From assembly GCA_030156535.1 (NCBI GenBank), contig JASGMJ010000003.1, positions 124,001 through 188,000 on the forward strand: DNA of 64,000 nt. The letters run 5' to 3'. Made by a program: the position numbers and the translations under genes. This DNA is from Candidatus Sumerlaeota bacterium (GTDB taxonomy: Bacteria; Sumerlaeota; Sumerlaeia; SLMS01; JAHLLQ01). Positions within the stretch are counted from its first letter, which is position 1. Every line of letters begins with the position of its first letter. Under the pieces are notes generated by a model. It made no database searches. It worked only from the letters and a program-made list of their open reading frames with translations, and was not told the DNA's origin. Positions 1 through 64,000 of this stretch are shown here, one piece after another.

Positions 1-2
1 CC

Positions 3-293
3 GTGGAATCGACCCGAGTGGAAATCAACGTCGTCATCGTGAACCGTCAGGGGCTTCATGCGAGGCCCGCCGCTCAGTTTGTGCGGCTGACGGGGCAGTT
101 TCCGGAATGTGAAGTGACGGTGGTCCGCGAGGGCATGAGCGTGAACGGCAAGAGCATCATGGGAATGATGATGCTTGCCGCCGGGCCGGGGACCGAGCTG
201 TCGATCGTGATCGAGGGCGAGGGAGCGGACGAGTTGAGCAAGAGCCTGCGGGAGCTTATCGAGTCCGGTTTCGGCGAAGAAATCTCGGGATAG
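3..293 (+). CDS. ptsH: Phosphocarrier protein HPr
   Basis: HPr carries phosphate from enzyme I to PTS sugar permeases or regulatory targets in the cytoplasm. The 96-residue product has the active-site box GLHARPA with phospho-acceptor His19, and a second conserved box NGKSIMG with Ser51, the equivalent of the regulatory serine phosphorylated by HPr kinase in other bacteria. It lies 52 bp upstream of ptsI, so the two are probably co-transcribed. The GTG start is at base 3 of the window and no ribosome site can be judged; a slightly longer N-terminus is possible. No EII components are visible downstream, so the system may be regulatory rather than a sugar importer. Confidence 0.93.
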   Translation: MESTRVEINVVIVNRQGLHARPAAQFVRLTGQFPECEVTVVREGMSVNGKSIMGMMMLAAGPGTELSIVIEGEGADELSKSLRELIESGFGEEISG

Positions 294-345
294 CGAAGAC
301 GCCGCCCGTTGGGGCGCGTGTTGCGGGAGACCAGGGATCCCACTC

Positions 346-2169
346 ATGGCGGGAAGACGCACATTTTTCTTCGAGGGCATCGGCGTTTCCGAAGGAATCG
401 CGATCGCTCCGGCGTACGTCATTGAGACGGATCGCACAATCGCGGAGTCCTATGAAATCGCCGCCGAAGACATCGAAGAGGAAGTCGAGCGATTCGAGAC
501 AGCCGTGCGCCAGGCCAAGTGCGAAGTGCGCGCCATCGGCCAGGAAGTGGCCGAGAAGGTTGACCGCCAGCAGGCCGCGATTTTCGACGCGCACCTGCTC
601 ATGCTCGAAGACCCCTACCTGATCGAAACAACGATCAAGCGCATGCGCAAAGAGCGCCGCAACGCGGAGTCGGTTCTGTGGAAGGTAACCACGGATCTGG
701 GCAACCGCATGCAGGCGATCGGAGACCAGTACTTCACTGAACGGAATCACGACCTCTACGACGTTTCGCGCCGGGTGATCCGGCATCTGCGCCTGTCGGG
801 GAGTGGCGAGCAGGCAGAGGCGCCCTCGCGCCACAGCTGCATTGTCGTGGCCAACAATCTGGGCCCGGCGGAGACGGCGCAGTTCTCGCGCGATCAGGTG
901 CTGGGGTTCTGCACGAACGAGGGCGGGCCCACGGGGCACGCCGCCATTGTTGCCAAGGCGATCGGGATCCCGGCGGTTCTGGGCCTGGAGTTCGTCACCA
1001 ACTATGTGCGCACGGGCGATCTTCTGATCGTCGACGGTTTCGAGGGGAAGGTCATCCTCCACCCCTCGGCCGAGCAGCTTCGCTTCTACGAAAAAAAGGC
1101 CGATCAGGCCGCGCTCTACCGGCAGGCGCTGGAGGAGTTGCGCGACGTCCCGGCCGTCACCCTCGACGGGACGCGAATCAACCTTTTCGCGAACATCGAA
1201 CTCCCCGAGGAAATGCCCGCCGTGCTCCACAATGGAGCGGAGGGGATCGGACTCGTCCGCACCGAATTCCTCTACCTCAACCGCCCGGGCCTGCCGACAC
1301 ATGAAGAACAGACGGCCTCCTATCGCCGCTTCATCGAGGGAATGGATGGGCGCCCCGTGGTGATGCGCACTCTCGACATCGGGGGGGACAAGCTGCCCGC
1401 GTTTGCGGAGAAGACGACCGGCGCCAATCCGTTCATGGGTACGCGGGCAATACGGCTTTGTCTGAACAACCCGGACATCTTCCGCACGCAATTGCGCGCG
1501 ATGCTGACGGCGGCCGCAGGCAGCCAGATCAACATCCTGATTCCGATGATCAGCGGGCTCGACGAGATGCGCGAGTCCCGCCGCATCGTCGACGAAATCG
1601 CGGAGGCCATGCGCGAGGAAGGCCAACCCCTCCCCGAGAGCATCCGCATCGGCGCGATGGTGGAGATTCCCTCGGCCGCCCTGCTGGCCGGTCCTCTTTG
1701 CAAGGAAGTGGACTTCCTTTCCATCGGGACGAACGATCTTGTGCAGTACACGCTCGCGGTGGACCGGACGAATCGCGAGGTGGCGCCGCTGTATCGCGAG
1801 TCCCACCCGGCCGTCCTGGAACTCATTCGCCTGACAGTGATCGCGGGCCGGGAACACGGCATTCCGGTGAGCGTGTGCGGCGAAATGTCGTCGGACCCGC
1901 GCTTTGCCCTGCTGCTCATCGGCATGGGGGTGCGCACGCTCAGCATGGCGCCCTCGGCCATTGGCATCATCAAGCGGGTCGTGCGCTCGGTTTCAATTGA
2001 AGAGGCGGAAGAGATGGCACGCGAGGTGCTGTCGAAGACATCGCCAAGCGATGTGGAACGCGTGATGAAGCGCCGTCTGAAGATGGTGCTCGACAAGTTG
2101 CGCCAACTGCACGCTTCAACGGACGGCATTGCGCAGATCGCCGATGAGTCGCTTGCCTCGCCGTCCTGA
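346..2169 (+). CDS. ptsI: Phosphoenolpyruvate-protein phosphotransferase (PTS enzyme I)
   Basis: Enzyme I takes phosphate from PEP and passes it to HPr. The 607-residue length is slightly above the usual 570-580. The N-terminal HPr-binding helical region is followed by the phospho-histidine loop NEGGPTGHAAI (His198), where the usual TSHTAI reads TGHAAI. The C-terminal PEP-binding barrel shows MRTLDIGGDK, MVEIPSAALLA, SIGTNDLVQY and the catalytic Cys511 in SVCGEMSSDP. It follows ptsH directly. All key catalytic residues are present, so it should be active. The last 35 residues form a short extension beyond the usual C-terminus. Confidence 0.96.
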   Translation: MAGRRTFFFEGIGVSEGIAIAPAYVIETDRTIAESYEIAAEDIEEEVERFETAVRQAKCEVRAIGQEVAEKVDRQQAAIFDAHLLMLEDPYLIETTIKRMRKERRNAESVLWKVTTDLGNRMQAIGDQYFTERNHDLYDVSRRVIRHLRLSGSGEQAEAPSRHSCIVVANNLGPAETAQFSRDQVLGFCTNEGGPTGHAAIVAKAIGIPAVLGLEFVTNYVRTGDLLIVDGFEGKVILHPSAEQLRFYEKKADQAALYRQALEELRDVPAVTLDGTRINLFANIELPEEMPAVLHNGAEGIGLVRTEFLYLNRPGLPTHEEQTASYRRFIEGMDGRPVVMRTLDIGGDKLPAFAEKTTGANPFMGTRAIRLCLNNPDIFRTQLRAMLTAAAGSQINILIPMISGLDEMRESRRIVDEIAEAMREEGQPLPESIRIGAMVEIPSAALLAGPLCKEVDFLSIGTNDLVQYTLAVDRTNREVAPLYRESHPAVLELIRLTVIAGREHGIPVSVCGEMSSDPRFALLLIGMGVRTLSMAPSAIGIIKRVVRSVSIEEAEEMAREVLSKTSPSDVERVMKRRLKMVLDKLRQLHASTDGIAQIADESLASPS

Positions 2170-2196
2170 ACCCCTCTTCAGCGAGTTCGCAACGCG

Positions 2197-2622
2197 ATGA
2201 CAGATTTGACGCCGACGGTTCCCACTCTCGACGACCTTCTCAAACGTTCCTCCGCCACCGAAGCCTTCAAGAACGCCGTGCGCGATTTCGCGGCCGACCG
2301 ACAGTTCAGCGAGGCGATTGCGGCCTCGCCCGGTTCTCCCCCCGTCAAGGTGCTCCGCGCGATCCAGCAGCTTCTCGACCAGCATGCTGCGTTGGAAGTG
2401 GCGTCGGTGCACGTGGATGGCCGCTCGGGATGCTCGGATTTTCGCGGGCATCTGGACGCGCATCTTGCCGATGGTACGCGGATGAAGTTTCGATTCGTAT
2501 GGGATTGTGCGTGGCGGGCGCGTCAGGAAGGCTGGAAGACTTTTTGGGGAGACCCCGATCAGCAAAAGGCCGCGAAGGTTTTCGGCTACCGTTGCTTCGA
2601 ATCGTTTGAAGTGGCGGGGTAA
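2197..2622 (+). CDS. Hypothetical protein, 141 aa
   Basis: Not recognised. It is a small soluble protein with no signal peptide or membrane segment. The first two thirds are helix-prone, followed by a Trp/Phe-rich stretch (FRFVWDCAW, GWKTFWGD, FGYRCFESFEV) that looks like a beta sheet. It starts 27 bp after ptsI on the same strand and may be the last gene of that operon. Its last 37 bases overlap the 3' end of the convergent glycerate kinase gene. Codon use matches its neighbours, which supports it being real. Confidence 0.6.
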   Translation: MTDLTPTVPTLDDLLKRSSATEAFKNAVRDFAADRQFSEAIAASPGSPPVKVLRAIQQLLDQHAALEVASVHVDGRSGCSDFRGHLDAHLADGTRMKFRFVWDCAWRARQEGWKTFWGDPDQQKAAKVFGYRCFESFEVAG

Positions 2623-3770
2623 GCTCCGGCGTCCCCGGGCTGTGACGCCAGCCGGGCGGCGGCCTGTTCGAGTTGGCGTTGTGCTTCCTCCGGTTCCGGG
2701 CACGTTGTGTCGGTTGCCAGCACCGCCAGACGTTCGATGTGCAGCGTCGCCCGGGGATCAACGCCTTCGGGAGCGAGTCCGCTGATCGCCCAGGCGCGCA
2801 CTCCGGCGCGATGGGCTTCGAGCAGCGCGTGACCCGCCCCCTTTCCGCTAAGACTTTGCGCGTCGATCCGCCCCTCGCCCGTCAGCAGGATGTCGGCGCT
2901 CCGCAGGGCTTCGGCAAAGCCGATAAGCTTGAAGATTCGCTCCGTCCCCGGAACGAGCCTGGCGCCGAGCAGAGCGACGGCGGCTGCGCCCATTCCTCCT
3001 GCCGCCCCGGCACCGGGCAGCGCACGGACGGACGTGCCGGTGGCCTGCTCGATCACGTCATAGGCACGGCGGAGGCCGTTCTCCAGCCGCTCGACATCGC
3101 CGGGCGAGGCGCCCTTCTGGGGGCCAAAGACGCGAGCGGCACCGCTTCCGCCCAGCAGCGGGTTGCTCACATCGCAAAGCACCTCGATTTCCACGTCCGC
3201 CAGCAGCGTGCGCAGCGCCGAAACATCGGCGCTGGCAACGCGTTCAAGGTCGGCTCCGGCAAGCGCCTGCGTGATTTCCCGATTCGCGTCGTCGAAGAAG
3301 CGCACGCCCAGCGCCTGGGCCGCGCCCAGTCCGCCATCGACCGTTGCCGTGTCCCCAATGCCGAGCAGGATGCGGCGGGCGCCTGAGGCGATGGTGGCGC
3401 GCAGGACCTCGCCCGTGCCGTGCGAGCTGGCCCGCATCGGATCGCGCTCGCCGGGCGCCACCAGGGCCAGGCCCGAGGCAGCGGCCATTTCAACGACGGC
3501 GGTGCGTTTGTCCGCGAGCATCCCCCAGCGCGCCGCGACGATGCTCCCCAAGGGGCCGCGCGCTGCCGTTGTCTGAAACGCACCGCCCCGAGCCCGAAGG
3601 ATCGCCTCGACGGTTCCGCCTCCGCCATCGGCGAGCGGGAGGGTTTTCATCCGCGCGTGCGGCCAGAGGCTGCGCAGTCCGCGCTCGGCGGCCTCGCATG
3701 CCTGTGCGGCCGTCATCGTTCCCTTGAACGAGTCCATGGCCACGAGAACGGCGGGAGCGGGTGAAGTCAT
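2586..3770 (-). CDS. Glycerate kinase (GlxK/GarK type)
   Basis: Phosphorylates D-glycerate with ATP, feeding glycerate into lower glycolysis. The 394-residue protein opens with the family box VAMDSFKGTMTA and continues with PLADGGGGTVEA (normally PMADGGEGT). A mid-region LLGIGDTATVDGGLGAAQALG and a C-terminal ILLTGEGRIDAQSLSGKG are also typical of the garK/glxK family. It starts 11 bp downstream of the Hsp70 gene on the same strand and may be transcribed with it. The 3' end overlaps the hypothetical gene on the other strand. Whether it makes 2- or 3-phosphoglycerate cannot be told from the sequence. Confidence 0.92.
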   Translation of the reverse strand: MTSPAPAVLVAMDSFKGTMTAAQACEAAERGLRSLWPHARMKTLPLADGGGGTVEAILRARGGAFQTTAARGPLGSIVAARWGMLADKRTAVVEMAAASGLALVAPGERDPMRASSHGTGEVLRATIASGARRILLGIGDTATVDGGLGAAQALGVRFFDDANREITQALAGADLERVASADVSALRTLLADVEIEVLCDVSNPLLGGSGAARVFGPQKGASPGDVERLENGLRRAYDVIEQATGTSVRALPGAGAAGGMGAAAVALLGARLVPGTERIFKLIGFAEALRSADILLTGEGRIDAQSLSGKGAGHALLEAHRAGVRAWAISGLAPEGVDPRATLHIERLAVLATDTTCPEPEEAQRQLEQAAARLASQPGDAGAYPATSNDSKQR

Positions 3771-3781
3771 GCCCTGATTGC

Positions 3782-6040
3782 TTACTGGGGCGGTGGCAGG
3801 CGGGAGGGATCGAACGAACTGTCCTCGTCTTCATCCTCGTCGAAGGTGGGGACCTCGTACATGGCCGAGATTTGATCGGCCGAATCGGGCATCCTGATGC
3901 TCTCTTCATCCTCGTCCGCCTTGGCGGCGGTGACTCCGGGTTGAAGAACGGGAGAGGCGGCGCGCGGGCGAGGTTTCCACGGCAGGCCGGAAGGTTTCGG
4001 TGGGGCTTTGGGGGCGGGTGCCTGGGGAGCGGGAGGTGCCTGGGCCTCTTCGTCTTCGCCGACGGCTTCCCCGGCGTGCTCGAAATCGTCGTCGATCTCC
4101 GGGGAGGCGTCGGCGAGGCCTTCCTGCGTGCGCTGTTGCTTCACGGCCTCGCTGCTGCCCTCCTCGTCCTGGGAGATGACACCACTCTCGACAGAGCGCT
4201 GGCGGCTTTCCTCAAGTTTGCGGCTGAGGACGCGGGCGAGTTCCTCATTGGCTTCGTAGAGTTCGCAGACTTCCCTGATCTTCTCCTCGAGTTCGCTCAT
4301 CGTCCGCTCGTCCATGGCCTCCATGGCGAAGTCGAGACGGATCATGGATTCCTTGAGAATCCGCAGATCAGCTTCGGTGACGAGGTCGCCGAGCCCTTCG
4401 ATGAGCTTGTTGGCGCGGTCCTGAACGCGTTCGGCCTTCTGGCGGCGTTCGGCAAAGCGCATGAAGCGCTCGTCCTCGTCCAGATGCGTGGAGGCGGTCT
4501 GCACGAGGCGATCGACGATGTCGCGGCGCTGGCCGATTTCGCCGTAGTTTTCGACGACGACGCCGGTTTGCTGGCCGGTGCTCAGGTCGATCGCCGTAAC
4601 CGAAAGGATGCCGTTGGCGTCGATATTGAACTTCACTTCGATCTCGGGGAGTTCCTTGGGCGCCGGAGGAATGCCGACAAGGCGGAACTTCGCGAGCGAA
4701 TGGTTCTCCGAGGCCTTCTTGCGTTCGCCCTGCAGGACATGGACGACGACGCTGGCCTGATTGTCCACGACGGTGGTGAATTTGCGCGAGGCTTCGCAGG
4801 GAATGGTGGAGTTGCGCGTGATGAGTTCCTTGAAGACGCCGCCGGCGAGCTCGAGTCCCAGCGTGAGCGGTGTGACGTCGAGCAGAAGGACTTCGCGCAG
4901 GGCCCCGGTCATGACGCCCGCCTGAATCGCGGCGCCGAGCGCAACGGCCTCGTCCGGGTTGATCGAGCGGTTGGGCTCGCGTCCGAAGAACTCGGCAACG
5001 AGTTGCTGCACCTTGGGAATGCGCGAGGAGCCGCCCACGAGCAGGACTTCGTTGATGTTGTTGATCGTCAGGTTCGCATCGGCGAGCGCGCGGCGGCAGG
5101 GCTCGAAGAGGCGCTCGAGAATCGGCGTGATCATTTCCTCGAAGCGGTCGCGGGTCAGCGACATCTCGAAGTGCTTGGGCCCCGTGGAGTCGGCAACGAC
5201 GAAGGGGAGCGAGATGGTCGTCTCCTTCATCGTGGAAAGCTCGCACTTCGTCTTTTCCGCGGCCTCGCGGATGCGCTGGACGGCCTTGGAATCCAGCGTG
5301 GGGTCGATGCCGGTGGACTGAAGAATACCGTCGCAGATTTCCTGGAAAATGATGTGATCGACGTCGTCGCCGCCCAAGCGGTTGTCGCCGTTGGTGGAGA
5401 GAACCTCGAAGATGTCGTTGGAGATTTGCAGAATGGAAATATCGAACGTGCCGCCGCCGAAGTCGAAGACGGCAACGGTGCCCGCAGAGTCGGCCGTGCC
5501 GACGCCATAGGCCAGGGCGGCGGCGGTTGGCTCGTTGATAACGCGCTGGACTTCGAGGCCGGCCATTTCGGCGGCAGCCTTGGTGGCCGTGCGCTGCTGG
5601 TCGTTGAAGTGGGCAGGCACCGTGATGACGGCGCTGGTAACTTCCTCGCCGAGGAACTCTTCGGCAGTCAGGCGCAAACGCTCGAGGATGTCGGCCGAGA
5701 CTTCCTCGGGGCGCATCAGGGCCCCGCCGCCGATCTCCACGCCAGCCATGCCGTCGTCGAGTTCCACGGTGTGGAAGGGAAGGTCTTCGGCTTCTTCGCC
5801 GAGTTCGACGAAGCGCTTGCCGACGATTCGCTTGACCGAGCGGATGCAGCGCTCGGGCTCCAGGAGGAGCTGGCGCTTGGCGAGCTCGCCGACGATGATT
5901 TCTTCGTCACCCTTGTAGAAGACCACCGATGGAGTCAGCTTCGATCCCTCGGGGTTCGTGATGCTCTCCGCGCGGTCGCCTTCGATAAAGGCAACCACCG
6001 AGTTCGTCGTGCCGAGGTCGATTCCGATTGTTCGGGACAT
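3782..6040 (-). CDS. Hsp70/DnaK-like chaperone with long acidic, proline-rich C-terminal tail
   Basis: ATP-dependent protein folding chaperone. The nucleotide-binding domain begins with GIDLGTTNSVVAF and contains VPAHFNDQQRTATK, NEPTAAALAYG, FDFGGGTFDISI and LVGGSSRIPKVQ. The substrate-binding beta domain follows (LLLDVTPLTLGLE, with FNIDANGILSV). After a helical lid the last ~150 residues are low-complexity, rich in Asp/Glu and Pro, and end in PPPQ rather than an EEVD/EEKK-type tail. At 752 residues it is over 100 longer than standard DnaK (~640). It sits 30 bp downstream of a J-domain/TPR gene and has no GrpE neighbour. It is therefore more likely a specialised paralogue than the main DnaK. 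Confidence 0.93.
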   Translation of the reverse strand: MSRTIGIDLGTTNSVVAFIEGDRAESITNPEGSKLTPSVVFYKGDEEIIVGELAKRQLLLEPERCIRSVKRIVGKRFVELGEEAEDLPFHTVELDDGMAGVEIGGGALMRPEEVSADILERLRLTAEEFLGEEVTSAVITVPAHFNDQQRTATKAAAEMAGLEVQRVINEPTAAALAYGVGTADSAGTVAVFDFGGGTFDISILQISNDIFEVLSTNGDNRLGGDDVDHIIFQEICDGILQSTGIDPTLDSKAVQRIREAAEKTKCELSTMKETTISLPFVVADSTGPKHFEMSLTRDRFEEMITPILERLFEPCRRALADANLTINNINEVLLVGGSSRIPKVQQLVAEFFGREPNRSINPDEAVALGAAIQAGVMTGALREVLLLDVTPLTLGLELAGGVFKELITRNSTIPCEASRKFTTVVDNQASVVVHVLQGERKKASENHSLAKFRLVGIPPAPKELPEIEVKFNIDANGILSVTAIDLSTGQQTGVVVENYGEIGQRRDIVDRLVQTASTHLDEDERFMRFAERRQKAERVQDRANKLIEGLGDLVTEADLRILKESMIRLDFAMEAMDERTMSELEEKIREVCELYEANEELARVLSRKLEESRQRSVESGVISQDEEGSSEAVKQQRTQEGLADASPEIDDDFEHAGEAVGEDEEAQAPPAPQAPAPKAPPKPSGLPWKPRPRAASPVLQPGVTAAKADEDEESIRMPDSADQISAMYEVPTFDEDEDEDSSFDPSRLPPPQ

Positions 6041-6070
6041 CGCTGGTTCACTTGGGGGTTTGGATGGGGG

Positions 6071-6916
6071 TTACTTCTTTTTGCTGAACATCGCCACAAT
6101 CTTGTCAAGTACCCCTTTGGCCCCACCACCCCCGCCTGAATTCCCGAGCAACTGAAGGCGGTTCTTTGCCTCGCGATTCGTGGCATCCCAGCGAAGGACA
6201 TCCTCGTAGATTTCCTTCGCCTTGCTGTTCACGCCAGCCTGTTCGTAGACGTCGCCGAGTGCGAGCTTGAATTCCAGGTTGTAGGGGTCAAGCTGGCAGG
6301 CCATTTCGGCATGCTCGGCGGCCTTGGTGAAGCTGCCTTTTGTGCGCATCAGGCATTGGGCGTACTTGAGGTGGTACTGGGGTTCGGATTCCGGGTCGTT
6401 CTGGACGGTCACCTCGAAAAAGTTCAGGGCCTGCTTGTAGTCGGCCACCTTGAAGTACTGCATGCCTTTGACGAAGGCCTTCTGGGCCATCGACTTCTTC
6501 TGCTGGTAGACGGCGTTCTGGCGCTTGGAGGCTTCCTCGGGATTCTGTTCGCCGTCGGGAATTCCCGAAACAGTGGCCATGCCCGTGGACCTGCCGGTGC
6601 TGTCCTGGCGCTTGCCGGGACGGCGGATCGGCGTGGCGGAACTGACGGACCCCGAAGAAGAGGAAGCGTCGCTGTTCGTGGCGGTCTTGCCGCGAATCTG
6701 CTGGTCGTACTCCGCCCGTTTGCGCGGGTCTTTCAGAGTGTTGTAGGCCTTGGAAATCGCGGCGAGCTTGCTCGCGTTCGTGGCACGCTCATCCTCATCC
6801 TTCGCCTTGTCAGGGTGAAGCTTGCGGGCCAGCTCGTAATAGGCCTTCTTGATTTCGCGTTCAGGTGCATCCCGCGAAATATTCAAGAGACGATAATAAT
6901 CCAGTTCGCTACTCAT
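6071..6916 (-). CDS. J-domain protein with C-terminal TPR repeats
   Basis: A co-chaperone likely to stimulate the ATPase of the adjacent Hsp70. Residues 6-70 form a J domain (LDYYRLLNISRDA) with the essential HPD tripeptide at residues 34-36. A Ser/Thr/Gly-rich linker follows. Residues ~150-265 are helical with TPR-like periodicity (AFVKGMQYFKVADYKQALNFF, PQYHLKYAQCLMRTKGSFTKAAEHA, FKLALGDVYEQAGVNSKAKEIY). The zinc-finger and CTD domains of classical DnaJ are absent. I chose the ATG beginning MSSELDYY because the J domain begins immediately after it; an upstream in-frame ATG would add 18 unlikely residues. The next gene (Hsp70) starts 30 bp downstream. Confidence 0.88.
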   Translation of the reverse strand: MSSELDYYRLLNISRDAPEREIKKAYYELARKLHPDKAKDEDERATNASKLAAISKAYNTLKDPRKRAEYDQQIRGKTATNSDASSSSGSVSSATPIRRPGKRQDSTGRSTGMATVSGIPDGEQNPEEASKRQNAVYQQKKSMAQKAFVKGMQYFKVADYKQALNFFEVTVQNDPESEPQYHLKYAQCLMRTKGSFTKAAEHAEMACQLDPYNLEFKLALGDVYEQAGVNSKAKEIYEDVLRWDATNREAKNRLQLLGNSGGGGGAKGVLDKIVAMFSKKK

Positions 6917-7253
6917 GAAGAACCCAAGAGCATCCATATCCGCGCGCCATCTACTGGCACGCCTCAGCATTTCTCGGGCCTAGCCTTTGGGCGAAGGCCA
7001 CTCGTGTCAATGGCTTTGACCCGGATGCACCGTGCGGGGGGATCTGGGCAAATGCGTAAAGGGGGAAGTCCGATGCAGGCATCGCCCAGGCAGGCGATGA
7101 CAGCGAGGCAGCATCTCCTGGAGAAGCTCTGGCAACAGTTTCGTGCCGCCCCGTCATCAGGCTGATCCCGTTTCGGGTTGGCTCCACTTTTCTCTTGCGC
7201 TCGCTTGGCCGATTGGCCAAGTCTCCATGCGCGCCGCACGAAAGGAGCCCAGC
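6917..7253. other. Intergenic region between divergent chaperone and ars operons
   Basis: About 337 bp with no convincing gene. It must hold the divergent promoters of the J-domain/Hsp70 operon and the arsR operon. I see no CIRCE (TTAGCACTC-N9-GAGTGCTAA) element, so HrcA control of the chaperone pair is not indicated. The only clear structure is the palindrome at 7204-7221, listed separately. Confidence 0.6.
7204..7221. promoter_or_regulatory. Perfect 7-bp inverted repeat, probable ArsR operator
   Basis: CTTGGCC-GATT-GGCCAAG lies 32 bp upstream of the arsR start codon. Its location and symmetry fit an operator bound by the ArsR homodimer to repress its own operon. The assignment rests on position; the sequence differs from the classical ATTCAA-type ars operators. 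Confidence 0.55.
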
Positions 7254-7571
7254 ATGTCCGACATCACGCGCAAGACCGAAGCCCGGGCAGGGATCCTCAA
7301 GGCGATGGCACACCCCGCCCGCCTCTTTATGATGGAAGAGTTGGCAAAAGGCGAGCGCTGCGTCTGTGAGTTGCGCGAGATGGTGGGGAGTGATCTCTCG
7401 ACGGTCTCCAAGCACCTCTCCGTTCTCCGCAATGCCGGGCTCGTGGAAATGGACAAGCGCGGGCCGCAGGTCTTCTACAGCCTGAAGACCCCGTGCATTC
7501 TCAAGTTTGTGGACTGCATCGACGCTGTGGTAAGGTCGAACGCAGAGAAGCACATGGAGTTGGTCAAGTGA
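7254..7571 (+). CDS. arsR: ArsR/SmtB-family metalloregulatory repressor
   Basis: A winged-helix repressor that leaves DNA when it binds thiophilic metal(loid)s such as As(III). The 105 residues contain the DNA-recognition helix VGSDLSTVSKHLSVLRNAGLV. Cys36 and Cys38 lie in ERCVCEL at the start of the recognition region, in the position of the alpha-3 metal box (ELCVCDL) of E. coli ArsR. Two further cysteines, Cys81 and Cys88, lie near the C-terminus and could complete a trithiolate site. The ATG at 7254 has an AAAGGAG ribosome site seven bases upstream, which favours it over an upstream in-frame ATG. Its stop overlaps the GTG start of the permease gene. Confidence 0.92.
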   Translation: MSDITRKTEARAGILKAMAHPARLFMMEELAKGERCVCELREMVGSDLSTVSKHLSVLRNAGLVEMDKRGPQVFYSLKTPCILKFVDCIDAVVRSNAEKHMELVK

Positions 7572-8965
7572 ACGCGAAATCTCCCACCCCTTTTTTGGAC
7601 AATAGCTTGGCGAATGAGCCAATCCGCCAAGAGCCTGCGCTGCCATGGCGCGAACGCCTGGGGGGACTCTTCAGCACGGAAGGCAAGATCCTCCTCGCAC
7701 TGATCACCGTCTTCCTCGTGGCATACTTCCTCCCCATTGATCAGGCGCGATTCAACAACGCAGTGCACGAATCGTTGGCGCTGACGAAGTGGTACGCGCA
7801 GGAACACGTGCTGCTCTGCCTGATCCCGGCATTCTTCATTGCCGGGGCGATCGGGGCGTTCGTCAGCCAGGGCGCCGTGATGAAGTACCTGGGTGCGCAG
7901 GCGAACAAGTTCGTGGCCTACGGCGTGGCGTCGACGAGCGGGACGCTGCTCGCGGTCTGCTCGTGCACCGTGCTGCCGCTCTTCGCGGGCATCTGGAAGC
8001 GCGGTGCGGGGCTCGGTCCGGCGGCGGCGTTCCTGTACAGCGGCCCTGCGATCAACATCCTGGCGATCATCCTGACGGCGCGGGTTCTTGGTATCGAACT
8101 GGGCGTGGCGCGGGCCCTCTTCGCCATTTCCTTCAGTGTGATCATCGGCATCGTCATGGCCATGCTCTTCGCGAAGGAAGAAGCGCAGAAGGCCGCCGAG
8201 GCCGCCAAGCAACCGCCAATCCCGGAGAGCCGGCCGCTCTGGCAAACGGCCACGATGCTGGCGGCGATGACCGGCATTCTGATCTTCGCCAACTGGGGAC
8301 ATCCGGCGGAGCAGTCGGGCCTCTGGTACGTCATCTGGTCGTGGCGCTGGGTCGTGACGGCGGGCTTTGCGCTCGTGCTGGCGGCGGGACTGCATCTCTT
8401 CCACACCGTGCGGCTTGTCGAGGTCATCGCCTCCATCGTCATCGTCGGGGCGTTGGCTCTGGCCTTTCCCGCTTTCCCGCTGATCCCCTTCGTCGCTGGC
8501 GTCATCGCGCTGGCGCTGATGGCGACGAGCGGGAACGAGGAGCTTTCCGACTGGCTGAGTCAGACGTGGGACTTCACGAAGAAGATCCTGCCGCTGCTGC
8601 TCGCGGGTGTCATCGTCGCCGGTCTGCTGCTGGGCCGCCCGGGGCATGAAGGTCTGATTCCGTCGGCCTGGGTGGAGAGTGCCCTCGGAGGCAACTCCTT
8701 CGGCGCCAACGTTTTCGCCTCGGTTGCCGGAGCGCTCATGTACTTCGCGACGCTCACCGAGGTGCCGATCCTCCAGGGCCTGCTCGGCGCGGGCATGGGA
8801 CAGGGCCCCGCGCTGGCGCTGCTCCTTGCGGGTCCGGCACTTTCCCTTCCCAACATGATCGTCATCCGCAGCGTGATGGGCACGAAGAAGACCCTCGTCT
8901 TCATCGGCCTCGTCGTCGTGCTGGCAACCATCAGTGGCCTCCTGTACGGGGCCATGTTTACCTGA
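7568..8965 (+). CDS. Permease of the YraQ/ArsP (DUF318) family
   Basis: A polytopic inner-membrane permease of 465 residues with about ten hydrophobic segments. The central box GVASTSGTLLAVCSCTVLPLFAGIW with the CSC cysteine motif is typical of the UPF0718/DUF318 family, which includes the organoarsenical exporter ArsP. A second half repeats the fold (SVAGALMYFATLTEVPILQGLLG, GPALSLPNMIVIRSVMG). The GTG start at 7568 overlaps the arsR stop in a GTGA junction and has GGAG seven bases upstream. Given its neighbours it probably exports trivalent, perhaps methylated or aromatic, arsenicals; other members move different substrates, so the cargo is inferred. Confidence 0.88.
   Translation: MNAKSPTPFLDNSLANEPIRQEPALPWRERLGGLFSTEGKILLALITVFLVAYFLPIDQARFNNAVHESLALTKWYAQEHVLLCLIPAFFIAGAIGAFVSQGAVMKYLGAQANKFVAYGVASTSGTLLAVCSCTVLPLFAGIWKRGAGLGPAAAFLYSGPAINILAIILTARVLGIELGVARALFAISFSVIIGIVMAMLFAKEEAQKAAEAAKQPPIPESRPLWQTATMLAAMTGILIFANWGHPAEQSGLWYVIWSWRWVVTAGFALVLAAGLHLFHTVRLVEVIASIVIVGALALAFPAFPLIPFVAGVIALALMATSGNEELSDWLSQTWDFTKKILPLLLAGVIVAGLLLGRPGHEGLIPSAWVESALGGNSFGANVFASVAGALMYFATLTEVPILQGLLGAGMGQGPALALLLAGPALSLPNMIVIRSVMGTKKTLVFIGLVVVLATISGLLYGAMFT
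7607..7622. promoter_or_regulatory. Second palindrome, TTGGC-N6-GCCAA, within the permease start region
   Basis: A 5+5 inverted repeat whose arms resemble those of the 7204-7221 palindrome (TTGGCC/GGCCAA). It lies inside the first codons of the permease gene. It could be an auxiliary ArsR site or a chance match; it is short. Confidence 0.25.
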
Positions 8966-8993
8966 CCACTTTCCGATCAAAGGAGATCGTTCC

Positions 8994-9227
8994 ATGAAGA
9001 AGCTACAGATCCTGGGCACCGGGTGCCCCAAGTGCAAGAAGCTCACCGAGATGACCGAGGCCGCCGCGAAGGAAGCGGGCATCGAGTACGAGCTGGAGAA
9101 AGTTACCGACATCAACGACATCGTGGCGTTTGGCGTGATGACGACGCCCGCGCTGGTTGTCGATGGCGAGGTCAAGGTTGCGGGCAAGCTGCCCACGGCA
9201 AGCGAACTCCAGACGATGCTTGGTTGA
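8994..9227 (+). CDS. Small thioredoxin-like redox protein (CPKC)
   Basis: A 77-residue protein of the redox-active disulfide protein 2 type. It has an N-terminal beta strand followed by the active site GTGCPKCKK (Cys11, Cys14) and the thioredoxin cis-proline segment VMTTPALVVDGEV. It is cytoplasmic, with no signal sequence. A strong AAGGAG sits nine bases before the ATG at 8994, deciding the start. In ars-type operons of this layout it occupies the position of a small CxxC protein, and may supply electrons or hand metal(loid) thiolates to the transporter. That role is inferred from context. Confidence 0.88.
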   Translation: MKKLQILGTGCPKCKKLTEMTEAAAKEAGIEYELEKVTDINDIVAFGVMTTPALVVDGEVKVAGKLPTASELQTMLG

Positions 9228-9237
9228 GGAGCCGGCT

Positions 9238-9738
9238 ATGAAGTCCAAAGTGATCGTTACCTCCGCGCTGCTTCTCTTCGTCGGTATCAGTCTGGCTGCC
9301 ATTGTGGTGAAGGAGATGGGGCGCGAGTCCGCACCTGTCGCCGCACCCGAAACAGCATCCCCACCTGATGCGGCCGTGCAGGCGCAGGAGGAAGGCCGCT
9401 ACGTCGTCTACTACTTCCACGGCGATGTGCGCTGCCAGACCTGCCAGACCATCGAGCAGCAATCCCACGACGCCATCGCCACGATGTTCGCCGACCAGCT
9501 TGATTCCGGCGAGTTGGAATGGCGTCTCGTCAACTACGACAAGCCGGAAAACGCCCACTTCCGCGATGACTTCCAGCTCGCCTTCCAGTCCGTCGTCGTT
9601 GCCGAAGAGCGTGACGGCAGGATCGTCCGCTGGAAGAACCTCGCGGACGTCTGGACGAAAGTCCACGATACCCCTCAGGAGTTCGAGGAGTACGTGGTGG
9701 ATAGCACCGCCAGCTTTATGGCGGGCGGCGCGTCATGA
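9238..9738 (+). CDS. arsF: ArsF-like membrane-anchored CxxC protein
   Basis: A 166-residue protein with an uncleaved-looking N-terminal membrane segment (residues 5-24) and an Ala/Pro-rich linker. Its extracytoplasmic domain opens with VVYYFHGDVRCQTCQTIE (Cys66, Cys69). This layout matches the family named nitrophenyl compound nitroreductase subunit ArsF, found in arsEFG-type operons linked to aromatic arsenical resistance. It starts 10 bp after the mini-thioredoxin and overlaps the next gene by four bases (ATGA). The thioredoxin-like fold with a CxxC is visible; nitroreductase activity itself is not demonstrable from sequence. Confidence 0.82.
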   Translation: MKSKVIVTSALLLFVGISLAAIVVKEMGRESAPVAAPETASPPDAAVQAQEEGRYVVYYFHGDVRCQTCQTIEQQSHDAIATMFADQLDSGELEWRLVNYDKPENAHFRDDFQLAFQSVVVAEERDGRIVRWKNLADVWTKVHDTPQEFEEYVVDSTASFMAGGAS

Positions 9739-10424
9739 ACGAATGGCTTCTGGGGGCGGGTACGGCGCTCTGGCTCGGCATCCTCACGTCGATCAGTCCG
9801 TGCCCGCTTGCCACGAACATCGCGGCCGTGTCCTACATCTCGCGCCGCGTGGAGAAGACGCGCCTGGCGGTGTTCTCAGGGTTGCTCTACACAGCCGGAC
9901 GCACGCTCACCTATCTTGCGCTTGGCGTCGTGCTTTCGGCCAGCCTCCTTGCCGTGCCTCAGCTTTCGCACTTCCTCCAGAAATACATGAACAAGCTCAT
10001 GGGGCCGCTGCTGATCCTCGTTGGGATGTTCCTGCTGGAGCTCTTGTCGCTTCCGACGAGTTCCGGATCCGGCTGGGGGCAGAAGATGCAGGCGCACGCG
10101 GACAAGCTCGGCGTGTGGGGCGCCGGCCTGCTCGGCATCGTCTTCGCGCTTTCGTTCTGCCCCACATCGGCGGCGCTCTTCTTCGGCAGCCTCCTACCCC
10201 TCACGATGAAGAGCGGCTCCTCTGTCATCTATCCGGGCCTTTACGGCATCGGCACGGCTCTGCCTGTGCTCGGGTTTGCGCTCGTGATTGCGTTCGGGGC
10301 GAAGGGCCTGGGCGCAGCCTTCAAGCGGGTCAGCACGTTTGAGCTATGGGCCCGCCGCATCACCGGCGGCCTCTTCATCGCCATCGGTGTGTGGATGAGC
10401 GTGCGGTTCATCCTGATGGCTTGA
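9735..10424 (+). CDS. arsG: ArsG-like / CcdA-type membrane permease
   Basis: A 229-residue integral membrane protein with six predicted helices. It carries the conserved cysteines of the DsbD/CcdA family: Cys23 in TSISPCPLATN and Cys142 in LSFCPTSAAL. The SPCPLATNIAA signature is characteristic of the ArsG subgroup annotated as aromatic aminobenzylarsenical efflux permeases. Its start overlaps the arsF stop, suggesting translational coupling and a joint membrane complex. It could either export arsenicals or pass electrons across the membrane to the ArsF CxxC, as CcdA does. The two roles cannot be separated here. Confidence 0.82.
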   Translation: MNEWLLGAGTALWLGILTSISPCPLATNIAAVSYISRRVEKTRLAVFSGLLYTAGRTLTYLALGVVLSASLLAVPQLSHFLQKYMNKLMGPLLILVGMFLLELLSLPTSSGSGWGQKMQAHADKLGVWGAGLLGIVFALSFCPTSAALFFGSLLPLTMKSGSSVIYPGLYGIGTALPVLGFALVIAFGAKGLGAAFKRVSTFELWARRITGGLFIAIGVWMSVRFILMA

Positions 10425-10564
10425 GGACGTACCATTTGGGACATTGGACTCCGAGAACGAACAGAAGATTCACCAGCGGACTGCCCCGGGTCCCAGCCAG
10501 CAGCTGACGGCCTTGCTGGCATGAATTTGGCCGTGAAACGCGCCGATTATGGGGAGTCCTTCTG

Positions 10565-11899
10565 ATGAAAGCGATGATCCGCACCGCTCTACTCGTATCT
10601 CTGACAACCGCCTCCGCCGTGGCCCAGCACGAGGGGTATCCGTCACCGCTTGGCCTCTACTGCAGTTGCCCACCCACCAATGCTCTCAGTTCCTCCGCGC
10701 TGCCCGACGTGATCGACAAGGACTACGTTCACGGAGTTCTTGTGCGTGTCGCCTGGTCGGACTTGGCGCCACAGCCGGGTGTGTACAACTGGGAATTGAT
10801 TGATGAGCAGCTGACGCTGTTGGAGGAAGCGGGAAAAACCGGATGCCTTGCCGTAATCAACGGGCGCTACTATCCGTCGTGGCTGGAGGAGGACCCGGCG
10901 TTCGAGACCTTCCATTATCTGTTTCGCGGCACCGAGGATGTCAGCATACCCGTGCCGTGGAACGAGGCCTACCTCCAGGCTTGGAAGGAGACCATTGCCG
11001 CGCTGGGCCAGCGATATGACAACCATCCGAGTCTGCGCTTGATTCGGATCACTCATGCAACTTCGAACGGCATGGAATTCCAACTGCCTCAAACGCCGAG
11101 CGACATCGCCAACTGGACGGAGGCAGAATACAGCCATTCCCGTCATCTTGCTTCCTGGGTGGAAGTCGTTGATGCTTTCGGACTGGCGTTCCCCACCATG
11201 CCTCTCGATCTGGACTTTCACCCGGTCAACATCACGCAGAGCACCGAGGGCTTTGACGAGGATACGCTCTCCGAAGAGGTTTACCAATATGCGGTCACGC
11301 AAATGGGTCCCCGGTTTGGAGCGCTCGCCGCCTGGTGGAGTCGGAAAAACTCGAGCGTGTACTCTGGCCAATACAAGATCATGCAACAAAGCGAAGAGCG
11401 TGCTTTCGCCACGACTCAGTTCGTGGGCAGTTCTCACGACCACTGGGAAAGCCGCTTCGATGCTGCTTCGCCATTCGACGCGGCGGTGGACACGCTTGAA
11501 TTCACTCTTGATGAAAATGGCATCCGATATCTGGAGCTTTGGAATGCCGATTTGGTGGCGCCGGACGATGCCATGCGCGAGTTGCTGGAGGATTACGCGG
11601 CACAGGTTTCTCCGCCGCAACCGCCAACCGGCCTGGCAGTCACTGCCACGGAAGACAGAGCCACGCTCAATTGGGAAGGCACGGCAGAAGCCATCACCTA
11701 CAATGTATACAAGAGGGATGATCAAGGTGTGCCCGTGTTGATTTCCCCCGGGCAAACAGCCACCCACTATCAAGAGGATACCGACGGCTTCCCTGGCACT
11801 TACGCCATCACGGCAGTCGATTCGGAGGGACGCGAATCCTGGTTCTCCGAGTTCGTTTCGGCTGAGGCCCAAGTGGCAGATCTGTGGCTCTTCTTCTAG
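10565..11899 (+). CDS. Secreted TIM-barrel glycosidase-like protein with C-terminal FN3 domain
   Basis: A 444-residue exported protein with a Sec signal peptide ending near residue 20 (SAVAQ). Residues ~30-330 resemble the catalytic barrel of GH42/GH-A-like enzymes: GVLVRVAWSDLAPQPGVYNW, EEAGKTGCLAVINGRYYP, HPSLRLIRITHAT and YLELWNADL in the expected order. Residues ~350-440 form a fibronectin type III-like domain (PPTGLAVTATEDRATLNW). No confident acid/base pair can be named, so activity is open. Its DNA is visibly less GC-rich than its neighbours (a sampled 60 bp is ~52% GC), consistent with later acquisition. It is preceded by AGTCCTTCTG with only a weak ribosome site. Confidence 0.6.
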   Translation: MKAMIRTALLVSLTTASAVAQHEGYPSPLGLYCSCPPTNALSSSALPDVIDKDYVHGVLVRVAWSDLAPQPGVYNWELIDEQLTLLEEAGKTGCLAVINGRYYPSWLEEDPAFETFHYLFRGTEDVSIPVPWNEAYLQAWKETIAALGQRYDNHPSLRLIRITHATSNGMEFQLPQTPSDIANWTEAEYSHSRHLASWVEVVDAFGLAFPTMPLDLDFHPVNITQSTEGFDEDTLSEEVYQYAVTQMGPRFGALAAWWSRKNSSVYSGQYKIMQQSEERAFATTQFVGSSHDHWESRFDAASPFDAAVDTLEFTLDENGIRYLELWNADLVAPDDAMRELLEDYAAQVSPPQPPTGLAVTATEDRATLNWEGTAEAITYNVYKRDDQGVPVLISPGQTATHYQEDTDGFPGTYAITAVDSEGRESWFSEFVSAEAQVADLWLFF

Positions 11900-11900
11900 C

Positions 11901-11955
11901 GCGTGTCGTCAGTTGCTTTCGCCGTCGCCATCACGTGGCTGAATTGACGACACGC
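11901..11955. repeat. 14-bp inverted repeat after the glycosidase-like gene
   Basis: GCGTGTCGTCAGTT at 11901-11914 pairs with AATTGACGACACGC at 11942-11955 (one mismatch), with a 27-bp spacer. It starts two bases after the stop codon. It could act as a transcription terminator or RNA-stabilising hairpin, but has no T-tract. It might alternatively be a remnant of a mobile element end. Confidence 0.5.
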
Positions 11956-12069
11956 CTGACCTCATGCCTTTCAGGACTCGCAAGGGAAGACCCGAAGCGA
12001 AGCTGCCTGCACGACAAGACCAAGCCGGCTCAGCGGGATGCGGATGAACTCAGGATTTGTTGAGAAGGA

Positions 12070-12145
12070 TGGTACCCCCACTAGGACTCGAACCTAGAAC
12101 CAACAGATTAAGAGTCTGCTGCTCTACCAATTGAGCTATGGAGGC
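12070..12145 (-). tRNA. tRNA-Lys (CTT anticodon)
   Basis: The minus strand folds into a full cloverleaf: acceptor GCCTCCA paired with TGGGGGT, D-stem GCTC/GAGC, anticodon stem GCAGA/TCTGT enclosing CTCTTAA, and T-arm CTAGG-TTCGAGT-CCTAG. The anticodon is CTT, reading the lysine codon AAG. The 3' CCA is encoded. It is a stand-alone gene between two plus-strand genes. Confidence 0.95.
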
Positions 12146-12280
12146 ACTCGAAATGCGCGGGAGGAAGACCTCATGTCCGCGCGAGGGGCATCGAAGTACC
12201 CGGAAGCCCGTCCCCGATGCAAGCCAATAGTTGAGGCCGCGCACCCAATTTTTTTGGCGGGCACGGGGACGTGCGTTTTC

Positions 12281-12286
12281 TATAAT
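12281..12286 (+). promoter_or_regulatory. Consensus -10 box (TATAAT) upstream of the PilZ gene
   Basis: An exact TATAAT lies 87 bp before the PilZ start codon in an otherwise GC-rich stretch. No good -35 lies at 16-18 bp: TTGGCG at 12254 is 21 bp upstream and GGGCAC at 12260 is a poor match. It is a plausible sigma-70-type promoter for the PilZ gene. Confidence 0.4.
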
Positions 12287-12372
12287 CCCTTTACCCCCGC
12301 AACGGCGCTGTACAAGCTTTTGCCCGCGTCCTCGTGCGTCTCATCCTCCAAGCCACGCCGCCGAGTTTTGCC

Positions 12373-12807
12373 ATGTCGGATACCCAGTATCAGGAACGCC
12401 GTTCGACTCTCCGCCTCAAGATGGAGGCGGAAGTGGAGCTGAAGCTGCTTGTTCCGCACGAGACATTCTCGCCGCGCAGCCTCTCCGGGCGCACGATCGA
12501 CATCTCGGCCGGTGGGCTGGGCCTGGTGACGTACGATCTGACGAAGCGCGAGTACGGTGAGATTCTGCGGGGAATGAGCCATGCCAAGCTCACCGTGGTG
12601 CATCCCTTCTTCAGCCAGCCCCTGCAGCTGGCGGGCAAGGTTGTCTGGTCGTCGTTTCACGATCCGCGGCCGGGCAAGCCGGCCCATTGCTTCCTCGGGA
12701 TTTCGTTCCACCCCTTCTCGCGCAAGGCGCGCGAGGAGCTCGATGCCGAACTGCTGCGTGCGCAGGAGAACCTGACAGCTTCGCGAATCGACCTGCCGCG
12801 CCAGTAG
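12373..12807 (+). CDS. PilZ-domain protein
   Basis: A 144-residue single-domain protein. It carries an Arg-rich N-terminal box (QERRSTLRLKM) and the paired DISAGGLGL motif (D/NxSxxG), together the c-di-GMP binding signature of PilZ domains. The strand KVVWSSF and the FLGISFHPFS segment complete the barrel. It probably binds c-di-GMP and controls surface motility, pili or polysaccharide output. The start at MSDTQYQ was chosen because the conserved domain begins directly after it. No operon partner is evident; a 114-bp gap separates it from the GTPase gene. Confidence 0.82.
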   Translation: MSDTQYQERRSTLRLKMEAEVELKLLVPHETFSPRSLSGRTIDISAGGLGLVTYDLTKREYGEILRGMSHAKLTVVHPFFSQPLQLAGKVVWSSFHDPRPGKPAHCFLGISFHPFSRKAREELDAELLRAQENLTASRIDLPRQ

Positions 12808-12921
12808 GCTCTTGGCGCTTCCCAGCAGATTCCCGGCGTCCGCCCCGAGAATCCGCGTTGCCACGCCGGGGGCGGTGCGTCTTCCCTTCAACCCCATTTT
12901 GACCCCGGAGCGCGCCCCCTC

Positions 12922-13995
12922 ATGGAAATCGGACTCATCGGACTTCCCGGCAGCGGCAAGACCACCATCTTCAATGCCCTGACTGGCCAGGCAGCCGCCA
13001 CGGCGCCGTCGGGCCGCATCGAGGCCAATCAGGCCGTCGTTGCCGTTCCCGATCCGCGCGTTGACAAGCTGGCGGAAATCTTCGACCCCAAGAAGACAAC
13101 CCACGCCACGATTCACTATGTGGACATCGTTGGGCTGCAGGTCACCGAGGGCTCCGGCCTGCCGACCCAGGCGCTCGTGCTGCTTGGCACCACAGAGATG
13201 CTGCTCGTCGTGTTGCGCGGTTTCGACGGCGGACTCGGGACTCCCGACCCGGCGGGCGACGCGGAGTCCATCGATCTGGAGATGACCGTCAGCGACTTGC
13301 AGAAGGTGGAGAACCGCTTCGAGCGGATTCAGAAGCAGATTCAGCGCGTTGCCGGGGCGGAGCGCGATGCGTTGAAGCTGGAGCTTCAAGCGCTCGAGAA
13401 GGCGAAAGGCCCGCTCGAAGCCGGGCAGGCGTTGCGCGAACTCGACTTCACCGATGAGGAGCGCAAGGCGATCCGGGGCTTCCAGTTCCTCACGCTCAAG
13501 CCCGCGCTCTACCTGGTGAACACGGAATCCGTCGAGCAGGCCGCCGATCCCGCCTCCATCGCGCCGCTGCAGGACCGGGCCGCGCGCCCGAACACCGGCG
13601 CCGCCGCGCTCGCCGGTGAGATCGAGCAGGAAATCGCCCAGCTGCCCCCCGAGGACCGCGCCGAGTTCCTCGCCACCTACGGCATCGAGAAGCCCGGCAG
13701 CGACCGCATCATCAAGGCGACCTACGATCTTCTGGGCATGATGTCGTTCCTGACTGCCGGGAAGGACGAGGTGCGCGCATGGACGGTTCGGCGCGGCGCG
13801 TCGGCGCCCGAGGCGGCCGGCGTCATCCACACCGATTTCCAGAAGGGCTTCATCCGCGCCGAAGTCGCCTCCTTCGACGCCCTCAGCCGCCTCGGCACGA
13901 TGAAGGCCTGCCGCGAAAACGGCGAACTGCGCACCGAAGGCAAAGGCTACATCATGCAGGACGGTGACGTGGTGGAATTTCTGTTCAGCAGGTAG
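12922..13995 (+). CDS. YchF-like GTP/ATP-binding protein
   Basis: A cytoplasmic P-loop NTPase of 357 residues, close to the ~363 of YchF/OLA1. It opens with GLPGSGKTTIFNAL (residues 7-20), where canonical YchF has GLPNVGKSTLFNAL. It continues with VVAVPDPRVDKLAEIF and VDIVGLQ (G3 region), a central coiled helical insertion, and a C-terminal TGS/DUF933 domain (FLTAGKDEVRAWTVRRG, GVIHTDFQKGFIRAEV, KGYIMQDGDVVEFLF). The nucleotide-specificity motif reads LVNTES rather than NVDE. It is probably a divergent member of the ribosome- and redox-associated YchF family. Confidence 0.87.
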   Translation: MEIGLIGLPGSGKTTIFNALTGQAAATAPSGRIEANQAVVAVPDPRVDKLAEIFDPKKTTHATIHYVDIVGLQVTEGSGLPTQALVLLGTTEMLLVVLRGFDGGLGTPDPAGDAESIDLEMTVSDLQKVENRFERIQKQIQRVAGAERDALKLELQALEKAKGPLEAGQALRELDFTDEERKAIRGFQFLTLKPALYLVNTESVEQAADPASIAPLQDRAARPNTGAAALAGEIEQEIAQLPPEDRAEFLATYGIEKPGSDRIIKATYDLLGMMSFLTAGKDEVRAWTVRRGASAPEAAGVIHTDFQKGFIRAEVASFDALSRLGTMKACRENGELRTEGKGYIMQDGDVVEFLFSR

Positions 13996-14009
13996 GTAGG
14001 GGGAGTGCG

Positions 14010-15179
14010 CTACTTGTCGAGCACCTGACGGAACACGCGCCGCGCGTTCTCGCTCATGATGCCGCGGATCACGTCGTCGCTCATGCCGCGCGCGCGAAGT
14101 CCCTCCACCACCTTCGGCCAGTCTGAAGCCTTCTCGATGCCAACCGGGAAGGCCCAGATGCCGTCGAAATCCGATCCGATGGCAACGTGCTCGGGGCCTG
14201 CCACGGCAACGGCGTGCTCGATGTGATCGAGGTAGTCGTCGAGAGTCACCACGGCTTCGGGAGCCAGTTCCGCCTGAATCATCAGACGGCGCGCCTCGCG
14301 GTAGTCCGGCGAGCGCGTGTTGCCGCCGTGCTTCTGCTTCAGCGCTTCCACCTTGTCCGCGATGCGTGCTTCCGCCGCCTCCCAGCCCGCCTCCCATTCC
14401 TTCTTCAGGAACGTCGGCAGCACCGGAATGCCCACCACGCCGCCGTTTGCTGCCAGCGCGCGCAACTGATCATCCGTCAGGTTGCGGTCGTGATTGCACA
14501 GCGCCATGCAGCCTGAATGCGTGGCGATGACCGGATCGCTCGTGATGGCCAGCGTGTCGTAGAACGTCTGTTCGGAAACGTGGCTCACGTCCACGATCAT
14601 GTTCAGCCGGTTCATCTCGCGTACGACTTCGCGGCCGAACTCCGTCAGCCCCATCGTCGCGTCGTGTTTGTCAGAGGACGAGCCCGCCCACGAAAGGTTG
14701 TTCGACCACGTCAGCGTCATGCCCCGCACGCCCAGTTGATGGAACGTGCGCAGCAGCGCGAGATCGTCGTTGATTGGCGCGCCCCCCTCCAGCCAAAGCC
14801 ACATTGCGACGCGGCCGCTTTCGCGGATGCGGTCGGACTCCGCCACGGTTGTGGCCAGCGCGAACTTGTCGGCGTGGCGCGCAGCCTGCTGGTTGAACAG
14901 GTCGATCATGCGCAGCGCGCGGTGCGTTGCTTCCAGACCCGTGAGGTCAGAGGAATCCACCCAGACCGAGAGGACCTCGTCCTGGACGTTGCCCAGCGCC
15001 ATGGTCCGCGTGTTCACGGCCGTCCATTCCGGTGCGTTGCCGATGTCCACGCCGTGATCGATCGCACGGTACAAAATGTCTGTGTGCAAATCCATCACGG
15101 GCACTTCGCCCGTTTGGGGCGTGCGCGCGCAGGAAGCCAGCAGGGGCAGGGTCAGCAGGAGTGCCAAGAGAGTCCTCAT
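14010..15179 (-). CDS. Membrane dipeptidase lipoprotein (peptidase M19)
   Basis: A zinc dipeptidase of the renal dipeptidase family, hydrolysing dipeptides (often with a D- or dehydro-residue) at the cell surface or in the periplasm. The 389-residue product begins with a lipoprotein signal MRTLLALLLTLPLLASC (Cys17). Metal ligands are visible in PVMDLHTDI (His32, Asp34), MWLWLEGG (Glu), DVSHVSE and ATHSGC. The C-terminal box HVAIGSDFDGIW is also typical. The start at 15179 is set by the signal peptide and an AAAGGA site; upstream in-frame codons add unlikely sequence. It is convergent with the YchF-like gene. Confidence 0.93.
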   Translation of the reverse strand: MRTLLALLLTLPLLASCARTPQTGEVPVMDLHTDILYRAIDHGVDIGNAPEWTAVNTRTMALGNVQDEVLSVWVDSSDLTGLEATHRALRMIDLFNQQAARHADKFALATTVAESDRIRESGRVAMWLWLEGGAPINDDLALLRTFHQLGVRGMTLTWSNNLSWAGSSSDKHDATMGLTEFGREVVREMNRLNMIVDVSHVSEQTFYDTLAITSDPVIATHSGCMALCNHDRNLTDDQLRALAANGGVVGIPVLPTFLKKEWEAGWEAAEARIADKVEALKQKHGGNTRSPDYREARRLMIQAELAPEAVVTLDDYLDHIEHAVAVAGPEHVAIGSDFDGIWAFPVGIEKASDWPKVVEGLRARGMSDDVIRGIMSENARRVFRQVLDK

Positions 15180-15282
15180 GAAAAGTCCTTTGGAGGGGAC
15201 GGAGTTGCAAAACTCCAATCAGCCTTTCCGGACCGGTGCGGACACGCAAGCAGGAAGTCGGAAAGGGATCGCGGCTGGGGGA

Positions 15283-15394
15283 GCATCCCCCGGTTCCCTG
15301 AGACGGCTCCGGGAGAAGACTTCACTTCCCAGTCGACAGTCTTCAGTTTGGTGGGCCGCGAACGGCGATCTGCGGTCAAGGCATGGCAGACGGA
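15283..15394 (+). repeat. Dispersed intergenic repeat, copy 1
   Basis: About 110 bp sharing aligned blocks with copies at 19868-19987 and 51467-51548 (inverted). The common order is TCCGGGAGA, then TCAGTTTGGTGGG, then CTGCGGTCAAGGCATGG. It lies in the 330-bp gap (15180-15509) between the divergent dipeptidase and helicase genes. No gene is visible in that gap. The left end contains a perfect hairpin GGGGGA-GCA-TCCCCC at 15277-15291. Confidence 0.7.
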
Positions 15395-15509
15395 TTCGCC
15401 CTCGTTCCGCCCCACCACGATGAATCCGGGAGGCTGTTCACCGAGTCTTCGCGCGGCCCTCCCCTCCGTTCTCCTTGCCGTCGGGGCCGGTCGTGGTGAC
15501 TGTTCGCGC

Positions 15510-16841
15510 ATGACTTTCGACGCCCTTCTCCTTCATCCGTCCCTGCTTGCCGCGATCGCCGATCTCGGATTCGAGCACCCCACCCCCGTTCAGGCGCAGG
15601 CGATCCCGCCAGCCCTGGAGGGACGCGACGTTCTCGGCAAGGCCCAGACGGGCACGGGCAAGACGGCGGCCTTTGCGCTGCCGATCCTGCACCGCCTGCT
15701 GCCTGCCTCCACCCCGCGCCTGCGGGCGCTGGTCATCACGCCGACGCGCGAGTTGGCCCAACAGGTCCACGATCACATCGCCGCGCTGGCGCGCCACACG
15801 CCGCTGCACGGGCATTGCGTGGTGGGGGGCGACGACATGCGCCAGCAGGAGGACCGGATCCGGCGCGGCTGCGACTGGCTCGTGGCGACGCCCGGGCGTT
15901 TCGCCGACCACTTGCGCCGCGACTACGTGGACGTCGGGGCGCTGGAGGTGCTGGTTCTCGACGAAGGCGACCGCCTGCTCGAGCTCGGGTTCCTGCCCGA
16001 CATCCAAGAGATCACGAGCTATCTGCCGCCGCGCCGCCAGACAATGCTCTTCTCCGCGACCCTGCCGGCGGAAATGCAGGGACTCGCGCGTCAGTTGCTT
16101 GACTCACCCGTGCGGATCGACATCGGGACCACGGCGCCGCCGTCCCCGGTGTCCGAGGAAGTCTGGCCCGTCGCCGCGCGCCAAAAGTTCGAGCTGCTGG
16201 CCGAGCTGATTCGCCGCCGTGGCATTCGCGGGGCGCTGGTGTTTTGCCGCACAAAGAAGCGCGCCGATGCGCTGGTGGGCAAGCTGGCCGCGTTGGGACA
16301 CAAGGTGGAGGTGTTGCACTCGGACCGTTCGATGCCCGAGCGCCGCAAGGCACTCGCGGCCTTCCGCAGCGGGAAGTGCGACTTCCTGGTGGCCACGGAT
16401 CTCGCCGCGCGCGGGCTCGACATTGACGAAGTGGGCTGGGTCGTGAACTACGATGTGCCGTCCGCGCCCGAGGACTACGTCCATCGTGCGGGGCGCACGG
16501 GGCGTGCGGGACGCACGGGAACGGCAATTTCGCTCATGGCGCCCAACGAGGAAATCCTGATCGCGAAGGCGGAACGCCTGACTCACCAGCGGCTGGCGTC
16601 GAGCAAGCTGGAGGATTTCGTTTACATCACCGAGCGCCAGTCCGGGCCCGCACCGCGCGAGCATTCCCACAAGCCGGCGGCATTCAACACGCGCGCGGCC
16701 AGCCGCGAGAAGAAGGAATCGCCCTTCACCCGCACGGGCAAGGCGCGCCCGGCCTACGAAGTCCCCGACCCGGAAAAGGAACGCCAGAAAACAAAACGCA
16801 GGCGCTCCCGAATCAAGAAGCGCCTGCCGCATGAAAAATAG
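15510..16841 (+). CDS. DEAD-box RNA helicase (RhlE-like) with DEGD motif II
   Basis: An ATP-dependent RNA helicase of 443 residues. Motifs in order: Q motif HPTPVQAQAI, motif I AQTGTGKT (residues 45-52), Ia TPTRELAQQV, Ib TPGRF, motif II DEGD (residues 151-154, normally DEAD), motif III SATLP, then RecA-like domain 2 with ALVFCRTKKRADAL, TDLAARGLDI and motif VI HRAGRTGRAG. The C-terminus is a Lys/Arg-rich tail (KTKRRRSRIKKRLP) likely to bind RNA. The start was placed just before the Q motif; the frame stays open upstream, so a longer N-terminus cannot be excluded. The Ala-to-Gly change in motif II keeps the metal-binding DE pair. Confidence 0.93.
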   Translation: MTFDALLLHPSLLAAIADLGFEHPTPVQAQAIPPALEGRDVLGKAQTGTGKTAAFALPILHRLLPASTPRLRALVITPTRELAQQVHDHIAALARHTPLHGHCVVGGDDMRQQEDRIRRGCDWLVATPGRFADHLRRDYVDVGALEVLVLDEGDRLLELGFLPDIQEITSYLPPRRQTMLFSATLPAEMQGLARQLLDSPVRIDIGTTAPPSPVSEEVWPVAARQKFELLAELIRRRGIRGALVFCRTKKRADALVGKLAALGHKVEVLHSDRSMPERRKALAAFRSGKCDFLVATDLAARGLDIDEVGWVVNYDVPSAPEDYVHRAGRTGRAGRTGTAISLMAPNEEILIAKAERLTHQRLASSKLEDFVYITERQSGPAPREHSHKPAAFNTRAASREKKESPFTRTGKARPAYEVPDPEKERQKTKRRRSRIKKRLPHEK

Positions 16842-16849
16842 AGCCGGTT

Positions 16850-16975
16850 CTCAGTCGTCAGTCTTCAGTGCCCTCGTGTTTCCGGTTCCACTGGGATTGT
16901 TCCCTTCATCACTGCTCTGTCAGGCGTCCCAGCAGAACTGAAAACCGAGAACTGATAACTGAAAACTACACCAGC
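16850..16975. repeat. TCAGT-rich intergenic element with imperfect inverted ends
   Basis: Left end TCTCAGTCGTCAGTCTTCAG and right end ACTGATAACTGAAAACT carry the same TCAGT-type motif in opposite orientations, giving imperfect inverted ends around ~80 bp. The left end shares 17 of 19 bases with CAGTCGACAGTCTTCAGTT in dispersed repeat copy 1. It may be a partial relative of that family. It lies between the convergent helicase and zapA genes and could also help terminate transcription. Confidence 0.35.
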
Positions 16976-17286
16976 AACGCATCATCGACGCGTGCGAGCA
17001 GCTTTTCGAGGCGTGCGACGGCTTCTTTCTGCCGACGCAAATCTTCGGCAAGCTGCTCGGCTTCGTCGAGCATTTCGTGGGCAATGGACAAGTCACAGGC
17101 GAACTGGAAGGCCACCATCGCCGCCACCTTGTGAGGTGACAAGGCTCCGGCCCGCTCGCCGAGTTTGCGCAGCCGCTCGTTGACCTGAGCGGCGGCTTTC
17201 TCGACGTGGACTCTCTCCGCGGGCGCGATCTGCATTTTGATCTCGTGCCCGGCGACGATGACGGCGACTTCCTCAGACTGGCTCAT
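16966..17286 (-). CDS. zapA: Cell division protein ZapA
   Basis: ZapA bundles FtsZ filaments at the division site. The 106-residue protein has the N-terminal strand VAVIVAGHEIKMQIAPAE followed by YVEKAAAQVN-type helices (HVEKAAAQVNERLRKL), a conserved HKVAAMVAFQFACDLSIAHE segment and a C-terminal coiled coil, as in the ZapA family. Its start overlaps the 3' end of an upstream coiled-coil gene by 14 bases, suggesting the two are co-translated. Confidence 0.87.
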   Translation of the reverse strand: MSQSEEVAVIVAGHEIKMQIAPAERVHVEKAAAQVNERLRKLGERAGALSPHKVAAMVAFQFACDLSIAHEMLDEAEQLAEDLRRQKEAVARLEKLLARVDDALLV

Positions 17287-17914
17287 GGACCATCTCCACT
17301 TGGAGCAGCGCCTGTTCGGCGTTCTCGATGCGTTCGATCAGACCGTTGAGACGCTCGCGGGTTTCTTCATCCCGCTGGCGGGCTGCGGCCAATTGTTCTT
17401 CCATCTCGGCCTTGGCGCCTCGAAGAGATTCAAGCTCTTTTTCCATCTCGGCGTTGGCATTGACGCGGGCTTCGAGTTCCTCGATGCGGACGCGCATCTC
17501 CTCACGGCCGGCGGCGATTTCGGCTTTCTCGGTGTCGGCAAAGGCGAGGAGCTCACGGGCAACGTCGAGTTCGCTCTGGGCCTCGTCGCGGCTGCGGCAG
17601 GCACCATCGTGCCACTCTTCGAGCTGGGCGATGCGGGCGCGGGCGGCTTCGAGTTCGGTCTTGACGGTTTCGAGCTGCCCCGCGCTGGCAGCGGCAATTT
17701 CGAGCTCCGCCGCCCGGGCCGTGAGCGTCTCAAGGTCCGCCTTGGTTTGATCGTAATCAGCGACGGTGATCTTCAAACCGTCGTTTTCGGTCTCCAGCTG
17801 GTTCTTGGCGGTACGCAGCGCCTCGACTTCCTGGATCAAGCGGACAACACGTTCTTCCAAAAGGGAAACGACTTCAACCATCTCTATGAGTACCTCGTCT
17901 GCGGGATTTGTCAC
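17273..17914 (-). CDS. Coiled-coil protein adjacent to ZapA (ZapB-like role possible)
   Basis: A 213-residue, highly charged protein that is almost entirely coiled coil, with Glu/Ala/Leu heptads from residue ~15 to 205 and no membrane segment. Its N-terminus (VVSLLEERVVRLIQEVEALRT) resembles the short ZapB coiled coil, but the protein is over twice ZapB's ~80 residues. Overlap with zapA supports a role in Z-ring organisation. The start shown is GTG; an ATG at 17881 (MVEVVSLLEE) is a good alternative. No conserved family is recognised with certainty. Confidence 0.7.
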   Translation of the reverse strand: MTNPADEVLIEMVEVVSLLEERVVRLIQEVEALRTAKNQLETENDGLKITVADYDQTKADLETLTARAAELEIAAASAGQLETVKTELEAARARIAQLEEWHDGACRSRDEAQSELDVARELLAFADTEKAEIAAGREEMRVRIEELEARVNANAEMEKELESLRGAKAEMEEQLAAARQRDEETRERLNGLIERIENAEQALLQVEMVHEPV

Positions 17915-18195
17915 CTGGAACGGAGCAACGGGAGCAGGTGCATGGACTTGCCGAAAGCGTCTCGACAGCAGGCCAACAATGTCAACGCCAATGGCCTTTG
18001 TCGAAAAGGGTTTTACGAGCTTTCAGTTATCCACAACTTCCATGGTGCGCCCCTCATTCTGTGGAGAATCTAGAACCAATCCGAGGACGCGAGGCCACTG
18101 AAATCTGCTATTGATGGTGGATTTCCTCGATCAGGAGTGTTTTTCTCCCAACTTCAGAGAAGAATCGAAAAATCGGGGTTTGAGGCTCCCGACGA

Positions 18196-18699
18196 TCAAA
18201 AGACGCGGACGCTGTCGCCTTTGCCCGTGGCGGGGTTGGTGCCGAACAGCGTCAGGTCCCACTCGGCGGTCACGCCGTTGTTCGTCTGCGGGGCGAAGAA
18301 GAGTTTGTCGCCGGCGCGCAGGGGCAGCGGGGGATCGAAGGTCAGTTGCTGGGTGCCGAATCCGGGGGTGACGATGTAGAGCATATCCTGGTTGGTGGAG
18401 GTCCGGAGCTGGATTCCGCCGGGGTCGCCGACTCCCGTGCTGAAGTTGCCGTTGGCCAGAATCAGGCGGGTGACGTCGATTTCGCCGGCGGCCGCAAACG
18501 TGGTGGTGGCGGAGGAGGAGGAATCGTAGGTGATAACGATGGTGCGCACGCCGTTGCGGTCCAGGACCGTGGAATTGATGATGGCCTTGGCGGCCTGTTC
18601 CTCCTCGGCGGTGGGGCGGTTTTGGGCGATGAGGGCGGCGGTCCCCAGGAGAAGGACGGCACCGCTCAGGATCGCGCGCTTCTTGTTTTGTACATTCAT
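18196..18699 (-). CDS. Small secreted protein of unknown function
   Basis: A 167-residue protein with a clear Sec signal (KKRAILSGAVLLLGTAALIAQ). The mature part is beta-rich: VRTIVITYDSSSSATTTF, VTRLILANGNFS, MLYIVTPGFGTQQLTFDPP and FAPQTNNGVTAEWDLTLFG. No family is recognised; it looks like a single beta-sandwich domain that could bind at the cell surface. The ATG at 18699 follows a GAGGTG ribosome site. The 281 bp between it and the coiled-coil gene upstream on the map (17915-18195) hold nothing I can identify. Confidence 0.6.
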   Translation of the reverse strand: MNVQNKKRAILSGAVLLLGTAALIAQNRPTAEEEQAAKAIINSTVLDRNGVRTIVITYDSSSSATTTFAAAGEIDVTRLILANGNFSTGVGDPGGIQLRTSTNQDMLYIVTPGFGTQQLTFDPPLPLRAGDKLFFAPQTNNGVTAEWDLTLFGTNPATGKGDSVRVF

Positions 18700-18786
18700 G
18701 CCAGCACCTCGGTTGGTGGTAAGGGTCTCTTTGTGCAAGGGGACGCCGAAAGGGCGTGCGGTTGCAATCCCGGCGTGTAAAAGAAG

Positions 18787-18811
18787 TCCGCCGGGCGGTG
18801 GGCCCGGCGGA
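18787..18811 (-). terminator. Intrinsic terminator of sucD
   Basis: A perfect 10-bp stem (TCCGCCGGGC / GCCCGGCGGA) with a 5-base loop. On the minus strand it is followed by CTTCTTTTAC, a U-rich tail, and begins 30 bp after the sucD stop codon. This is a well-formed Rho-independent terminator. Confidence 0.8.
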
Positions 18812-18841
18812 GGTTGGGAAGAGTCTTGAGGCGGAAGTGGC

Positions 18842-19726
18842 TCAGGCGGTGGTGCTGCCGAGGAGTTCCTTCACGATGCCGGGGATTTCGCCGGGGAGCT
18901 TGGCGGTGCGGACACCGCAGGCTTCAAAGGCGGCAAGCTTTTCCTGGGCGGTGCCTTCGCCGCCGCTGATGATGGCGCCGGCGTGGCCCATGCGCTTGCC
19001 TGGGGGAGCGGTGAGTCCGGCGACGAATCCGACGACGGGTTTGGTCATCTGGTCGCGGACGAAGGCCGCAGCGTCCTGCTCGTCGGTACCGCCGATTTCA
19101 CCGATGACGACGACGGCGTCGGTGCCCGGGTCCTTCTCGAACAGGGCCAGGAGATCGGTGAACGTCGAGCCGATGATCGGGTCGCCACCGATGCCCACGC
19201 AGGTGCTCTGGCCGAGTCCGGCGGACGTCAGTTCCCAGACGACCTCGTAGGTCAGCGTGCCGGAGCGGGAGATGACGCCGATGTTGCCCTTCTTGTGGAT
19301 GTGCCCGGGCATGATGCCGACCTTGGCAAGGCCGGGGCTGATGACGCCGGGGCAGTTGGGGCCGACAAAGCGCTTCCCAAGGCGCTTGGCCTCGTGGAAG
19401 ACCTTCATCATCTGGATGGTGGGGACGCCTTCGGTGATGATGATGACGACTTCGATGCCGGTCTCGAAGGCTTCGAGCGCTGCGTCGGCGGCGAAGGCGG
19501 GCGGAACGTAGATAATGCTGGTGTTGGCACCGGTTTCGCGGACGGCGTGCTCGACGGTGTTGAAGACGGGCACGGTTTCCAGTGTCGTTTGCCCGCCCTT
19601 GCCGGGGGTGACGCCGGCGACGACATTGGTGCCGTAGTTAATCATCTGCTGGCCATGGAACTGCCCTTCGCGGCCAGTAATTCCTTGGATCAGGAGACGG
19701 GTATCCTGGTTGACCAGAATCGCCAT
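18842..19726 (-). CDS. sucD: Succinyl-CoA synthetase, alpha subunit
   Basis: The alpha subunit binds CoA and carries the phospho-histidine in the TCA-cycle conversion of succinyl-CoA to succinate with ATP/GTP formation. The 294 residues match the usual length. Visible are the CoA-binding Rossmann region ([19 protein letters not shown]), [13 protein letters not shown], and the active-site segment [19 protein letters not shown] with His248. The beta subunit (sucC), normally adjacent, is absent; upstream lies the lpxK intergenic region. It is therefore a single-gene unit ended by the terminator at 18787-18811. Confidence 0.96.
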
Positions 19727-19867
19727 GCTTCTCTCTTTCCTGTCGAATAGATCCGTGCAACTCTCGCCGGGCCAGCGTTTTCGCGGTCTCGGCGTTCAAT
19801 GTTCCCTTGCTGGTCCCTGACCGCCGGGGGGGTCAAGACGGAAGGGAAGCACACGGTATCATTGGGT

Positions 19868-19987
19868 GCATCTCGCGGCTCTGTGAGGCGCCTCCCGGAG
19901 AAGTCTCGGGGTCGCGGTTGTCAGTTTTCAGTTTGGTGGCCTGAGGTCCGGACGCTGCGGGCTGCGATCAAGACATGGCGGGACGGA
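19868..19987 (+). repeat. Dispersed intergenic repeat, copy 2
   Basis: About 120 bp aligning to copy 1 from GCATC through CCCGGAGAAG, TTCAGTTTGGTGG and CTGCGATCAAGACATGG to GACGGAA. It occupies the 377-bp gap (19727-20103) between divergent sucD and lpxK and ends ~115 bp before lpxK. I see no gene in the gap. Confidence 0.7.
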
Positions 19988-20103
19988 AGACGTTGATTTT
20001 CGAGAAGGTTATCCCCCCAACTTCGGTTGCCTGACGCGGGTCAGGTAGCGCAAGATTCGGGGCGGGCACATCTTGCCTATTCAGGAAGGGACTTTTCGCC
20101 ACC

Positions 20104-21237
20104 ATGCCGCTCGACCAATTGCATCGCCGTATTGCCGACGACGAGATTCCGGAGAGTCCGCTGGAGCGGTTGCTCCAGAACGGCCTCGCTGCCGTCGCGC
20201 CGTTCTATGGCGCGGGGGCGTGGACACACCGGGTGCTCCACGATTTGGGCCTGCGCCAGCGCCGCATGCTGCCCGTCCCTGTTTTTTCGGTCGGTAATGT
20301 CACGGTTGGCGGCACGGGGAAAACGCCGTTTACGATTTGGCTGACCGAGTGGCTGCGCGAGGAAGGGCGCCGCCCGGCCGTGCTCTCGCGCGGGTACGGG
20401 CGGGCGGACGAGGACGCACTCACCATTGTGCACGATGGGCGCAGGCCGCGTACCACCGCCGACGAGGCGGGCGACGAGCCGCTGTTGATTGCTGAATCGC
20501 TCGGCGACGTTCCCGTGCTGGCGTGCTCGGACCGCTATAAGGCCGGCAGGCACGCGCTCAAACGCTTCGCCGTCGACACGCTGGTGCTCGACGACGGGTT
20601 GCAGCACGTGATGCTGGGGCGCCAGGCAGAGATCATCCTCATCGATGCCACACGTCCGCCCTCGCGCCTGCGTCTGTTTCCGCGTGGCACGCTGCGCGAA
20701 CCGCTCACGGTGCTGGGGCGTGCGCATCTGATCGTGCTGACGCGGTGCGACCAGGCGCGCGGCGCAAAGAAGCTGGCACGCAAACTGGCGGCGCGTCATC
20801 GCTCGGCCACCGTTGTTTCCACGCGTCTCGTCCCGCGTTCGTTGAGGAACGTGCGGACAGGCGAGAAGCACACGCTCGAGAAGATCAAGGGCGCGCGGGT
20901 GCTCGTGGCATGCGGAGTGGCCAACCCCGATTCCGTGCGCAAGACAGTGGAGAAACTCGGCGCGCGGGTGGTGCGTTTGCGGGCGTTGCCGGATCATGCC
21001 GAGCCAAGCCGCCGCGAGGTGGAGCGCTGGGAGACGCAGCGCCGCAAGGCGCGTGCGGATTACATCGTGGTGACGGAGAAGGACGCGGTGAAGCTGCGCG
21101 AACATTCGAATCTCCCCGCCCGCATTCTGTCGCTCGAAGTGGGGATGGCCTTTGCAACCCCGCGCGACGGGGCGGCCGCCAAGAAGGTTCTGCGCGCCCG
21201 CCTGCACAGCCGTCCCGTGCGGGGTCTGCTGCGCTGA
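20104..21237 (+). CDS. lpxK: Tetraacyldisaccharide 4'-kinase
   Basis: LpxK phosphorylates the 4' position of the lipid A precursor at the inner membrane, showing that this organism makes LPS. The 377-residue protein is longer than the usual 325-340. It contains an N-terminal membrane-associated region, then the P-loop segment VFSVGNVTVGGTGKTPF (residues 60-76), LSRGYGR, GDEPLLIA, DTLVLDDGLQH (catalytic DDG), LFPRGTLREPL and a C-terminal DYIVVTEKDAVKL. The start has an AAGGGA site. No other lipid A genes are adjacent. Confidence 0.95.
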   Translation: MPLDQLHRRIADDEIPESPLERLLQNGLAAVAPFYGAGAWTHRVLHDLGLRQRRMLPVPVFSVGNVTVGGTGKTPFTIWLTEWLREEGRRPAVLSRGYGRADEDALTIVHDGRRPRTTADEAGDEPLLIAESLGDVPVLACSDRYKAGRHALKRFAVDTLVLDDGLQHVMLGRQAEIILIDATRPPSRLRLFPRGTLREPLTVLGRAHLIVLTRCDQARGAKKLARKLAARHRSATVVSTRLVPRSLRNVRTGEKHTLEKIKGARVLVACGVANPDSVRKTVEKLGARVVRLRALPDHAEPSRREVERWETQRRKARADYIVVTEKDAVKLREHSNLPARILSLEVGMAFATPRDGAAAKKVLRARLHSRPVRGLLR

Positions 21238-21277
21238 GACCAGCGGGGCCTTGCGGCGTCGTAGCAGCGATCTTTCT

Positions 21278-22525
21278 CTACGCCATGGTATCGAGCGGGC
21301 TGAGGACTTCCTCGAACTCAAGGCGTGAAATCACGCCATCGTGCATCAGTCGTCTGCCTTCCTCTTCCAGCGAGCCCGCCTGATGTTTGACGGCTTGCGC
21401 GGCGATTTCGTGAGGCGAGCTTCCGGCGAGAATGATCTCGCGGATTTCCTCGGTGACGGTGAGCAGCTCGAAGAGCGCCGTGCGCGCGAGATAACCGGTC
21501 TGCCCGCAGGCTTCGCAGCCGCGCGAGCGGTACGAGCCAAGTGCTTCGTCGTGGAAGCGGCACTGCGGACAGAGCCGGCGCACGAGCCGCTGGGCCACGG
21601 CACCGCTGAGCGCCGAACCCACGAGATACGGTTCCACTCCCATCGAGAGCAGGCGCGAGATGACCCACGAGGCGCGCCCGGCGTGCAGCGTGGAGAGAAG
21701 CAGGTGCCCCGTCATGGCAGCCTGGATGCCGATGCGCGCGGTGGCGGGATCGCGGATTTCGCCAATCAGGATCACGTTTGGATCGTGGCGCAGCGTGGCG
21801 CGCAGCACCTCGTCGAAGGTCACGCCCTGGGATTCGTTGATCTGCACCTGGCTGGCGAATCCGAGGACGCTCTCCACGGGATCCTCGATGGTCACCATGT
21901 TGAGGCGGTCGGGGCGCAGTTCGTTCAGGCGGCGCAGCATGGCATAGAGCGTGGTTGTCTTGCCGCTGCCGCTGGACCCGGTGAGGAGGACGGCGCCTTC
22001 CATCTTCTGGAGCAGCACATTGAGCCCATCGAAGACGGCGGGCGACATACCGAGTTGTTCGAGGCGGTCGGGCGCCTGGGTGGCATGGGGAAAGCGCACG
22101 GCGAGGCTTTCGCCGAGGATGGTGGGGAGAAAGGACACGCGGAGGATTCTGGTCTCGCCTGCGGGTTCGGGGCTCCATTCGATGCGGCCGTCCTGGGGCT
22201 TGGTTTGCAGGTAGGCGGGGAGGCGGGCGAGCACCTTGAAGCGGGCCAGCAGGTGGTCCTGGCGTTCGGGGGGAATGTCGGCGAGGTGATGGAGTCTGCC
22301 ATCGATGCGTGCGCGCACGGCCAGCCCGGCGGGGCGGGGCTGGATGTGGAGATCGGAGCAGTGCAGGGCAGCAGCCATGTGGAGAATGCAGTCGGCGGCG
22401 CCGACGGCCCACTCGTCGCTGAGGGGCAGAAGGTCGAGTTGCTCCTGCAGCGTGGGCGGCGGCCCGGCTTCACTTTCGCCCACGGGCAGCTTCTCGATGT
22501 TCTTCGATTTGCGGCCAAACATCAT
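21278..22525 (-). CDS. GspE/PilB-family secretion or pilus assembly ATPase
   Basis: A hexameric ATPase that powers type II secretion or type IV pilus extension from the cytoplasmic face. In the 415-residue product: N2-domain CSDLHIQPRPAGLAVRARIDG, Walker A TGSSGSGKTTTLYAML (~residues 182-197), Asp box TIEDPVE, Walker B VILIGEIRDPATA, His box GHLLLSTLHAG, and a zinc tetracysteine module (CPQC ... CEAC). The tetracysteine favours PilB/GspE over PilT. The N-terminal N1 domain is short. The start is placed at the ATG pair before FGRKSKN; the frame stays open upstream. No other secretion genes adjoin it. Confidence 0.88.
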   Translation of the reverse strand: MMFGRKSKNIEKLPVGESEAGPPPTLQEQLDLLPLSDEWAVGAADCILHMAAALHCSDLHIQPRPAGLAVRARIDGRLHHLADIPPERQDHLLARFKVLARLPAYLQTKPQDGRIEWSPEPAGETRILRVSFLPTILGESLAVRFPHATQAPDRLEQLGMSPAVFDGLNVLLQKMEGAVLLTGSSGSGKTTTLYAMLRRLNELRPDRLNMVTIEDPVESVLGFASQVQINESQGVTFDEVLRATLRHDPNVILIGEIRDPATARIGIQAAMTGHLLLSTLHAGRASWVISRLLSMGVEPYLVGSALSGAVAQRLVRRLCPQCRFHDEALGSYRSRGCEACGQTGYLARTALFELLTVTEEIREIILAGSSPHEIAAQAVKHQAGSLEEEGRRLMHDGVISRLEFEEVLSPLDTMA

Positions 22526-22674
22526 GGCGTTCTCATCCAGTGGCGCGGTGGCGTTGGAGTTCTCTGAGGGGGCAAAACCCCGGGAGCAGTTTAGGGTTGT
22601 CGTACCTCGGGGGGGGACCGTAGACGCTGTTCGCTCTCGGACCCTGTCGAAACGATGTCTACGGAGGATGGTGG

Positions 22675-24012
22675 ATGACGACGGGCATGACAATCAGGTT
22701 CTGGCTTCGTGCTGGGGCCGTGCTACTTTCTTGTGCTCCCTTTGTTGTTGGAGCCCAGGCGCTGGATCCGCTGGCGGGTTCCGAGATGGTACACGCCGCC
22801 CCCGAGCCGGCAGACCCCGCTCCGGTGGATGGTGCCGTTGCGCCCGAGGCTCCCGCGCCCACGCCCGCACCGGTGGAGAGCCCTTCGGCCCCATGGTATG
22901 CCCGGGTGCAGGAATTCCAGCAGTATCAGACCCACAATGAGGGACTGAATCACCTGGTGACGGCCCTGCAAGGGATGGACGCCGTGGGGACTCAGTCGTT
23001 GAACGCGCTGAATCCGGCGCTGGAGAACATTCTCAGGAACGGATGGGTGGCCCCGCACTCCGAGGTCGTCTCGGCGTTGCAGACACTGGCGGCTCCGATT
23101 GAGTCCGCCATTGCGTGCGGCGAGGCGCCGGCCTTTCTGCTTCCTCCGATGCGAGGCTTTGACGATCCGGCGCCGAACGTCTACTCCATCGTGGCGCTCA
23201 ACAAACTGATGCTCGTGCAGGCCGAAGGCCATCTTGCGGCCGGGCGGGCGGACGAGGCCGCGCGCATTGCCCGCGCCGCGCTGGGGTACTCCTGGTACTT
23301 GCGTGCCGACGACTACCCGATTCTGTATCACGCGGTTTCGCTCTCGAACACACAGCGCTGCTTCCCGACCCTGCAGCGCATCGTGAAGAGCCCACTGCTG
23401 TCCGACGACGCGCGCAAGGCGATCGGCTCGGACCTTTTCAAGCTGGACACGCAATGGCCGCCGCTCTCGCGCGCCGTGGCACGCGAGGGCTCGATGTCCA
23501 TGGACTATGCCCGGCGAATGCTTAACGACGAGAAAGAGCGCGAGAAGGTGTTGGCGTCTCTTGCCCATTTGCCCAAGCAAAAGGTTCTGTTCCTCGAATC
23601 GTTGCGCAGGTTCGGGTCGGACGAGGCGGCCGTCCGGCGTTTGTGGAGCGGGTGGTTTCAGTTCGCGACCAAACCCGCGTGGGAGCGTGCACCCAGTGAC
23701 GCCGAGTCCCTGATGGAGCTGGCCGCCGAATTGAAGATGCTCGAGCCACTGCCCGACTTTCGCGAAGTGGCCTTCCGCGACGATCTGTGCCGGACGAGCC
23801 TGCGCCTGACGATGGCACTCGTGGCGGTTCGCTCAAACAAGCAGGAAGCCGCAAAGACCTTTCTCGATCCGTTCGACGGCCAGCCGCTGCGCGTGACGGC
23901 CGACCGCGTCTACAGCGTCGGGCCTGATGGCGTGGATGACCGCGGGGGCAAACGCTTCGAACTTGAAAAAGGCGTGAACAGCCCGGGGGACATCACGGTG
24001 ATGCTGCGCTAG
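22675..24012 (+). CDS. Secreted helical-repeat protein with C-terminal YSVGPDG box
   Basis: A 445-residue exported protein. A signal peptide (RFWLRAGAVLLSCAPFVVGAQA) is followed by an Ala/Pro-rich linker (~residues 38-70). A long alpha-helical domain comes next, and the C-terminus contains DPFDGQPLR ... YSVGPDGVDD. That closing box recurs in many secreted proteins of Planctomycetota/Verrucomicrobiota-like genomes, often noted near type II secretion pseudopilins, where it resembles the pseudopilin tail. The adjacent divergent GspE/PilB gene gives mild support to such a link. GGAGG lies upstream of the ATG. The function is unknown. Confidence 0.7.
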   Translation: MTTGMTIRFWLRAGAVLLSCAPFVVGAQALDPLAGSEMVHAAPEPADPAPVDGAVAPEAPAPTPAPVESPSAPWYARVQEFQQYQTHNEGLNHLVTALQGMDAVGTQSLNALNPALENILRNGWVAPHSEVVSALQTLAAPIESAIACGEAPAFLLPPMRGFDDPAPNVYSIVALNKLMLVQAEGHLAAGRADEAARIARAALGYSWYLRADDYPILYHAVSLSNTQRCFPTLQRIVKSPLLSDDARKAIGSDLFKLDTQWPPLSRAVAREGSMSMDYARRMLNDEKEREKVLASLAHLPKQKVLFLESLRRFGSDEAAVRRLWSGWFQFATKPAWERAPSDAESLMELAAELKMLEPLPDFREVAFRDDLCRTSLRLTMALVAVRSNKQEAAKTFLDPFDGQPLRVTADRVYSVGPDGVDDRGGKRFELEKGVNSPGDITVMLR

Positions 24013-24022
24013 AGAGCAGGGC

Positions 24023-25060
24023 TCACGGGTTCTCTTCCCTGATCCGCTTCCTGAGCCCGAACCATTTGCGCCGGGCATGGCGTTCGGCGAAGTAAGCCAT
24101 ACGTGCGGCCGGACCCAGGGCGCTCCATGTTTCGTGTGCCGCGGGAGCGAGCTGCGTGGCGATCTCGACCCATCGTTCCGCGTGAGCTGCGGTGGTGATG
24201 GTGCGAGCGCGCATGAGGCCGTTGCTCGCCATGGCCTGGCGGAGTTGCACGTCGGCGCGCAGGCGGTCGAGCGCGGCGAGTGCCTCCTCCACAGAGTCGA
24301 CTTCGAGATAATCGTGGGGCGTCCGGCGTTCCGCACGGCAGGACGACTCGCGCCCCAGAACTGCGGGCACTCCGGCGAGCCATGCGTTGTGGAGTTTCGT
24401 GGCGGGCTTGTGCGTGTGCAGGTGGGGGGCGTGGAAGCGGCGCACGGCGAGCACGGCGTCGGCGTCGGCGTAGTCGTGCCAGGTCTCTGGCCCGCGCACG
24501 ATCCAGCGCAGGCCGCGTTGCTCCAGCGCCTGGCGCCAGCCATCGGAGGCGAGCTCGGGGGCGAGCTCGGCGGGCTTGCCCATGTAGACGACGTTCTCGA
24601 AGCGTTCGCCCCGGCGTGCGTCGCGCGGGAGCAGGCCCGGCTGGGGCGGGTGGGGGAGGAAACGCTCGATGGGCAGTGCGCCAAACGGAGACGGCGGAAT
24701 CTCGCCGATCTGGGCGGGGTTCTGGCAGAGCAGTACCTGGGCATAGGGACGGCGCGGCGAATCGGCTACGGTGCAGACGAAGGTGAGGCCGCGGGGTGGC
24801 TTCCAGGAGATGGGGATGCTGCAAGCCGAGGCGATGAGGATGCCGCGTTCGGGTAGTTGATCGGTGAGCGTGCAGTCGATTCCGGCGCGGCGGAGCAGAA
24901 GGAACGGGTAGATCGTCCAGGGACCGATGACGGATGCGGCGAGGGCGCGCAGGGCGTCTTCGGGAGAGGCATCGCCCGCGAGAGCGGCGTCCACCAGTGG
25001 GCGTGCGGTGCGCACATCGGCGGGGCCGGCGTGGAAGAAAAGTGGGGGAATGGGGGGCAT
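24023..25060 (-). CDS. Glycosyltransferase-like protein
   Basis: A 345-residue soluble protein with weak resemblance to GT-B glycosyltransferases. The C-terminal half has a UDP-sugar-binding-like order: NVVYMGKPAELAPEL, LRWIVRGPETWHDYADADAVLAVR, KLHNAWLAGVPAVLG, VDSVEEALAALDRL and a final helix-rich region. The segment resembling TKL.NA...G.P (KPATKLHNAWLAGVPAV) is the donor-binding motif. The N-terminal acceptor domain is divergent. The start at MPPIPPLFF was chosen as the first ATG fitting the fold. It is convergent with the upstream secreted protein gene, 10 bp apart. The substrate is unknown. Confidence 0.6.
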   Translation of the reverse strand: MPPIPPLFFHAGPADVRTARPLVDAALAGDASPEDALRALAASVIGPWTIYPFLLLRRAGIDCTLTDQLPERGILIASACSIPISWKPPRGLTFVCTVADSPRRPYAQVLLCQNPAQIGEIPPSPFGALPIERFLPHPPQPGLLPRDARRGERFENVVYMGKPAELAPELASDGWRQALEQRGLRWIVRGPETWHDYADADAVLAVRRFHAPHLHTHKPATKLHNAWLAGVPAVLGRESSCRAERRTPHDYLEVDSVEEALAALDRLRADVQLRQAMASNGLMRARTITTAAHAERWVEIATQLAPAAHETWSALGPAARMAYFAERHARRKWFGLRKRIREENP

Positions 25061-25195
25061 GAGCGCCTGCTTACTTGCAAGGGCCGGAAAGCGTTGCACC
25101 CGGCGGCTGCGTCTGTCTCCCTGTCTCTCGCCCGTTGGGACTCCCGGGGGGATTCCCAACAACCCACGGGCACTATCTATCCGCAGAGGTGCAGC

Positions 25196-26791
25196 ATGGT
25201 GAGAGCAAGGGCGATTCTGTCGCTGGCACTGTTACTCTTTGCGCTTGGTTGCGCATCGAAGCTGGCTGGTATGGGAGCGGGGAACATGATCGACGATGGG
25301 ATTCCGCCGGCGGACCGTGAGTTCCGCGCGGCGTGGGTCGCGACTGTGGCCAATATCGATTGGCCGAGCAAACCGGGCCTTTCCACGGCCGAGCAGAAGG
25401 CAGAGGCACTTGCCATTCTTGACAAGTGCGCCGAACTCAACATGAACGGCGTTGTGTTCCAGGCGCGCCCGCATTGCGACGCGCTCTATGCGTCGGAGCT
25501 TGAACCGTGGTCCTACTACATCACGGGCAAGCAGGGACAGGCCCCCAACCCGTACTACGATCCGCTGGAGTTCTGGGTCGAGGAGGCTCATGCGCGCGGC
25601 ATCGAGCTGCACGTGTGGTTCAACCCCTATCGCGCGCATCACAAGGCCACGAAGGGCGAGCTGGCCCCCAATCACGTGAGCAACACGATGCCCGACGTCG
25701 TGCGCAAGCTGGCCGATGGAACCTGGTGGCTCGATCCCGCCGACCCGCGCGTCCAGGATATTTCGGTCAACGTCGTCATGGACGTGGTGCGCCGCTACGA
25801 CATCGACGGCGTGCATTTCGACGACTATTTCTACCCCTATCCGTCGTACAACGGCGGCAAGGATTTCCCCGACGATCCGACGTGGGAAGCGTATCTGGCG
25901 GCGGGCGGCACGCTCGACCGCGGCGACTGGCGCCGCAAGGCCGTCAACGACTTCATGTACCGTCTCTACAACGAGATCAAGGCGGAGAAGCCCTACGTGA
26001 AGTTCGGGCTCAGCCCGTTCGGCATCTATCGCCCGGGCTACCCGGCGTCGATCAAGGGCTTCGACCAGTACGAGAAGCTCTACGCCGACGCGGGCTTGTG
26101 GTGGCGTGAGGGCTGGGTGGATTACTACACGCCGCAGTGCTACTGGCCGATCGCCCAGGTGCCGCAGAGCTTCCCGATCCTCGTTGCCTGGTGGAACAAG
26201 GAGAACAAGCACGGCCGTAACCTGTGGCCGGGCCTTGGCACCTACCGCATCAACAACGATCCTGAGAGCAAGAACTTCCGTCCGGCGCGCGAAGCCGTGA
26301 ACGAGATCATGACGGTGCGTGCCATCGTCGACGAGGGCCCGGGACCGGGACACGTTCACTTCAGCATGAAGCACCTGCTGAACAACCATGAGGGTGTGAG
26401 CGATCTGTTGCTGGCAGGCCCGTATGCAAGAGAGGCACTGGTGCCGCCGTCGCCGTGGCTCGATTCCGTGCCGCCCGCGCCGCCCGTTGTCACAGCCACA
26501 CAGAACGGCGAGAACCTCGTCATCGAATGGTCGCAGGCCGGCGATGAAGAGGCATTCGTCTGGGTCGTGTACATGCACCAGGGTGGAGCGTGGAAGTACG
26601 ACGTCGTGCCGGGAAGCCGTACGAGCCACACCGTGCAGACGATGGGTACGCTCAAGCGCACCGTGACGACAAATCAAGGGACGGACGTCGAGGAAGTCGA
26701 AGAGCCCGCAAAGCCCATCGACAAGATCGCCGTTTCGGCCGTCGATCGTTGCGGCAACGAAAGTCTCCGCACGATCATCGCCATCAAGTAA
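25196..26791 (+). CDS. GHL10-type glycoside hydrolase lipoprotein
   Basis: A 531-residue surface lipoprotein. The signal MVRARAILSLALLLFALGC has a lipobox with Cys19. The catalytic barrel is of the glycosyl-hydrolase-like 10 (DUF187/YngK) family: EFRAAWVATVANIDWPSKPG, NMNGVVFQARPHCDALY, GIELHVWFNPYRA, DPADPRVQDI, DIDGVHFDDYFYPYP, and WVDYYTPQCYW. A C-terminal FN3-like domain (PPAPPVVTATQNGENLVIEW) ends the protein. Relatives act on peptidoglycan or related glycans; the substrate is not settled. A GAGGTG site precedes the ATG. A strong terminator follows. Confidence 0.9.
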   Translation: MVRARAILSLALLLFALGCASKLAGMGAGNMIDDGIPPADREFRAAWVATVANIDWPSKPGLSTAEQKAEALAILDKCAELNMNGVVFQARPHCDALYASELEPWSYYITGKQGQAPNPYYDPLEFWVEEAHARGIELHVWFNPYRAHHKATKGELAPNHVSNTMPDVVRKLADGTWWLDPADPRVQDISVNVVMDVVRRYDIDGVHFDDYFYPYPSYNGGKDFPDDPTWEAYLAAGGTLDRGDWRRKAVNDFMYRLYNEIKAEKPYVKFGLSPFGIYRPGYPASIKGFDQYEKLYADAGLWWREGWVDYYTPQCYWPIAQVPQSFPILVAWWNKENKHGRNLWPGLGTYRINNDPESKNFRPAREAVNEIMTVRAIVDEGPGPGHVHFSMKHLLNNHEGVSDLLLAGPYAREALVPPSPWLDSVPPAPPVVTATQNGENLVIEWSQAGDEEAFVWVVYMHQGGAWKYDVVPGSRTSHTVQTMGTLKRTVTTNQGTDVEEVEEPAKPIDKIAVSAVDRCGNESLRTIIAIK

Positions 26792-26817
26792 GCAGCACGA
26801 AGCAAGAGACGTTCACC

Positions 26818-26843
26818 AGGGCCGGCTCGCAAGAGCCGGCCCT
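26818..26843 (+). terminator. Hairpin terminator after the GHL10 gene
   Basis: A perfect 11-bp stem AGGGCCGGCTC / GAGCCGGCCCT with a GCAA tetraloop, 27 bp after the stop codon, followed by TTGCATT. The T-run is short but the stem is very stable. Confidence 0.75.
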
Positions 26844-26942
26844 TTGCATTGGGGGCGGTGAGTGGGACACCGCACCACGGAGACAGCGCTGCCATCCCCC
26901 TTCTTCTTCGTTTCGATACGTGCGATTGCTGATTATCTGTGT

Positions 26943-27422
26943 CTACGCTCGCCATGCGAGTGAGCGCTCGCGGAAGCGGCGGGCAAACTCGGCGTCCTCG
27001 ATGTCCTTGTCGGTTTCGAGCAGCAACTCGGGGAGAATGATCGGGCGCTTGTCCTTGCCGCGGGCAGCGAGAACGAACCAGCCCCGGCAGGCGAGCTCCG
27101 GTTCCTTCTCCTCGTACGGATCGCGGCGGAATACGTCCACGCGTGCGACAAGGCTGGTGCGGGCAACGTAGGCAACCCGCGAGTGCGTCTCGATGATCTC
27201 GCCCACCATGATGGGCGTGATGAAGCGGACGTGGTCCATGCTGACCGTGACGAAGGGGACGTGGGCGAACTCGACGGCGGCAAGGAACGCCGCCTTGTCC
27301 ATCAGGGCGAGAACCTTGCCGCCGAACATGGTGCCGTGGGTGTTGGTGTCACTCGGGAAGACGATGTCGGTCGTCTCGACCTGGGGCGAACGGGAGGGCT
27401 TTGGGGACGGAGTCGAAGTCAT
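26943..27422 (-). CDS. Acyl-CoA thioesterase (YciA/BFIT-type hotdog fold)
   Basis: Hydrolyses acyl-CoA esters in the cytoplasm. The 159-residue single hotdog domain shows TDIVFPSDTNTHGTMFGGKVLALMDKAAF, the family box with the catalytic Asp/Asn-Thr region. It continues with VTVSMDHVRFITPIMVGEIIETHSRV and a C-terminal PELLLETDKD. The ATG at 27422 begins just before the domain. It is the last gene of a three-gene minus-strand run, 22 bp after the D-aminoacylase, which may supply the acyl products it handles. Confidence 0.9.
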   Translation of the reverse strand: MTSTPSPKPSRSPQVETTDIVFPSDTNTHGTMFGGKVLALMDKAAFLAAVEFAHVPFVTVSMDHVRFITPIMVGEIIETHSRVAYVARTSLVARVDVFRRDPYEEKEPELACRGWFVLAARGKDKRPIILPELLLETDKDIEDAEFARRFRERSLAWRA

Positions 27423-27444
27423 GAACAGTTGTCTCGGTGGGATG

Positions 27445-29652
27445 CTATTGGATGACCCAGTTGCTCGATGCAGTGGTCTTCGAATCATAGGAGCGCAGCA
27501 CGCGGCCGGAGAGCGTGCCGGTGTACGTGCCATTGCTGACGGCCACCTCGCCGTTGACAAGCACGAACGGGATGCCCAGCGGCGTCGTGGATGGCGAGTC
27601 GAACGTGGCGCGATCGATCACCTCGTCGGGGTCGAGCACGACGATGTCGGCGAAGAAGCCGGTCTCGATGCGGCCGCGTGCCTGCTCGAGCAGGCGGAAC
27701 TGGCGCGCGGCAAGGGTTGACGTCTTGCGGATGCACTCTTGCTGGTCGAAGAAACCGAGTTCGCGGCCGTAGGTGCCCCAGAGGCGCGGGAACGTTCCCT
27801 GGCCACGCGGATGGCTGCCCGTTGGCCCGTCGGATCCCATCATCACGCGCGGATGAACGATGAACGTGCGCACGTCGTCCTCCTGCATGGTGTGATAGAT
27901 GGCACTGGCGCCGCTGCGGCCGATGTTATCGATGATGACGTCTTCGGGGTCCTTGCCAAGGGACGTGGCGACGTCACTGAGATACTGACGGGCGTAGCTC
28001 CCTGAGATCAGGTAGACGCGGTCGGCCCCGCCACGCCCGGCGATGAGATCGCGAATGCCCTGCTCCAGTTCCTCGCGGCGATTGTTGACGGCGTCGCTCC
28101 AGTTCGATTCGGCCCAGTCGGGAATCAGAACGTCGATGGTGGTTTGCGAGGCGGTGTAGGGATACTGATCGAGCCAGACATCCACGCCGTCGGCGATGGC
28201 CTGGTCGACGAGTGCGAGGAACTCATCCGAGAACCCCCAGACCGCAGGCCCCACGCACTTGGCGTGCGAGATCTGAACGCGTGCGCCGCTCTCGCGGCCG
28301 ATGCGGAGAGCTTCCTCGACGGCGGCAAGCACGTCTTCGCCCTCTGAGCGCATGTGCGTGGCGTAGAGTCCGCCTTCTTCCTTCGCGGCGGCGGCGAGCT
28401 CGATGACTTCCTCGGTCGTTGAATTGAACCCGGAATAGTAGATCAGCCCAGTGGAAAACCCGAACGCACCGGCCTGCATCCCGGTGGCGATGTTGGCCTT
28501 CATCTGCTGCATTTGCGCAGGGGTGGGGGTCGTGCCGCTGAGTCCCACGTTGGCGCGGAGCTGGTTGTGCCCGATCAGGCCAATGTAGTTCGTGCCGAGG
28601 CGTCCGGCGAGGCCGTCGTAGGTGGAGCCGAGGGTGGGAATCGAGGGCGAGGCCCCGCAGTTGCCGTTGACCATCGTGGTGACGCCCTGGCGGAGGTACT
28701 GGGCGTTGGCGCTGGCGCCGTCGGCATGGCAATGCGTGTCGATGAAGCCGGGGACGACCAACAGCCCCGTGGCGTCGATGGTGCGGCTGGCGGTTGCGCC
28801 GTCGAGTTCGCCGATGGCGGCGATGCGGTCGCTCCGGATGCCAACGTCAGCCTGCACCGGATCGGAGTCGCCGTCGCGGTAGACCGTGCCGTTGAGAATG
28901 AGAACGTCGTAGTCGGCTTCGGGCAAGGGAGTGAACTCGGCGGTGAAGTCGTCGAAGTATCCAGCGTAGTCACCGTTGCTGTACGTGTAGAATCCCGCGC
29001 CGCCGTTGCGCAGAGCAAGGCTTAGCGTGCCCGTCGCCGCGGGAGCGTCCATATCGTCGACGTAGGCGGAGACCGTGTTGCCTTCGACTGTGAGGCGGAA
29101 GCGATGCCAGCCACTCGGCCATGACGTGCCGTTGACGATGTAGCCCTGGGTGGCGGCGCCGTGTTGCGCGGGGTCGATGCCGAGGTAATCCCAGGACACG
29201 CCGTCGTGGGCCTGAAGCTTCACCCAGCCGTCGCCGCTGTCGCCCGGCTCCTGGTGGTCGGGGTCCCAGGCGAGACGGATCATGTGGACGCTGCCGCTTT
29301 GTGAAGCGCTCGCCACGATGCCCTGATAGCCCCCGTGTTTGACGGCGCCGTCGTTGCCTTCGCAGAAGACCCACGCCTCGGCCGTCATGTCCGTGGCGGG
29401 GCCACCGGTCAGCGCGAGATGAACGCCACCGGTGTTCTCATCCGCTGCTTGTTGGAAAACCCCCAGGCCGCCGTTGGGCAGAGCAATCCCGGAGAGGCGC
29501 GGTGCGGTGGCCGCTTCAATGACACTGCCGGTGCCGTCGGCGATGGTCCAGGGCAGCGCGTCGGTGGGAGTCTCGAAGTCGTCGGCGACCGATTCGGCGC
29601 TCGAGAGCGCCGCGAAGGAGGAAACACAGAGGCCAATAAGCAGGCATCGCAT
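27445..29652 (-). CDS. Secreted N-acyl-D-amino-acid deacylase with N-terminal LamG-like domain
   Basis: Removes acyl groups from N-acyl-D-amino acids outside the cytoplasm. The 735-residue protein has a signal peptide (MRCLLIGLCVSSFAALSSAES). A ~220-residue beta-sandwich (DDFETPTDALPWTI ... GWHRFRLTVEGNTVSAYVDD) of the concanavalin/LamG type follows. Then comes an amidohydrolase barrel with FIDTHCHAD (His307, His309), VNGNCG with the metal-ligand cysteine, ATHMRSEGED, VQISHAKC and GSDGPTGSHPRGQG. Typical D-aminoacylases lack the N-terminal domain and are ~480 residues. The ATG at 29652 has GGAG upstream. It lies between an M14 peptidase and a thioesterase gene. Confidence 0.9.
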   Translation of the reverse strand: MRCLLIGLCVSSFAALSSAESVADDFETPTDALPWTIADGTGSVIEAATAPRLSGIALPNGGLGVFQQAADENTGGVHLALTGGPATDMTAEAWVFCEGNDGAVKHGGYQGIVASASQSGSVHMIRLAWDPDHQEPGDSGDGWVKLQAHDGVSWDYLGIDPAQHGAATQGYIVNGTSWPSGWHRFRLTVEGNTVSAYVDDMDAPAATGTLSLALRNGGAGFYTYSNGDYAGYFDDFTAEFTPLPEADYDVLILNGTVYRDGDSDPVQADVGIRSDRIAAIGELDGATASRTIDATGLLVVPGFIDTHCHADGASANAQYLRQGVTTMVNGNCGASPSIPTLGSTYDGLAGRLGTNYIGLIGHNQLRANVGLSGTTPTPAQMQQMKANIATGMQAGAFGFSTGLIYYSGFNSTTEEVIELAAAAKEEGGLYATHMRSEGEDVLAAVEEALRIGRESGARVQISHAKCVGPAVWGFSDEFLALVDQAIADGVDVWLDQYPYTASQTTIDVLIPDWAESNWSDAVNNRREELEQGIRDLIAGRGGADRVYLISGSYARQYLSDVATSLGKDPEDVIIDNIGRSGASAIYHTMQEDDVRTFIVHPRVMMGSDGPTGSHPRGQGTFPRLWGTYGRELGFFDQQECIRKTSTLAARQFRLLEQARGRIETGFFADIVVLDPDEVIDRATFDSPSTTPLGIPFVLVNGEVAVSNGTYTGTLSGRVLRSYDSKTTASSNWVIQ

Positions 29653-29689
29653 GGGGCGCTCCAAGGCTTGCAGGATTTTGCGAAGGCCG

Positions 29690-30505
29690 CTACTCCGCCT
29701 CGTTCAGGTCCTCCAGGTTGCAGTTCACAAACGCCAGCAACCCATCGCGGTTGACCCGCCACATTTCATCGAAGGCTGCGGAATCGGGGGTGCCACGCGG
29801 CAATTCCAGAGTGACCATCGGAATGCCAAGTTCCTTGCCCGCATAGGTTCCATAGGACCCCGGCGTGGGGTAGCCGATGTAGGGTTCGACCGGGTAGCCG
29901 TTGTACTCGGCGAGGAGTTCGGCGAGCGCGAGGCCGTTGGGGCCGTCGTTGTTGTTGCACTTGCGGGGCTGATGAACGGTGAGGATCTTGTCCGGCTGCA
30001 CCTCGGCCATGAGCTTGAGAACCGTGCGTGTCTCGGGCTCCGAGGCGGGGGCCTCGCCGAAGTCCACGTGGCCGCGTCTGCCGGGTTGCTGGCCCCAGTT
30101 GCTGGTGGGGTAGTTTCTGTTCAGATCGACGTCGCGGGCGTTGTTGCGCGTGCCGTGCACAAGGCCATCGGGGTTGAGGATTGGGACGATGACGACTTTC
30201 TTCCCCTCCGCGATGAGCGTGGGATCGTTGTGCAGCAGGTTGGCGAACTCGTAGCCGAAGCGCGGGGTGCTGGACTCGTTGCCGTGGAAGCACGTGAAGA
30301 AGAGCGTCACGTCATCGCCGTCGCCGAACTCAGCCATGTAGATCGGGCGATTCTCGACCGAGCGCCCGACTTCCTCCCACGCAATGTGGCGGAACTGATG
30401 ATGATACGTCTCGTCGATTGCATTGTCCGCGGACGTTTTGGCCTGACCACGGGCGCAGGCCGTTGCCAGCAGAAGCAGAAAAGCGAGTGTGGCGAATCGC
30501 AGCAC
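29690..30505 (-). CDS. M14 zinc carboxypeptidase/amidase lipoprotein (MpaA-like)
   Basis: A 271-residue exported zinc peptidase. A lipoprotein signal (LLLLATAC, Cys17) precedes an M14 domain with metal ligands HGNES (His74, Glu77) and His179 in LTVHQP. Substrate residues lie in DVDLNRNYPT (Arg130), and the catalytic Glu234 in VTLELPRG. The small, compact domain resembles murein tripeptide amidase MpaA or DUF2817 proteins, so peptidoglycan peptides are likely substrates. A GTG start with GAGGT upstream is used. It heads an operon with the D-aminoacylase (37 bp gap) and thioesterase, suggesting turnover of D-amino-acid-containing peptides. Confidence 0.87.
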   Translation of the reverse strand: MLRFATLAFLLLLATACARGQAKTSADNAIDETYHHQFRHIAWEEVGRSVENRPIYMAEFGDGDDVTLFFTCFHGNESSTPRFGYEFANLLHNDPTLIAEGKKVVIVPILNPDGLVHGTRNNARDVDLNRNYPTSNWGQQPGRRGHVDFGEAPASEPETRTVLKLMAEVQPDKILTVHQPRKCNNNDGPNGLALAELLAEYNGYPVEPYIGYPTPGSYGTYAGKELGIPMVTLELPRGTPDSAAFDEMWRVNRDGLLAFVNCNLEDLNEAE

Positions 30506-30710
30506 GGCAGACCTCGTTCATTGTGGCATGGTTTCCGATGAACCGAATCCTACTTTGTCGTGCAGGTATGGCGAGGGGAATATGCGCCGTCGCCCGTCCA
30601 GAAGGGTTTCGTTTTGATCAGTGGCGGGAACGGGATCGTCCTCTTGCGGCCGCCCAGGGATCAGAGGCACGTTTCGCAAACAGGTCAGGCAGAAACAGGA
30701 GGCGGCGCGC

Positions 30711-31535
30711 ATGACGGGCGAATGGAAACGGATGGCGGGGACGAATGGCCTGCCGCGGATCGTGTTCGACGACGGAACGGTCGCGGCCGAGTTGTATCTG
30801 AACGGTGCGCACCTGACGGCGGTGGAAAACCGCCGGACGGGGCGTTCGCTGCTGTGGCTGCTGCCGGATGCTGAGTTCCTGCCCGGGCGCGCCATTCGCG
30901 GCGGCGTGCCGCTCATCTTCCCGTGGTTTGGCAAGCATCCCGATCCGTCAATGCCGGGGCATGGCTTTGCGCGTAACCGGACGTGGACGGTGGCCGCGAC
31001 GGCGGGCAATCGCGCCGAATTGACGCTGGAGGATTGCGAGGAGACGCGCGCGCTGTGGCCGCATCGGTTTCGGGCACGCCTGGGCGTCGAGGTCTCCGAG
31101 GGCGGCGTGGCGATGGACCTGACGATCGCGAACACGGATTCCGCCGCGTTCACCTACGAGGCCGGGTACCATCCGTACTTCGCCGTGGGCGATGTGCGCG
31201 ACGTGCAGGTGGAGGGACTTGAAGGGTGCCGGTATCTGGACAAGATACTGGGCGGCGAGGCCGTACAGCAGGGCGGCGTGCGCTTTCCCGGCGTGATCGA
31301 CCGCGTGTACGTCGAGCCGGCCGGCGATGCGGTGATTCGCGAGGGCGCCGAGGCACGCGTGCGCGTATCGCGCTCGGAGGCGCGGGAAATTGTTGTGTGG
31401 AATCCGGGTGGTGGGAGAAACGGCTCGCCTGCGCCGCCATTCGTCTGCGTCGAACCGGCGACATGTGTGGAACACCGCGTGACAATCGGGTCCGGAGAGG
31501 AACACACGATGGCCACGCGGTTTGAGTGGATCTGA
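30711..31535 (+). CDS. Glucose-6-phosphate 1-epimerase (YeaD-type mutarotase)
   Basis: Interconverts alpha and beta anomers of hexose 6-phosphates. The 274-residue galactose-mutarotase-like fold shows GAHLTAVENRRTGRSLLWL, AIRGGVPLIFPWFGKHPD, MPGHGFARNRTW, a catalytic His/Glu pair in AGYHPYFAVGDV and VVWNPGGG, and FVCVEPATC, all typical of the YeaD/Hexose-6-phosphate mutarotase group. AGGAGG lies 9 bp before the ATG at 30711. It is divergent from the M14 peptidase and convergent with the antiporter. It probably supports general sugar catabolism. Confidence 0.9.
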   Translation: MTGEWKRMAGTNGLPRIVFDDGTVAAELYLNGAHLTAVENRRTGRSLLWLLPDAEFLPGRAIRGGVPLIFPWFGKHPDPSMPGHGFARNRTWTVAATAGNRAELTLEDCEETRALWPHRFRARLGVEVSEGGVAMDLTIANTDSAAFTYEAGYHPYFAVGDVRDVQVEGLEGCRYLDKILGGEAVQQGGVRFPGVIDRVYVEPAGDAVIREGAEARVRVSRSEAREIVVWNPGGGRNGSPAPPFVCVEPATCVEHRVTIGSGEEHTMATRFEWI

Positions 31536-31546
31536 GAAGGGTCTCC

Positions 31547-32962
31547 TTAGGCCGTTGCGTCCTTCGGCAGGCGCGTCAGGCAGGCCTTGAGCAGCGGCGG
31601 CGTGACGAATGTCGTCAGCACAACCATGATGACGATGGCGGAGAAGGTGCCCGGAGAGACGACGCCGAGCGCCAGCCCGATGTTCGCGAAGATGAGCCCG
31701 ACTTCGCCGCGCGGAATCATGCCGACTCCCACCGTGATGCGTGACCACAGTGGCCCGCGCACGGTCAGGGCGCATGCGAGCTTGCCGAGAACGGCGGCCA
31801 CCGTGAGCGCCGATGCCAGCAGAAGCACCTCGACATTCAGAAACGTTTCCAGCCGCACCTGGATGCCCATCTGCACAAAGAAGATGGGCACGAAGATGAT
31901 CGTGAGCGGATAGAGGAGATGGTGCAGGGCCTCGGTGCTGCTCGAGTATTTGTCGTCGAATGTGAAGTGCGTGAGGTGGCGGTCTTCGAGAATAAGGCCC
32001 GCGGCAAACGCGCCGACGATCGTGGCGAGACCGACTTTGTTGGCAATGAACGAAAGGAGAAAGCAGAAGCCGAGAGCGGAGGTGAGCACGAGACGGCCCC
32101 CGCGAAAGCGCGCAATGTGGCGGAACACGGGAGGGAGTGCAAAGAGGCCGAGGACGATGGAGGCGACGAGGAAGAGCAGCGCCTTGAATGTGACGAGGGT
32201 CGCGAGGGCGAGGACACCGCCGCCTTCGCCCTTGCCCGCGCCGGTGATGATGCCACCGACGACGGCGAGCACGATGAGGCCGAGAACGTCGTCGATCACG
32301 GCGGCACCAAGCACGATGCGCGACTCACGGCGGTCGAGCTCGGCGAGATCCTTCAGCACGCGCGCGGTGATGCCGACGCTCGTCGCGGAGAGCGCGGCGC
32401 CGAGGAACATGTGCACGTGAACGGGATTCACGCCGGGGGGCAGATCGTGCAGCAGCAGGGCGCTGGCCGCCCACCCGAGCGCAAAGGGAACGGCGACGCC
32501 CGTGAAGGCGACGATCACCGAAGCCCAGCCGACTTTCAGCAGGTCGAGCAGGCGCGTCTCCAGCCCGACTTCAAACAGCAGCAGGATCACGCCGATACGC
32601 GCGAGAATGTCGATGTGCGAGCCCGTGAGACGCGCATCGGAAATCAGTTGCACGGGCACGAGGCCGCCGAGCGGCAACAAGGAGAGCGCGCCAATCGCAA
32701 CACCGGTGAGCAGTTCGCCGAGCACGGGCGGCTGGCCGATGCGCTCGGCGAAGTGCCCGCCAAGCCGCGCGACGAAGATGATGACAAGTAGCTCCAGGAT
32801 GACGTTGACCACGGGGTCAACGTGCCCCGCGCCCCCGGAGGCCGCGCCGTGCCCGTCGCCGGCGAGTGCCTGGCTCACGGCAAGCGCCAACCCAATCAGG
32901 AGCGGAATCACCATGAATGTAAAACGACGACTGCGTTGCGAAGAGGAAGAAGAAGGGGACAT
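31547..32962 (-). CDS. Kef/CPA2-type cation:proton antiporter
   Basis: A 471-residue membrane protein with about 12-13 helices. It has a monovalent cation/proton antiporter signature: IGQPPVLGELLTGVAIG, GVILLLFEVGLETRL, LSATSVGITARVLKDL, IVLGAAVIDDVLGLIVLAVV (with the ion-binding DD pair), FVPIFFVQMGIQV and GVGMIPRGEVGLIFANIGL. It lacks the cytosolic TrkA-N domain of KefB/C and so resembles GerN/NapA. The N-terminus contains a signal-like helix and a His/Gly-rich loop. The ATG at 32962 is the best guess; 32914 is an alternative. It moves Na+ or K+ against H+. Confidence 0.9.
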   Translation of the reverse strand: MSPSSSSSQRSRRFTFMVIPLLIGLALAVSQALAGDGHGAASGGAGHVDPVVNVILELLVIIFVARLGGHFAERIGQPPVLGELLTGVAIGALSLLPLGGLVPVQLISDARLTGSHIDILARIGVILLLFEVGLETRLLDLLKVGWASVIVAFTGVAVPFALGWAASALLLHDLPPGVNPVHVHMFLGAALSATSVGITARVLKDLAELDRRESRIVLGAAVIDDVLGLIVLAVVGGIITGAGKGEGGGVLALATLVTFKALLFLVASIVLGLFALPPVFRHIARFRGGRLVLTSALGFCFLLSFIANKVGLATIVGAFAAGLILEDRHLTHFTFDDKYSSSTEALHHLLYPLTIIFVPIFFVQMGIQVRLETFLNVEVLLLASALTVAAVLGKLACALTVRGPLWSRITVGVGMIPRGEVGLIFANIGLALGVVSPGTFSAIVIMVVLTTFVTPPLLKACLTRLPKDATA

Positions 32963-33260
32963 GAGAACCGTTCGGTTGTCGACCCGCGAGAGATTCTTGC
33001 GCGGGGACACGGCGGTTGAGAGGCACCACGAGAGCCCTTGGGGACAAGCCGGATAATATTGCTTGGGGCATGAATGTTTGATTTGAAGGCGGACCGCTTT
33101 ATTTGACGCTCAGCGTTTGCAAAGAGTACGGCTTTGCGAGCGGCGCGCGTAGTGCGACGAATCCAATCGTGATGTTCACCCTCACGTTCTTGCAGTCTCA
33201 TGAGGCCAAGGAACATGAAGCCGTTTCCACTCACTTGCGCAGTGAATGGACTCGGCCCCC

Positions 33261-33578
33261 TCACGTATCCACGTACCAGTTGTGGCCAACCGGTTCCCAC
33301 CAAATCTCGAACTGATCGGTAGCGTAGTCCCCCACGAAGAGCACGATTTCGCCGTCCTTCGTGCTGCATTTCCACGGGCCGTTGGGAGTCTGGTAGTTTT
33401 CGACCCCCGCCTCTTTCAGGCTGGTGGGAAGTGTACCCTTCTCCGCCTGGAATGCTTCGATCTTGGCGATGATGCCGTCGCCCTGCTTCTTCATCGACGC
33501 AAGGCGATCGGCACTCGGAGGTGCCACGCATCCGGCAAACAACAGGCAAACGAGTAGCAGGCGGGCGAACTGTCTCAT
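33261..33578 (-). CDS. Small lipoprotein, pseudopilin-like tail
   Basis: A 105-residue predicted lipoprotein (LLLVCLLFAGC, Cys17). A helical segment with KQGDGIIAKIEAFQAEKGTLPTSL resembles the helix and turn after the N-terminal helix of type II pseudopilins, which read IxxAIExFxxxxGxYPxSL. It ends in a short beta region (DGEIVLFVGDYATDQFEIWW). The ATG at 33578 has GGGAG upstream. The function is unknown. The preceding ~300 bp up to the antiporter gene (32963-33260) are less GC-rich and contain no gene I can support. Confidence 0.6.
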   Translation of the reverse strand: MRQFARLLLVCLLFAGCVAPPSADRLASMKKQGDGIIAKIEAFQAEKGTLPTSLKEAGVENYQTPNGPWKCSTKDGEIVLFVGDYATDQFEIWWEPVGHNWYVDT

Positions 33579-33637
33579 GGTGCGCTCCCAAGACGCAAAT
33601 AGCTCCGCCTTGTTTCGGTTCATCGTGTCCATTTCTC

Positions 33638-35176
33638 TCATCCCCTGTCGAGCGTTCGGTACTGCACGGCTTCGCTGATGTGTTCGGGGCCGATGGTGGG
33701 GGAGTCGGCGAGGTCGGCGATTGTGCGGGCGACCTTGAGAATGCGGTCGAAGGCGCGCGCGGAAAGGTTCCTGGCTTTCATGGCGGCTTCGAGCAACTGA
33801 CCCGCTTCCGCGCCGAGAGGGCAGAGGTCGTCGAGATCGCGCCGCGTCATCTGGGCGTTGCAGTGCAGGCCGCGGCGTCCGGCGAAACGTTCGGTCTGGC
33901 GGGCGCGAGCGGCGGCGACGCGCTCGCGGATCGAGGCGCTCGTTTCGCCGCTGGGACGCGCGCGCAGTTCCTCGATCTTCACGGCGGGCACTTCGATGTG
34001 GATGTCGATTCGGTCGAGCAGCGGGCCGCTGATCTTCCCCGTGTAGCGCTGAATCTGGACCGGGTTGCAGATGCACTGCTTCTCCGGGTGTCCGAAGTAG
34101 CCGCACGGGCACGGGTTCATCGCGGCGCACAGGATGAATTGCGCGGGGAAGGAGAGAGAAACCTGGGCACGGCTGATGTGGACGACCCCATCCTCCAGGG
34201 GCTGGCGCAGGACTTCGAGAACCTGACGCGAGAACTCGGGGAGTTCGTCGAGGAAAAGAACACCGTGGTGCGAGAGTGAAACCTCGCCGGGCTTGGGGAT
34301 GATGCCGCCGCCGACGAGCGCAACGTGCGAGGCCGTGTGATGAGGCGAACGAAACGGGCGGCGCCGCACGAGACCGGTGCGGCCTCCGAGGTGCCCGGCA
34401 ATGGAGTAAATCTTCGTCGTCTCGATGGCTTCCTCGAACGTCATCTCAGGCAGGATCGAGGGGAGGCGCTTGGCGAGCATCGTCTTGCCGCTGCCCGGCG
34501 GGCCGATCATCATGATGTTGTGCCCGCCTGCGGCGGCGACTTCGAGCGCGCGCTTGGCGCCCTCCTGGCCGCGCACATCGTGGAAATCGGGGGCGCGGAC
34601 GTGGAGCCCCTCGCCGTCCTTGTGCGGCGCGGGCTGGTGCGGTGCGATGTCGAGTTCGCCGCGCAGGAAGGTGACGGCTTCGACGAGGCGTTCGACCGGG
34701 TAGATGGGGATGGCTTCGACGTGAGCGGCTTCGCCCGCGTTGGCGGCGGGAACGAGCAGGCCGTCGAGCCCCGCGTCGCGCGCGGCAATCGCCATGGGGA
34801 GCGCGCCGGGAACGCCGCGGATTCCGCCGTCGAGTCCGAGCTCACCGATGGCGCCGATGTGCCCGCGCGTGCCAGCCTCCAGCCAGCCGGTGCTGCGCAG
34901 CACCCCCAGCGCGATGGGCAGATCAAGGTGGGTGCCTTCCTTGCGCAGGTCGGCGGGGGCGAGGTTCACGGTGACGCGGCGCTGGCCCGTCTTGAAGCCC
35001 GAGTTCTTGAGGGCGGCCTTCACGCGCTCGCGGCTTTCGCGGATGGCGGCGTCGCCGAGCCCGACAACGGTCCACGCCGGCGTGTCGATGGTGTTGGCCT
35101 CGACGCTGTCGACTTCGACAGCGACGGGCACCGCGTCGATCCCCAGGATGGCGAAGGATGGCACCTGCGCATTCAT
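33638..35176 (-). CDS. comM: YifB/ComM-family Mg chelatase-like ATPase
   Basis: An AAA+ ATPase; in Vibrio and other bacteria ComM is a helicase that promotes branch migration during natural transformation. The 512-residue protein has an N-terminal Lon-protease-like fold ([59 protein letters not shown]). The AAA+ core follows with Walker [33 protein letters not shown] (Walker B), a zinc-binding-like [15 protein letters not shown] cluster, and [12 protein letters not shown]. The start at MNAQVPSF is where homology begins. It stands alone. Confidence 0.94.
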
Positions 35177-35240
35177 GGGAGCAGGAAAGAGGGAGGAGTC
35201 TTGGCGGGGCAACGAAGAAAATACGAAGAGAGCCCTCTCC

Positions 35241-36338
35241 CTACACGATTTCGAGGAAGTCCCGGTCGGGAAGTTGCGGGAACGGAGCGTGGGGCTCGGC
35301 CTGATACCAGTAGGCGACCGAGCAGATGTCGTCCTGCAGCGCGAGGTACCGCCCTTCGCCGGCGCGTGGCTCGCGCCATCCGAGTGCCTGCATGGTGACG
35401 CGCAGGTCCTTCTCGAAGCGGATGGGATCGGGCAGGTGCCAGCGGTACATGCCAAAGCGTCGCCCGGCCTTTGTCTGGCCGTCGCCGCTGACGTGCTGGT
35501 GCAGGCCGAGGAAGGGGGTGGAGTAGAGTTTGTAGGTGCCCGGCGGTTCCTCGAAGTTCCACGCGCCGCCGAAGTAGTCCTCGGTGCCGGTGCCGCAGAT
35601 CGTGGGGTACTTCTTGTCGCCGTCCATGTAGAACTTGATCTCGCCCTCGCCCCACCAGCCGGTGCTGTTGGCCTGCCATCCCATGTAGGTTCCGGCGTAG
35701 TGCCCCTTGCCCTTCACGCCGTCGAGCAGGGTGTGGACTTCCTTGTAGGCGAGCGGCTTGCTGCGGCGCCATTGGGCGTGGAGGTAGGCGGCGTTGGCGG
35801 GCACGTCGGTGAGCGAGTAGGTTACCTGGTAGTAGAGCGCGCCGCAGTCGTCGCCGGTAAGGTTCTCGACGGTGATGCGGGCGGACTTGCGGAAGGGCAT
35901 GGGCCAGTAGGAGTTCAGGCCCGAGCCGGGGTTGACGCAGATGGGAATGCTGGCGACGAAGCTGCGCTCGTTCCACCCCATGCAGAAGAAGTCGCCGAGG
36001 GGCGTTTCGATCGACGGGGTTTCCTCGCCGTCCCAATAGACGCGCAGGACGAGCTTGCGCCAGTTCATGTGGTGGGTGGTCAGCCAGATGTGCTGGATGA
36101 CGCCGGGGCCTTCGATCTCGGCCATGGTGAAGAGCTGGTGGGGCTTGATGATGACGGCGGGATTGCACTTCCACCCGGGGCCCAGGTCGCGGGCGCAGGG
36201 ATAGGCGACGCCCTTCTCACCGGACTTGTCGCCGCCGCCCTTTGCGCCCGTGGGATTCTCCGCCGAAATCGAGCGCGTCTTTGCGTCCGAAAGCAGCGCA
36301 ATACCGTCGAGACCGAAACCCCTACCGAAGATGCTCAT
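35241..36338 (-). CDS. GH172 (DUF2961) glycoside hydrolase
   Basis: A 365-residue protein of the DUF2961 family, now GH172, with members acting on alpha-D-fructofuranosides and related furanosides. Conserved segments: [14 protein letters not shown] near the start, [47 protein letters not shown], and the pair [14 protein letters not shown] and [15 protein letters not shown] carrying the likely catalytic glutamates. It has no signal peptide, so it acts in the cytoplasm on imported sugars. It is the third gene of the minus-strand operon after GH38 and xylA (44 bp gap), placing it in the same glycan pathway. Confidence 0.9.
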
Positions 36339-36382
36339 GCCCGTGCCCTTTCCGATGTGCGTTGTGGGTGAAGCCTCCGTGT

Positions 36383-37705
36383 TCAGCGGACGGCGTAGAG
36401 GTACTCGTTCAGCAGATTCTCGAGCATTTCCTGGCGGCCGGATTGCAGCGCGGGCTCGCCGTGTTCGAGGGCGTGCGCGTGCATGTCGTCCAGCGTTGCC
36501 TCGCCCGATTCGATGCGGCGGCCGAAGTCGGTGTCCCATCCGGCGTAGCGTTGCCGCACGAAGTCGCCGAGCACGTCGTCCTCGATCATCTTCGCGGCGA
36601 CCTTGAGGCCGCGGGCGAAGGCGTCCATCGCGCCGATGTGCGCGTGGAAGAGATCGACGGGGTCGATGGACTGGCGGCGCAGCTTCGCATCGAAGTTGAG
36701 TCCGCCGCTCGTGAAGCCGCCGCCGCGCAGGATCGCGTACATGGCGAGCGCGCATTCCTTCACGTCGGTGGGGAACTGGTCCGTGTCCCAGCCGAGCAGG
36801 TAGTCGCCACGGTTGGCATCGACGGAGCCGAGAATGCCGTTGGCCACGCAGTATTCGAGTTCGTGGACGAACTCGTGGCGCGCGAGCGTGGCATGGTTGG
36901 CCTCGACGTTGATTTTAAAATCATCGGCCAGACCGTTCTTCAGCAGGAAGGCATGAACCGTGGCGGAGTCGAAATCGTATTGGTGCTTCGTCGGCTCGTG
37001 GGGCTTGGGCTCGATGTAGAGCTGGCCCTTGAAGCCGATCTTCTTCTTGTGAGCGACGGCCATGTGGAGGAAGCGCGCGAGGTGATCGGTTTCGCGCTTC
37101 ATATCGGTATTGAGCAGCGTGTCGTAGCCTTCGCGGCCGCCCCAGAAAACATAGCCCGCGCCGTCGAGAGCGTGTGTCGCCTCCATGGCGCGTTTCACCT
37201 GCGCGCCCGCATAGGCGAAGACATCGGGCGAGGGATTGGTGGAAGCACCGGCCATGAAGCGCGGGTGCGAGAAAGCGTTCGTCGTGCCCCAGAGAAGACG
37301 GACGCCGGTGTCGGCCTGGAGTTGTTTGGCGAGCGCGACGGCCTTGGCAAAGCGGCGATTCGTTTCGGCAAGGCTGTCCGCTTCGAGAATGATGTCCACG
37401 TCGTGAAAGCACCAGAACGGGACGCCGAGTTTCGTGAAGAACTCGAAGGCCGCGCGCATCATCTCCTCGGCGGCCTTGTCGGGATCCGCTGCCCCCGCGT
37501 ACGAGCGCGTCATTGTGCCGGGGCCGAACATGTCGGCGCCCATGCCGCGGAAGGTGTGCCAGTAGCAGACCGCGAAGCGCAGGTGCTCGGCCATTGTCCT
37601 GCCGGCGACTTTTGCGCTCGCATCGTAGTGCTTGAAGGCCAGCGGGTTTTTCGACTCCGGACCTTCGTAGGCGATTTTTTTCACGCCGGGGAAAAACTCG
37701 GTCAT
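36383..37705 (-). CDS. xylA: Xylose isomerase
   Basis: Converts D-xylose to D-xylulose (also glucose to fructose) with two divalent metals. The 440 residues match the class II enzymes. Visible are the WGTTNAFSHPRFMAGASTNP segment, FWGGREGYDTLLNTDMKRE, YIEPKPHEPTKHQYDFD (metal Glu and the conserved Lys/Pro), NVEANHATLARHEFVHEL and LGSVDANRGDYLLGWDTDQFP. It lies 25 bp downstream of the alpha-mannosidase gene. No xylulokinase of the FGGY type is nearby; the PfkB kinase across the operator could serve the locus. Confidence 0.97.
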   Translation of the reverse strand: MTEFFPGVKKIAYEGPESKNPLAFKHYDASAKVAGRTMAEHLRFAVCYWHTFRGMGADMFGPGTMTRSYAGAADPDKAAEEMMRAAFEFFTKLGVPFWCFHDVDIILEADSLAETNRRFAKAVALAKQLQADTGVRLLWGTTNAFSHPRFMAGASTNPSPDVFAYAGAQVKRAMEATHALDGAGYVFWGGREGYDTLLNTDMKRETDHLARFLHMAVAHKKKIGFKGQLYIEPKPHEPTKHQYDFDSATVHAFLLKNGLADDFKINVEANHATLARHEFVHELEYCVANGILGSVDANRGDYLLGWDTDQFPTDVKECALAMYAILRGGGFTSGGLNFDAKLRRQSIDPVDLFHAHIGAMDAFARGLKVAAKMIEDDVLGDFVRQRYAGWDTDFGRRIESGEATLDDMHAHALEHGEPALQSGRQEMLENLLNEYLYAVR

Positions 37706-37730
37706 CGTTCTCCGCTCCTGTGGGGAATAG

Positions 37731-40436
37731 CTACGAAAGACGCAGCGTCACGATCTGCTTGGGCTTCAGGCTGACAGTTGCCGTTCCGGCCTTCAACGCC
37801 GGTTTCGAGTCCTTGACGGGCTTGCTTTCCAGGTCGACGAGTTCGGCCTTCTTCCACGCCTTGACGGCCTTGGGCTTGTCCGGCCACGAGACGGATGCCT
37901 TGCCCGCCTTCGTATTGGGGTTGAAGAGACGCACTTCGAGTGCATCGCCAACCATGCGGGCGCTGGAGAGAACGGCGGCACCGTCGACCGCCAGGAATCC
38001 CGCGCGCGCCGGAAGAGAAACGCCGGTGGCGTGGATCTTCTGATCGGCGCGGCGCAGCGTCACGGCGCGCAGACCGTTGGCGAGAGATTCGGCGCTGCGG
38101 AAGAGGCCGATGCGATCGGCTGCTCCGGCAAACGGGATCAAGCGGTAGCGGAAATGCAGCGGCCCGAGGAGCTGCCCCTCCGGCTCTCCGTCGGTGAGGA
38201 CGGTGCGGCGCGTCGAACGGAAGAGCGTCAGTGCGAGGGGGCGCTCGGACTGGTCGCGCACGGCGACCTCGAACTGGCCGGTGCTCACGACGGCCATGCC
38301 GCGCTCCTTGTCGGAGATGGCGGCCCACGTCAGCATCGGACGCACTTCAACGTCGAGTTCGTTGTACTGGTAGTTGTCCGCAGCGAGGGCGATGTCGCGC
38401 TCCACGACGTCGAAGGCCGAGTCCGTGAGGAAGGTCTCGGCCTGTACGGCAGTCGGGAAGAGCACGCGCACGCGATGGTCGCAGGCGTTGTTATGAATCG
38501 TCGTTTCCACGTCGAGATGACGCGCGCCGGGACGCAGACGAATCACCGTGTCGATCTCCATCTCCACGAGTTCCTCGGAGCGGACCATGTCCTTGAAGTC
38601 GAACTCGCGGGGGACGAGCATCTTCTGGCGGATGCGGAAGGCCGCAACGTTGGGACCGTCCTCGATGAGGGCGATGGCGGCGTTGCTTCCCGTCGAGGCG
38701 TAGGCCTGGTCGTTGACCGCAGGCCCGTGGAACCACCCGTCGCCGATGTCGGCCTGATCCTCGTAGGTGAGCAGGTCCTCGTAAATCTGCTCCGTTTCCT
38801 TGTCGAGCAGGGCGATGGTGCCGTTGGGGGCGATGAAGACTTCAAGGTACTCGTTGCCCATCATGTTGTGGGCGGTGGCGAGACCGTTGTTCGCGGGGTG
38901 GCGCGTTGGCTCGCCCTGCTTGGCGGGACGCACTGTCAGCGTTGTGTAACCCATCGCGGGGATCGAGACGGGAAGGCTGACGCGGATGCGGTTGATGCGG
39001 TATTCCTCGGGGAACTTGGTGGGGCGGATGCGGGTCTTCTTGCGATCGGTTTCCTGGCGCAGGCGCTGGTAGGGAATTTCGTTCCCCTTCTCGTCGTAAA
39101 TGCGAAAGCCTGGCTTGGGTTCATAACCGAAGAACTCGGCGAACGTGGGGCAGTCCTTGGGGACTTCCACGTCGAACTCTGTGGTGCCTTCGTGGGGAAC
39201 GGTGGCAGGGTTGAAGAGAACGACGCGGATTTCCTCGTCGGCGATGTCGCCCTCGACGCTGGCGGCGATGGCACTGGTGGCGACGGAGGTCAGGCGCTCG
39301 CCGATCTGGCGCGTCTGGCTGAAGCGGAACTTCATGTCCTCGTGAACCTGGTCGATGCTGCATCCGCAGATCGAGTCGTGCGGATGGTTCTTGAGGAGCC
39401 ATCGCCACGCGACGTTGAGGAAGCCGTCGGGGTACTCGCTGCCGAGCGCCTGTGCGGCGAAGGCGGCGAAGGGCTCGGCCCAGCGGGTCAGCAGATCCTG
39501 ACAGGAGGCGTTCTGCTGCTTGATCCAGATGCGGCTGGCCAGGACCCCGTGGATGGTATGGGCGGATTCGAGTGTGCGGATGCTGGGCTGGCGCAACTCG
39601 CCCTTGAAGCGCGCCTTGATCTTCGCGCGGTCCTTGAGCATTTCGGCGCCGTAGGCATCGAGGGTCGAGTGGATGACCTCGTAGTCCTTCTTCCCCGCGT
39701 CCATGCGTTCGCACAGAATGCCGTAGACGGGGCGGTCCCACTCCTGGTGGTCGCCGCCGTCGAACAGAAGCAGGGGCGTGACGTCGGTGTTTTCGCTTTC
39801 GTACTGAAGGTGGCGTTCGAGGCGCTCGCGGGTGCGCTCGGCGTCGAATTCGGCGTCGGGCAGGCCAGCCTCGCGGACTTCAAAGGCGTAGTCGCTGTAG
39901 CCGTTGCGCGTGAATCTATAGCAGGTGAGTTCGGAGCCGTCGGCCCCCTCCCAGATCAGGTTGTTGCACCAGCCGTTATTGACGCCGCGCCAGATGAAGC
40001 CGGTCTCGATGCCGAAGCCGCGGAAAATCTGGGGGAGCTGGGAAACGTGCCCGAACAGGTCGCAGGCAAAGCCCGCGTTGGAGGGCTCGGTGCCGAAGGC
40101 GCGGGCAATCTCGCGGCCCAGGCGCAGGTTGCGCACCATGGCTTCACCGGTGACGAGGAACTCGTCCGGGAGCACATACCAGGGCCCGATGACGAGCTTG
40201 CCGTCGCGGGCGAGTTGTTCGAGGGCGGCGCGCTTTTCGGGGCGCACTTCGAGGAAGTCGTCGAGGATGATCGCCTGCCCGTCGCAGGTGAACGGGCCGC
40301 GCAGCTCACCGCTCTCGAAGCCTTCGAGAAGGCCGTCGAACAGGCGGACGAGGCGGTAGCGGTAATCCTGAAAAGCCTGGTACCATTCACGGTCCCAGTG
40401 GGTGCTGAGGACGTAATGGGCGCGGCGCTTGGTCAT
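37731..40436 (-). CDS. GH38 alpha-mannosidase
   Basis: Releases mannose from alpha-mannosides. The 901-residue protein opens with the zinc-site box STHWDREWYQAF (His13, Asp15). The nucleophile is Asp126 in GFACDLFGHVSQLPQIF, followed by FIWRGVNNGW and a helical middle region with HPHDSICGCSIDQVH (metal histidine). A C-terminal beta region typical of GH38 ends the protein. It has no signal peptide, so it acts on imported oligosaccharides. The start has an AAGGA site; the frame stays open far upstream but homology begins here. It heads the minus-strand operon GH38-xylA-GH172, 108 bp from the LacI-type operator. Confidence 0.94.
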   Translation of the reverse strand: MTKRRAHYVLSTHWDREWYQAFQDYRYRLVRLFDGLLEGFESGELRGPFTCDGQAIILDDFLEVRPEKRAALEQLARDGKLVIGPWYVLPDEFLVTGEAMVRNLRLGREIARAFGTEPSNAGFACDLFGHVSQLPQIFRGFGIETGFIWRGVNNGWCNNLIWEGADGSELTCYRFTRNGYSDYAFEVREAGLPDAEFDAERTRERLERHLQYESENTDVTPLLLFDGGDHQEWDRPVYGILCERMDAGKKDYEVIHSTLDAYGAEMLKDRAKIKARFKGELRQPSIRTLESAHTIHGVLASRIWIKQQNASCQDLLTRWAEPFAAFAAQALGSEYPDGFLNVAWRWLLKNHPHDSICGCSIDQVHEDMKFRFSQTRQIGERLTSVATSAIAASVEGDIADEEIRVVLFNPATVPHEGTTEFDVEVPKDCPTFAEFFGYEPKPGFRIYDEKGNEIPYQRLRQETDRKKTRIRPTKFPEEYRINRIRVSLPVSIPAMGYTTLTVRPAKQGEPTRHPANNGLATAHNMMGNEYLEVFIAPNGTIALLDKETEQIYEDLLTYEDQADIGDGWFHGPAVNDQAYASTGSNAAIALIEDGPNVAAFRIRQKMLVPREFDFKDMVRSEELVEMEIDTVIRLRPGARHLDVETTIHNNACDHRVRVLFPTAVQAETFLTDSAFDVVERDIALAADNYQYNELDVEVRPMLTWAAISDKERGMAVVSTGQFEVAVRDQSERPLALTLFRSTRRTVLTDGEPEGQLLGPLHFRYRLIPFAGAADRIGLFRSAESLANGLRAVTLRRADQKIHATGVSLPARAGFLAVDGAAVLSSARMVGDALEVRLFNPNTKAGKASVSWPDKPKAVKAWKKAELVDLESKPVKDSKPALKAGTATVSLKPKQIVTLRLS

Positions 40437-40543
40437 GGAGAATCCTTGTTGGAGGGCAGTTGTCAGGCGAGACCACAACGCGGCGGGGGCGCGGGTCGAG
40501 GGGGACGTTGAGGGGCGGGGAGGGAGTGAGCCAAGGGAAATCC

Positions 40544-40555
40544 GTAAGCGCTTAC
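40544..40555. promoter_or_regulatory. Perfect LacI-family operator palindrome GTAAGCGCTTAC
   Basis: A 12-bp perfect palindrome with the central CG step and the AAGCGCTT core used by LacI/GalR-family regulators. It lies between the divergent GH38 operon (108 bp to its start) and the PfkB operon (69 bp to its start), so one bound repressor could control both. No LacI-family gene is in the window, so the regulator must act in trans. Confidence 0.8.
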
Positions 40556-40623
40556 ATGTTTTTGCTGGACGCGCGCCCCCGCCTTCCGGCAACTCAACGC
40601 ATCGCCCTCCGCATCCGCAGGAA

Positions 40624-42347
<1,724 letters not shown>

Positions 42348-42354
42348 GGACCGA

Positions 42355-43407
42355 ATGAAACTCTACGGCAGAACGTGGACGAGGCGCGAAATCGAGGCGC
42401 GGGTAGGACTCGTCGAGCAGATCGGCGGGCTGAGGCGCTACCGCCTGACGGATGGCTCGGAGGATGGCGTCGAGCAGGTGCACGTCCGCACGGGCGCGGG
42501 GCTGGAGTACAGCGTCGCGCCGCAACGCGGGCTCGACGTTTCGCTCGCCGCGTTCGCCGGGACGCCGTTGTCGTGGCAGTCGCCCAACCGCCTTTGTCAT
42601 CCGTCGTACTTTCGGCCCGAGGGAACCGAATGGCTGCGCACGGCGGCGGGGGGGCTGTTGATGACGTGCGGGATGCGCCAGGTGGGCTCGCCGTGCGAAG
42701 ACAACGGCGAGGAGCTGGGCATCCACGGGCGTCTGCATCACACGCCCGCGCACGAGGTCGCCGCGACAAGCGGATGGGAAGGCGACGAGTTCGAGATGCG
42801 CGTGTCGGGGACATTGCACGAGGCGCGCATTTTCGGCGAGAACCTTGTCCTGCACCGCTCCATCCGCAGTCGTCTCGGCGAAAACCGCCTGTGCATCCAC
42901 GACCGCGTGGAGAACATCGGGTTTCTTGCATCGCCGTTGATGATGCTGTACCACTTCAACTTCGGTTTCCCGTTGGTGCAGCCGGGCGTGAAGCTCGCAT
43001 TTCCGTCGAAGACCGTCGTGCCGCGCGAAGAGGCAACGCCTCTCGACGGCCATGACCGCTGGGACGATCCCGACCCGCACTATCGCGAGCGCGTGTACTA
43101 TCACACCGATCTGGCGACGGCGAAGGATGCACGCACCGGGCGGGAGATGGCGGAAGCGGTGATCGAGAATCCCGCGTTCCCGGTGGGCGATGAGGTGCGG
43201 CCGTTGCGTGTGCGCCTGCGTTGGGACACGGCGACGCTGCCGAATCTCGTGCAGTGGAAAAATCCGGGAGCAGGGACGCACGTGCTCGGCATCGAGCCGG
43301 CGAATTGCCTGGTGGGTGGACGTGCGTGCGAGCGCGAGCGCGGATCGCTCGTTCACATCGAACCGGGCGGGAGCCAGGAATTCTTCCTGGAGATGGTGGT
43401 GGACTAA
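42355..43407 (+). CDS. DUF4432 aldose-epimerase-like protein
   Basis: A 350-residue cytoplasmic protein of the DUF4432 family, built on the galactose-mutarotase beta-sandwich. Family segments: LEYSVAPQRGLDVSLAAFAG, GGLLMTCGMRQVG, ELGIHGRLHHTPA (likely catalytic His), MLYHFNFGFPLV and GIEPANCLVGGR. It probably handles anomers or epimers of the sugars processed by the neighbouring isomerase. It begins 7 bp after the isomerase stop, so the two are co-translated. The precise reaction is unknown. Confidence 0.87.
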   Translation: MKLYGRTWTRREIEARVGLVEQIGGLRRYRLTDGSEDGVEQVHVRTGAGLEYSVAPQRGLDVSLAAFAGTPLSWQSPNRLCHPSYFRPEGTEWLRTAAGGLLMTCGMRQVGSPCEDNGEELGIHGRLHHTPAHEVAATSGWEGDEFEMRVSGTLHEARIFGENLVLHRSIRSRLGENRLCIHDRVENIGFLASPLMMLYHFNFGFPLVQPGVKLAFPSKTVVPREEATPLDGHDRWDDPDPHYRERVYYHTDLATAKDARTGREMAEAVIENPAFPVGDEVRPLRVRLRWDTATLPNLVQWKNPGAGTHVLGIEPANCLVGGRACERERGSLVHIEPGGSQEFFLEMVVD

Positions 43408-43482
43408 AGACGCCAGCGGAAGAGGGCGAGGCGGATGGAAGCGAAGGTGGGAGGAATCCCCTTTGCAGGAGAACGGAATCCG

Positions 43483-44334
43483 ATGATCGACAAGAAGTTG
43501 CTTCCCACCGAAGAAGACGTGAAGTTTTATGAAGAAAACGGCTACTGGATTGCGCCGAAAGTCCTGAGCGACGAATTCCTCGATCGCCTTCGTCTGGCAT
43601 TGTACCAAGTGTATGCCGGCGAATTCGAGACGGGCAAGGAACCCTGGGGCGGCCCGTGGGTGCCCGGCGAGAACCCCCTCGCCGTCCGCAAGATGGACCA
43701 GGCACATTGGGCGAACAACACGTTCCGCGAACTGGCGACAAACAACCAGATCGGCGCGATCGCCGCCAAACTGGCCCGCACGCCCGAGGTTCGCCTCTGG
43801 CACGATCAGTTGCTCTACAAGCCGGGACAGGGGCCGAACGCGAAGGCGGGCGGCAACGTCGGTTGGCATCAGGACCGCAATTACTGGCAGTGCACGACGG
43901 ACAATCTGCTGACGGCATGGGTCGCGTTCGACGATGTGACGATCCAGAACGGCGTGATGCAGGCCGTGCCGGAGAGCAACAAGTGGGGACTGATCGAAGG
44001 CAACTTCTTCGAGCAGGACCTCGATGCCTTCAAGCAGAAGATCGAAAAGGAAGCGGGGAAGGAATGGAAGACCGTGCCGCTGGAGATGAAGGCAGGGCAG
44101 GTGAGCTTCCACCATTGCCTGACGATTCACGGCAGCGGCCCGAACTTCACGCACAAGCCGCGGCGTTCACTGGTGCTGCACCTCATGCCGGATGATGCGT
44201 GCTACGTTGCGGGAACGCCGAACGACAACCACATGAACGCGATCCTGATGCGCGAGCAGGGTGGCAAGGACGGCGACCGCTTTGAAGGCGATCTGTGGCC
44301 GGTGCTCTATTCAGAGAAGCGGGCGGCGGGATAG
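43483..44334 (+). CDS. Phytanoyl-CoA dioxygenase (PhyH)-family oxygenase
   Basis: A 283-residue non-heme iron, 2-oxoglutarate-dependent oxygenase. The iron ligands are His129 and Asp131 in GWHQDRNYW and His216 in TIHGSGPN; the 2-oxoglutarate Arg is in KPRRSLVLHLMP. The start was placed at MIDKKLL; an in-frame ATG at 43435 would add 16 residues. It is the last gene of the plus-strand sugar operon, 75 bp after DUF4432. Relatives occur widely in planctomycete-like genomes with unknown substrates; hydroxylation of a sugar-derived compound is conceivable. Confidence 0.88.
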   Translation: MIDKKLLPTEEDVKFYEENGYWIAPKVLSDEFLDRLRLALYQVYAGEFETGKEPWGGPWVPGENPLAVRKMDQAHWANNTFRELATNNQIGAIAAKLARTPEVRLWHDQLLYKPGQGPNAKAGGNVGWHQDRNYWQCTTDNLLTAWVAFDDVTIQNGVMQAVPESNKWGLIEGNFFEQDLDAFKQKIEKEAGKEWKTVPLEMKAGQVSFHHCLTIHGSGPNFTHKPRRSLVLHLMPDDACYVAGTPNDNHMNAILMREQGGKDGDRFEGDLWPVLYSEKRAAG

Positions 44335-44349
44335 AATCGCCGCCCGGGT

Positions 44350-47300
44350 TCAGTACACCATCCATCCATCCAGCGTAACGGGCAATGCAGGCGAGAGCTC
44401 GAAGAAGGTCACGATGCGCGCCATGACTTCATGGCGCGCACTTTCATCGCCGATGGTCTCGAAGGGGAAGCCGAACGTGACGACGCGGCCGGTGGCCGTG
44501 CCGGAGCCGAAGGTGCCCTCGTACTGCACGCCTGCACCGGCGGCGGCATTGTACTCCAGGCAAATCGTGCCGCCTTCCGCTGCCGTGATGACGTCGGGCC
44601 AGTCGGGATAGTAAGGCGAAGCCCCCGTGCCGTAGTCGAATGCCAGGCCATCGAAGATGCCGCCACTTGTTCCGGCGACCGTATAGTCTTTCGAGTCGTC
44701 GTCCTCGTAGGACGCCTTGAGGTAGCCGTTGTAGAAGGCCAGGGAAGGATTGCCGCCGGTCGAGCGTCCGATGTCCCAGCCAATCTCCGCGCCGGTGACG
44801 AAGAACTGACCGCCCGCATCGAGGTAGGCTTTGACCAGCGTCTCCTCCGAACTCGTGAACGTGCGATCAATGGTCGATTCCTCGCCGAGCACGAGAATGA
44901 CGGCGTCGTAGGGAGGCAGGCTCACCGTGCTGCCCAACGTTTCGTTGGCGCAGGAATCGAAGGCGATGCCGGCAGCGTACAGGGCGTCGGCGTGAATGGC
45001 GGCGAAGGAGTGGCTGTTCTCTGGAGAGATGCTCGCCTCCCATCGGTCGTAACCGTCGACGATGAGAACGCGGTCGTCGCTGGCGATCCCGGTTTGCACC
45101 GCGTACACGTCGCTCCATGCACTGGGGAGTCCCTGCGAGCTGACGGCGCGGACCTTGACGTAGACGATGTCGTTGGGGGCCAGCCCCGTCAGCGTGTGGC
45201 TGCGGGCATCGACGCCAAGCGTTGAACTGCTGGCAACGATGGTGGTGCCCGTCATCGTGGACGAAGCACTGATCTCAAAGCCCTCGGTTGTTCCGCCGCC
45301 ACTTTCCCAGGTCACGACGGCTTCGCCAGGCTGTGCGGAGGCGCGCACGCTGAGCAGCGTTGCCTTGGGAGCCTCGATGGCGCCGCTGGTGACGGAGCCC
45401 TTGTAGATCCAGTAGTCAGGGTCGAACGCCATGTTCGTGATGGAGAGGCCGGTCGCGTCGAGGTCGAAGGTCTGGGTGCGTTGGGTGTTCTGGACGACGA
45501 ACTCGTGGGTGCCGCCGCCTTCGAGCGTGGCGACCAGGCGCACGGGGAGTTCAAAGACGTCGGCGCTCTGCGTCTGGGTGATGCTGACGTTCAGCGTGTT
45601 CTCATCGAGGCTCCAGCTCCACTGGTAGGACGGCTTGCCGGTGCCGTAGACCCAGTCCTGGAAGAAGTCGTTCAGGCTGGCGCCATGGGCGGCTTCCATC
45701 GCGGCTTGCAGGTCGGCCGACTCCGCGTTGCCGTAGGCGTGTGCGGCGAGGTATGCGCGGATGCCCTCGAAGAAGGCATCGTCGCCCATCACGCCGCGCA
45801 ACATGTGGAGCACCATGCCGCCCTTGCGATAGACGACGGAGGTCGAGAAGGAGTCGGCGTTGGAGTAGACGAGCGGGGTGGTGTCGCTGATGCCGGAGCT
45901 GATCCAGCCCTGAATGTACGATTTGTAGCTGGCGAATCCCTCGTCGTGTTCGACGAAGAGCGCCTCGCAGAACGTGGCGAATCCCTCGTTGAGCCACAGG
46001 TGGATGAAGTCGTCGGGAGTGACGTAGTCGCCGAACCACTGGTGGGCGAGTTCGTGGACGTTGCGGCGCGACTTGCCGCCGCTGGCGAGGTTGCGGTTGT
46101 TGATGCTCGTGCAGGTCTGGTGCTCCATGCCGAAGCTGCCGCCCCACGTCATCGTGACATACTTTTCATCGAGGAAGGGGTATTCGCCAAAGTGATCGGC
46201 GTAGAAGCCCATGACGTCGATGGTGTCGGAAACAGCGGCGAGTTCGTCGGTGCTCGTCTCGTAAACGTAGTGCCCGACTTCCATCTGCGTCAGCCCGTCG
46301 CGCGAAAGGTAGTTGTCGGAGGCGTAGGCGTATTCGGTGGCGCAGAAGGCCACGAGGTAGGTGGCGACGGGATAGCCATGCGTGAAGTGGTACGTCGTGC
46401 GTCCGGTGCGCGGTGTGGTGGTGCCCGTTTGAGTGCCGTTGGTGACGACCATGTTGGCGCTGGGCACGGTGATGTGCAGGTCGATGGTGGCCTTGTCGCT
46501 GGGGACGTCCTTGCAGGGCCACCACGAGCGCGCGCTGTAGGGTTCGCTGAAGGAGTAGACGATGGCCTTGCCGTTGGGCTGGGTCGTGCGATTGTAGGAG
46601 TTGAGTCCAAAGGCACCGGCGGAACTGCTGGGCGTGCCACTGTACGTGATGGCGAGAGTGATTTCCTCGCCGGAGTCGAGCTCTGCGGCGGCGGGGAGGT
46701 CGACGATCAGCCAATCGTTCGTGTCGTCAACGCTGTAGGTGATGCCGGAAACGGCGGGGACGGCGGCGACGGAGTTGATGAGCAGAACGCCGTCGGACTG
46801 GAAGTCGAACGCGATCTGGTCAAGCCCCTCGACGAGTGATTTGAGCGTGACGGTGACGACGCTGGCGTTGATCTGGCGCGAGGCGGTCTCGATGTCGAGC
46901 GCGAGGTCGTAGTGCAGGACGTCATATTTGGTCTGGCTGGAGTGCAGGGTGGGCGTGGCTTTCTCTGCGGTGGGCATGGAGAACAAGCGCCCGAAGTGTG
47001 CTTCCTCGGCGCCGTCGAGGAGTTCAAAGACGATGAGTTGTTCGGCGGCCAGCGGGGCGCCCTTGCGCGTCAGGAGAGCGATGGTGTTCTCCGCGCCGCG
47101 ATGGAAGTCCGCGGTGGGGAGCGGAAGCAGCCACTCGCCCGGCTCGCGCGGGACCGGGGCCGATGCCAGAGGGATGCCGTTGAGCAGAATGAGCGGGGGG
47201 TCGTCCGCGTTCGTCCGCGCATAGAGCGCATAGGACGTGTGCGACGGTTTGAGGGAATCGGGGACAGCGAAGGTTGCGGTGGTCTTGGCGGCCGACGTTT

Positions 47301-47412
47301 CGAGCAGAACGTCGCGATTCGTCATGTCGGGCGGGGCAGCGAAGGCTGCTGTGGCGGCTGCGGCCAGGATCAGGGCGGCGGCGCCCGGGCGGAAGAAACG
47401 TTGCTGATGCAT
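44350..47412 (-). CDS. Secreted M1-family aminopeptidase with FN3 and C-terminal domains
   Basis: A 1020-residue exported zinc metallopeptidase. It has a signal peptide (AAALILAAAATAAFAAP) and an N-terminal domain of ~130 residues. The M1 beta-saddle follows, then the catalytic domain with substrate motif FGMEHQT (the GAMEN equivalent) and HELAHQWFGD (His453, His457) with third ligand Glu476 in NEGFA. The C-terminal half holds an FN3-like domain (GLAPNDIVYVKVRAVS) and a flavodoxin-like module (RVLIVDGYDRWEAS ... VTFGFPFETIGD) resembling a glutamine-amidotransferase-like fold. GGGAG precedes the ATG. It probably degrades extracellular peptides. It is convergent with the PhyH gene. Confidence 0.92.
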   Translation of the reverse strand: MHQQRFFRPGAAALILAAAATAAFAAPPDMTNRDVLLETSAAKTTATFAVPDSLKPSHTSYALYARTNADDPPLILLNGIPLASAPVPREPGEWLLPLPTADFHRGAENTIALLTRKGAPLAAEQLIVFELLDGAEEAHFGRLFSMPTAEKATPTLHSSQTKYDVLHYDLALDIETASRQINASVVTVTLKSLVEGLDQIAFDFQSDGVLLINSVAAVPAVSGITYSVDDTNDWLIVDLPAAAELDSGEEITLAITYSGTPSSSAGAFGLNSYNRTTQPNGKAIVYSFSEPYSARSWWPCKDVPSDKATIDLHITVPSANMVVTNGTQTGTTTPRTGRTTYHFTHGYPVATYLVAFCATEYAYASDNYLSRDGLTQMEVGHYVYETSTDELAAVSDTIDVMGFYADHFGEYPFLDEKYVTMTWGGSFGMEHQTCTSINNRNLASGGKSRRNVHELAHQWFGDYVTPDDFIHLWLNEGFATFCEALFVEHDEGFASYKSYIQGWISSGISDTTPLVYSNADSFSTSVVYRKGGMVLHMLRGVMGDDAFFEGIRAYLAAHAYGNAESADLQAAMEAAHGASLNDFFQDWVYGTGKPSYQWSWSLDENTLNVSITQTQSADVFELPVRLVATLEGGGTHEFVVQNTQRTQTFDLDATGLSITNMAFDPDYWIYKGSVTSGAIEAPKATLLSVRASAQPGEAVVTWESGGGTTEGFEISASSTMTGTTIVASSSTLGVDARSHTLTGLAPNDIVYVKVRAVSSQGLPSAWSDVYAVQTGIASDDRVLIVDGYDRWEASISPENSHSFAAIHADALYAAGIAFDSCANETLGSTVSLPPYDAVILVLGEESTIDRTFTSSEETLVKAYLDAGGQFFVTGAEIGWDIGRSTGGNPSLAFYNGYLKASYEDDDSKDYTVAGTSGGIFDGLAFDYGTGASPYYPDWPDVITAAEGGTICLEYNAAAGAGVQYEGTFGSGTATGRVVTFGFPFETIGDESARHEVMARIVTFFELSPALPVTLDGWMVY

Positions 47413-47633
47413 GAAGACTCCCCTTTCCGAACATCGAAGCAGCCCTAGCCCGGGATAGGGCGCCGGGAAAGGGGAATTCTTGGTGTTGGGGAGTATCCCG
47501 AAACGCACCACACCAATTCGTCCTTCGTTTTGACAAGCCCGCCCCCCGCGCCGCACCCTCCAGCGGTGGCTGGGCGGAACCCGCCCGCCTCCGCCCCTGT
47601 CTGACGTATCAAGCCCCCCCCAAGGAGCACTCC

Positions 47634-48920
47634 ATGCGCAACCGACTCATTCTTCTGGCATTCCTGATCGCGGTTGCGATTCGGAGTTCCTTTGCCGCGG
47701 AGGCAACGGTTCCACTGGCCAGTGGCATTGCGATGGACCAGGCGGGCGCGGATCTGCGCCGCGCGCTCACCGCATGGGAGTACGCCAGCGCCCATCTCCC
47801 CCCGCAGAAGTGGGCCGTCGCCACGCTGCGCGAGAACCAGAGCACGACGGTCTGCACCGACGTTTTCCTCCTCCTGCAAGAGGCGGATGCGACGGGTGCG
47901 CGCCTGATGGTGGTGGAACCGGCCGGGCCGATGCAGGCCACGTTTCTTCCCGGCGACGAGCGGCGGATGGGACCGCTGTTCGCCATTCTGCTTCCGCGCT
48001 CAGTATCGCGCGGAGGAGCCGAGTTTCTCGTCAAGGCTGCCGAGCCCGCCCCCGTTTTGATGGAGGGCGGCGGTGCCGCCACGAGTCCTTCGCGCATCCA
48101 GGGCTTTGACTCTCCCCCCGCCCTGCGCGTGGAAAGCACCGACGGGCGCGCCGTGAGTTTCGCCGAGGCGTTCCTCTATCACTACAACAGCGGCGAGTCG
48201 GCGGAGAACGCCGCGCGTCTGGCGTGGGAAGCCGTGCCGCCGCGTTCGCGTCTCGATACGGGGACGGCGGACCTGGCGCTGCCCACGCGCCCCGAGCCGA
48301 TTCGCATCGACGGCTATGCGGTGCAGGAGGCGGAACCGGCCTCGGCCGCGCTCGTCACGTTGCGTCTGGTGCGCGGCGAGGCGGCGGCGCTGCGTTCGCT
48401 CTCCGGCAGCATGGCGTACGACAGCGCGGGCACCTCGCCCAACGATCCGCGCTGGCGCGCCACCACGGGCGCCGGAGGCGGCACGGTGTCCGTCGGCTCG
48501 CCGGGTGATCGCTTTCGCGGCACGCTGAACGCGATGGAGCGCAGCGGGGAACTCAACGTCGAGAACGAGAGCTTCATCCGCGTGCAGTTGGGTGGTCGTT
48601 CGTCCTTCCGGTTCGACGGCCCCAATGGCGGCGTGAACGGCTATGTGCGCGCCCGCGCCGTCGGCCGCAATCAGGTGGAAGTGACCATCGACCAGGAGGG
48701 GGGCGACTGGTCCTTCCTTGGCGCCGTCGCAACAACGTTGCGCTTCCGCCCCGGGCAGACTCTGACCGTGGCGCAAAGCACGACGAGCCGCACGTCGTCG
48801 AGCAGCAGTGGCACGCCGATCCTCAGCCAGATTCCCTACGCCGGACCGGCCTTCGGCTCGTCCTCGTCGTCGCGCCAGAGTTCCAACTACGCGCTCTATG
48901 CAACGGTGGATGTGGAGTAA
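47634..48920 (+). CDS. Secreted protein with secretin-like C-terminal domain
   Basis: A 428-residue exported protein with signal MRNRLILLAFLIAVAIRSSFAAE. The last ~150 residues follow the plan of a secretin beta-barrel domain: paired strands (FIRVQLGGRSSFRF, VNGYVRARAVGRNQVEVTID), a GQTLTV strand, and GTPILSQIPYAGPAFGSSSSSRQSSNYALY in the place of the secretin lip motif PxLxxIPxLGxLFG. The N-terminal half shows no N0/N1 domain I can recognise. It may be an orphan or degenerate secretin family member, or a periplasmic relative. It is divergent from the M1 peptidase. Confidence 0.55.
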   Translation: MRNRLILLAFLIAVAIRSSFAAEATVPLASGIAMDQAGADLRRALTAWEYASAHLPPQKWAVATLRENQSTTVCTDVFLLLQEADATGARLMVVEPAGPMQATFLPGDERRMGPLFAILLPRSVSRGGAEFLVKAAEPAPVLMEGGGAATSPSRIQGFDSPPALRVESTDGRAVSFAEAFLYHYNSGESAENAARLAWEAVPPRSRLDTGTADLALPTRPEPIRIDGYAVQEAEPASAALVTLRLVRGEAAALRSLSGSMAYDSAGTSPNDPRWRATTGAGGGTVSVGSPGDRFRGTLNAMERSGELNVENESFIRVQLGGRSSFRFDGPNGGVNGYVRARAVGRNQVEVTIDQEGGDWSFLGAVATTLRFRPGQTLTVAQSTTSRTSSSSSGTPILSQIPYAGPAFGSSSSSRQSSNYALYATVDVE

Positions 48921-49003
48921 CAGTCATAGCGTTCGGGGAAAAATCGTAGTCATTATCCACGGGAAGCAGCCCGCCGTAAGCAAGGAACCGTTCGGCCCGC
49001 AAT

Positions 49004-49258
49004 GGCCCCAACGGGGCCAAATCCCATAGCCCAGGGCAAGCGCTGCAGGCGCGCCGCCCTGGGTCCAGTCAGCAATAGAAACCGCGCCCTGAAAGCGGCG
49101 CGATCCAAGGTCTTCGAGGATACAGGTCAGGCCATGAGTTCTGATCGCACCACCTTCGGGGTGCGGGGTGAAACACGATGCCTCCCCAGGGCGGCGCGCC
49201 TTGCGGCGCTTGCCCTGGGCTTTGTGATCCAGCCTCTTCGAGGCAGTACCGCGCCCCT
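49004..49258. repeat. Composite palindromic intergenic element
   Basis: A 37-bp arm at 49027-49063 (TAGCCCAGGGCAAGCG ... CCGCCCTGGG) is the imperfect inverted copy of 49185-49221. The arms are flanked by hairpins GGCCCC-AAC-GGGGCC (49004-49018) and GCCTC-TTC-GAGGC (49232-49244). They enclose smaller hairpins (CGCGCC ... GGCGCG and CGCACC ... GGTGCG). No protein is plausible across 48921-49326. Elements built on CCCAGGGC...GCCCTGGG occur in many uncultured PVC-like genomes; mobility is possible. Confidence 0.8.
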
Positions 49259-49326
49259 TCGGCCATCACGCACTTACTTGAACATTCTCGGGACGCGCTT
49301 CCGGCCATGATTCATCCAAGAAAGCT

Positions 49327-50478
49327 CTACCGCCGCCAGCGGCCCCGCCCGTCGGGCTTAAGGCCTTTGGCGCGAAGAGCAGTCTCATACATCTCGAGTG
49401 TGCGGTCCACGAGGCGTTGCTGCTCGTATTCCTTCACGTCCTCCAGATTGTTGAGGCGCATCGTCTGGCGCAGCGCTGCATCATCGCCGACGGCGATGCA
49501 GTTGGCCGCGAGGCCGTCGAGGTCGGACGAGTGGCACGTGAAGCCGTTGCGGCCGTTGCGGACGATCTCCTTGTTGCCCCCCGCGTCGGAGGAGATGATC
49601 GGCAGACCCGCCGCCATGGCTTCGAGCAGCGCGTTGGAAAAACCTTCGACGAGCGAGGGGAGCAGAAAGACGTCGGCGCCGTTGAGCAGTTCGGGGATAT
49701 CGTGGCGGTCGTCGGCCATGATGCAGCGGTCGCCGAGTTCGAGTTCGGCGTGACGCTTCTCCAGGTCCTCGCGCAGTTCGCCGCCGCCCGCCATCAGCAG
49801 GCGCGCGTTGGGAAGGCGATCGACCACCTGGCGAAACGCCGTCATCATCACCTTCTGGTTCTTCAGTTTTGTCAGCCGCCCGACGTGCAGGAAGACCACG
49901 GCGTCATCGGGCCAGCCGAACTCGTCGAGAAGACGGCGGCGGCAGGCGTCGTGGTCGAAGCCCTGAAACTTCGCGATCTCGATTCCGTTGTAGAGCACGC
50001 GGATGTTGGACGGCGCCCACGGCTCCAGTGACTCGCGGATGTCGCCGGCGACGGCCTGCGAGACGGCGAGCATGGACGCACGAAAGCGGCACAGCACGCG
50101 GTCGATGCGCTTCCACGTTTTGCGCCGGTAGGTGCGCAGCGAGTGAATCTGGCCGAAGATCGCGGGAACGCGCGCCAGCACGGCCGCCGTCGTGGCCGGT
50201 GTGTTCTGGCGAAACAGGTGGGAATGCACGACGTCGGGCTTTTCCGCGCGCAGGAACTTCGCCAGCCGCCAGATGCCGCCGAGGTCGTCGTAATGATGCA
50301 CGGGGAGGTGAACGACCTTCACGCCGGCCTCGCGCACCATCGGCGCGTTCATGCCTTCGCTCTCGATGCAGACAATGGTCACATCGTGGCCGCGCCGGGC
50401 CAGTTCGCACGCCACCCAGGAGAGCCGGATTTGAACGCCGCCTTTGCGCAGCTCGTTGATGACGCGCACGATCTTCAT
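49327..50478 (-). CDS. GT4-family glycosyltransferase
   Basis: A 383-residue GT-B retaining glycosyltransferase. The N-terminal acceptor domain starts MKIVRVINELRKGGVQIRLSWVA, with PDVVHSHLFRQN and a VSQAVAGDI helix. The C-terminal donor domain has HVGRLTKLKNQKVMM and the EX7E-type motif EGFSNALLEAMAAGLPIISSDAGG. It is cytoplasmic or membrane-peripheral and probably adds a sugar to an extracellular polysaccharide or LPS. It has no adjacent partner on its strand; a second GT4 gene lies ~1.2 kb beyond on the opposite strand. Confidence 0.93.
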   Translation of the reverse strand: MKIVRVINELRKGGVQIRLSWVACELARRGHDVTIVCIESEGMNAPMVREAGVKVVHLPVHHYDDLGGIWRLAKFLRAEKPDVVHSHLFRQNTPATTAAVLARVPAIFGQIHSLRTYRRKTWKRIDRVLCRFRASMLAVSQAVAGDIRESLEPWAPSNIRVLYNGIEIAKFQGFDHDACRRRLLDEFGWPDDAVVFLHVGRLTKLKNQKVMMTAFRQVVDRLPNARLLMAGGGELREDLEKRHAELELGDRCIMADDRHDIPELLNGADVFLLPSLVEGFSNALLEAMAAGLPIISSDAGGNKEIVRNGRNGFTCHSSDLDGLAANCIAVGDDAALRQTMRLNNLEDVKEYEQQRLVDRTLEMYETALRAKGLKPDGRGRWRR

Positions 50479-50566
50479 GGGGGTGAAGGGGCGCGGAAGC
50501 CGGCGTGACGGTCAACAGGACTTTGGGGGGAACCGCGAAGACTGCACCACGAGCAACGCCTCTCCC

Positions 50567-51256
50567 TCACGCATCGAATTCGGTGGCGTGCGTCCCGGGC
50601 AGGAAACCGTTGGTGGCTTCGCTCAGCAGGTAGTCGCGGTTTGCCTCGATTTCGCAGACGGCGGTAAGGCGTTCTTCCTCGGAATACTCGCTGGCGATCT
50701 TCTGGTAGTAGCGGCGTGCCTGAAGCGCGATGATCCCGGGATCGGGCTCCGCCTCGTCGGCAATCCAGGAGAGCAGCGCCATTGCGAGGTCGCGCCTGCC
50801 GAGCAGCTCGTTGGTCAGCACGGCGAGATTGAACACCGAGGCAAGGTACTGCTGGGCGTTGCCTTCCTCGTCGGCGGCGCTTTGCAGCAGGCCGACCGCA
50901 TAGCGTTGGGCCCGGTTCCCCTCGCGGTGCAGGAGAATTGCGATCTCAACGAACTTGGTGGTGGCAAAGTTGCGAATCCAGACGGGAACGTCGTTGTCCG
51001 CCACGACATTGAGAGCGCGTTCAATGTGCGCGATGGCGTCGTCGGCCTGGCCGCACAGGGCGTTCATGGAGGCAAGATGGGCCTCGCAAATGACCAAGGG
51101 GGCCTTGTCGTGCAGCTCGCCCGCAAGGTCCACGGCGGCATACATTTTGGGGAGCGCGGGGGCGATGTCCGGCGTGTTGGATTGCGAGAAGATCGATGCC
51201 GCTTCCCGCATCAACCGGCTGATGGCCTGGCGCTTTGCGGATTCGTGATCGGTCAT
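50567..51256 (-). CDS. Helical-repeat (TPR-like) hypothetical protein
   Basis: A 229-residue all-helical soluble protein with TPR-like paired helices (DDAIAHIERALNVVADND, QYLASVFNLAVLTNELLGRRDLAMALLSWIADEA). No enzymatic motif is visible. It probably mediates protein contacts. GAGGTG precedes the ATG. It follows the 376-bp gap that holds repeat copy 3 and precedes the GT4 gene by 88 bp, possibly in the same transcript. The function is not recognised. Confidence 0.65.
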   Translation of the reverse strand: MTDHESAKRQAISRLMREAASIFSQSNTPDIAPALPKMYAAVDLAGELHDKAPLVICEAHLASMNALCGQADDAIAHIERALNVVADNDVPVWIRNFATTKFVEIAILLHREGNRAQRYAVGLLQSAADEEGNAQQYLASVFNLAVLTNELLGRRDLAMALLSWIADEAEPDPGIIALQARRYYQKIASEYSEEERLTAVCEIEANRDYLLSEATNGFLPGTHATEFDA

Positions 51257-51466
51257 GTTTCTTCACCTCTCCCCTCAAGACGAAGCACCAAGTGTTCCAA
51301 CTGATGTGCCTGCCTTCCGATCCCGTTCATCAAAGGGATTCTGACGCATTGTGGGCTGCACTGTCAAATCGTATCGAACACGGATGCGCCAAGCTTACAG
51401 GGACGAAACGGATAGCAGGGATGGCGCGGTCATCCGGAGGTTGGACAGGACGAGGGCAACGCCGTA

Positions 51467-51548
51467 TGTCATGTCTTGATCGCAGCCTTGCACCCGCCAA
51501 ACTGACAACTGGGAACCCACAACATCTCCCGGAAACATTGTCTGGTAA
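51467..51548 (-). repeat. Dispersed intergenic repeat, copy 3 (inverted)
   Basis: Read on the minus strand it matches copies 1 and 2: TTCCGGGAGA, CAGTTGTCAGTTTGGCGGG, then AGGCTGCGATCAAGACATG. It is shorter in the centre than the others. It lies in the 376-bp gap (51257-51632) between divergent genes; I see no gene there. Confidence 0.7.
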
Positions 51549-51632
51549 ATTGCTCTTTCTCCTCCGGCGGGATTGACGCGCTTGGGGCTGGTGCCAACGA
51601 TGGCGGCGTTACCGTCAAGGAAAGGGAGAGCA

Positions 51633-52832
51633 ATGGGCTCCCGGCGCACACAAACCGATCAGGGTAAGCAGGTTCCCCGTGTCCTGATTCTGTGTGCGGT
51701 GGACTTCACGGTTCGCCGTTTTCTTGCGCCCTTGGCAGAGATGCTGACGGCATCGGGGTGCGACGTGCGCGTGGCCTGCACGCCGGGGGATTACTGGGCG
51801 TCGCTGTGCGACGACGGGCTCCAGATGGTGCGCCTTCCCGTGGCGCGCAGTTGGAACGTGCTGAGTCACTTGCTGACGGCCGTGCGCCTGTTCTTCTACC
51901 TGCGGCGCGAGAAGATCGACGTGCTGCACGTTCACACCCCGATTGCGGGACTGATCGGGCGCATCGTTGGGCGGCTGGCCGGAGTTCCGGTGATTTTGTA
52001 CACCGCACACGGGTTCTACTTTCACGAGCGCATGGGCTGGCTGGGCAGGCACTTTCACATCCTGCTGGAGAAGCTCGGCGCGAAGTTCCACGACCATCTC
52101 TTTCTTGTCAGCGAGGAGGACGCGGCGAGTGCGGAGGACCTGCGGATCGAGGCCCCCGTGCGCACGACGGTCATCCGCAACGGCGTGAACGCGCAGACGT
52201 TCATGCCGGAGTTGCTTGCCGCCTCGCGCCCGCGGGTTCGCGAGGAACTCGGGATTCCCGGAGACGCGCCGGTGGTCATCATGGTGGGACGCCTGACGAA
52301 GGAGAAGGGACCGATCGATCTCCTGAGGGCGGCGCGGCGGGTGCTCAGGCATCATCCGGGCACGCACTTCGTTCTGGTGGGTGGGGCGCTGAGCAGCGAA
52401 CGCGATCGCATCGCGCGGCGCATTGCGCGCATGGCGGACGGGGGAAAGCTGAAGGGGCACGTTCACCTGCTCGGATTCCGCGAGGACGTGCCCGAGTTGC
52501 TGGCGGCCAGCGATCTGTTCGTCCTGCCGTCGTGGCGCGAGGGACTCCCCGTTTCCGTGATTGAGGCGATGATGGTGGGGCTGCCCGTTGTGGCGACGAA
52601 CATCCGGGGATGCCGCGAGGCCGTGATGGATGGCACGACCGGGTTGCTCGTCGAGCCACGCGACGCACGCAATCTGGCGGGCGCGATTTCGTACCTGCTG
52701 GGACATCCCGAGATTGCCCGGAGGCTTGGCTCGGGAGGGCGGCGCCGCGCCCAGGACATGTACGATCTCCCACTTCATCTGGAAGTGCAGTGGGGGGTCT
52801 ACAAGCGCCTGATGAGGGAGCATCTGGCGTGA
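51633..52832 (+). CDS. GT4-family glycosyltransferase
   Basis: A 399-residue retaining GT-B enzyme. N-terminal VLILCAVDFTVRRFLAPLAEML and DVLHVHTPIAGLIGRIVGRLAG match the WaaG/PimB-like acceptor side. The donor side has VVIMVGRLTKEKGPIDLLRAARR and EGLPVSVIEAMMVGLPVVATNI. GGGAG precedes the ATG at 51633; an upstream in-frame ATG at 51573 is less well placed. It is translationally coupled to the next gene by a GTGA overlap, suggesting both act on the same polysaccharide or glycolipid. Confidence 0.93.
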   Translation: MGSRRTQTDQGKQVPRVLILCAVDFTVRRFLAPLAEMLTASGCDVRVACTPGDYWASLCDDGLQMVRLPVARSWNVLSHLLTAVRLFFYLRREKIDVLHVHTPIAGLIGRIVGRLAGVPVILYTAHGFYFHERMGWLGRHFHILLEKLGAKFHDHLFLVSEEDAASAEDLRIEAPVRTTVIRNGVNAQTFMPELLAASRPRVREELGIPGDAPVVIMVGRLTKEKGPIDLLRAARRVLRHHPGTHFVLVGGALSSERDRIARRIARMADGGKLKGHVHLLGFREDVPELLAASDLFVLPSWREGLPVSVIEAMMVGLPVVATNIRGCREAVMDGTTGLLVEPRDARNLAGAISYLLGHPEIARRLGSGGRRRAQDMYDLPLHLEVQWGVYKRLMREHLA

Positions 52833-53839
52833 TCCTGACGTACTTCCCCGAGCGGATTCTTGTGCTGGGAGCCACGGGCTTCGTGGGCGAGCGCGTGTGC
52901 CGGCGCCTTCGCCGCGCGGGGGTGGAGGTCGTTGCACTGACGCGCACGCCGCACAGCCCGGTGGCCGAGGGGCTGCACCTGGCAGGATGCGAAATCGCCG
53001 AGGGCGATTGCACTCGCCGATGGACGTTGTGGCAGGCCATGGAGGGGTGCACGGCCGTCGTCTCCTGCGCGCACATTCGCTATGCCGAGGTTGTGCTTCA
53101 GGGGTGCAACCGCACCGGTATCGCGCGCCTGCTCTGCATGTCTTCCACCCGGCGGTTCTCGAAGGTGCGCGACCACAGCGTGGAGGAATGCATCCGAGGC
53201 GAGTTCCTCCTCTCGCAAAGCGAACTCGAATACACCGTGGTGCGCCCGACGATGATCTACGGCTCCACGCGCGACCGGAACATTTATCCGATCATGCAAT
53301 GGATGCGGCGCCGGCCGTGGTTCCCCGTGTTCGGGCCGGGTCTCGCATCCGTCCAGCCCGTCTTTGTCGAGGACGTCGTCACGGCGCTGATGGACGTGCT
53401 GCGGCGCCCCGATACGATCGGCAAGTCGTACACCCTGGCGGGGGCGGAACCGATGACGTGGAACGGGATGATCGGGGAAATTGCCGCCGCGCTCGATCGC
53501 GAAGTCCGTATTCTGCATTTCCCGGTCTCTGTTGGGCTGGCGGGTGCAAAGTTGGGCGGGCGGCTTGCCGCGCGCAAGGGGCTGACGCGCGAGTCCATCC
53601 TGCGGATGCAGGAACCCAAGGAGTTCGACATCGCGGAGGCGCAGGAGACGCTGGGTTTTGCGCCCCGGCTGTTCCGCGTTGCCTTGCAGCAGATGGTCGT
53701 TGGCGAATCGGAAACCGACGCGATCTACGGGCCGCCCGGCGGCGATCGCTGGAGCGACACGCGCGTGAATCTCAAGCTCGGACTGACCGAAGCTGGCGCA
53801 GGTGCTTCACGTAGCCAATCGCCAGCCGAACCGGATTGA
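52829..53839 (+). CDS. NAD(P)-binding epimerase/NmrA-like protein
   Basis: A 336-residue Rossmann protein with the dinucleotide motif VLGATGFVGERVCRRL near the N-terminus and a VVRPTMIYGSTRD segment in place of the extended-SDR active-site region (no clear YxxxK). The latter half is the atypical-SDR type (QPVFVEDVVTALMDVL). The GTG start overlaps the GT4 stop. It probably modifies or epimerises a nucleotide sugar for the coupled glycosyltransferase, or acts as a redox sensor. Its last 68 bp overlap the convergent DUF362 gene. Confidence 0.85.
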   Translation: MILTYFPERILVLGATGFVGERVCRRLRRAGVEVVALTRTPHSPVAEGLHLAGCEIAEGDCTRRWTLWQAMEGCTAVVSCAHIRYAEVVLQGCNRTGIARLLCMSSTRRFSKVRDHSVEECIRGEFLLSQSELEYTVVRPTMIYGSTRDRNIYPIMQWMRRRPWFPVFGPGLASVQPVFVEDVVTALMDVLRRPDTIGKSYTLAGAEPMTWNGMIGEIAAALDREVRILHFPVSVGLAGAKLGGRLAARKGLTRESILRMQEPKEFDIAEAQETLGFAPRLFRVALQQMVVGESETDAIYGPPGGDRWSDTRVNLKLGLTEAGAGASRSQSPAEPD

Positions 53840-54725
53840 ACGTGATGGGCAGCAAATGCGCGCGCTCCCATCCGGCCAGACGCAGCGCATCCAGCTCCGC
53901 GCCTGCCAGCTCGATGGCCGCCAGCTCCGTCTCGCCCCGCTTCATGTGACGTGCCGCCACCAGGTGCGGCACCTCGTCGAAATCATAGCCCCACGCTTCG
54001 GCCAGCACGCGGTCGAGCGCCACGGGGTCTGTTCCCGCCAGAACCCAGCCCCACTCCCTCGGCGTTCCCCGCGTCGGCCCCATTCCCTCCATTGCCACGA
54101 TGCCATCGGCCAGATGCAGCGACGCACCCGTGGCCCAGGCATTGTCCACCAACATCCGCCCAAACACATAGCGGCTGTTCTTCACCATGCAGTGCATCAC
54201 GGCTTTCTTGCGGCCGGGGATGCAGCCAAACAGATTCTTCACCGCGCCGGTCAGCACCATCTGGCAGTGCGCCTTGGCTTTTGGAAGGTTGATGAGAACA
54301 TCGGCGTCGAGGGCATCGCCGGAAACGCTGAGAGCCTTGAAGCAGCCGTTCTCCAACCCGCCGCGAACCTTGCGCACAGAGCCGAGTTCCACGACCCGCG
54401 CGCCAACGGCATCGAGCATCGGCTGGAGTCCCATCTTCGCGGCGGCGTTGGCGGCGCTGCCGAAGGCCGGCGAATCGCCGATGAGTACCTCGGACGCACC
54501 GGCATCGCGGACGAGGCGCGCGGCCTCGGCGATGAACACCGGGTGCGTCACTCCCCCCGTCGCCGGGTCCATGGCGCGCACGAAGTTGGGCTTGAGCAGC
54601 ACGCGGCTGCCGGACGGAACGAAGCGCTCCATCCCGCCGAGCGGTTCGAGTGCGCGCACGATGGCCGCGCGCACCGCTGCCGGGTCCCGGTAGTCCTGCT
54701 GGTGCGCAACGCCGATCAACGCCAT
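53772..54725 (-). CDS. DUF362-family protein
   Basis: A 317-residue protein with the DUF362 core: RVLLKPNFVRA near the N-terminus, VLIGDSPAFG, DVLINLPKAKAHCQMVLTGAVKNLFGCIPG (the family hallmark), HLADGIVAMEGMGPTRG and VLAGTDPVALDRV. It lacks a C-terminal ferredoxin domain often fused to this family. The function is unknown; an iron-sulfur or redox link is suspected from relatives. Its 3' end overlaps the SDR gene by 68 bp. Confidence 0.88.
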   Translation of the reverse strand: MALIGVAHQQDYRDPAAVRAAIVRALEPLGGMERFVPSGSRVLLKPNFVRAMDPATGGVTHPVFIAEAARLVRDAGASEVLIGDSPAFGSAANAAAKMGLQPMLDAVGARVVELGSVRKVRGGLENGCFKALSVSGDALDADVLINLPKAKAHCQMVLTGAVKNLFGCIPGRKKAVMHCMVKNSRYVFGRMLVDNAWATGASLHLADGIVAMEGMGPTRGTPREWGWVLAGTDPVALDRVLAEAWGYDFDEVPHLVAARHMKRGETELAAIELAGAELDALRLAGWERAHLLPITFNPVRLAIGYVKHLRQLRSVRA

Positions 54726-54863
54726 GGGGAAGAGCCTCTGGGGGGAAGAACGCCACACTGTGTCCGGATTCGCAACGGAAAGGGGGGCAAGCAAGGTGGC
54801 TTGGGCATCCGGGCAACGCCATGGAAGGCACGCCACGCGCGTTCATGGGCCCTTGGCCGCCTC

Positions 54864-56105
54864 TCAACCTGGCATGGTCGGCGCCACGGCGGCCATTCTC
54901 GGTGCCTTTTCCCGCACGCGCACGGCCACTTCAGCGCCCGGTGCCCTCAGCGTCAGAAACACGAGCTCCGGCGGGCAGAGCAGGCGTCCCCCGCCGCGAT
55001 AGTTTCCGCTGTCCGACGTCCCCAGGCCACGCGACACGCACAGAACGCCGTCGGGCGGCAGATCGAAGACGCCCTGCACATAGCGATGGCCGAGGCGGCT
55101 GGGGACGACGACGGGGCCGATGAAGGGGAGGCAGTACTGCCCGCCGTGGTTGTGCCCGCTCAGGATCAGACTGGCCCCGAGGCGAGCTGCCTTGGGCGCA
55201 TTGTCCGGCGTGTGGCTCAGCAGAATCACGGCATCGCCCGTCTTGTGTTCCAGCAGGTAGCGCCAGTCCGGGCGCTTGCGGTCCCACGGCGCATCGGTGC
55301 CCGCGAAGATCAGGCGGCGCCCCGCGCGTTCGAGAACCCAGCGCTCGCCCCCCATGAGGCGGATGCCGCGCCGCTGGCATTCGTCGCGAATTGTGGCCGG
55401 ATCTGTCCAGTAATCATGATTGCCGAGAACGCACAGCGTCGCCAGTTCGCCCTTCATTTGCGCGTGATACGCCACCGAGCGCTTGATCAGGCGCGGGTGG
55501 TTGATGAAGTCGCCAGTGAAGACCACGATGTCGGCGCGGCGATGCATCACGAGTTGGGCGATGCGTTCGTAGACGGGGCGCTGGCCGAAGCGCGGATCGT
55601 AATGGAGGTCGGAAACCTGCGCGATGGTCAGGCCGTCAAACTCGGCGGCAAGACCGGGGACCTCGATGTCGCGTTCGACGACTTCGAGATCGTAGGTCGT
55701 TTCCAGTGGCCGCAGGAGGAAGGGGACGCGCCGGCCCGGCTTGGGGATGGACGGGATGACGATGCTCTGGCGCAGGAGGTGGCGCGAGCGCTGGGGCACT
55801 GCACGGTCGCACGCCCACAGCCAGCCGCGCCAAAGCCCGATCAGCCACAGCAACCCAAAGACGGCGAAGATCGTCCGCGACGACGTCGTAATCGGAGTCC
55901 ACCGCAGCGCGTTGGAGACCGGCTCGCTTCCCCAGAAAATCAGCAGCAGCGCCGTCGGCAGACCCACGATCAGCGCCAGCGAGATATCCTGCCACGTCTT
56001 CTTGCGTGGTCCGTCGTCCATCTCCAGCAGCACGCGGTTGAACAACTGGAGCCAGATATGGCCCAGGGCTGCCACAACGAGCAGGAAAGTTAGAACGGGT
56101 GGCAT
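54864..56105 (-). CDS. Membrane-anchored metallophosphoesterase
   Basis: A 413-residue protein. Three to four N-terminal transmembrane helices (PPVLTFLLVVAALGHIWLQL; DISLALIVGLPTALLLIFWG; TIFAVFGLLWLIGLWRG) precede a periplasm-facing or cytoplasmic phosphoesterase domain. Its motifs are VSDLHYD, VVFTGDFINHP, VLGNHDYW, LLSHTPDN and SGHNHGGQYCLP. This is the YkoQ/YaeI type; YaeI-like members act on lipid-linked or other phosphates. The ATG at 56105 starts the first helix; the frame remains open for over 2 kb upstream but that is antisense to real genes. It is divergent from prmA. Confidence 0.9.
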   Translation of the reverse strand: MPPVLTFLLVVAALGHIWLQLFNRVLLEMDDGPRKKTWQDISLALIVGLPTALLLIFWGSEPVSNALRWTPITTSSRTIFAVFGLLWLIGLWRGWLWACDRAVPQRSRHLLRQSIVIPSIPKPGRRVPFLLRPLETTYDLEVVERDIEVPGLAAEFDGLTIAQVSDLHYDPRFGQRPVYERIAQLVMHRRADIVVFTGDFINHPRLIKRSVAYHAQMKGELATLCVLGNHDYWTDPATIRDECQRRGIRLMGGERWVLERAGRRLIFAGTDAPWDRKRPDWRYLLEHKTGDAVILLSHTPDNAPKAARLGASLILSGHNHGGQYCLPFIGPVVVPSRLGHRYVQGVFDLPPDGVLCVSRGLGTSDSGNYRGGGRLLCPPELVFLTLRAPGAEVAVRVREKAPRMAAVAPTMPG

Positions 56106-56297
56106 GACAGGCGCCCCTCCCGAGGCGCTCCCGCAAACGACAGCAGGAACGATACCCGTTCGCGAGCGTGCTGCCGCACCCGGGCAGCGTCGAGGCAAAC
56201 CAGCGGGGGAGAGAACCGGGGAAGACGTGCCCAACCGGGGGGGGCAGCCCGCCTTTCCGCTTGAGGGCACGGCGCTGCCGCGTGTCCCTCTCCGCCC

Positions 56298-57209
56298 ATG
56301 AAGTTCTGGCCCCTCCTCCATGTGTTCCCTTCCCCCAGCACCTCCCGCGAGGCGTGGGATGCCTTCTGCGCTCTCTCCTTCGAGGAAGGCGCCGCCGGGT
56401 GCGAGGAGAAGGGGGGCGGCGACGTCCCCGAGGAGGCGATCCTGAGCTTCCTGGAAGGCGAGTCCGCCGACGCCACCGACTACCCCTTCCTGCAGGTAGT
56501 CGCCGAACTCGCGGTGAGCATCCTTGGTGACGAAACGCGCACGGAGGCGCGGGTTGGCCCGGCCATCGACTGGGCCGCGAACTGGCGCCAGTACTTCCAC
56601 GCCCGGCCCATCACCGACACGTTGTGGGTCGGCCCGCCCGAGGAACGCGCCTCCCCGCTCGTGCCGCCCGGCGCGCTCTTCCTGGTCATCGAGCCCGGAT
56701 CGGCCTTTGGCACGGGAACGCACGAGACGACGCAGGGGTGCCTGGAACTGCTCGAAGGTGTGGCACGCTCGGGCGGAGCGATGGAAACGGTTCTGGATAT
56801 GGGAACGGGGAGCGGCATTCTGGCGATCGCGGCGGCGAAGCTCGGGGCACGCCTCGTTGTCGGTGTCGAACGCGACGATGTGGCCGAAAGCAACTTCCGC
56901 GAGAATGCCCGGCTGAACGGCTGCGAGAACGCCTTGCGCTACGTTGCGGGTGATGGCACGGGCGCGGGGCTTGCTGCCCTGGAAGCGGAGAGCGCCGGGC
57001 CGCCCGATCTCGTGCTTTGCAACATGCTGAGCAACGAGTTCGACGCGCTGCTCGCGCCGTTGCGCGCACTCGAACGCCCCTTGATCCTCTCGGGCTTCCT
57101 CCGCGAGGAAGAGCACCCCGTTGGCGAGCGCCTCGCCCAAACGGGATGGAGCGTCAGGAAACGCCTCGCCGTGGGCGACTGGCTCGCCTGCCTCGTTGTT
57201 CCCTGTTGA
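56298..57209 (+). CDS. prmA: Ribosomal protein L11 methyltransferase (PrmA-like)
   Basis: An S-adenosylmethionine-dependent methyltransferase of 303 residues that trimethylates ribosomal protein L11 in well-studied bacteria. The N-terminal substrate-recognition domain is acidic and divergent. The catalytic half has the PrmA signature VIEPGSAFGTGTHETTQGCLELLE, SAM motif I VLDMGTGSGILAIAAAKLGA, VERDDVAESNFRENARLNG and LVLCNMLSNEF. It is immediately followed (no gap) by the GT87-like gene, suggesting co-transcription without obvious functional link. Confidence 0.9.
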   Translation: MKFWPLLHVFPSPSTSREAWDAFCALSFEEGAAGCEEKGGGDVPEEAILSFLEGESADATDYPFLQVVAELAVSILGDETRTEARVGPAIDWAANWRQYFHARPITDTLWVGPPEERASPLVPPGALFLVIEPGSAFGTGTHETTQGCLELLEGVARSGGAMETVLDMGTGSGILAIAAAKLGARLVVGVERDDVAESNFRENARLNGCENALRYVAGDGTGAGLAALEAESAGPPDLVLCNMLSNEFDALLAPLRALERPLILSGFLREEEHPVGERLAQTGWSVRKRLAVGDWLACLVVPC

Positions 57210-58577
57210 TTGGATGATGTCGTGCTGACTCTCTGGAAGAATGCCACGACCCGGGAACGGGTTCTCTTCGTCCTGCTTGGCGGGTTCCTGCTCGTCATGC
57301 TGGGGCGCGGAATCGACTCCACCTGGAGCTACAATGACTTCGAGGTCTTCCACTACGCGGGCGGCGCGGCGTGGGAGAAGGCTCCGGACATGTACACGAC
57401 TGAGAGCCCGATCAAGAGCCGCAAGTTCGTGTACCCGCCTTCGGCGTCGATGTTCCTGATGCCACTGGCGTGGGCACCGTACAAAGTGACCAGCCTGCTG
57501 TTCACGCTGCTCAAGATTGCCGCGCTGGCGTTGTTGATCGTGGGCGTGATTGCGAAGTCCGGGAACGCGCCGCGCGACCGCGCCACGCGGCTCGGGCTGA
57601 TGCTGGCGGCCGTTGTCATCACGCTGCAGCCGATCACGAGCGATGTCGGCAACGGGCAGGTGAACATCATCGTGGGCGCAGCGGCGCTGCTCGGGGTCTG
57701 GCTGATGATGGAGAGTCGGCGCTGGTGGTGGGCGGGCAGCCTGCTCGTCGCCATTGCCGTCGCAATCAAGGCCACGCCGCTGTTGCTGCTGGCCGTGCCG
57801 TTTCTCCATCGGCGCTGGATTCCGTTCGCGGCGTCTCTGGGGATGATCGTTCTGTTGCTCGTAGCCATGCCCACTGCCTGGTTTGGCCCGGAGTTGGTGA
57901 AGAGCTACACGGAGAGTTTCAAACACTACTCGAACAAGGCGGTTGAGGAAGGGGCGAGACGCCCGCGCCAAGTCTGCCTTTACGAGATGGTGTTGTTCAC
58001 GGGAGCGCAGTTGCACGCGGACGACGATCTCGTCTGGGATGCCGACGAGGGGGAGACCTTCCGTGTTTTGCCGGACGGCACGCGCGTCAAAACGGGAGTG
58101 AAACCCGCATGGCCGAAGAGGACGGGGCAGATCATCTGGCTCGCGATCGGCCTGGGCACCGGGGTGCTGTTTCTCGCGGGGCGCTGGTTGCTGGCGCGGC
58201 GGCGGGGCGAGACGATTCCGTGGCAATGGGATCTCGCGATGCTGGTGACCCTGATGATCCTGCTGGCACCGATGGTGCGGCGCGCTCATCTGGTGGTGTT
58301 GCTGGCTCCTGTGGGATGGGTGGTGGTCCGGTTGTGGTGGATGGCGCGTGCCCACGGCGGATGGCGGCATCTGGCTGTGGCGAGGAAGGGGCTCGTGGCG
58401 TTGCTGACACTCACGCTGATGTTCTTCTGGGCTTCCGAGGATTTGGCGATTCCCGCGCCGGGCTTTCCGATTCCCTACCACCCCGCACTCTTTTTTGCGA
58501 TGATCGGTCTCGTCGCCATCATTGCCTGGCTTGGCACGATCACCGTCTCCGATGAAGAACAGGCGAAGGCCGAATGA
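57210..58577 (+). CDS. GT87-like (DUF2029) membrane mannosyltransferase
   Basis: A 455-residue polytopic membrane protein with about ten helices, of the DUF2029/GT87 family (polyprenyl-phosphomannose-dependent alpha-mannosyltransferases such as PimE). Conserved elements: STWSYNDFEVFHYAGGAAW (catalytic-Asp loop after the first helix), FVYPPSASMFLMPLAW, and NGQVNIIVGAAALLG. It would act on the outer face of the inner membrane using a lipid-linked sugar. The start is uncertain: TTG at 57210 directly after the prmA stop, or GTG at 57222. It is coupled to the MATE gene by an ATGA overlap. Confidence 0.88.
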   Translation: MDDVVLTLWKNATTRERVLFVLLGGFLLVMLGRGIDSTWSYNDFEVFHYAGGAAWEKAPDMYTTESPIKSRKFVYPPSASMFLMPLAWAPYKVTSLLFTLLKIAALALLIVGVIAKSGNAPRDRATRLGLMLAAVVITLQPITSDVGNGQVNIIVGAAALLGVWLMMESRRWWWAGSLLVAIAVAIKATPLLLLAVPFLHRRWIPFAASLGMIVLLLVAMPTAWFGPELVKSYTESFKHYSNKAVEEGARRPRQVCLYEMVLFTGAQLHADDDLVWDADEGETFRVLPDGTRVKTGVKPAWPKRTGQIIWLAIGLGTGVLFLAGRWLLARRRGETIPWQWDLAMLVTLMILLAPMVRRAHLVVLLAPVGWVVVRLWWMARAHGGWRHLAVARKGLVALLTLTLMFFWASEDLAIPAPGFPIPYHPALFFAMIGLVAIIAWLGTITVSDEEQAKAE

Positions 58578-60073
58578 CATCGCCCGGGGCTCCGATTAGC
58601 ATTCCGCGTGCTCCGTGGTGGCGCGCCCGCGAGGGGTACGCCCGTGTCTGGGTGACGCCGTGTTGGAAGGGCGATGGCGGTGTGCGCCAGCTTCTCGACG
58701 TTGCAATCCCCATGGTGCTCACTGGATTGACCGTCGTCACCAACCTGATGTTCGACCGCATTCTTCTGGCGCGTTACGACATTGAGTTCCACATGCCGGC
58801 AACTCAGGGAGCTGGCGCCGCGTGGTGGACGATCCAGCATACGTGCGGCGGCGTGGTCGGCTATGCCACGACGTTCGTCGCACAGTACCACGGTTCAAAC
58901 CGCCTAAGGCGCGTCGGCCCGTCGGTGTGGCAGGCGTTGTACCTGGCGCTCGCGTGCGGCGCGCTCAACCTTCTGCTGTACCCAATGTGGGGGCTGTTCT
59001 TCGAGTTCGTTCATGGTGCGGGCAAGCTCTCGCTGCTCGAAGGGCAATACGCAGCGACCCTCTCATTCGGTTCGGTGTTTTTGTTGATCGGAGCGGCATT
59101 CGGATCGTTCTACGCAGGACTGGGGAAGACGCGTTTCGTTTTCGGCGTCGGCGCGTTGATTGCCGTCACGAACGTGATCCTGAACCGCTGGCTGATCTTC
59201 AATCCGCCGGAATGGCTGCCGTTCATTGAGCCGGGCGTTGTGGGGGCGGCATGGGCGACGAACTTCAGTCTCGCCTTCGGCGCGCTGGTCTACGCACTGC
59301 TTGTGCTGCATGGACGCAACGAGGCGGAGTACGCGACGCGCTCGGGCTGGCGTTTCGACGCCAGGCTGCTCAAGCGCCTCGTGCGCTTTGGCCTGCCGCA
59401 GAGCTACCACCACTTCATCGAAGTCGCTTCGTTCACGTTCTTCTTCCTGATGGTGGGGCGCGTCAGCCAGTCCGCGTTGATCGCCTCGAACATCGCGGGC
59501 ACGGTGAACATGGTTGTGTTCATTCCAATGATCGGCATGGGACAATCCGTTGGCATCCTGCTCGGACGCTTCATCGGCAACGGACGCACGGATTTGGCGG
59601 AGCGTATCACCTGCACGGGGACGCTGATCAACTTTGCGCTGATGGTGCCCGTCGCGTTGGTGTACACGTTCATGCCAGACCTCTTCATCAATCTGTTCAT
59701 TACGGACGAGATGAGCGGTGAGATCGTGGCGGCGGCGCGGGAGTACGCGCGCCTCTTCCTTCTCGTGGTCGCGATCTATTCGATCGGCGACGTGTTCAAC
59801 GTCACGTATGCGAGCGCGATCAAGGGAGCGGGCGACACAAAGTTCGTTTTCATCTTCACGGCGTTGAGCAGTCTGGTCCTGCTGATCATTCCCTGTGCGC
59901 TGCTGGGGTACTTCGGCGGGCCGCCTCTGCTCATGTGGATTCTCGTCATGCTGTTCGTCATGGGGATGGGGGGCGGGTTCTTCCTGCGCTTCCGCTCGGG
60001 ACACTGGAAGCACATGAAGGTGATCGAGCCGGACGTGGACCTCGTCGCCGAGGATACGATTCCGATCCGGTAG
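58574..60073 (+). CDS. MATE-family multidrug/metabolite exporter
   Basis: A 499-residue, twelve-helix transporter of the MATE family, with two homologous halves: the N-terminal half FDRILLARYD ... TCGGVVGYATTFVAQYHGSNRLRRVG and the C-terminal half SNIAGTVNMVVFIPMIGMGQSVGILLGRFIGNGR. An N-terminal hydrophilic tail of ~40 residues precedes the first helix. Exporters of this family expel cationic drugs or metabolites using H+ or Na+. Its start overlaps the GT87-like gene. It is convergent with ftsQ. Confidence 0.92.
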   Translation: MTSPGAPISIPRAPWWRAREGYARVWVTPCWKGDGGVRQLLDVAIPMVLTGLTVVTNLMFDRILLARYDIEFHMPATQGAGAAWWTIQHTCGGVVGYATTFVAQYHGSNRLRRVGPSVWQALYLALACGALNLLLYPMWGLFFEFVHGAGKLSLLEGQYAATLSFGSVFLLIGAAFGSFYAGLGKTRFVFGVGALIAVTNVILNRWLIFNPPEWLPFIEPGVVGAAWATNFSLAFGALVYALLVLHGRNEAEYATRSGWRFDARLLKRLVRFGLPQSYHHFIEVASFTFFFLMVGRVSQSALIASNIAGTVNMVVFIPMIGMGQSVGILLGRFIGNGRTDLAERITCTGTLINFALMVPVALVYTFMPDLFINLFITDEMSGEIVAAAREYARLFLLVVAIYSIGDVFNVTYASAIKGAGDTKFVFIFTALSSLVLLIIPCALLGYFGGPPLLMWILVMLFVMGMGGGFFLRFRSGHWKHMKVIEPDVDLVAEDTIPIR

Positions 60074-60086
60074 TGGCTCAAGTGGC

Positions 60087-61001
60087 TCAGCGGCGGGCGA
60101 CTGCTGTGACGGCGGGCGCGTAGGGTTTCCAGGGGAGGTCGGTGTCCAGGCGCAGGTCGGCGTAGTCGATCCGCCCGGGCCCGCCGATCTTTTCGCGCAA
60201 AGCCTCCCATTTGGGAAGCGTTTCGGCGGGCGGCAGCGTGCCGCACAGCAGACGCGTTCCATCGCGCAGAATCAGCGTGAGCCCCGTTCCCGGGTCCCAG
60301 TGGATCTCGGAAAGCATCCCGGCGAGTGAGCCCAGCTCGTTGTCGAAGACCCCGGCATACACGAGGGCTGCATCGAAGAACTCCGAGGGCAGGTGATCGC
60401 CGGCCTCGAAGGTCATCGTGTCGGGCACGGTGAGCAGCGGGAGGCGGCTGTCGAGAAGCTCGCGCCCCGAGGCGCGGGCAAACAGCACGCCGTCGATGTC
60501 GGCGAGGTACGCTCCCGTCGAGGTGACGAGGACGGCTTCCTCGCGCCGTTCGTAGACGAGGACTTCCACCCGGTTGGGGTAGGCTTTGCGGACGCGCGCG
60601 TGGTAAATGGAGGGATGAGAAGCAAGGCGTTGCTCGGCGTCGCGCACGTTGAAGGTGACGAGATTGATTTCATCCTGGTTGGCCGCGCCGGTGGCGAGCG
60701 CACGAATGTCGTCCTCGTTCAGACGGCGCAGGCCGTAGGTTTCCCACTCGGTGATTGTGAAGTAGCCCGAGCGCATGGTGAAGTCGGCAAGCAGGTAGAC
60801 CAGCACGAAGGCGGCGACGATGCCCATCATGGTGAGCGCGCGCGCCGGGAAGCGTTTCCCGTAATAGCGCAGGCGCTCCACCGGGGCACGCGGCACGGGG
60901 TCGCGCGGCACGGGAAGACGGACGCCGGAGGCACGCGAGGTGGACTCGCGCCCGGCTGCGCGTTTCTCGCGCCATGCACGCCATTTTTCGCTCAGCTTCA
61001 T
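60087..61001 (-). CDS. ftsQ: Cell division protein FtsQ/DivIB
   Basis: A 304-residue bitopic membrane protein. A basic cytoplasmic N-terminus of ~60 residues, a single helix (LTMMGIVAAFVLVYLLADFTM), then a POTRA domain (TITEWETYGLRRLNEDDIRAL with the NLVTFNVRDAEQRLASHPSIYHARVRKAYPNRVEV box) and the FtsQ beta domain. It scaffolds the divisome through FtsB/FtsL. It follows murB by 7 bp. No ddl gene is between murB and ftsQ and no ftsA follows. Confidence 0.88.
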   Translation of the reverse strand: MKLSEKWRAWREKRAAGRESTSRASGVRLPVPRDPVPRAPVERLRYYGKRFPARALTMMGIVAAFVLVYLLADFTMRSGYFTITEWETYGLRRLNEDDIRALATGAANQDEINLVTFNVRDAEQRLASHPSIYHARVRKAYPNRVEVLVYERREEAVLVTSTGAYLADIDGVLFARASGRELLDSRLPLLTVPDTMTFEAGDHLPSEFFDAALVYAGVFDNELGSLAGMLSEIHWDPGTGLTLILRDGTRLLCGTLPPAETLPKWEALREKIGGPGRIDYADLRLDTDLPWKPYAPAVTAVARR

Positions 61002-61008
61002 GTGCCCC

Positions 61009-61965
61009 TCAGCGAAGCACGCAACTTGTCAGCGGACCACCGACGATGCGCGCCTCGATTTCCAGCAGAATGCCGAACCTTTCGTGGACGACGTCCTGGA
61101 TGAGCGAGATCATCGCGAGGAAATCCTCGCCGCTCGCCTTCCCCCGGTTGATCAGGAAGTTCGCGTGCGCCTCGCTCACCTCGACGTCGTTGAGCGCGTA
61201 GCCCTTCAGCCCGGCCTTGTCGATCAGCATGCCCGCGCTGACGGTTTGCCCCGAGACGGGATCCTTCGGGTTCTTGAAGACGCAGCCGCTCGATGGGATC
61301 TTGTACGGCTGGCACTTCTTCTTCGCGGTGTAATCCTTCTGGCGTTGCCGCGACGTTTCAAAGTCCAGCGGTTCGAGCAGCAGCTCGGCTTCGACGACGA
61401 TGCCCTCGGCGAGCTGGCTGTGGCGGTACGAGTAGCGGAAGTCGCCGCGATGCACGTCGATGAACTCGCCGTCGCGCGTCAGCAGGATCGCGCGCTCCAG
61501 GAAATCGCACAGTCCCCAGTTGCCCGCGCCCGCATTGCCCGCGAGGGCGCCGCCGACGGTGCCGGGGATCATCGTGCAGAATTCGAGCCCCATCAGATGA
61601 TGGCGCTTGCCGAACTTGATGGCGTCGCTGAGCTGCGCGGCCGCGCCCACGCGCAACGTATTCTCGTCGGCCAGTTCGATGTGCCCGAAGAAAGCCTCGT
61701 CGAGAATGAGGACGATGCCCTCGAACTGCGCCGTTGCGAAGATCGTGTTCGTGCCGCCGCCGAGCACCAGCAGGGGCCAGCCGCGAAGATGGGTCAGGCG
61801 GACGATGCGATACAACGCCCTGATGTCGTGAGGAATCGCGAGCATCGCCGCGCGCGAGCGCGTCTTCATCGACGTGCGTTTCGCCAGGTTCGCCTGCGGG
61901 ATGAGCGTGAGGTTGTCGATCGCGAGAAGATCGCGGTCGGTGAGGAAGCAGTCCTGGGTCATCAT
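61009..61965 (-). CDS. murB: UDP-N-acetylenolpyruvoylglucosamine reductase
   Basis: An NADPH- and FAD-dependent enzyme that forms UDP-MurNAc, the second step of peptidoglycan precursor synthesis. The 318-residue protein shows the FAD site LLVLGGGTNTIF, IPGTVGGALAGNAGAGNWG, the YRYSHS-type box, SSGCVFKNP with the catalytic Ser, and LIDKAGLKGYALNDVEVSEAHANFLIN. Length and motif spacing resemble type I/II enzymes. Its ATG overlaps the murC stop (ATGA), and a second in-frame ATG follows immediately. Confidence 0.94.
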   Translation of the reverse strand: MMTQDCFLTDRDLLAIDNLTLIPQANLAKRTSMKTRSRAAMLAIPHDIRALYRIVRLTHLRGWPLLVLGGGTNTIFATAQFEGIVLILDEAFFGHIELADENTLRVGAAAQLSDAIKFGKRHHLMGLEFCTMIPGTVGGALAGNAGAGNWGLCDFLERAILLTRDGEFIDVHRGDFRYSYRHSQLAEGIVVEAELLLEPLDFETSRQRQKDYTAKKKCQPYKIPSSGCVFKNPKDPVSGQTVSAGMLIDKAGLKGYALNDVEVSEAHANFLINRGKASGEDFLAMISLIQDVVHERFGILLEIEARIVGGPLTSCVLR

Positions 61966-63461
61966 GTTGCGGGGCCTCGTTGGGAGCGGGATTGGGAAGA
62001 GAGGGAATCGAGGAGTTCCTGTGCGGAATGCGTGATGTCGCCCGCGCCGAGCATGAGGACGACGTCGCCCTCGCGCAGGTGGGGGAGAAGCAGGGGGACG
62101 ATGTCCTTGCGCTGGCGGATTACCTCCACCGGGTGGTTGCAGCGCGCAGCGGCCAGGTCGGCAAGCGCGTCGATGGTGACGCCGGGGAGTGGCTCCTCGC
62201 CGGCGGAATACACGTCGGTGAAGATCACCTTGTCGGCCTCGTCAAAGGCGGCGGCAAAGTCCGTGAGGAAGTCGCGCGTGCGCGTGTAGCGATGCGGCTG
62301 GAAAACGGTGACGAGACGGCCAGCGCGTTCGACCTTCAGCGCGTGGGCGGCGGCAATGGTGGCGCGGATTTCCGTGGGGTGGTGCGCATAGTCGTCGATG
62401 ACGGTGACGCCCGCAGCCTCACCCTTGACGTCGAAGCGCCGTCCCGCGCCCGTGAAGTTGCGAAGGGCTTCGGCGGCCAGCGAGGGATCGCCGCCCAGAC
62501 TCGCCAGCATCCCGAGCGCCGCGATGGCGTTCGAGACGTTGTGCAGCCCAGGCGCGCCGATCTCAAAGCGCCCAGCGAACCACGAGTCCGCATAGAAATC
62601 GAAGCTCGCCGAACGCGCCGACAGGACGATGTCCGTTCCGTAGTAGTCGGCCTTCGTCGTTTCGATACCGTAGGTTTTCACTTTGCGCGTCACGGCTTCC
62701 AGCAGTTCGCGCGAGCCGGCATCGTCGGCGTTGACGAGAATCGTTGCATCGTCGGCGGCCTTGGCCACGACGCGGCAGTAACCGGCCATCATCGCGTCGC
62801 GTGACTTCCAGTAGTCCAGGTGGTCGCACTCGATGTTCGTGACAATCAGATGCCCGGCGGGGAGCACCTCGAACGAGCCGTCGCTTTCGTCGGCTTCCGC
62901 AACGGCCCACTCCAGGCCGCCGATGCGCGTGTTGCCGTTGAAGGCGGGGACGCGGCCACCGATGAAGGCCCATGGGTCGAAGCCCGCGGCTTCGAGCACC
63001 AACGCGGCCAGCGAACTCGTGGTCGTCTTGCCGTGCGTGCCGGAAACGAGAACCGACCGGCGGCTGGCGAGAAAGAGGGCGAGTGCTTCGCTGCGGTGGA
63101 GAATGCGGATTCCCCTCTCGCGGGCGGCAGCAAGCTCGGCGTTGTCCTGGCGGATGGCGCTGGAAACGACGACAGCGTCAACGTCGCCAAGGTTGGCGGC
63201 GTCGTGCCCCGTGTACACCGTCGCACCCGCTTCGACGAGCGCCTCGCAGACTTTGCTCGCGCGCGCGTCCGACCCCGAAACACGCAGGCCGCAGGCCAGC
63301 ATGGCCTGGGCGATTGCACTCATTCCACAGCCGCCGATGCCGAGAAGGTGGACGCTCTCGAATCCGAAGGGATCCCGCTGCCCGCACGTGACGGGAGAAA
63401 CGGCGGGCTTTGCGCCAACGAACGGCGAAGCCGGAACGAAATCTGTGTTGGGGAGGGTCAT
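61962..63461 (-). CDS. murC: UDP-N-acetylmuramate-L-alanine ligase
   Basis: Adds the first amino acid of the peptidoglycan stem to UDP-MurNAc with ATP. The 499-residue protein has an N-terminal Rossmann domain (VHLLGIGGCGMSAIAQAML), P-loop SGTHGKTTT (residues 140-148), the central DESDGSFE Mg-binding box and a C-terminal VIDDYAHHPTEIRATIAAA typical of MurC. The GTG/ATG start near 63461 gives an N-terminal extension of ~25 residues over E. coli MurC. It lies 16 bp after murG. Confidence 0.97.
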   Translation of the reverse strand: MTLPNTDFVPASPFVGAKPAVSPVTCGQRDPFGFESVHLLGIGGCGMSAIAQAMLACGLRVSGSDARASKVCEALVEAGATVYTGHDAANLGDVDAVVVSSAIRQDNAELAAARERGIRILHRSEALALFLASRRSVLVSGTHGKTTTSSLAALVLEAAGFDPWAFIGGRVPAFNGNTRIGGLEWAVAEADESDGSFEVLPAGHLIVTNIECDHLDYWKSRDAMMAGYCRVVAKAADDATILVNADDAGSRELLEAVTRKVKTYGIETTKADYYGTDIVLSARSASFDFYADSWFAGRFEIGAPGLHNVSNAIAALGMLASLGGDPSLAAEALRNFTGAGRRFDVKGEAAGVTVIDDYAHHPTEIRATIAAAHALKVERAGRLVTVFQPHRYTRTRDFLTDFAAAFDEADKVIFTDVYSAGEEPLPGVTIDALADLAAARCNHPVEVIRQRKDIVPLLLPHLREGDVVLMLGAGDITHSAQELLDSLSSQSRSQRGPAT

Positions 63462-63477
63462 GCGTGGGCTCCGGGCA

Positions 63478-64000
63478 TCAGGCGGTCAATTTCTCGGGGT
63501 CGGAAATGGGGGACGGAGTCATTGTGTCATGAGCGGATTGGTCGAGCAGCCAGTCGGCGATTTCCCCGGCACAGCCGGGACGTCCAAGTTCGTGCGCGGC
63601 AACCGCCATTTCACCGCGCCGCACCGTGCTGCGCAGGACGTCGGTCAGCAGAGTCGCCAGGCGCCGGCTTCCCAGCGAAGCCTCCTCCACAATCAACGCG
63701 GCGCCGCACTTCGCGAGTGCCTGCGCGTTCTCCCACTGGTGATTGTCCTTCGCGTGCGGATAGGGAATGAGCACGGAAGGAAGACCGCGCGCGGTGATTT
63801 CGGCCAGCGTGCTGGCGCCCGCACGGCTGACGACGAGATCCGCCGCCGCATACGCAAGATGCACATCGTCGAGGAACGGATGCAGGGAGACCTTTACGTT
63901 TGGCAGCGCCGAGCGATCCAGCTGCCCCTTCACCGTGTTATGGTTCAGCGGCCCGCACGCCCAGATGACTTGGAGTTGCAGGGAAGGCGGTATGTGGGCG
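63478..64000 (-). CDS. murG: UDP-N-acetylglucosamine-N-acetylmuramyl-pyrophosphoryl-undecaprenol GlcNAc transferase, C-terminal part
   Basis: The 3' portion of murG, cut by the window edge. MurG adds GlcNAc to lipid I to make lipid II. The visible ~170 residues carry the donor-binding half: VIWACGPLNHN, VSLHPFLDDVHLAYAAADLVVSRAGASTLAEITARGLPSVLIPYPHAKDNHQ..NA in the standard order, including the SRAGAST and AxDNHQxxNA motifs that bind UDP-GlcNAc. An ORF-internal GTG at 63933 is not the true start. It heads the run murG-murC-murB-ftsQ on the minus strand. Confidence 0.93.
   Translation of the reverse strand, partial: AHIPPSLQLQVIWACGPLNHNTVKGQLDRSALPNVKVSLHPFLDDVHLAYAAADLVVSRAGASTLAEITARGLPSVLIPYPHAKDNHQWENAQALAKCGAALIVEEASLGSRRLATLLTDVLRSTVRRGEMAVAAHELGRPGCAGEIADWLLDQSAHDTMTPSPISDPEKLTA

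Follow-up and report, generated by a model that had tools for sequence, protein, structure and literature searches.

The window analysed here, a stretch of 64,000 nucleotides from a Candidatus Sumerlaeota genome, carries five genes on its forward strand between 7254 and 10424, in the order arsR, ArsP-type permease, arsE, arsF and arsG (Table 1), an order that recurs across many phyla. All five pass curated family cut-offs, the permease in Pfam only and ArsF in NCBIfam only, and arsF and arsG overlap by four bases. The arsR product is an ArsR/SmtB-type repressor with a CVCEL motif, and inspection of the sequence by eye places its start at the ATG at 7254, which has AGGAG ahead of it. As no more than half of the ArsR-like proteins counted (30 of 60) have its CxC motif, the presence of this motif in the repressor of the window is weak evidence of arsenic sensing. 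The open reading frame of the permease as listed begins at 7493, and the GTG at 7568 is our guess at its start. Past the operon, an open reading frame at 10565-11899 has a partial-length match to Glyco_hydro_42 (33.6 bits, cut-off 21). The NCBI naming models call the last two products “nitroreductase subunit ArsF” and “efflux permease ArsG”, and it is from its NCBIfam name that the export of aromatic aminoarsenicals by ArsG is taken.

Table 1. Genes of the arsenic operon, with positions in the window and family matches.
Gene	Position	Strand	Family matches and features
arsR	7254-7571	+	PF01022, 51.9 bits (cut-off 22); NF033788, 86 bits (cut-off 55); scanned from 7275
ArsP_1-type permease	7568-8965 (start a guess)	+	PF03773, 245.9 bits (cut-off 32.3)
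arsE	8994-9227	+	TIGR00412 (MTH895/ArsE), 107.5 bits (cut-off 62); 77 aa; CPKC
arsF	9238-9738	+	NF040494, 107.9 bits (cut-off 60), scanned from 9235; RCQTC
arsG	9735-10424	+	NF040495, 290.5 bits (cut-off 200); PF13386, 60 bits (cut-off 24.9); 229 aa

Relatives of ArsG were drawn from several sources. In the bacterium’s own class, 13 of the 39 genomes scanned had ArsG above the cut-off, its own genome counted. Three further phyla were sampled, and the corresponding figures, each with the central genome counted, were 14 of 246 for a sample centred on Rhodopirellula, 6 of 247 for one centred on Bacteroidetes/Chlorobi, and 2 of 349 for one centred on a contig labelled Alphaproteobacteria. From named genome contigs we used 80 ArsG loci out of at least 584 confirmed, and the closest named relative among the matches listed, in a Candidatus Sumerlaeia genome bin, is 85% identical. 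The viral collection (IMG/VR) gave a single locus (L111), with an arsF fragment at the contig end followed by arsG. In total, 147 sequences matched the ArsG profile, and 134 of these were distinct: 111 scored at least 200 bits, six ArsG-like sequences scored 60-200 bits, and the other 17 were 16 CcdA/DsbD relatives and one ArsG fragment. DsbD_2-like relatives of ArsG also occur on plasmids of Bacillales and Deinococcota, where most are labelled sulfite exporter TauE/SafE, a label that is possibly misleading.

The flanks of the 111 full-scoring ArsG genes contain ArsF in 109 cases (including three fragments that lack the CxxC part) and ArsE in 99. Of the 12 loci without ArsE, ten are situated at the end of a contig or have little flanking sequence, and in the other two (L059 and L071) ArsE was not found despite about 5 kb of upstream flank. 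At L071, a rhodanese domain follows arsG at about 5807-6100 and weakly resembles TsoB, a rhodanese/DsbD fusion-like selenoprotein (39 bits, far below the cut-off). A plasmid of Prevotella carries arsF, arsG, a thioredoxin gene, the permease, arsC and ACR3 consecutively. Outside the operon, the genome to which the window belongs has ACR3 and an arsenite methyltransferase. It also has a DsbD-like open reading frame of 730 aa, so ArsG need not serve as a housekeeping carrier.

The central observation concerns two cysteines of ArsG. An earlier note on this DNA, made from the sequence alone, had placed Cys23 and Cys142 at equivalent positions of two repeats, “exactly as in” the electron carriers CcdA and DsbD. 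Both residues are where the note put them (SISPCPLA and LSFCPTSA), and their equivalence is borne out by hhalign, which pairs C23 with C142 when the profile of the N-terminal half is compared with that of the C-terminal half (E 2.2e-5 for a single comparison, probability 76.5%). As a control, the reversed C-terminal half gave E 0.11 across 7 columns only. Scored by alignment columns, both cysteines occur in every one of the 111 distinct ArsG at or above 200 bits, of which 79 came from peptide-pattern scans (one pattern included Cys23) and 32 from profile searches. Among the six ArsG-like sequences of 60-200 bits, the four that are complete at both sites (L135, L137, L139 and L140) have both cysteines, and the other two have a gap at one of the sites. 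Each of those four loci also has an ArsF-like sequence with CxxC, that of L140 scoring only 26 bits. The one fragment, at L016 (contig G037:C187), follows ArsE and ArsF and covers only ArsG residues 175-227, with neither cysteine; either the gene has decayed or the assembly is at fault here.

The wording “exactly as in CcdA” holds for one cysteine and not for the other. Cys23 aligns with the CcdA cysteine, whereas Cys142 falls two positions early, both against CcdA itself (PDB 5vkv) and, as aligned, against 16 DsbD/CcdA-like relatives from the fetched loci. The second site reads C-P in ArsG and P-C in CcdA, with the neighbouring prolines aligned. Because of this shift in register, none of the 16 CcdA/DsbD relatives has a cysteine at the column of the second ArsG cysteine, and with the ArsG piece of L016 added the count is 0 of 17. 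By sequence alignment, ArsG does not put its second cysteine in the very column that CcdA uses, C142 lying two columns before it; that column is no requirement of the curated family.

Family and fold both place ArsG near CcdA. The PF13386 match (DsbD_2, CcdA family) spans profile positions 1-199 of 199, and in a search of the ArsG profile against the PDB, CcdA 5vkv was the sole sequence at E 0.1 or lower (E 6.4e-5). The structure model (pLDDT 88.9, pTM 0.81) describes a membrane protein of predicted six helices, in which Cys23 and Cys142 lie at or beside helix breaks (helices 2-20/22-36 and 128-139/143-160). Foldseek again put CcdA 5vkv first (probability 1.00, E 7e-3, TM about 0.5), with no match at E 0.001 or lower. 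With VIA-align, CcdA came eighth at Z 6.9, a weak value for helical proteins, over 193 residues with an rmsd of 4.4. Subunits of the NqrE/RnfA type (NqrE, Rnf) scored above it at Z 7.2 to 8.3, and the best of these, at a Z of 8.3 that is middling for helical proteins, covered 156 residues with an rmsd of 5.4. NqrE and Rnf subunits have inverted repeats with membrane cysteines, and it is possible that cysteine-based membrane electron carriers, ArsG/CcdA and NqrE/Rnf alike, share an architecture. Positive charge (mean K+R) is concentrated in the ArsG loops 1-2, 3-4 and 5-6 (2.6, 3.5 and 4.4), compared to 0.2 and 0.7 in loops 2-3 and 4-5, and both ends are therefore predicted to be periplasmic (N-out/C-out), which is the topology of CcdA.

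Two further dithiol proteins complete the set. The earlier note had named a cytoplasmic CPKC protein and a periplasmic ArsF-like protein with CxxC as partners of ArsG, and both are found in the operon, the latter with CQTC. ArsE is thioredoxin-like, with no evident membrane segment and with proline 52 at the place of the cis-proline of thioredoxins; its CxxC and P52 are each conserved in 106 of 106 aligned sequences. ArsF has an N-terminal membrane anchor followed by a thioredoxin-like domain, and a hydrophobic segment precedes the CxxC in 125 of 127 ArsF (a count that includes duplicates). In the ArsF alignment, CxxC is present in 115 of 115 and an arginine directly before it in 113. For both conservation sets, distinct sequences that exceeded fixed scores and lengths were taken and the window, which recurs as L001, was added; 2 of 117 ArsE matches, each a fragment, were left out, as were fragmentary or low-scoring ArsF, and L067 was kept. 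As judged from this conserved CxxC and from the modelled ArsF domain of a natural fusion (L124), which has a thioredoxin fold (Z about 10, 92 residues, rmsd 2.4), ArsF is thioredoxin-like.

Two natural fusions, each a single case in a draft genome, bear on how the three proteins are arranged. In a Lentisphaeria bin (L067), ArsE, one transmembrane segment and ArsF form a single open reading frame, and both domains score above their NCBIfam cut-offs. In a genome of the Rhodopirellula-centred sample (L124), ArsF and ArsG are joined in one open reading frame; here ArsG is above its cut-off, and ArsF reaches 46.9 bits against a cut-off of 60 but has an RCENC motif in addition to the thioredoxin fold. 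Across the L124 junction the shared frame is free of stops and none of the frames contains an ATG, and when the fusion is aligned with ten read-through rows, the ArsF and ArsG motifs both match up. Between them, the fusions tie ArsE to ArsF and ArsF to ArsG, and they point to opposite sides of the membrane for ArsE and ArsF. They agree with the loop charges, which likewise would place ArsE inside, ArsF outside and ArsG between them.

Given this anatomy, we propose a dedicated thiol relay through the inner membrane, made up of ArsE, ArsG and ArsF. The cell’s thioredoxin system would keep the CPKC of cytosolic ArsE reduced, and ArsE would pass electrons to the Cys23/Cys142 pair of ArsG. In the manner of CcdA and DsbD, ArsG would turn this pair toward the periplasm and reduce the CQTC of membrane-anchored ArsF. 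The electrons of ArsF would then go to a small arsenic-linked substrate rather than to unfolded proteins, candidates being an arsenical, either pentavalent or nitro-aromatic, and a thiol on the neighbouring permease, and export itself would be the job of the ArsP-type permease. The sequences support three conserved dithiols, in a predicted order of cytosol, membrane and outside, in an arsenic context; that electrons flow, in which direction, from where and to what substrate is what we infer from them. The earlier note’s idea of an electron conduit is thus supported in its anatomy by family, fold, invariant cysteines, predicted topology, gene order and the two fusions, and we hold a thiol relay that leads out of the cytosol into the periplasm to be the best reading of that anatomy, and a probable one. 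When an arsenic-linked target is added to the relay our confidence is lower, and we lean only slightly toward the combination. The note’s further suggestion, that the operon could reduce arsenicals outside the cell rather than (or as well as) export them, is a conjecture that goes beyond this anatomy. Several results count against the relay: the lack of a cis-proline in ArsF, the register shift of Cys142, the modest fold scores, the two loci without ArsE, the ArsG piece at L016, and the efflux role for which ArsG has been cited. A protein that databases present as an arsenic exporter thus resembles part of an electron chain to an outside thioredoxin-like protein, and if the relay is real, bacteria would have a dedicated means of acting on arsenic through thiols beyond the cytoplasm.

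On the other hand, ArsG could be what its name says, a true exporter of trivalent aromatic arsenicals whose intramembrane cysteines hold As(III), with ArsE and ArsF reducing the nitro group. The NCBIfam names of ArsF and ArsG speak for this, as does a published passage that cites ArsG among the efflux transporters of ars operons and has Chen et al. 2019 among its references, and a pair of close thiols suits trivalent arsenic. However, the family and fold evidence for ArsG indicates an electron carrier, a separate permease is present at 90 of the 111 loci, and ACR3 is present at L058, L067 and L071. In addition, the L067 fusion would put ArsE and ArsF on opposite sides of the membrane, which would be odd for subunits of one nitroreductase. 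The permease of the window has cysteines at 109, 156 and 158 (numbered from 7493) that are conserved in 58 of 58 aligned permeases, namely the window and 57 others at 480 bits or more, shorter and more distant ones being left out. These three cysteines are a possible site for trivalent arsenic, and the ArsP-type permease is likely the operon’s exporter. With such a permease encoded in the operon, its three cysteines invariant, export may well fall to a protein other than ArsG and there is no need of ArsG as exporter; we regard the exporter role as unlikely.

The main result that departs from a plain electron-conduit picture lies in ArsF. At its cis-proline column (117), which was assigned by sequence from the six proline-bearing ArsF and from ArsE, proline is found in only 6 of 115 sequences; 109, that of the window included, are without it, and K, S, Q or R stands there in 97. 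At column 118, proline is found in 0 of 115. Four loci carry arsF in tandem pairs (L032 3859-4979, L039 4027-4998, L055 3972-5001 and L133 273-1409), and five of the six proline-bearing ArsF come from such loci (both copies of L039 and of L133, and the second copy of L055), the sixth being at L104. The absence of the cis-proline is unusual for a thiol-disulfide oxidoreductase, and ArsF therefore probably differs from an ordinary thioredoxin, with a site that may be suited to an anion or a metalloid. Because 109 of 115 ArsF have no cis-proline and an arginine precedes the CxxC, ArsF may bind an arsenical instead of reducing one; as a sequence feature, the missing proline is as compatible with a site that binds metalloids or is otherwise specialised as with a reductase.

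It is in this light that a different use of the three dithiols has to be weighed, in which a trivalent (organo)arsenical and not electrons would pass by thiol exchange from ArsE to Cys23/Cys142 of ArsG and on to ArsF outside. To our knowledge there is no precedent in the CcdA family for a hand-off of arsenicals. Three dithiols in series would suit such a path, and ArsE weakly resembles the arsenic chaperone ArsD, but that match (15.7 bits, E 0.018) is under the cut-off of 27 bits. ArsF is without the cis-proline that may keep metals off the CxxC of thioredoxins (PMC2757866, with reference to Su et al. 2007), and the cited efflux role of ArsG points the same way. ArsE, however, keeps its proline in every aligned sequence, as normal disulfide reductases do, and we consider the passage of arsenicals along this path quite improbable. 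If it did occur, a CcdA-type protein would move a metalloid, and the reported efflux by ArsG would be reconciled with its CcdA anatomy. A further reading, suggested by Castillo and Saier, is that the relay serves the arsenate reductase ArsC; arsC is present in 7 of the 8 operons of their paper (PMC2963123) and in the Prevotella operon. We consider this very improbable, as ArsC is cytosolic, for which reason these authors themselves rate transmembrane electron flow less likely, and there is no arsC among the five operon genes here.

Compared to known systems, the proposed relay from ArsE through ArsG to ArsF is closest in its membrane part to CcdA and DsbD (PF13386, 5vkv), with which ArsG shares a six-helix internal repeat, one cysteine per half and an N-out/C-out charge pattern. 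It differs in its second cysteine (C-P, two positions earlier), in the presence of its own cytosolic donor, ArsE, in the operon, and in the arsenic context. The ArsEFG proteins that Chen, Zhang and Rosen are said to have described in 2019, with Shewanella putrefaciens as host and with roles in nitroreduction and efflux, belong to the same three families by the NCBIfam cut-offs, but here arsEFG sit after an ArsP-type permease. The published nitroreductase and efflux roles are also not what the anatomy most directly suggests here, and should ArsG indeed carry electrons and ArsF act as a dithiol protein of the periplasm, the NCBI names would mislead. The idea of a conduit is partly in print already. 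In 2010, Castillo and Saier described CcdA with a thioredoxin and a “redox-active disulfide protein 2” in eight instances of ars operons, tied these to ArsC and weighed an electron path (PMC2963123, section 3.9). Their trio is probably the same three genes as ArsEFG, TIGR00412 bearing the name redox_disulf_2; section 3.9 and the other passages concerned do not analyse cysteines, topology or fusions. In the open-licence literature we found no report of the fusions, of the invariance of the ArsG cysteines across phyla, or of the loss of the cis-proline in ArsF. For the step from ArsG to ArsF, the pneumococcal CcdA-Etrx system offers a precedent: in the part of its description that bears on this, CcdA feeds a membrane-anchored, thioredoxin-like protein that is encoded adjacently and lies outside the membrane, as we propose for ArsF, whereas its endpoint is methionine sulfoxide reductase and its donor the general TrxA (PMC3914529).

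Follow-up and report, generated by a model that had tools for sequence, protein, structure and literature searches.

Decayed copies of a MITE very probably account for a dispersed intergenic repeat in a Sumerlaeota genome

Three intergenic blocks near 15.3, 19.9 and 51.5 kb of the window, by which we mean the whole 64,000-nt stretch of Candidatus Sumerlaeota DNA analysed here, are very probably decayed copies of a MITE that was moved in trans by the transposase of an insertion sequence. The repeat family was directly established, as were its ends, its target duplications and a gene-bearing relative that agrees with it in the ends and in the length of the duplications. According to the mechanism that we propose, an insertion sequence with matching ends would provide the transposase in trans; this enzyme would cut or copy the element, and insertion at staggered 9-bp cuts would give rise to 9-bp direct repeats. 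A MITE-like mobile element was one of two readings offered in an earlier note on this DNA, and it agrees with the terminal inverted repeats, the 9-bp duplications, the dispersed copies and the relative described below. This links an orphan intergenic repeat with an insertion element whose ends and 9-bp target are defined, which makes copies recognisable and datable in the class. The features assigned in the window are as follows.

15279..15456, + strand: almost full-length MITE copy 1 of the core subfamily; the left terminal repeat spans 15279-15305 and the core 15370-15385, with a degenerate right end at about 15441-15456 (blastn E 9.1e-34 over positions 1-144 of the consensus; aligned with 11 further copies)
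15286..15316, + strand: terminal hairpin of copy 1 (alignment, pair counts and consensus fold)
16844..16868, + strand: heptad array (TTNTCRG)n, 2 nt past the helicase stop codon
16938..16962, - strand: inverted heptad array, 3 nt past the stop codon of a convergent zapA-like gene
19864..19985, + strand: MITE copy 2 of the core subfamily; the left terminal repeat spans 19864-19890 and the core 19962-19977, and the right part is gone past about 19985 (blastn E 1.5e-26 over positions 1-108 of the consensus; alignment)
51436..51523, - strand: MITE copy 3 of the core subfamily, inverted and lacking both ends; the core spans 51470-51485 on the - strand (blastn E 7.5e-12 over positions 47-141 of the consensus; alignment)

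One repeat in three spacers

The spacers at 15.3, 19.9 and 51.5 kb hold one common repeat in identical order and polarity, the 51.5 kb copy being inverted, as the earlier note had described from an alignment by eye. Common to all three is CCGGGAGA, then CAGTTTGG-GG, then CTGCG(A/G)TCAAG(A/G)CATG. Pairwise local alignment of the spacers gave scores of 67 (15k/19k), 47 (15k/51k) and 36 (19k/51k), compared to best scores of 30, 30 and 31, respectively, in 1,000 local shuffles per spacer pair, and the likeness is therefore beyond chance. The best-kept part of the repeat is the core CTGCGATCAAGACATG; eight sites of the genome carry the core 16-mer CTGCGRTCAAGRCATG with at most one mismatch, and none carries the reversed control. 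The length of 80-120 bp first given for the blocks was too short, as the element is about 160-270 bp long and bounded by terminal inverted repeats.

A family with defined ends and 9-bp target duplications

A 146-nt core consensus, put together by eye and for the most part from copies that lie outside the window, led to 49 blastn matches in the genome, so that the further copies which the earlier note had made its test were found, with similarity above random. In the 4.33 Mb genome the family comprises at least 12 'core' copies, which align end to end, and about 28 places of a sister subfamily; this second subfamily (46 blastn matches) has ends and heptads in common with the core subfamily and a different middle. 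The copies are dispersed over many contigs, their similarity reaches well outside the heptads, and all 22 copies checked outside the window are intergenic according to a home-made codon-usage gene model.

An intact copy starts with the left end GGGTGCATCTCCCGGAACCGTGAGACGG, which runs on into a hairpin; next are heptads, (TTNTCRG)n, a middle that differs between the subfamilies and the right end. The terminal inverted repeats are imperfect and 27 bp long (GGGTGCATCTCCCGGAnCCG... and, as reverse complement, GGGTGCGTCTCGCGGATTCGG...); the left end reads GGGTGCATCTCCCGGAnCCGTGAGACGG, the right end is the reverse complement of GGGTGCGTCTCGCGGATTCGG, and the two end consensuses are identical at 19 of 27 positions. 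The hairpin has the consensus TCTCCCGGAACCGT-GAG-ACGGTTCCGGGAGA with its 5' arm inside the left terminal repeat, and its stem is partly decayed in copy 1 of the window. Only part of the copies keep both ends and several are truncated. Seven two-ended copies with good end scores measure 156-266 bp, and their immediate 9-bp flanks match at 9, 8, 8, 8, 7, 5 and 1 of 9 positions; the end profiles were built partly from the same copies, with the tested flanks lying outside those profiles. When each left flank was paired with the right flanks of the other copies (42 cross pairings), the mean was 2.5 and the maximum 5. The target-site duplications that the earlier note had suggested looking for are thus present, with a length of 9 bp and at least 7/9 identity in five of the seven two-ended copies; copy C22 shows no target duplication and copy C29 71 kb no more than the 5/9 match. 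In two further copies, C40 and C11 29 kb, inspection by eye suggests duplicated flanks (CCGGACTGG/CCGGACTAG and AGTGAAAGC/ACTGAAAGC); both were left out of the set of seven as their right ends are too worn, the flanks of C40 matching at 7/9 in the automatic scan. A clean target duplication is absent from all three window copies. Most copies look old, with mismatches in the flank duplications and many ends lost.

The element has no plausible gene, the longest frame in the consensus being 52 aa for the core and 83 aa for the second subfamily. Its G+C content of 61-62% (window 64.4%) means that, unlike typical MITEs, it is not AT-rich. The ends of Correia elements are different and their target is TA, whereas the present element has ends that start with GGG, 9-bp duplications and a G+C-rich composition like that of its host. 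Nevertheless, prokaryotic MITEs such as Correia of Neisseria are likewise shorter than about 500 bp, with terminal inverted repeats, direct-repeat flanks, no plausible gene and many intergenic copies, many of them truncated (PMC10969869). As length, terminal repeats, direct repeats, lack of a gene and copy number fit this published description, we filed the element as a MITE. A precedent for a MITE with a tandem-repeat block is BrickBuilt from Porphyromonas gingivalis, which is likewise intergenic, of limited host range and built with such a block between leader and tail; its unit is 23 nt long, whereas the present element has a degenerate 7-nt unit and different ends (PMC4596501). In the literature searched, no description of the present element was found.

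Distribution outside the genome

With the core consensus (blastn E <= 0.001) no match was obtained in 39 other genomes, ranging from the same genus to the same phylum, apart from which two weak matches of 23 and 33 nt were seen, both in distant genomes. The consensus of the second subfamily had no match in 146 other genomes, and the element was not found in the plasmids, phages and viral contigs searched. An exact core 18-mer, searched in 84,980 species, gave four matches, all of which were dismissed as they stand without element context. When 386 genomes were searched with a 21-nt end motif, it was detected in at least 10 other genomes of the same order or class (reversed control 0). Ends of this kind recur across the class, and no whole element was detected in the other genomes searched with the consensus. 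When a congener was compared for an empty site, the helicase alone was common to both, the neighbours differed and synteny was lacking there.

A gene-bearing relative and the search for a transposase

In a genome of the same order (G006), two such ends flank coding frames that are broken by the assembly. Three contigs stop just inside end B, GGGTGCATCTCGCGGATTCGGTGATTTGG, which is followed by the start of a frame (MAHDPAEKKSAREKLEEMM), and two others stop just inside end A, GGGTGCGTCTCCCGGATCCGCGAGACGGTT, which holds, on the opposite strand, the last part of a frame (...NIPAIVALRLCRANEEWDQDFPPMAKTA, stop). Exact 9-bp duplications across contigs were detected as CACTTGATG (C227/C57) and GGGCGGCTG (C167/C275). 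As the contig flanks fit together with exact 9-mers, this genome contains two or more copies of an insertion element, and a 9-bp duplication accompanies each of them. End A agrees with the left end of our family at 25/27 positions and end B with the right end at 23/27, compared to 18/27 for the best unrelated 27-mer in the window. The middle of the element was probably lost in assembly, as happens with multi-copy elements: the shortest of 20 high-numbered contigs of this genome is about 4.7 kb, so a short contig with the element middle is probably absent from the assembly. The two frame pieces, to which Pfam, NCBIfam and plasmid searches assigned no family, presumably belong to one gene, a putative transposase gene. 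A second member of the class (G018) holds a 401-bp MITE (L191, G018:C782:64-464) whose 28-bp terminal repeat is perfect and whose flanks are identical at 8/9 positions, evidence that elsewhere in the class, too, MITEs arose with ends of this type. Several palindromes rich in GGCTGAAGCCGG/CCGGCTTCAGCC-type motifs were also seen inside it.

In the window's own genome no pair of terminal repeats was found around a transposase gene, and Pfam analysis of the genes beside solo ends returned ordinary genes and no transposase partner. The lone DDE_Tnp_1 match in this genome belongs to an unrelated IS5-type element without these ends. Likewise rejected, as unrelated and without a second end, was an end-like motif in another genome (G022), which lies beside what by eye resembles an IS630-type remnant. 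A gene-bearing element was probably once present in the window's genome, and the MITE copies are presumably mostly dead now.

Alternative explanations

The other reading of the earlier note was a shared cis-regulatory or RNA element, such as a riboswitch-like leader or a protein-binding site, located upstream of the helicase gene, lpxK and the glycosyltransferase gene. It would agree with the position of all three window copies between divergent genes, with a consensus left end able to form a strong hairpin and with the good preservation of the core CTGCGATCAAGACATG. The divergent setting is confirmed for these three copies and fails for the family, as 22 other copies lie in 12 tandem, 8 divergent and 2 convergent settings, so that the 'conserved position' of the earlier note is true of the window copies only. 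Folding does not favour this reading either: single strands of the window copies fold no better than shuffles, and an Rfam search of the window returned one tRNA and nothing at the repeat. In the terminal hairpin 80% of cells are paired, and the compensatory changes that were to be looked for amount to a weak covariation of 0.106, slightly above the 0.077 of shuffles but not above slid controls. Together with the 9-bp duplications around copies, the truncations and the absence of the whole element from the other genomes searched, this makes a shared regulatory or RNA element very unlikely. Nothing points to a common regulatory role for the copies; single copies may nevertheless act on neighbouring genes.

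A REP/REPIN-type palindrome that is moved by a RAYT transposase (Y1 tyrosine) comes to mind, given the palindrome of about 31 nt at the left end and three genes for Y1-type transposases in the genome. However, no repeat lies within about 1.5 kb of any of these three genes, and terminal inverted repeats with 9-bp duplications are at odds with Y1 chemistry, which is not known to make a target duplication; this origin is therefore highly improbable. The heptads might also have arisen without any transposon, the arrays being grown by polymerase slippage and the remaining likeness being due to local duplication of spacer DNA. Heptad arrays are indeed very common (the pattern TTNTCRGTTNTCRGTT has 82 occurrences in the genome and none in the reversed control), and many of them stand without terminal repeats. 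As the similarity extends well beyond the heptads, copies are spread over many contigs and the flanks carry 9-bp duplications, we give this explanation hardly any credence. A MITE mobilised in trans thus remains the preferred reading.

Heptad arrays

The array at 16844-16868 is not a MITE copy itself and has the heptad module in common with the MITE. With its inverted counterpart it brackets the 124-bp spacer between the helicase gene and the convergent zapA-like gene, both arrays pointing inward, and the same bracketing layout recurs at L077, L093 and L030. The heptad pattern has no occurrence in the congener or in three other genomes of the family, and arrays are present in a few distant genomes (G056, G053). 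In the retrieved stretches, most of which were chosen for matching the element or the heptad pattern so that shared-heptad statistics partly reflect this choice, 60 of 63 arrays are intergenic, the hairpin arm of the element lies upstream of 12 of the 63, and 34 of the 51 others have a leader like that of the element (background 6%), part of this likeness being half a heptad. A gene edge was found within 30 nt on the 5' side of 26 of the 60 intergenic arrays (20 stops, 6 starts) and on the 3' side of none, gene starts and stops outside the window resting on the home-made gene model.

Small dispersed repeats of 21-27 nt embedded in heptameric arrays were reportedly described by Elhai and colleagues from the repeat-rich genome of Nostoc. 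These are likewise short repeats in heptad arrays, but they are without terminal inverted repeats of the present kind. Direct repeats of the heptad TAACTGA occur in Beggiatoaceae, Cyanobacteria and Bacteroidetes, with no known mechanism of transfer (PMC4679880). Up to rotation and strand this is the same heptad (TCAGTTA on the other strand), and both are intergenic and patchy across phyla; however, TAACTGA repeats often lie beside start codons (PMC4679880), whereas the present arrays favour stop codons. In addition, positions 3 and 6 of TTNTCRG vary, and part of the present arrays lie inside a transposable element. It is conceivable, though we consider it doubtful, that the mobile element carried or seeded the heptad arrays of this genome and that the same mechanism, with heptads carried within a small transposon, could explain the patchiness of TAACTGA/STRR repeats in Cyanobacteria, Beggiatoaceae and others. 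If so, insertion or selection at the ends of transcripts would account for the strict polarity that the arrays show at gene edges. A heptad array within a transposable unit makes the old puzzle of bacterial heptad repeats testable.

At L006/L030 (G000:C62:20661-20794) inverted heptad arrays enclose a core copy and, after it, an inverted duplicate of this copy, with convergent genes on either side. This copy forms a strong hairpin (z -6.8) and is the sole one of the copies folded that does better than shuffles. Finally, another intergenic repeat family was observed beside or within element ends at L108 and L119 (G000:C51 and C23), with the sequence AACCCGCACCCCGAAGG(C/T)GGTGCGATC...GGGATCGCGCCGCTTTCAGGGCGCGGTC...CCCAGGGCGGCGCGCC.
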